In this document: piece by piece, positions 1 to 11,443 of the stretch
Layout of the letters: each line of letters starts with the position of its first letter
How positions within the stretch are numbered: the first letter of the stretch is position 1
Source: Clostridiales bacterium
GTDB taxonomy: Bacteria; Bacillota; Clostridia; Oscillospirales; Oscillospiraceae
NCBI GenBank assembly: GCA_021201515.1
Contig: JAJQET010000013.1
Location: 1 to 11,443 of the forward strand
Length of the DNA stretch: 11,443 nt
Direction of reading: 5' to 3'
Program-made: the position numbers and the translations under genes
The notes under the pieces: generated by a model
Told to the model about the DNA's origin: nothing
Databases searched by the model: none
Seen by the model: the letters and a program-made list of their open reading frames with translations, nothing else

Positions 1-86
1 AAGGCCTCCTCCTGATATCCCATTTTGATTTGTGCTTCCTTCACCATCTCTGTCACAGCCTGCTCCAGCTGCTTATATGCTTCCAT
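1..86 (-). CDS. 5' end of a DUF3877-like hypothetical protein (runs off the window)
   Basis: Reading the minus strand from the ATG at 86-84 gives 28 codons open to the window edge, beginning MEAYKQLEQAVTEMVKEAQ and continuing into a GY-containing stretch. A good ribosome site (AGAAAGGA on the minus strand) lies about 9 nt before the ATG, and a promoter is found further upstream. The acidic, helical start with a KEAQIKMGY-type motif resembles, from memory, the N-terminus of clostridial DUF3877 proteins, whose function is unknown. Only the first 28 residues are visible, so the family call is tentative. The reading direction and start are better supported. It is divergent from the aro operon and probably unrelated to it. 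Confidence 0.55.
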   Translation of the reverse strand, partial: MEAYKQLEQAVTEMVKEAQIKMGYQEEA

Positions 87-106
87 GCTACAGGTTCCTT
101 TCTGTT

Positions 107-126
107 GGCTGCGCTCCGGCGCAGCC
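107..126. other. Perfect 8-bp GC hairpin in the 5' UTR of the minus-strand gene
   Basis: GGCTGCGC (107-114) and GCGCAGCC (119-126) form a perfect stem around a TCCG tetraloop. On the plus strand it is followed by TCTTTTCGTT, which resembles a weak terminator tail, but there is no plus-strand gene for it to end. On the minus strand it lies between promoter and ribosome site, where it could stabilise the leader or affect translation. The role is unknown. Confidence 0.5.
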
Positions 127-142
127 TCTTTTCGTTAGAGCT

Positions 143-171
143 ATCTTACCACGTTCCGGCGAGGAACGCAA
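143..171 (-). promoter_or_regulatory. Promoter of the divergent minus-strand gene
   Basis: On the minus strand, TTGCGT (171-166) and TAAGAT (148-143) are separated by 17 nt, with a TGG extended -10 element. A 6-bp inverted repeat (CGTTCC 152-157, GGAACG 163-168) lies between the two boxes and could be an operator. The expected start of transcription is about 57 nt before the minus-strand ATG. Confidence 0.55.
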
Positions 172-207
172 GCCCCAGAGAATTTCAAAGAAATCATGAA
201 ACTTCCC

Positions 208-235
208 TTGCATTTTCCGGGAACTGTGCTATAAT
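208..235 (+). promoter_or_regulatory. Promoter of the aro operon (extended -10)
   Basis: TTGCAT (208-213) and a consensus TATAAT (230-235) are 16 nt apart, and TGC directly precedes the -10 as an extended -10 element. Transcription should start near 241-243, only about 24 nt before the leader-peptide ATG. That spacing is typical of leader-peptide attenuators. The resulting leader RNA is about 260 nt long before aroF. Confidence 0.8.
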
Positions 236-265
236 CGTCTTAACTAACCGAAGTGAGGCGCGCAG

Positions 266-406
266 ATGAACGACGCTATCCGTACAACCTATTACTCCTT
301 TACCGAGAGCTGGATCCGATTTATTGGTTCCGGCTATTTTGCGTGGGGAAAATTGGATAGCTGCGGGACAAGAGCGGGCATTGGTGTGCGCCCTGTGACG
401 GGGTAG
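266..406 (+). CDS. Aromatic-rich leader peptide (46 aa) controlling the aro operon
   Basis: This short ORF starts with ATG at 266 and stops with TAG at 404-406. A GTGAGG ribosome site (253-258) lies 7 nt upstream and the promoter just before that. The 46-residue product has eight aromatic residues within positions 9-27: Y9, Y10, F12, W16, F19, Y24, F25 and W27. All three aromatic amino acids, the end products of the shikimate pathway, are represented. No protein family is recognisable, and the peptide's likely role is to be translated rather than to act as a product. When charged Tyr, Phe or Trp tRNA is scarce, a ribosome would pause in this stretch and favour the antiterminator over the terminator at 440-474. 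The ORF, site and terminator are seen directly; the attenuation mechanism is inferred by analogy with the trp, phe and his leader peptides of enterobacteria. Confidence 0.8.
   Translation: MNDAIRTTYYSFTESWIRFIGSGYFAWGKLDSCGTRAGIGVRPVTG
308..335 (+). promoter_or_regulatory. Leader RNA hairpin within the aromatic codon run
   Basis: A308-A314 pairs with T329-T335 (one G-U), and after a T-T mismatch C316-C317 pairs with G326-G327. The hairpin overlaps the codons from W16 to Y24. A ribosome in this region would melt it. It could act as the transcriptional pause hairpin that synchronises ribosome and polymerase. The pairing is seen; the role is inferred. Confidence 0.45.
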
Positions 407-449
407 CACGCAAGGCAGTTTGATCACCAGTCGTATCAGGCTCATTGTC
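367..449 (+). promoter_or_regulatory. Candidate antiterminator helix (367-375 with 440-449)
   Basis: GGGACAAGAGC (365-375) is a near copy of the terminator's 3' arm GGGACAATGAGC (452-463), lacking one T. Segment 367-375 can therefore pair with the terminator's 5' arm 440-449, leaving A444 bulged. The terminator and this helix are mutually exclusive because both use 440-449. The sequence copy is seen directly; that it is used in vivo is inferred. Confidence 0.6.
384..411 (+). promoter_or_regulatory. Leader RNA hairpin spanning the leader-peptide stop codon
   Basis: GTGTGC (384-389) pairs with GCACGC (406-411), with one G-U, and CCC (391-393) pairs with GGG (401-403) inside it. The TAG stop lies in the descending arm. 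When the ribosome has not reached this point, the hairpin would bring position 375 closer to 440 and so help the antiterminator helix form. The role is inferred. Confidence 0.45.
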
Positions 450-474
450 ACGGGACAATGAGCTCTTTCTTTTT
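440..474 (+). terminator. Rho-independent terminator / attenuator before aroF
   Basis: GCTCATTGTC (440-449) and GACAATGAGC (454-463) form a perfect 10-bp stem with an ACGG loop. It is followed by the U-rich tail TCTTTCTTTTT (464-474). It lies inside the operon leader, 28 nt before the aroF start and downstream of the leader peptide, which is the position expected for an attenuator. There is no other gene here that it could terminate. Confidence 0.9.
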
Positions 475-502
475 GCCAATTTATGAGTAAAGGAGAATCA
501 TT

Positions 503-1522
503 ATGGTAGTCATTTTAAAACCGGGCACCAGTCAGAACGAAATCCGAAAGCTGGTGGCCAAATTCGAGGCGATGGATCTGCGGGTTGGGGTCACCAACGG
601 CGTGGACTGCTCCATTCTGGGCCTGGTGGGGGACACCACCAAGGTGGACGCGGACAAAATCCTTTTAAATGAATGCGTAGAGCGGGTCACCCGCATCAGC
701 GAGCCGTACAAGAAGGCCAACCGGAAGTTCCACCCGGAGGACACGGTGGTGAATGTGGACGGCGTCCCCGTAGGCGGCAACAACTTCACGGTCATCGCGG
801 GCCCCTGCTCGGTGGAGAGCGAGGAGCAGATCATCGAGGTGGCCAAGCGGGTGCAGGAGCAGGGGGCCACCATGCTCCGGGGCGGCGCCTTCAAGCCCCG
901 CACCAGCCCCTACTCCTTCCAGGGCCTGGGCACAGACGGCCTTGACCTGCTGCTGGCGGCCAAGGCGGAGACGGGCCTCCCCATCGTGACGGAGATCATG
1001 GCCCCCCGGTACTGCGACCTGTTCGAGCAGAAGGTGGATCTTGTGCAGGTGGGGGCGCGGAATATGCAGAATTTTGAGCTGCTGAAGGAGGTGGGCAAGA
1101 TGTCCAAGCCTGTCCTCCTGAAGCGCGGCCTGGCCAACACCTGTGAGGAGTGGATTATGTCCGCCGAGTATATCATGAGCGAGGGCAACGAGAACGTCAT
1201 CCTCTGTGAGCGGGGCATCCGCACCTTTGAGAGGTACACCCGGAACACCCTGGATGTGTCCGCCGTTCCCTCCATCAAGCGGATGTGCCACCTGCCCATC
1301 ATCATCGACCCCTCCCACTCCGGCGGCTACAGCTGGCTGGTGGAGCCGCTGGCCCTGTCCGGCGTGGCGGCGGGGGCCGACGGCCTGATCATCGAGGTAC
1401 ACAACGACCCAGCCCACGCCCTTTGCGACGGCCAGCAGTCCCTGACCCCGCCCCAGTTCGGCGAGCTGATGGGGAAAGTGGAAAAAATGGTTGACCTGAT
1501 GGGGAAGACCGTTGTAAAATAA
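503..1522 (+). CDS. aroF: 3-deoxy-7-phosphoheptulonate (DAHP) synthase, type I-beta with N-terminal ferredoxin-like regulatory domain
   Basis: It condenses phosphoenolpyruvate and erythrose 4-phosphate to DAHP, the first step of the shikimate pathway, in the cytoplasm. Length is 339 aa. Residues 1-70 form the ferredoxin-like (ACT-like) domain seen in the Thermotoga maritima type enzyme, and the TIM-barrel follows from about residue 80. Motifs include GPCSVES (100-106), KPRTSPYSFQG (131-141), GARNMQN (184-190), KRGL (207-210) and DPSHSGG (269-275). The metal ligands C102, H272, E298 and D309 fall at the same numbers as in the T. maritima enzyme. A strong AAAGGAG site lies 7 nt before the ATG. 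The N-terminal domain suggests feedback inhibition by an aromatic amino acid (Tyr or Phe in relatives). With the upstream attenuator, the step would be controlled at both enzyme and transcript level. It could also be named aroG or aroA(G) in other schemes. Confidence 0.97.
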   Translation: MVVILKPGTSQNEIRKLVAKFEAMDLRVGVTNGVDCSILGLVGDTTKVDADKILLNECVERVTRISEPYKKANRKFHPEDTVVNVDGVPVGGNNFTVIAGPCSVESEEQIIEVAKRVQEQGATMLRGGAFKPRTSPYSFQGLGTDGLDLLLAAKAETGLPIVTEIMAPRYCDLFEQKVDLVQVGARNMQNFELLKEVGKMSKPVLLKRGLANTCEEWIMSAEYIMSEGNENVILCERGIRTFERYTRNTLDVSAVPSIKRMCHLPIIIDPSHSGGYSWLVEPLALSGVAAGADGLIIEVHNDPAHALCDGQQSLTPPQFGELMGKVEKMVDLMGKTVVK

Positions 1523-1564
1523 AAGAAGCGATTGCTGTGCTTGGCACATGGGAGGAACGAACCG

Positions 1565-2638
1565 ATGGAACGGGTTTTTGTGAACTTGCCGGGAAAAGAA
1601 TACGAGATTTTGATTGAGCGGGGCATTTTGGATCAGGCAGGGAAGCGGATGCGCACGGCGCTGCTCCGCCGCGGCCGGGCCGCCGTGGTCACTGACTCCA
1701 ACGTGGGGCCGCTGTACGCGGACCGGGTGGAAAAGAGCCTCGCCGACGCAGGCTTCACCGTGAAGGTGCTGACCGTTCCGGCAGGGGAGACCTCCAAGAG
1801 CGCCAAAATGCTGTCCTGGCTGTGGGAGGAATTTATGGCTTTCGGCCTGACCCGCACCGACTGCGTGGTGGCCCTGGGGGGCGGCGTGGTAGGCGACCTG
1901 GCGGGCTTTGCCGCCGCCAGCATCCTGCGGGGGGTGGACTTCGTCCAAATCCCCACCACCTTGCTGGCCCAGGTGGACTCCTCCGTAGGCGGCAAGGTTG
2001 CCATCGACCTGGAGGCAGGCAAGAACCTGGCGGGGGCCTTCTGGCAGCCCCGTCTGGTGCTGATGGACCCGGACGTGCTGGACACCCTCTCTGACCGCAT
2101 CTTCTCCGATGGCATGGCGGAGGTCATCAAGTACGGCTGCATCTATCAGGCGGACTTCTTCCACGCCCTGGACGCTATGGGCAGCCGGGCTGGGGTCATG
2201 GCGCAGATCGAAGCCGTCCTACGCACCTGCTGCGCCATCAAGGCTGAGTGCGTGGTGCAGGACGAGCTGGACAAGGGGCTGCGGATGATTCTGAACTTTG
2301 GCCACACCCTGGGCCACGCCTACGAGAAGGCGTATCACTACGAAACCTACACCCACGGGCAGGCGGTGGCCGCCGGTATGTGCCGGGCGGCGGAGCTGGG
2401 GGTGAAGCTGGGCTATACCCCGGCGGAGGTCCCCGGCCAAATCACTCAAATTGTGCGAAAATTTGGCCTCCCCGACCGCATCGCCTGCACGATGGAGGAC
2501 TACCAGGCCGCCATCGGCCTGGACAAAAAGGGTCAGGGCGACAGCATCCGCCTCATTGTCCTGCCGGAGCTGGGCAGGGCCCAGGCGGTGAAGCTGGAGA
2601 AATCCGCCCTGTTTGACCTGATCGAGGTGGAAGCATGA
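1565..2638 (+). CDS. aroB: 3-dehydroquinate synthase
   Basis: It converts DAHP to 3-dehydroquinate using NAD and a divalent metal (zinc or cobalt). The product is 357 aa, normal for the family. The ATG at 1565 is chosen because GGAGGA (1551-1556) lies 8 nt before it and because MERVFVNLPG fits the family start. An in-frame ATG at 1532 has no such site. The NAD-binding GGGVVGD is at residues 105-111, followed by the IPTTLLAQVDSSVGGK segment at 129-144 and GKNLAGAFWQP at 152-162. The metal ligands are visible as E186 (in AEVIKYG), H247 (in NFGHTLGH) and H264 (in THGQAV). It follows aroF after 42 nt, and its stop overlaps the aroA start in ATGA, so the two are translationally coupled. Confidence 0.97.
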   Translation: MERVFVNLPGKEYEILIERGILDQAGKRMRTALLRRGRAAVVTDSNVGPLYADRVEKSLADAGFTVKVLTVPAGETSKSAKMLSWLWEEFMAFGLTRTDCVVALGGGVVGDLAGFAAASILRGVDFVQIPTTLLAQVDSSVGGKVAIDLEAGKNLAGAFWQPRLVLMDPDVLDTLSDRIFSDGMAEVIKYGCIYQADFFHALDAMGSRAGVMAQIEAVLRTCCAIKAECVVQDELDKGLRMILNFGHTLGHAYEKAYHYETYTHGQAVAAGMCRAAELGVKLGYTPAEVPGQITQIVRKFGLPDRIACTMEDYQAAIGLDKKGQGDSIRLIVLPELGRAQAVKLEKSALFDLIEVEA

Positions 2639-3864
2639 ATTTGTATCTGGAGCCGGGCAAGCTCACCGGCACGCTGACCCCGCCGCCCTCCAAGAGCCAG
2701 GCCCACCGGCTGATCATCGCCGCGTCCCTGGCCCAGGGGGTCAGTCATCTGACCAATCTGGCCGCCAGCGAGGACATTCAGGCCACCCTGAGCTGCATGG
2801 CGGCCCTGGGGGCGGGCTATGACCGGGACAGCGGGGAGATTCGGGGCGTCGCGCCCCACGGCGCAGAGACGCTGCCGAGGCTGGACTGCGGCGAATCCGG
2901 CTCCACCCTGCGGTTCCTGATTCCGGTAGCGTTGGCCCTCACCGGCGGCGGGCAGTTCTTTGGCCGCGGGCGTCTGCTTGCGCGGCCTATGGGGCCCTAT
3001 GAGGCGCTGTTTCAGGAAAAGGGCATCCGTTATGAGCGCAGCCCGGACTGCATCACCGTAGAGGGGACCCTGCCCCCCGGCCTGTACCGCCTGCCGGGGA
3101 ATGTATCCAGCCAGTTCATCACAGGGCTGCTCTACGCCCTGCCCCTGCTGGAGGGGGACAGCGAGCTGGAGTTGACCACCGGGCTGGAATCCGGCGGCTA
3201 TGTGGATATGACGCTGGATGCCCTGAACCGGTTCGGTGTGACGGTGCAGCGGACGGCGGCGGGCTGGTATATCCCCGGAGGGCAGCGGTATACCCCACAG
3301 GACTGCGCCATAGAGGGCGACTACTCTCAGGCCGCCAACTTCCTGGTGGCGAACAGCCTGGGGGCATCTATCCGGCTGGATGGGCTGAACCCTAATTCCA
3401 CCCAGGGTGACCGGATAATTTTGGATTATGTGCGCCGGTTGGAGGAGCCGGGAGAGGTGACGCTGGATGTCAGCCAGTGCCCCGATCTGGTACCTCCCCT
3501 GGCCCTGCGGGCGGCCCTCCGGGACGGGGAAGTGACCCATATCGTAGGGGCGGCCCGGCTTCGGATGAAGGAGAGCGACCGTCTGGACACCGTCACCATC
3601 GAGCTAAACAACCTGGGCGGCCATGTGACCCAGGGGCCGGACAGCCTGACCATTCTGGGCCGAAGCTACCTGTACGGTGGCGTGACGGACAGCCACAATG
3701 ACCACCGCATTGCCATGATGCTGGGGGTGGCCGCCACCCGCTGTCTGGACGCCGTCACCGTCTGCGGGGCGGAGTGCGTGGCCAAATCCTACCCCAACTT
3801 CTGGGAGGATTACAAAAAACTGGGCGGCGATGTTCGCCAGAGGGCTTCAACTGCTTCAAAATGA
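2635..3864 (+). CDS. aroA: 3-phosphoshikimate 1-carboxyvinyltransferase (EPSP synthase)
   Basis: It transfers enolpyruvyl from PEP to shikimate 3-phosphate. At 409 aa it is slightly short compared with about 427 in E. coli. Active-site elements are present: SKSQAHR (19-25), ESGSTLR (87-93), RPM (117-119), SSQ (158-160), the catalytic Asp in CPDLVPP (D284), KESDR (312-316, E313), NDHR (355-358) and the C-terminal AKSYPNFW (383-390, K384). The SGST version of the substrate loop differs from the NAGTAMR of E. coli class I enzymes, so glyphosate sensitivity cannot be assumed. It starts in the ATGA overlap with aroB. The last residues after YKKLGG (about 393-398) look non-conserved and may have been replaced when the segment downstream was inserted (see findings). 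Confidence 0.96.
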   Translation: MNLYLEPGKLTGTLTPPPSKSQAHRLIIAASLAQGVSHLTNLAASEDIQATLSCMAALGAGYDRDSGEIRGVAPHGAETLPRLDCGESGSTLRFLIPVALALTGGGQFFGRGRLLARPMGPYEALFQEKGIRYERSPDCITVEGTLPPGLYRLPGNVSSQFITGLLYALPLLEGDSELELTTGLESGGYVDMTLDALNRFGVTVQRTAAGWYIPGGQRYTPQDCAIEGDYSQAANFLVANSLGASIRLDGLNPNSTQGDRIILDYVRRLEEPGEVTLDVSQCPDLVPPLALRAALRDGEVTHIVGAARLRMKESDRLDTVTIELNNLGGHVTQGPDSLTILGRSYLYGGVTDSHNDHRIAMMLGVAATRCLDAVTVCGAECVAKSYPNFWEDYKKLGGDVRQRASTASK

Positions 3865-4826
3865 TTGAACCAACCGCAGCAGGGAGGAAACGCCTGATTC
3901 CTATAAAAAGCAGGAAGGGCCATGTGGTGTTACTATGTTTGAACCTGGTTTGGAAATCGGCCAAATCCTGAAAAACAGCGATCTTGTTGAAGTCTTCAAA
4001 TGTGGAAATATGGGCGGCATGCGCCGTTCCAAAACGACGAATACACTGGTGATTATTTCAGACTACACAAAGGGGCTTTACCATGACAAATGGATTGGCG
4101 GGGTTCTTCATTACACTGGCATGGGCAAACATGGCGACCAGGACATCAACTGGGCGCAGAATGCAACATTGGCAGCCTGTGGCAGAAATGGTGTTGACAT
4201 CCATCTGTTTGAGGTAATGGATGCGGGGGAGTACGTATACTGCGGCAGAATCGAGCTTGTGAATAAGCCCTATATCGACATCCAACCGGGGGAAGATGGA
4301 ACTGACCGCAAGGTATGGATGTTTCCCATCCGTCCTGTGCCCGATAACGATGTCAAAAAGCCTGGTATGTTTGTGTTCAAAGACATGGACGACTACAAGA
4401 CACGCGGAAAAGATGTCGATGCGGAGTACATGAAGCTGCTTGCGGAGCGGAAGAAATCTGGTAGGAAAGCACCCGAAAAAACGCTCCTACCGGCACCGGT
4501 TACTGCCTCTGATACGCCAAAGCCTGCTGTTCCGCCCCAGGTTGTGGGCAAGCGTCTGAACCATAAAATCTATGGTGAAGGCACAGTAATTGGCATTGCA
4601 GGCGGCATTATCGTTGTCTCCTTCGACTCTGTTGGCGAGAAGAAACTCGGATATGAGATTTGTATCAAAAACGGATTGATTGCGTTTCTTTAGATTGAAC
4701 TATGAGGGCAAGGTTGCATCTGCTGCTAAATTGCAAGCTCAGCTAAGCCGCTTGAGCATCTGGCATTGCAAGCGGTGATGATCACATAAATGATACTTTT
4801 ATCGCCGTCATCGGCGGAAAACTGGG
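3825..4826. mobile_element. Probable inserted segment between aroA and aroC, flanked by a 9-bp direct repeat
   Basis: AAAACTGGG occurs at 3816-3824 (near the end of aroA) and again at 4818-4826 (just before aroC). Short palindromes lie just inside each end: GGCGA/TCGCC (3826-3838) and CGCCG/CGGCG (4803-4816). Sampled 60-base lines are about 45% GC inside the segment and about 68% in aroC. There is no transposase or integrase, and no clear long terminal inverted repeat, so the type of element is unknown. The repeat might be coincidental because it is A- and G-run rich. Confidence 0.35.
3935..4693 (+). CDS. ScoMcrA-type SRA-like domain protein with C-terminal Tudor-like domain
   Basis: The product is 252 aa with no signal peptide or membrane segment. 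Residues 1 to about 135 match the pattern I know from the SRA-like reader domain of Streptomyces McrA-type proteins: GGMRRSKTTNTLV (27-39), HYTGMGKHGDQD (59-70), QNATL (75-79), DIHLFEV (88-94), YCGRIEL (102-108) and RKVWMFPIR (125-133). In that family the domain recognises modified DNA, such as phosphorothioate or methylcytosine. Residues 140-200 are a charged, Pro/Ala-rich linker. Residues 204-252 (VGKRLNHKIYGEGTV onward) resemble the small Tudor-like tail of UvrD/PcrA-type proteins. No HNH nuclease motif is present. The ATG has only a distant AGGAAGG site (16 nt away), so expression may be weak or coupled. Base composition is clearly lower in GC than the flanking aro genes, a sign of transfer. 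Function here is unknown; a defence or DNA-binding role is inference. Confidence 0.72.
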   Translation: MFEPGLEIGQILKNSDLVEVFKCGNMGGMRRSKTTNTLVIISDYTKGLYHDKWIGGVLHYTGMGKHGDQDINWAQNATLAACGRNGVDIHLFEVMDAGEYVYCGRIELVNKPYIDIQPGEDGTDRKVWMFPIRPVPDNDVKKPGMFVFKDMDDYKTRGKDVDAEYMKLLAERKKSGRKAPEKTLLPAPVTASDTPKPAVPPQVVGKRLNHKIYGEGTVIGIAGGIIVVSFDSVGEKKLGYEICIKNGLIAFL

Positions 4827-4835
4827 GGAACCATC
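4694..4835. other. Non-coding stretch between the inserted gene and aroC
   Basis: No ORF or terminator is seen in these 142 bases. There is a 7-bp inverted repeat (CCGCTTG 4748-4754, CAAGCGG 4769-4775) with no U-tract. A weak promoter-like pair (TTGCAA 4766-4771, AATGAT 4789-4794, 17 nt apart) could help transcribe aroC onward. The aroC ribosome site GGGGGAA is at 4824-4830. Confidence 0.4.
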
Positions 4836-5897
4836 ATGAAACACACCATATTTGGCGAGAGCCACGGCCCGGCCATCGGCGTGACGCTGTCCGGCGTCCC
4901 GGCGGGGATTGAGCTTGACATGGAGGAGATCGCCTTTGAGCTTGCCCGCCGGGCCCCGGGGAAGAGTCCACTGTCCACAGCCCGGAAGGAGGCAGACGTG
5001 CCGGAAATCCTCTCCGGAATGTTTGAGGGGCAGACCACTGGCACCCCCCTCTGCGCCGTCATCCGGAACACCGACCAGCGTTCCAAAGACTACAGCAAGC
5101 TGCGCTACCTGCCACGGCCCGGCCATGCCGACTACACCGGATTCCTGCGCTATGACGGCTGCAATGACTACCGGGGCGGCGGCCACTTCTCCGGTCGGCT
5201 GACTGCCCCCCTGGTCTTTGCCGGGGCGGTGGCCAAGCAGATTCTGGCCCAGGAGGGCATCGTCATCGGCGCGCACATCCGCTCCATTGCCGACGTGGAG
5301 GACCTGCCCCTGGAAAACGCCGGGGAACCCCTGAGCCGGGAGCTTCTCCGCCAGGTGGCGGAGAAGCCCTTCCCTGTGCTGGACGACGGCAGGGGGGAGG
5401 CCATGCAGCAGGCGATTTTACAGGCCAGGTCGGAGCGGGACAGCGTGGGCGGCATCATTGAGTGCGCTGTGCTGGGCCTGCCCCCCGGAGTGGGTTCCCC
5501 TGACTACGGGGAAAATGTGGAGGGCATCTTTGCCCAGCACCTGTTCGCCGTCCCTGCGGTGAAGGGCGTCGCCTTTGGCGCAGGCTTCGGCATGGCCTCC
5601 ATGCGGGGCAGCGAGTGTAACGACCCCATCCGCATTGCCCGGGGCAGCATCTACACCCTGGGGAACGTGAACGGCGGCGTCAACGGCGGCATCACCAACG
5701 GTATGCCGGTGATGTTCTCCGTGGCCATCCGGCCCACCCCATCCATTGCCCAGGAGCAGGACACCATTGACCTGGAGAAGATGGAAAACGCCAGGCTGAC
5801 CATTGAAGGCCGGCACGACCCCTGCATCTGCCACAGGGCAGTGCCGGTGATTGAGGCGGCGGCAGCGCTGGCCACCTGTGAACTGCTGGGAATTTGA
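4836..5897 (+). CDS. aroC: Chorismate synthase
   Basis: It performs the FMNH2-dependent elimination of phosphate from EPSP to give chorismate. The product is 353 aa, near the lower end of the family's usual length. The three family signatures are present: GESHGPAIGVTLSG (7-20), the GGHFSGRLTAPLV region (about 112-124), and GRHDPCICHRAVPVIE (325-340). The start is set by GGGGGAA, 5 nt before the ATG, and by the conserved position of GESHG. The bases ATGA at the start would provide an overlap with aroA if the inserted segment were absent. It is followed after 17 nt by pheA. Confidence 0.97.
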   Translation: MKHTIFGESHGPAIGVTLSGVPAGIELDMEEIAFELARRAPGKSPLSTARKEADVPEILSGMFEGQTTGTPLCAVIRNTDQRSKDYSKLRYLPRPGHADYTGFLRYDGCNDYRGGGHFSGRLTAPLVFAGAVAKQILAQEGIVIGAHIRSIADVEDLPLENAGEPLSRELLRQVAEKPFPVLDDGRGEAMQQAILQARSERDSVGGIIECAVLGLPPGVGSPDYGENVEGIFAQHLFAVPAVKGVAFGAGFGMASMRGSECNDPIRIARGSIYTLGNVNGGVNGGITNGMPVMFSVAIRPTPSIAQEQDTIDLEKMENARLTIEGRHDPCICHRAVPVIEAAAALATCELLGI

Positions 5898-5914
5898 ACG
5901 AGGAGGAAGCCCCC

Positions 5915-7075
5915 ATGTCAGAATTGGACGAACTGCGGAAAGAGATAGACACCATCGACCGGCAAATCGTGCCGCTGTACGAACAGCGGATGCGGGTCAG
6001 CCGACAGGTGGGGGAATATAAGCTGAAACATGACAAGGCCATCCTGGACCCCGGGCGGGAACAGGAGGTGCTGACCGCCAAGGCTGCCCTGGTGGAGGAC
6101 AAGGCCCTGCGGCCCTACGTCGTCGCCCTGTATGAGCAGATCATGGCCCAAAGCCGGATGATTCAGACCAAGCTGCTGGGGAGCTGGAATCCTGCCAAGG
6201 AGCGTTCTTACAAGGAGTATCACGAGGCGGTGAACACGGTGGGCTGGCGGCCGGAGACCGACCGGGTCATTTTCCAGGGCAAGCCCGGGGCCTACGGCGA
6301 GGAGGCCACCATCCAGTATTTTGGGGAGCACTGCGACCGCACCAGCGCCCGGAGCTTTGAAGGGGTTTTCCTTGCCATCCGGGAGGGGCTGGGGGGCTAC
6401 GGCGTGGTGCCCATTGAGAACAGCTCCACCGGCTCCATCAACGATGTGTACGACCTGCTTGCTAAGTACGGCTGCTACATCGTGGGGGAGACCACCGTCC
6501 ATGTGGAGCACTGCCTACTGGCCCCCCACGGCGCCAGCCTGGGCAGCATCACGGACGTCTACTCCCACGAGCAGGGCTTCTCCCAGTGCCGGGACTTTTT
6601 GGGCACCTTCCCCCAGTGGAATCAGAACGTGGAGCTGAACACTGCCGCTGCCGCCAAGCTGGTGGCGGAGTCCGGAGATGTCAGCAAGGCGGCCATCGCC
6701 AGCAGCCGGGCGGCAAAACTCTATAATATGGACGTTCTGGCCGAGAAAATCAACGACAACCGGAACAATTACACCCGTTTTGTGGTGGTGGCAGAGAAGC
6801 CCTGCGGCGGCGAGGACGCGGATAAGGTCAGCGTGGTCTTTACCGTTCCCCACACCGAGGGCAGTTTGCACCGTATCCTGTCCGTCTTTGCCACCAACGG
6901 GCTGAACCTGCTGAAGCTGGAGTCCCGCCCCATTCCCGGGCGGAGCTGGGAATATACCTTCTTTGCTGACTTCACCGGCCACCTGAACGGCGGCGGCATG
7001 GACGACGTGATTCACCAGCTCATTGACGAGACCTTGAGCTTCCGCATTTTGGGCAACTACCGCCGCAGCGAGTGA
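5915..7075 (+). CDS. pheA: Bifunctional chorismate mutase / prephenate dehydratase (P-protein) with ACT domain
   Basis: It converts chorismate to prephenate and then to phenylpyruvate, the committed route to phenylalanine. The product is 386 aa, the same length as E. coli PheA. Residues 1-90 are an AroQ-type chorismate mutase, with R8, R25, K36, D45, R48 and E49 aligning to the E. coli catalytic residues at a constant offset of 3. The dehydratase domain follows with VVPIENSSTGSIND, YSHEQGFSQC and NNYTRF. The C-terminal ACT domain has EGSLHRIL and LESRP, the Phe-binding motifs, implying feedback inhibition by phenylalanine. The ATG at 5915 is chosen because AGGAGGA (5901-5907) lies 7 nt before it. 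A TTG at 5894 overlapping the aroC stop is in frame but less likely. No tyrA is in the window. Confidence 0.96.
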   Translation: MSELDELRKEIDTIDRQIVPLYEQRMRVSRQVGEYKLKHDKAILDPGREQEVLTAKAALVEDKALRPYVVALYEQIMAQSRMIQTKLLGSWNPAKERSYKEYHEAVNTVGWRPETDRVIFQGKPGAYGEEATIQYFGEHCDRTSARSFEGVFLAIREGLGGYGVVPIENSSTGSINDVYDLLAKYGCYIVGETTVHVEHCLLAPHGASLGSITDVYSHEQGFSQCRDFLGTFPQWNQNVELNTAAAAKLVAESGDVSKAAIASSRAAKLYNMDVLAEKINDNRNNYTRFVVVAEKPCGGEDADKVSVVFTVPHTEGSLHRILSVFATNGLNLLKLESRPIPGRSWEYTFFADFTGHLNGGGMDDVIHQLIDETLSFRILGNYRRSE

Positions 7076-7087
7076 GGAGGGGACATC

Positions 7088-7954
7088 ATGCAGCTTTCCT
7101 ATGAAAACGACAGCCGGAAGCTGGCGGTCATCGGCGACCCGGTGCTGCACTCCCTGTCGCCGCTGCTGCAAAATACCATGATTCAGGCCCTGGGGCTGAA
7201 CTACATCTATCTGTGCCAGCCGGTGGCAAGAGGGGAGGCCAAGGCGTGGCTGGAGGCTGTAAAGCTATTAGACTTTGCAGGCTTTAACTGTACCATGCCC
7301 CACAAAATCGATATGGTTCCCCTGATGGATGAGCTGGATGAGGACGCGGCGCTGTTCCAGGCGGTGAACACAGTTTGCCTCCGAGGCGGCAGACTGTACG
7401 GCTGCAACACGGATGGCAGGGGCTTTTATCAGTCCCTGCTCCAGCGGGGCATTGACCCGGCGGGGCGGAACGTCACCGTCCTGGGTACCGGCGGCGCGGC
7501 CAAGTCCGTGGCGCTGAAGCTGCTGCAGCAGGGGGCGGACCATATCACCGCGTGCAACCGGACGGTGTCCAAAGCGGAGCAGCTCTGCCGCTTCGCCCCG
7601 GACCGGATGGAGGCGAAGGGCCTTTCCACGGAGGAGCTGAGAGAGGGCGTCCGCCACGCCGACCTTCTGGTGAACTGCACCTCCCTGGGGATGAAGGGCA
7701 CAGGGGCGGATTTCGCCTCACTGGACTTTCTGGACGCCCTGCCCGCCCATGCGCCGGTGTGCGACCTGATCTACAGCCCCGCGGCCACCAGCCTGCTGAT
7801 GCGGGCGGGGGAACAGGGTCGCACCGTGATGAACGGCATCGGGCTGCTGATCTGGCAGGCCATCTATGCATTGGAGGAATTTACTCAGACCTCCATCGAC
7901 GGGGCGGCCATGGCCGCGCTGCTGGAGCCGCTGATGCTGCAGTATCAGGCATAA
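7088..7954 (+). CDS. aroE: Shikimate dehydrogenase (NADP)
   Basis: It reduces 3-dehydroshikimate to shikimate. The product is 288 aa, within the family range. The substrate-binding SLS is at 22-24, the catalytic lysine is K73 in TMPHK, and N94 and D109 (in AVNTV and NTDGRGF) complete the active site. The NADP-binding GTGGAA is at 133-138, followed by NRT at 157-159. NCTSLGM and a C-terminal NGIGLLIWQA also fit. GGAGGGG, directly downstream of the pheA stop, is the ribosome site, and the ATG is 12 nt after pheA. It is the last gene of the aro operon. No canonical U-tract terminator follows it. It could act on quinate as well, as some paralogues do, but the operon context argues for shikimate. 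Confidence 0.95.
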   Translation: MQLSYENDSRKLAVIGDPVLHSLSPLLQNTMIQALGLNYIYLCQPVARGEAKAWLEAVKLLDFAGFNCTMPHKIDMVPLMDELDEDAALFQAVNTVCLRGGRLYGCNTDGRGFYQSLLQRGIDPAGRNVTVLGTGGAAKSVALKLLQQGADHITACNRTVSKAEQLCRFAPDRMEAKGLSTEELREGVRHADLLVNCTSLGMKGTGADFASLDFLDALPAHAPVCDLIYSPAATSLLMRAGEQGRTVMNGIGLLIWQAIYALEEFTQTSIDGAAMAALLEPLMLQYQA

Positions 7955-7986
7955 AATCAGCGCGGAAAGAAGTCAAAACGCAGGTC

Positions 7987-8051
7987 GGCCTCCGCTCAAT
8001 AGGACAGGGCCGATTTGCATATAATAGCAGCGGCCGTCCAGCGCGGAGGCC
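7987..8051. repeat. Long interrupted hairpin after aroE
   Basis: GGCCTCCGC (7987-7995) and GCGGAGGCC (8043-8051) are a perfect 9-bp inverted repeat. Inside it, GGAC/GTCC (8002-8005, 8036-8039) and GGCCG/CGGCC (8008-8012, 8031-8035) also pair, giving a single extended stem with small internal loops. There is no U-tract after it, so a classic terminator is not supported. It may protect the 3' end of the aro mRNA or slow polymerase. The loop holds a TATAAT with no -35 partner. Confidence 0.55.
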
Positions 8052-8085
8052 TCTGTAACAATGGGTAACAAATTGTAAGGAATTT

Positions 8086-8112
8086 CTTAAGATTTTGTTG
8101 CTAAATCTTAAG
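8086..8112. promoter_or_regulatory. Perfect 10-bp AT-rich palindrome abutting the MBOAT gene promoter (candidate operator)
   Basis: CTTAAGATTT (8086-8095) and AAATCTTAAG (8103-8112) are perfect inverted repeats around a 7-nt spacer. The right arm ends one base before the -35 box at 8113. The position and AT-rich symmetry suit a dimeric regulator. No U-tract follows, so it is less likely to be the aro operon terminator. The regulator is unknown. Confidence 0.5.
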
Positions 8113-8141
8113 TTGATTTGCATTGCAACGAATGCTATAAT
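8113..8141 (+). promoter_or_regulatory. Promoter of the MBOAT-DHHW unit
   Basis: TTGATT (8113-8118) and TATAAT (8136-8141) are 17 nt apart, with TGC directly before the -10. Transcription would start near 8148, giving a leader of about 55 nt. The leader holds a small CAAAAA/TTTTTG hairpin (8152-8168). Confidence 0.75.
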
Positions 8142-8203
8142 ATCGTGTGTGCAAAAAGTCGATTTTTGTCGCATATCGAGCTGTATGAGGGGGGTGCGGC
8201 CGG

Positions 8204-9652
8204 ATGGTTTTTTCTGATCTGCTGTTCGTATTTGCGTTTTTTCCGCTGAATATGCTTTTTTATTGGCTGATGCCGGATATTCCCAGAAAAAACCGGGTTC
8301 TGCTGATTTTTTCCCTGATTTTCTATGCCTGGGCCGGGCCCATGTACCTGCTGCTCCTGGTGGGAATGGCCTTTGCGGACTGGGTCGTGGCCCTGCAGGT
8401 CGAGCGCTGCAAAACAAGGCGGAGCCGCAAGCTGGTTCTGGCGGCGGGCTGCACCATCAACCTCACCCTGCTTTGCATTTTCAAATACCTGACCTTCCTG
8501 CTGGAGAACATCCAGTTCCTCTTTGGCGTCCCGTCGGAGATCGTGGAGATCACCTTACCCATTGGCATTTCTTTCTACACCTTCCAGCTGCTGAGCTACA
8601 TGGTGGACGTCTACCGCAGCACGGTCCGGGCACAGCGGAAGTTTACCACGCTGCTGCTCTACGTCAGCCTGTTCCACCAGTGCATTGCCGGGCCCATTGT
8701 CCGCTATGAAACGGTGGAAAGGGAATTGACTTCACGGTCCGTCTCCAGCGACGATTTGGCCTACGGCATCCGCCGGTTCACCGTGGGGCTGGCAAAAAAG
8801 GCCCTCTTTTCCAATTACTGCGGCTCCCTGGCGGACACCTTCCTGGTAGCCACGGATGCGGTCGACGGCGCGGCGACTCTGGCGACCCAGCCGGCCCTGT
8901 CCATCCTTCTGGGTACTATCTGCTACACCATGCAGATTTACCTGGACTTCTCCGCCTACTCCGATATGGCCATCGGCATGGGGCGGATGGTGGGCTTTCA
9001 TTATCTGGAAAACTTCCTGTACCCCTATCAATCCACCTCCATCACCGAGTTCTGGCGCAGGTGGCATGTCTCCCTCAGTTCCTTCTTTCGGGATTACCTT
9101 TACATCCCCCTGGGGGGCAGCCGCTGCAAGCGCAGCCGCATCATCTTCAATACCCTGGTGGTGTGGGTGTGTACCGGCTTCTGGCATGGGGCCAGTTGGA
9201 ATTATATGCTGTGGGGTCTCTTTTACTTTGCCATGTTGTGCCTGGAAAAGTTCGTGTTCCCCAACTTCACCCAGCGAATGCCCAGGGCGGTGGCCCACCT
9301 CTATGTGCTGCTGGTGGTGAATTTCGGCTGGATGCTGTTCCGCTGTGAGGACTTGAGCTGGCTGGGCATTGAGCTGAAAGGGCTGCTGGGGCTCAACGGC
9401 AACGGCTTTGTCAGCTATGAAACGCTGACCACTCTGAAGGCAAACTTCATCTTCCTGCTGGCTGCGGCCCTGGCCTGCACACCGCTGGTGAAGCGGCTGG
9501 GGGAGCGGCTGACCGATCTGTGCCAGCGCAGCCTCAGGCTGGCCACCGTTTACCAGACGGTGCTGGCGGTGATTCCCGTTGCGTTGACTGTGGTGGCCAC
9601 AGCCTGCCTCGTGGGGGACAGCTACAACCCGTTTCTGTACTTCCGATTTTAA
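8204..9652 (+). CDS. MBOAT family O-acyltransferase (AlgI/DltB-like)
   Basis: This is a polytopic membrane protein of 482 aa, with hydrophobic segments throughout. It is expected to carry an acyl group across the membrane to modify a surface polymer. Family motifs are HQCIAGPIVRY (158-168), ITEFWRRWHVSLSSFFRDY (280-298), IPLGGSR (301-307) and GFWHGASWNYMLWG (325-338). The two conserved histidines are H288 and H328, and H328 is the likely catalytic residue. The MVFSDLLFVFAFFPLN start is typical of the family, and GAGGGGGG lies about 9 nt before the ATG. It has its own promoter, so it is probably not part of the aro operon. The acceptor (exopolysaccharide, teichoic acid or another glycan) and acyl group cannot be read from the sequence. 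The downstream DHHW protein is its likely partner. Confidence 0.92.
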   Translation: MVFSDLLFVFAFFPLNMLFYWLMPDIPRKNRVLLIFSLIFYAWAGPMYLLLLVGMAFADWVVALQVERCKTRRSRKLVLAAGCTINLTLLCIFKYLTFLLENIQFLFGVPSEIVEITLPIGISFYTFQLLSYMVDVYRSTVRAQRKFTTLLLYVSLFHQCIAGPIVRYETVERELTSRSVSSDDLAYGIRRFTVGLAKKALFSNYCGSLADTFLVATDAVDGAATLATQPALSILLGTICYTMQIYLDFSAYSDMAIGMGRMVGFHYLENFLYPYQSTSITEFWRRWHVSLSSFFRDYLYIPLGGSRCKRSRIIFNTLVVWVCTGFWHGASWNYMLWGLFYFAMLCLEKFVFPNFTQRMPRAVAHLYVLLVVNFGWMLFRCEDLSWLGIELKGLLGLNGNGFVSYETLTTLKANFIFLLAAALACTPLVKRLGERLTDLCQRSLRLATVYQTVLAVIPVALTVVATACLVGDSYNPFLYFRF

Positions 9653-9673
9653 CAGGGGGAGGGCGAAGCAAAC

Positions 9674-11197
9674 ATGAAAAAGAGTTCCAATTCCAATGTG
9701 ATCCATAAGAAGCGGGCGAAACTTGTGTCTGTTTTCGCCCGCGGCCTGTTGGATCTGATCGAATCCTGCATGGCGCTGTTCGGCAGAGGCCCGAAGGGTC
9801 TGGAGCGGAAGCAGCGTGTGCAGCAGAAGGAGCGGGGCGGCGCCCACCTGACGGTTTGGTTTGCGGGGATTTTCCTGACCGTCATGACGCTTTTGGCCCT
9901 GTGTATTCCGCTGCGGCCAACCTATTCGGAGCTGGAGCAGCGCGAACTGGCTACCTTCCCGACACCAACTGTGGCAAGCGTGCTGAACGGTGAGTTTTTC
10001 ACCGACGTCAGCTCCTGGTTCTCCGATACCTTCCCCCTGCGGGAGCGGTTCACCAATCTGAACAGCGCCCTGCAAAGCAACTTTGGCATCCAAAGTACGC
10101 AGATTCACGGCACCGTTGAGCAGGGGGACGAGATTCCCTCGGTGACGGACGGCTCCGGCGCAGTGTCCTCCGGGGAGCAGTCCAGCACCGTAGCGCCGGA
10201 GCAATCCAGCCAGACCGAGCCGGAGCAGGAACCGGAAGAGGAGGATAGTGTCACCATTCCGGAGCTTGACCCGGACGCCAAGGTGGAGACGCTGGGGGCC
10301 CTGCTGGTGATTGACGACGCCGGCTATGAGTATTACAACTTCTCCGCCGAACGGGCAGAGAACTATATCAAAGGTATCAACCGGGCGGCGGAGCTGCTGG
10401 ACGGCATCGCCAACGTGTACAGCATGATTGTCCCCAACAGCATGGACATCTGCGTACCGGAGAGCGTCCGCAGCAGCATCAACACCTCCGACCAGTCCCA
10501 GGTCATTGAGTACTTTTACTCCAGCATGAACGATAATGTGACGACGGTAAACGCCTTCCACACCCTGCTGGCCCATAACACAGCGGGAGAGTACCTCTAT
10601 TTCCGGACGGACCATCACTGGACGGCCCTGGGCGCCTATTATGCCTACTGCGAGTTTGCCGCCGCCGCCGGCCGGACTGCGGCGGATTTGGAGACTGAAT
10701 TTGTGGAGCACGTCTTTGAAGGCTTCCTGGGCAGCTTCTACCGGGAGACCAACAGCTCCACCATGGCGGCGAACCCGGACACGGTCTACGCCTATGAGCC
10801 GGTGGACACCAACGACATCACGATTCACTGGCAGGATGGTACGGTGAGTGATTATAACATCATCACCGATGTGTCGGACTGGTCGGCCACCAGCAAGTAT
10901 TCCTCCTCGTTCATCGGGGGCGACAACCCCTACAGCGTCATCGAGAACCCCAACATCACCGACGGCAGCTCCGTTCTGTTAATCAAGGAGTCCTACGGCA
11001 ACTGCTTTGCCCCCTACCTGGTGGAGACCTATCAATACGTCTATGTGGTGGATTTCCGCTATTACTGCGATACGGAGAGCGGTACCCTTCTGGACCTGGT
11101 GGAGCGTGAGGGGATTCAGGACGTGCTGTTCCTGAACACGATTTCCACCACCCGGGCGGAAAACCTCATCACACAGTTGCTGCAATTCATCGGTTGA
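9674..11197 (+). CDS. Membrane-anchored DHHW family protein (AlgX/AlgJ-like, SGNH-type fold)
   Basis: The product is 507 aa. A basic cytoplasmic stretch (1-60) is followed by one membrane helix (about 61-80) and a large extracytoplasmic domain. The SELEQRELATFP (85-96) and SDTFPLRERF (117-126) motifs are typical of the DHHW family. Residues about 150-195 form a Ser/Glu/Gln/Pro-rich low-complexity linker. The hallmark DHHW is at 313-316 (RTDHHWTALGAY), and KESYGNCFAP (438-447) supplies the candidate nucleophile S440. By analogy with AlgJ/AlgX beside AlgI in alginate acetylation, it likely completes acyl transfer to the polymer outside the cell. The start codon lies 21 nt after the MBOAT stop with a GGAGGG site, so the two form one operon. 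The polymer acted on is unknown. Confidence 0.88.
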   Translation: MKKSSNSNVIHKKRAKLVSVFARGLLDLIESCMALFGRGPKGLERKQRVQQKERGGAHLTVWFAGIFLTVMTLLALCIPLRPTYSELEQRELATFPTPTVASVLNGEFFTDVSSWFSDTFPLRERFTNLNSALQSNFGIQSTQIHGTVEQGDEIPSVTDGSGAVSSGEQSSTVAPEQSSQTEPEQEPEEEDSVTIPELDPDAKVETLGALLVIDDAGYEYYNFSAERAENYIKGINRAAELLDGIANVYSMIVPNSMDICVPESVRSSINTSDQSQVIEYFYSSMNDNVTTVNAFHTLLAHNTAGEYLYFRTDHHWTALGAYYAYCEFAAAAGRTAADLETEFVEHVFEGFLGSFYRETNSSTMAANPDTVYAYEPVDTNDITIHWQDGTVSDYNIITDVSDWSATSKYSSSFIGGDNPYSVIENPNITDGSSVLLIKESYGNCFAPYLVETYQYVYVVDFRYYCDTESGTLLDLVEREGIQDVLFLNTISTTRAENLITQLLQFIG

Positions 11198-11224
11198 CAC
11201 CAAAAACAACCTCTGACATAGAAT
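11194..11224 (+). promoter_or_regulatory. Candidate promoter overlapping the end of the DHHW gene
   Basis: A consensus TTGACA (11194-11199) is followed by TAGAAT (11219-11224) after a 19-nt spacer, slightly longer than ideal. Transcription from here would start near 11231 and would exclude the left arm of the 11-bp inverted repeat at 11203-11213. Confidence 0.4.
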
Positions 11225-11281
11225 GACATGGAAGGGTCAATTTCCGACCTTTCACCGTTATGCTATGAAGGAGGTTGTTTT
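11203..11281 (+). promoter_or_regulatory. 11-bp inverted repeat covering the ribosome site of the last gene
   Basis: AAAACAACCTC (11203-11213) is the perfect complement of GAGGTTGTTTT (11271-11281), which contains most of the AAGGAGG ribosome site at 11268-11274. An inner hairpin (GAAGGGTC 11231-11238, GACCTTTC 11246-11253, one G-U) brings the arms closer. In a read-through transcript the ribosome site would be paired. The pairing is seen; regulation is inferred. Confidence 0.5.
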
Positions 11282-11443
11282 ATGCCCGAGTTCGATTATC
11301 AGGAAATTCGTGAGGCCACCTGCGTCCACACGCAGAAGATTTACGATTCCTGCCAGGCGAAGGACTGCGTGGAGGGGATACGGTTTTATCCGACCCTGCC
11401 CAGCGTGCCGGTGCTGAACGCCGCATCCTCGCTGAAAAATGGG
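11282..11443 (+). CDS. 5' part of a small Cys-rich hypothetical protein (runs off the window)
   Basis: 54 codons are visible from the ATG at 11282, beginning MPEFDYQEIREATCVHTQKI. A near-perfect AAGGAGG site lies 7 nt before the ATG, so the start is firm. A cysteine pattern is visible: C14, C24 and C29 in CVHTQKIYDSCQAKDC (residues 14-29). I associate this CVHTQKIYDSC-type start with hypothetical proteins recurrent in spore-forming Clostridia, possibly spore-related, but this is from memory and weak. No function is assigned. It may be read from its own promoter (11194-11224) or by read-through from the MBOAT-DHHW unit. Confidence 0.75.
   Translation, partial: MPEFDYQEIREATCVHTQKIYDSCQAKDCVEGIRFYPTLPSVPVLNAASSLKNG

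Follow-up and report, generated by a model that had tools for sequence, protein, structure and literature searches.

The region upstream of aroF in the window (the whole 11,443-nucleotide stretch that was analysed, contig C2 of a genome that is 62% complete) has the organization of a classical attenuator of the ribosome-mediated kind that would control transcription of the aro operon, a reading to which we assign a probability of about 0.86. The anatomy of this leader, its conservation among relatives, the maintenance of its reading frame and the complementarity of its segments were all observed. Since frame, start codon, aromatic run, terminator and the potential to form an antiterminator are conserved in relatives, its assignment as a leader-peptide attenuator is well supported by sequence comparison.

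All parts of the leader lie on the forward strand between 208 and 474. A promoter (208–235) with a −35-like TTGCAT (208–213), a 16-base spacer and TATAAT (230–235) is followed by a Shine-Dalgarno (SD)-like GTGAGG (253–258), 7 bases 5′ of the ATG at 266 that opens a 46-codon ORF (266–406, stop codon TAG at 404–406), by an intrinsic terminator (439–474) and then by aroF at 503. The ORF encodes MNDAIRTTYYSFTESWIRFIGSGYFAWGKLDSCGTRAGIGVRPVTG (46 aa), of which codons 1–29 (266–352) are the part common to relatives. The aromatic control run (290–346), read from the ORF translation as Y9, Y10, F12, W16, F19, Y24, F25 and W27, places three Tyr, three Phe and two Trp codons within the 19 residues 9–27. 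The sequence-only reading had described this order of promoter, ribosome site, 46-codon ORF and perfect terminator ahead of DAHP synthase, which was confirmed, and its count of aromatic codons was exact. Segment 1 (GCTATCC, 275–281) is complementary, by eye, to GGATAGC (355–361), which together with GGACAAGAGCGG (366–377) makes up segment 2 (355–377). A conserved hairpin lies within the coding run (309–334), formed by GCTGG (309–313) and CCGGC (330–334), and its loop holds the near-invariant codons CGA-TTT. The terminator stem (439–464) is perfect, with 11 pairs and a loop of 4, folds at −16.1 kcal/mol and is followed by CTTTCTTTTT, the T-rich tail occupying 465–474. A separate terminator-like hairpin, GGCTGCGCTCCGGCGCAGCC followed by TCTTTTCGTT (107–126; 8 pairs, 7 of them G-C), is located just 5′ of the aro promoter.

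The first gene of the operon, aroF (503–1522, forward strand), encodes a DAHP synthase with matches to PF00793 (DAHP_synth_1) and PF18152 (ferredoxin-like domain). The remainder (1532–7954, forward strand) comprises aroB, aroA, an uncharacterised ORF, aroC, pheA and aroE. Pfam identified pheA (5894–7075, chorismate mutase/prephenate dehydratase) and aroE (7088–7954); the names aroB, aroA and aroC are presumptive. The operon contains no tyrA, and a search with the window's proteins found a similar gene order in relatives. The 252-aa ORF between aroA and aroC (3935–4693) had no Pfam match above the cut-off (the best was PcrA_UvrD_tudor, E 0.0085), and nothing corresponding to it appeared among the matches listed for the operons of relatives, that of the sister genome G016 included. 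Directly 3′ of the operon (8204–11197), an MBOAT O-acyltransferase adjoins a DHHW/ALGX-like protein; such pairs often O-acetylate surface polymers.

The promoter at 208–235 was not listed in a consensus promoter scan of the window because its −35 element is poor. Seven terminator-like sites were found in the whole window against 9.6 expected, so the terminator site by itself is not significant. When the 450 bases before aroF were shuffled with dinucleotides preserved, an ORF with SD and ATG and at least 8 aromatics in 22 residues arose in 3 of 2000 shuffles, and one with at least 6 in 23 of 2000. The folding z-score of 242–480 was −2.62.

For a comparison of related aroF genes, 103 upstream regions of the window type (type A) were collected from the family. 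Before counting, genome G013, with 10% contamination, was dropped from the type-A comparison, and locus L212 was dropped because its upstream DNA is too short. Within the window's genus, aroF was matched at E 1e-30 in 26 of 32 genomes. The six genomes lacking a match (G004, G009, G010, G025, G029 and G030), three of them less than 90% complete, are possibly aromatic auxotrophs or users of other DAHP synthases. An aromatic-rich leader, called automatically as at least 5 aromatics in 22 residues, was present before 94 of the 103 type-A genes, a typical product being MNRSALTTASFYFTFGWARFMSAGFFGMVK; by eye, the automated calls include false or doubtful ones, in type A that of L119. GAGG or a similar motif precedes most of the called ORFs, and promoter-like sites recur by eye 5′ of many of them. 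A terminator was reported for all 94 called leaders by our own relaxed finder. In this comparison, which the sequence-only reading had proposed and in which the terminator search covered the 94 called leaders, no clear case emerged of the observation it had named as contrary, a leader that keeps the terminator and has lost the aromatic ORF. The nine upstream regions without a call are G130, G204 and G239 (all three g100 genomes examined), G289, G309, G424 and G355 (g89), G128, and G140, whose leader has just 4 aromatics within the 22-residue window. In two genomes of the window's genus the leaders match exactly those of records named Ruminococcaceae bacterium RUG12037 and Oscillospiraceae bacterium RGIG1979.

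To avoid selection by aromatics, the reading frame was assessed with the hexamer CGATTT as anchor, which is present in 90 of the 103 regions. A frame with SD and ATG was open through the hexamer in 84 of the 90 when read in the CGA frame; the two remaining frames gave 0 and 2. When a profile built from 30 type-A leaders was run against 197 genomes of the order, 14 of them had matches. Eleven of these genomes belong to the window's family and have one match each, 8 of them located beside aroF by tblastn and 3 by coordinates. The other three matches were marginal; L361 is also at an aroF, and for the remaining two no aroF was found in the stretch examined. As judged from this search, type-A leaders are confined to aro operons. 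A search with a single peptide gave one genome with two good matches, G008. On its contig C61 (L029), a second leader with terminator (1489–1780) precedes an aroF reduced to the last 26 residues, followed from 1886 by an intact-looking aroB with 76% identity; another contig (L008) carries a leader, a full aroF and aroB. This suggests that the leader was kept with the operon, and serves it, after loss of aroF from that copy, or else an assembly fault.

The pairing expected of an attenuator was also recovered among relatives. The terminator stem is kept in type-A relatives with changes on both sides, and the segment right after the leader stop (e.g., GATGAAATGAATGAG) is complementary to the 5′ arm plus loop of the terminator (CTCATTGATTTCATC). 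Over the 94 type-A leaders, antiterminator duplex energies gave a mean z of −1.84 relative to shuffled spacers, with 51 leaders at p 0.05 or better. In swap tests, from which peptides 80% or more alike were dropped, 69 non-redundant type-A leaders paired better with their own partner than with swapped ones (−16.4 versus −13.5 kcal/mol, 0 of 2000 permutations), and segments 1 and 2 behaved likewise (−28.0 versus −22.2, 0 of 2000). Own-partner antiterminator pairing was also better in 25 leaders of type C (aroF of other genera) and at 55 loci from named genomes, where base composition may help. In 28 leaders of type B, a second aroF paralogue, own pairing was no better (p 0.80), and the duplex test against shuffled spacers also failed for this type. 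When 31 chosen type-A leaders were aligned with MAFFT, 69.8% of the antiterminator cells were paired, compared with 32%–48% when the alignment was slid; covariation on the aligned antiterminator of these 31 was not above shuffles. From the last aromatic codon to the start of the antiterminator strand the median distance is 15 bases, compared with 23 in shuffles, and 15 bases is approximately the reach of a stalled ribosome.

The window's own best antiterminator duplex was not significant alone (z −0.9, p 0.215). Two strands are candidates there, 366–377, which pairs with the terminator 5′ arm at −12.7 kcal/mol, and an alternative at 392–411 (−14.8 kcal/mol). We prefer 366–377 as the putative antiterminator because the letters 353–380 do not differ among the six members of the window's subclade while 392–408 varies. 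In this subclade the stop after codon 29 has been lost, and the ORF extends by 17 codons (353–406) over segment 2; in the other called type-A leaders the ORF has a median of 31 codons and is at most 40 codons long in 84 of 88. The amino acids of the extension differ from those of the window in three of the six genomes, so there is no sign that the added peptide matters. With the ORF extended in this way, a ribosome that has reached the stop codon would leave 366–377 unmasked.

From these features we infer translation of the ORF, stalling and termination, as well as which amino acids count. The ORF would be translated while RNA polymerase transcribes the leader. When charged aromatic tRNA is short, which most surely applies to Phe and in this genus may also apply to Tyr and Trp, the ribosome would stall within codons 9–27 and cover segment 1. 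Segment 2 (∼355–377) would then be available for pairing with the terminator's 5′ arm (439–453), and transcription would read through into aroF. With the tRNAs charged, the ribosome would run on and segment 2 would be either masked or taken up by segment 1; the terminator (439–464) would then form and stop transcription. In the subclade with the longer ORF, termination after full translation might need re-pairing of segments 1 and 2 behind the ribosome.

Which amino acids are sensed was approached through codon counts at the conserved positions of 93 type-A leaders. The centre of the leader holds Arg in 88 (CGA in 85) and Phe in 90 (TTT in 89), and a later position holds Phe in 82; Trp occupies its conserved position in 72. 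CGA-TTT (317–322 in the window) is near-invariant at the nucleotide level and lies inside the loop of the internal hairpin, and in type-A leaders a conserved 6-bp hairpin encloses it; in some bacteria CGA is decoded slowly. The proposal that the leader reads all three aromatic amino acids survives in part: the attenuator layout is conserved and, within the window's genus, 20 of 23 leaders carry codons for all three, but Trp is absent from many relatives' leaders. All three occur in 39 of 55 type-A leaders from genomes with paralogue B and in 27 of 38 from genomes without it, the genus included. These composition counts drop leaders with under 5 aromatics (9 of 103 in type A, 4 of 38 in type B and 1 of 27 in type C). 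Phe is likely sensed by the type-A leader, and for sensing of all three in the window's genus the chance is about one half.

The alternative that survives best is the same attenuator sensing essentially phenylalanine, with the Tyr and Trp codons as passengers or kept for RNA pairing; we regard it as a real contender at rather less than even odds. The near-invariant codons are indeed Arg-Phe, pheA is within the operon, and the first Trp codon (TGG, 311–313) falls in the hairpin at 309–334, where it pairs with the CCGGC side, Trp being kept in 72 of the 93 leaders. In the available text of a review, the AroR leader of Corynebacterium glutamicum (Phe-Tyr-Phe) is without a response to Tyr (PMC11802643). 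Against a leader that senses phenylalanine alone, set positions alternate between Phe and Tyr through TTT and TAT in the 93 leaders, Tyr replacing Phe codons, and genomes lacking the Tyr-rich paralogue show more Tyr, as expected if Tyr were read.

Outside the window's genus, 64 of 80 genomes with a type-A aroF also carry this paralogue, type B, one of the 64 having just a fragment of it; within the genus, a second aroF was found only in the contaminated G013. Tyr dominates the type-B leaders (mean Phe 1.65, Tyr 5.38 and Trp 0.24 in 34 of 38 examined; e.g., MALYFGYAYGYYRYYRSGYFACP), the calls at L083, L086, L100 and L209 being doubtful by eye. Of the 26 type-B loci with a leader call and downstream DNA, 23 have tyrA as the following gene. 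All 26 called type-C leaders (27 examined) have Phe and Tyr and no Trp, and the one type-C operon examined in full, that of G123, reads aroF-tyrA-aroB-aroA-aroC-pheA, in which tyrA was presumptively identified. Mean Tyr in type-A leaders is 2.39 in genomes without B versus 1.09 with B (in genus g89, 3.5 versus 0.93). As a share, Tyr is 0.301 (38 leaders without B) versus 0.151 (55 with B), a difference with p 1.6e-7 over genomes and 0.052 over genus means; the corresponding shares in g89, 0.452 (6) versus 0.129 (15), possibly reflect few loss events. The raw Tyr share is likewise 0.621 in 50 loci with tyrA next door versus 0.26 in 79 others. Phylogenetic contrasts between tyrA and leader Tyr gave p 0.15 (123 loci) and 0.007 (57 named loci); after weak calls were dropped by eye, p 0.38 (115 loci) and 0.043 (49 named loci); and with equal branch lengths, p 0.09, 0.47 and 0.081. 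Tyr codons seem to increase where paralogue B is missing, but this association and that with neighbouring tyrA are weak after correction for relatedness. The codon patterns agree with codons that are read, though the lineages behind them are few.

In 13 genomes of the window's genus tyrA is apart from aroF, and no leader was seen by eye before the stand-alone tyrA among the readable ones, three being poorly anchored. A palindrome of the form ACTTTAGCAC-n6-GTGCTAAAGT lies across the type-B aroF promoter in 29 of 38 cases (e.g., L070, at −237 from aroF, L074 and L075), compared with 1 of 103 in type A and 1 of 27 in type C; similar palindromes were seen by eye before some stand-alone tyrA genes (L325, L329 and L333). 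It is a candidate operator of a tyrosine regulon repressor.

A broader reading, which we hold tentatively and place just short of an even chance, is that the DAHP synthase leaders form one widespread, re-tunable attenuator set in Clostridia and beyond. Leader codons would follow the supply from operon and paralogues: Phe and Trp at type-A aroF (with pheA), Tyr at type-B aroF (with tyrA), Phe and Tyr in single aroF-tyrA-…-pheA operons, and a shift to Tyr or to all three where the Tyr paralogue is missing, the window's genus being such a case.

A metabolite-binding riboswitch or other structured RNA, in which the ORF is incidental, would account for the conserved internal hairpin and for the strong conservation of nucleotides, third positions included. 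Variation by codon position in type-A leaders is 0.375, 0.409 and 0.387 at first, second and third positions; the excess of third-position variation expected from coding selection was not found, and the nucleotide sequence itself is therefore constrained beyond the peptide. Such an RNA is nonetheless improbable, given that the frame is kept in 84 of 90 regions against 0 and 2, that SD and ATG recur, that codons are swapped from aromatic to aromatic, and that distant relatives keep the aromatic ORF with a different sequence. An Rfam search of the leader region matched no family, neither at the gathering threshold nor up to E 1, and both the riboswitch and the T-box readings of the window were rejected on this result.

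Somewhat less probable again is a functional small hydrophobic protein followed by a plain leader terminator. The peptide is conserved and the subclade has its 17-residue extension; however, the extension varies in amino acids in three of six genomes over identical segment-2 letters, distant loci keep the aromatic content and not the peptide sequence, and the leader peptide matched no Pfam or NCBIfam family. A T-box riboswitch reading uncharged aromatic tRNA is scarcely credible at this site, since, although T-boxes precede aroF at 5 of 30 named loci and trpE in the same family, the model RF00230 had no match in the window and none was found in 20 A-, B- and C-type loci scanned.

Aromatic-rich leaders were also called beyond the family. 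In a scan of named genomes for aroF relatives, 589 loci were confirmed, and among the best 80 of these a leader (SD, ATG and 6 aromatics in 22 residues) was found at 55. Controls gave a mean of 1.75 and a maximum of 4 in 20 rounds of dinucleotide shuffling, and 3 on the reverse strand; ten calls were doubtful by eye (L231, L249, L262, L266, L269, L272, L279, L285, L237 and L293). The leaders include those of isolates (C. magnum, C. tyrobutyricum, C. nigeriense and other Clostridium; e.g., MKRIASIIAKFNSFFYFTFWGFFFSAGYFFCKKNNSFQVSF) and of metagenome-assembled genomes labelled in their records as Lachnospiraceae, Acidaminococcaceae, Synergistaceae, Fusobacteria and Lentisphaerae; a genome labelled Treponema has a leader with a TTG start. 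At distant loci the aromatic ORF is kept and the peptide sequence is different. The five T-boxes among the 30 named loci scanned with Rfam (L237, L239, L251, L261 and L269) indicate that the same gene uses either sensor. At trpE in the window's family, 1 of 10 loci had a T-box above the cut-off (L316). The trpE locus of a sister genome of the window (L311) scored 77.9 bits, below the cut-off of 93, with E 2.6e-16, and the motif GGTGGCACCGCG, which we take to be the T-box core, is visible by eye at several other trpE loci.

Leader-peptide attenuation is usually linked with Proteobacteria, Firmicutes using T-boxes. The same contrast is stated in the available text of PMC2965389. In many Clostridia, leader-peptide attenuation nevertheless appears to guard the first committed reaction of the aromatic pathway, in a family that also has T-boxes at trpE. 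Should leader codons really track which operon genes and isozymes are present, these leaders would provide a natural series on how the codon run relates to the specificity and sensitivity of attenuation. The element would also make a compact aromatic-amino-acid sensor for gut anaerobes.

In E. coli, pheL and trpL have a defined order of parts and a 1:2, 2:3, 3:4 switch. The window's leader resembles them in the order of parts and in a presumed switch of this kind, whereas pheL and trpL each read one amino acid and act on a terminal branch instead of the shared initial reaction. Single leaders with codons for more than one end product are known from E. coli ilvL and thrL, which the window also resembles, theirs being the branched-chain or Thr/Ile pathway. 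TRAP-regulated leaders carry ∼11 (G/U)AG repeats that overlap an antiterminator. Panina reportedly treated aromatic regulation in low-GC Gram-positives in 2003, and an aroR leader before aroF of C. glutamicum is said to have been described by Neshat in 2014. A leader before aroF of C. glutamicum was published earlier (PMC4046766, Mentz 2013, available text). According to the accessible part of the review that also names the E. coli pheL-pheA and trpL-trp attenuators (PMC11802643), the AroR leader has Phe and Tyr codons and responds to Phe, not Tyr. It is similar to the window in having Phe and Tyr leader codons before a DAHP synthase operon and in ribosome-mediated attenuation; C. glutamicum differs in being an Actinobacterium with a Phe-Tyr-Phe leader for which that part names no Trp. 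The Acholeplasma uORFC-13-1 motif likewise combines a uORF with Phe codon(s), promoter, SD and terminator directly 5′ of aroF, but its 24 representatives come from Acholeplasma and environmental sequences, and the available text discusses only Phe (PMC8632094); the same text dates a hypothesis of attenuation at E. coli aroF to 1980. Ribosome-mediated leaders of Firmicutes include hisS/hisZ (PMC2965389) and S. aureus ilv (PMC5794164), which, in the excerpts available, differ in having His or Leu codons and in belonging to Bacilli. In Streptomyces, an attenuator-looking leader gave no response to codon changes (PMC1262725, available text). No description of the Clostridial aroF leader family was found in the PMC literature, which omits most subscription papers. 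Hence the sequence-only statement that no example had been described holds, within the literature searched, for the Clostridial family and not for the kind: a switch of this type is known from C. glutamicum and Acholeplasma, and its presence at aroF of many Clostridia is, as far as searched, what is new.
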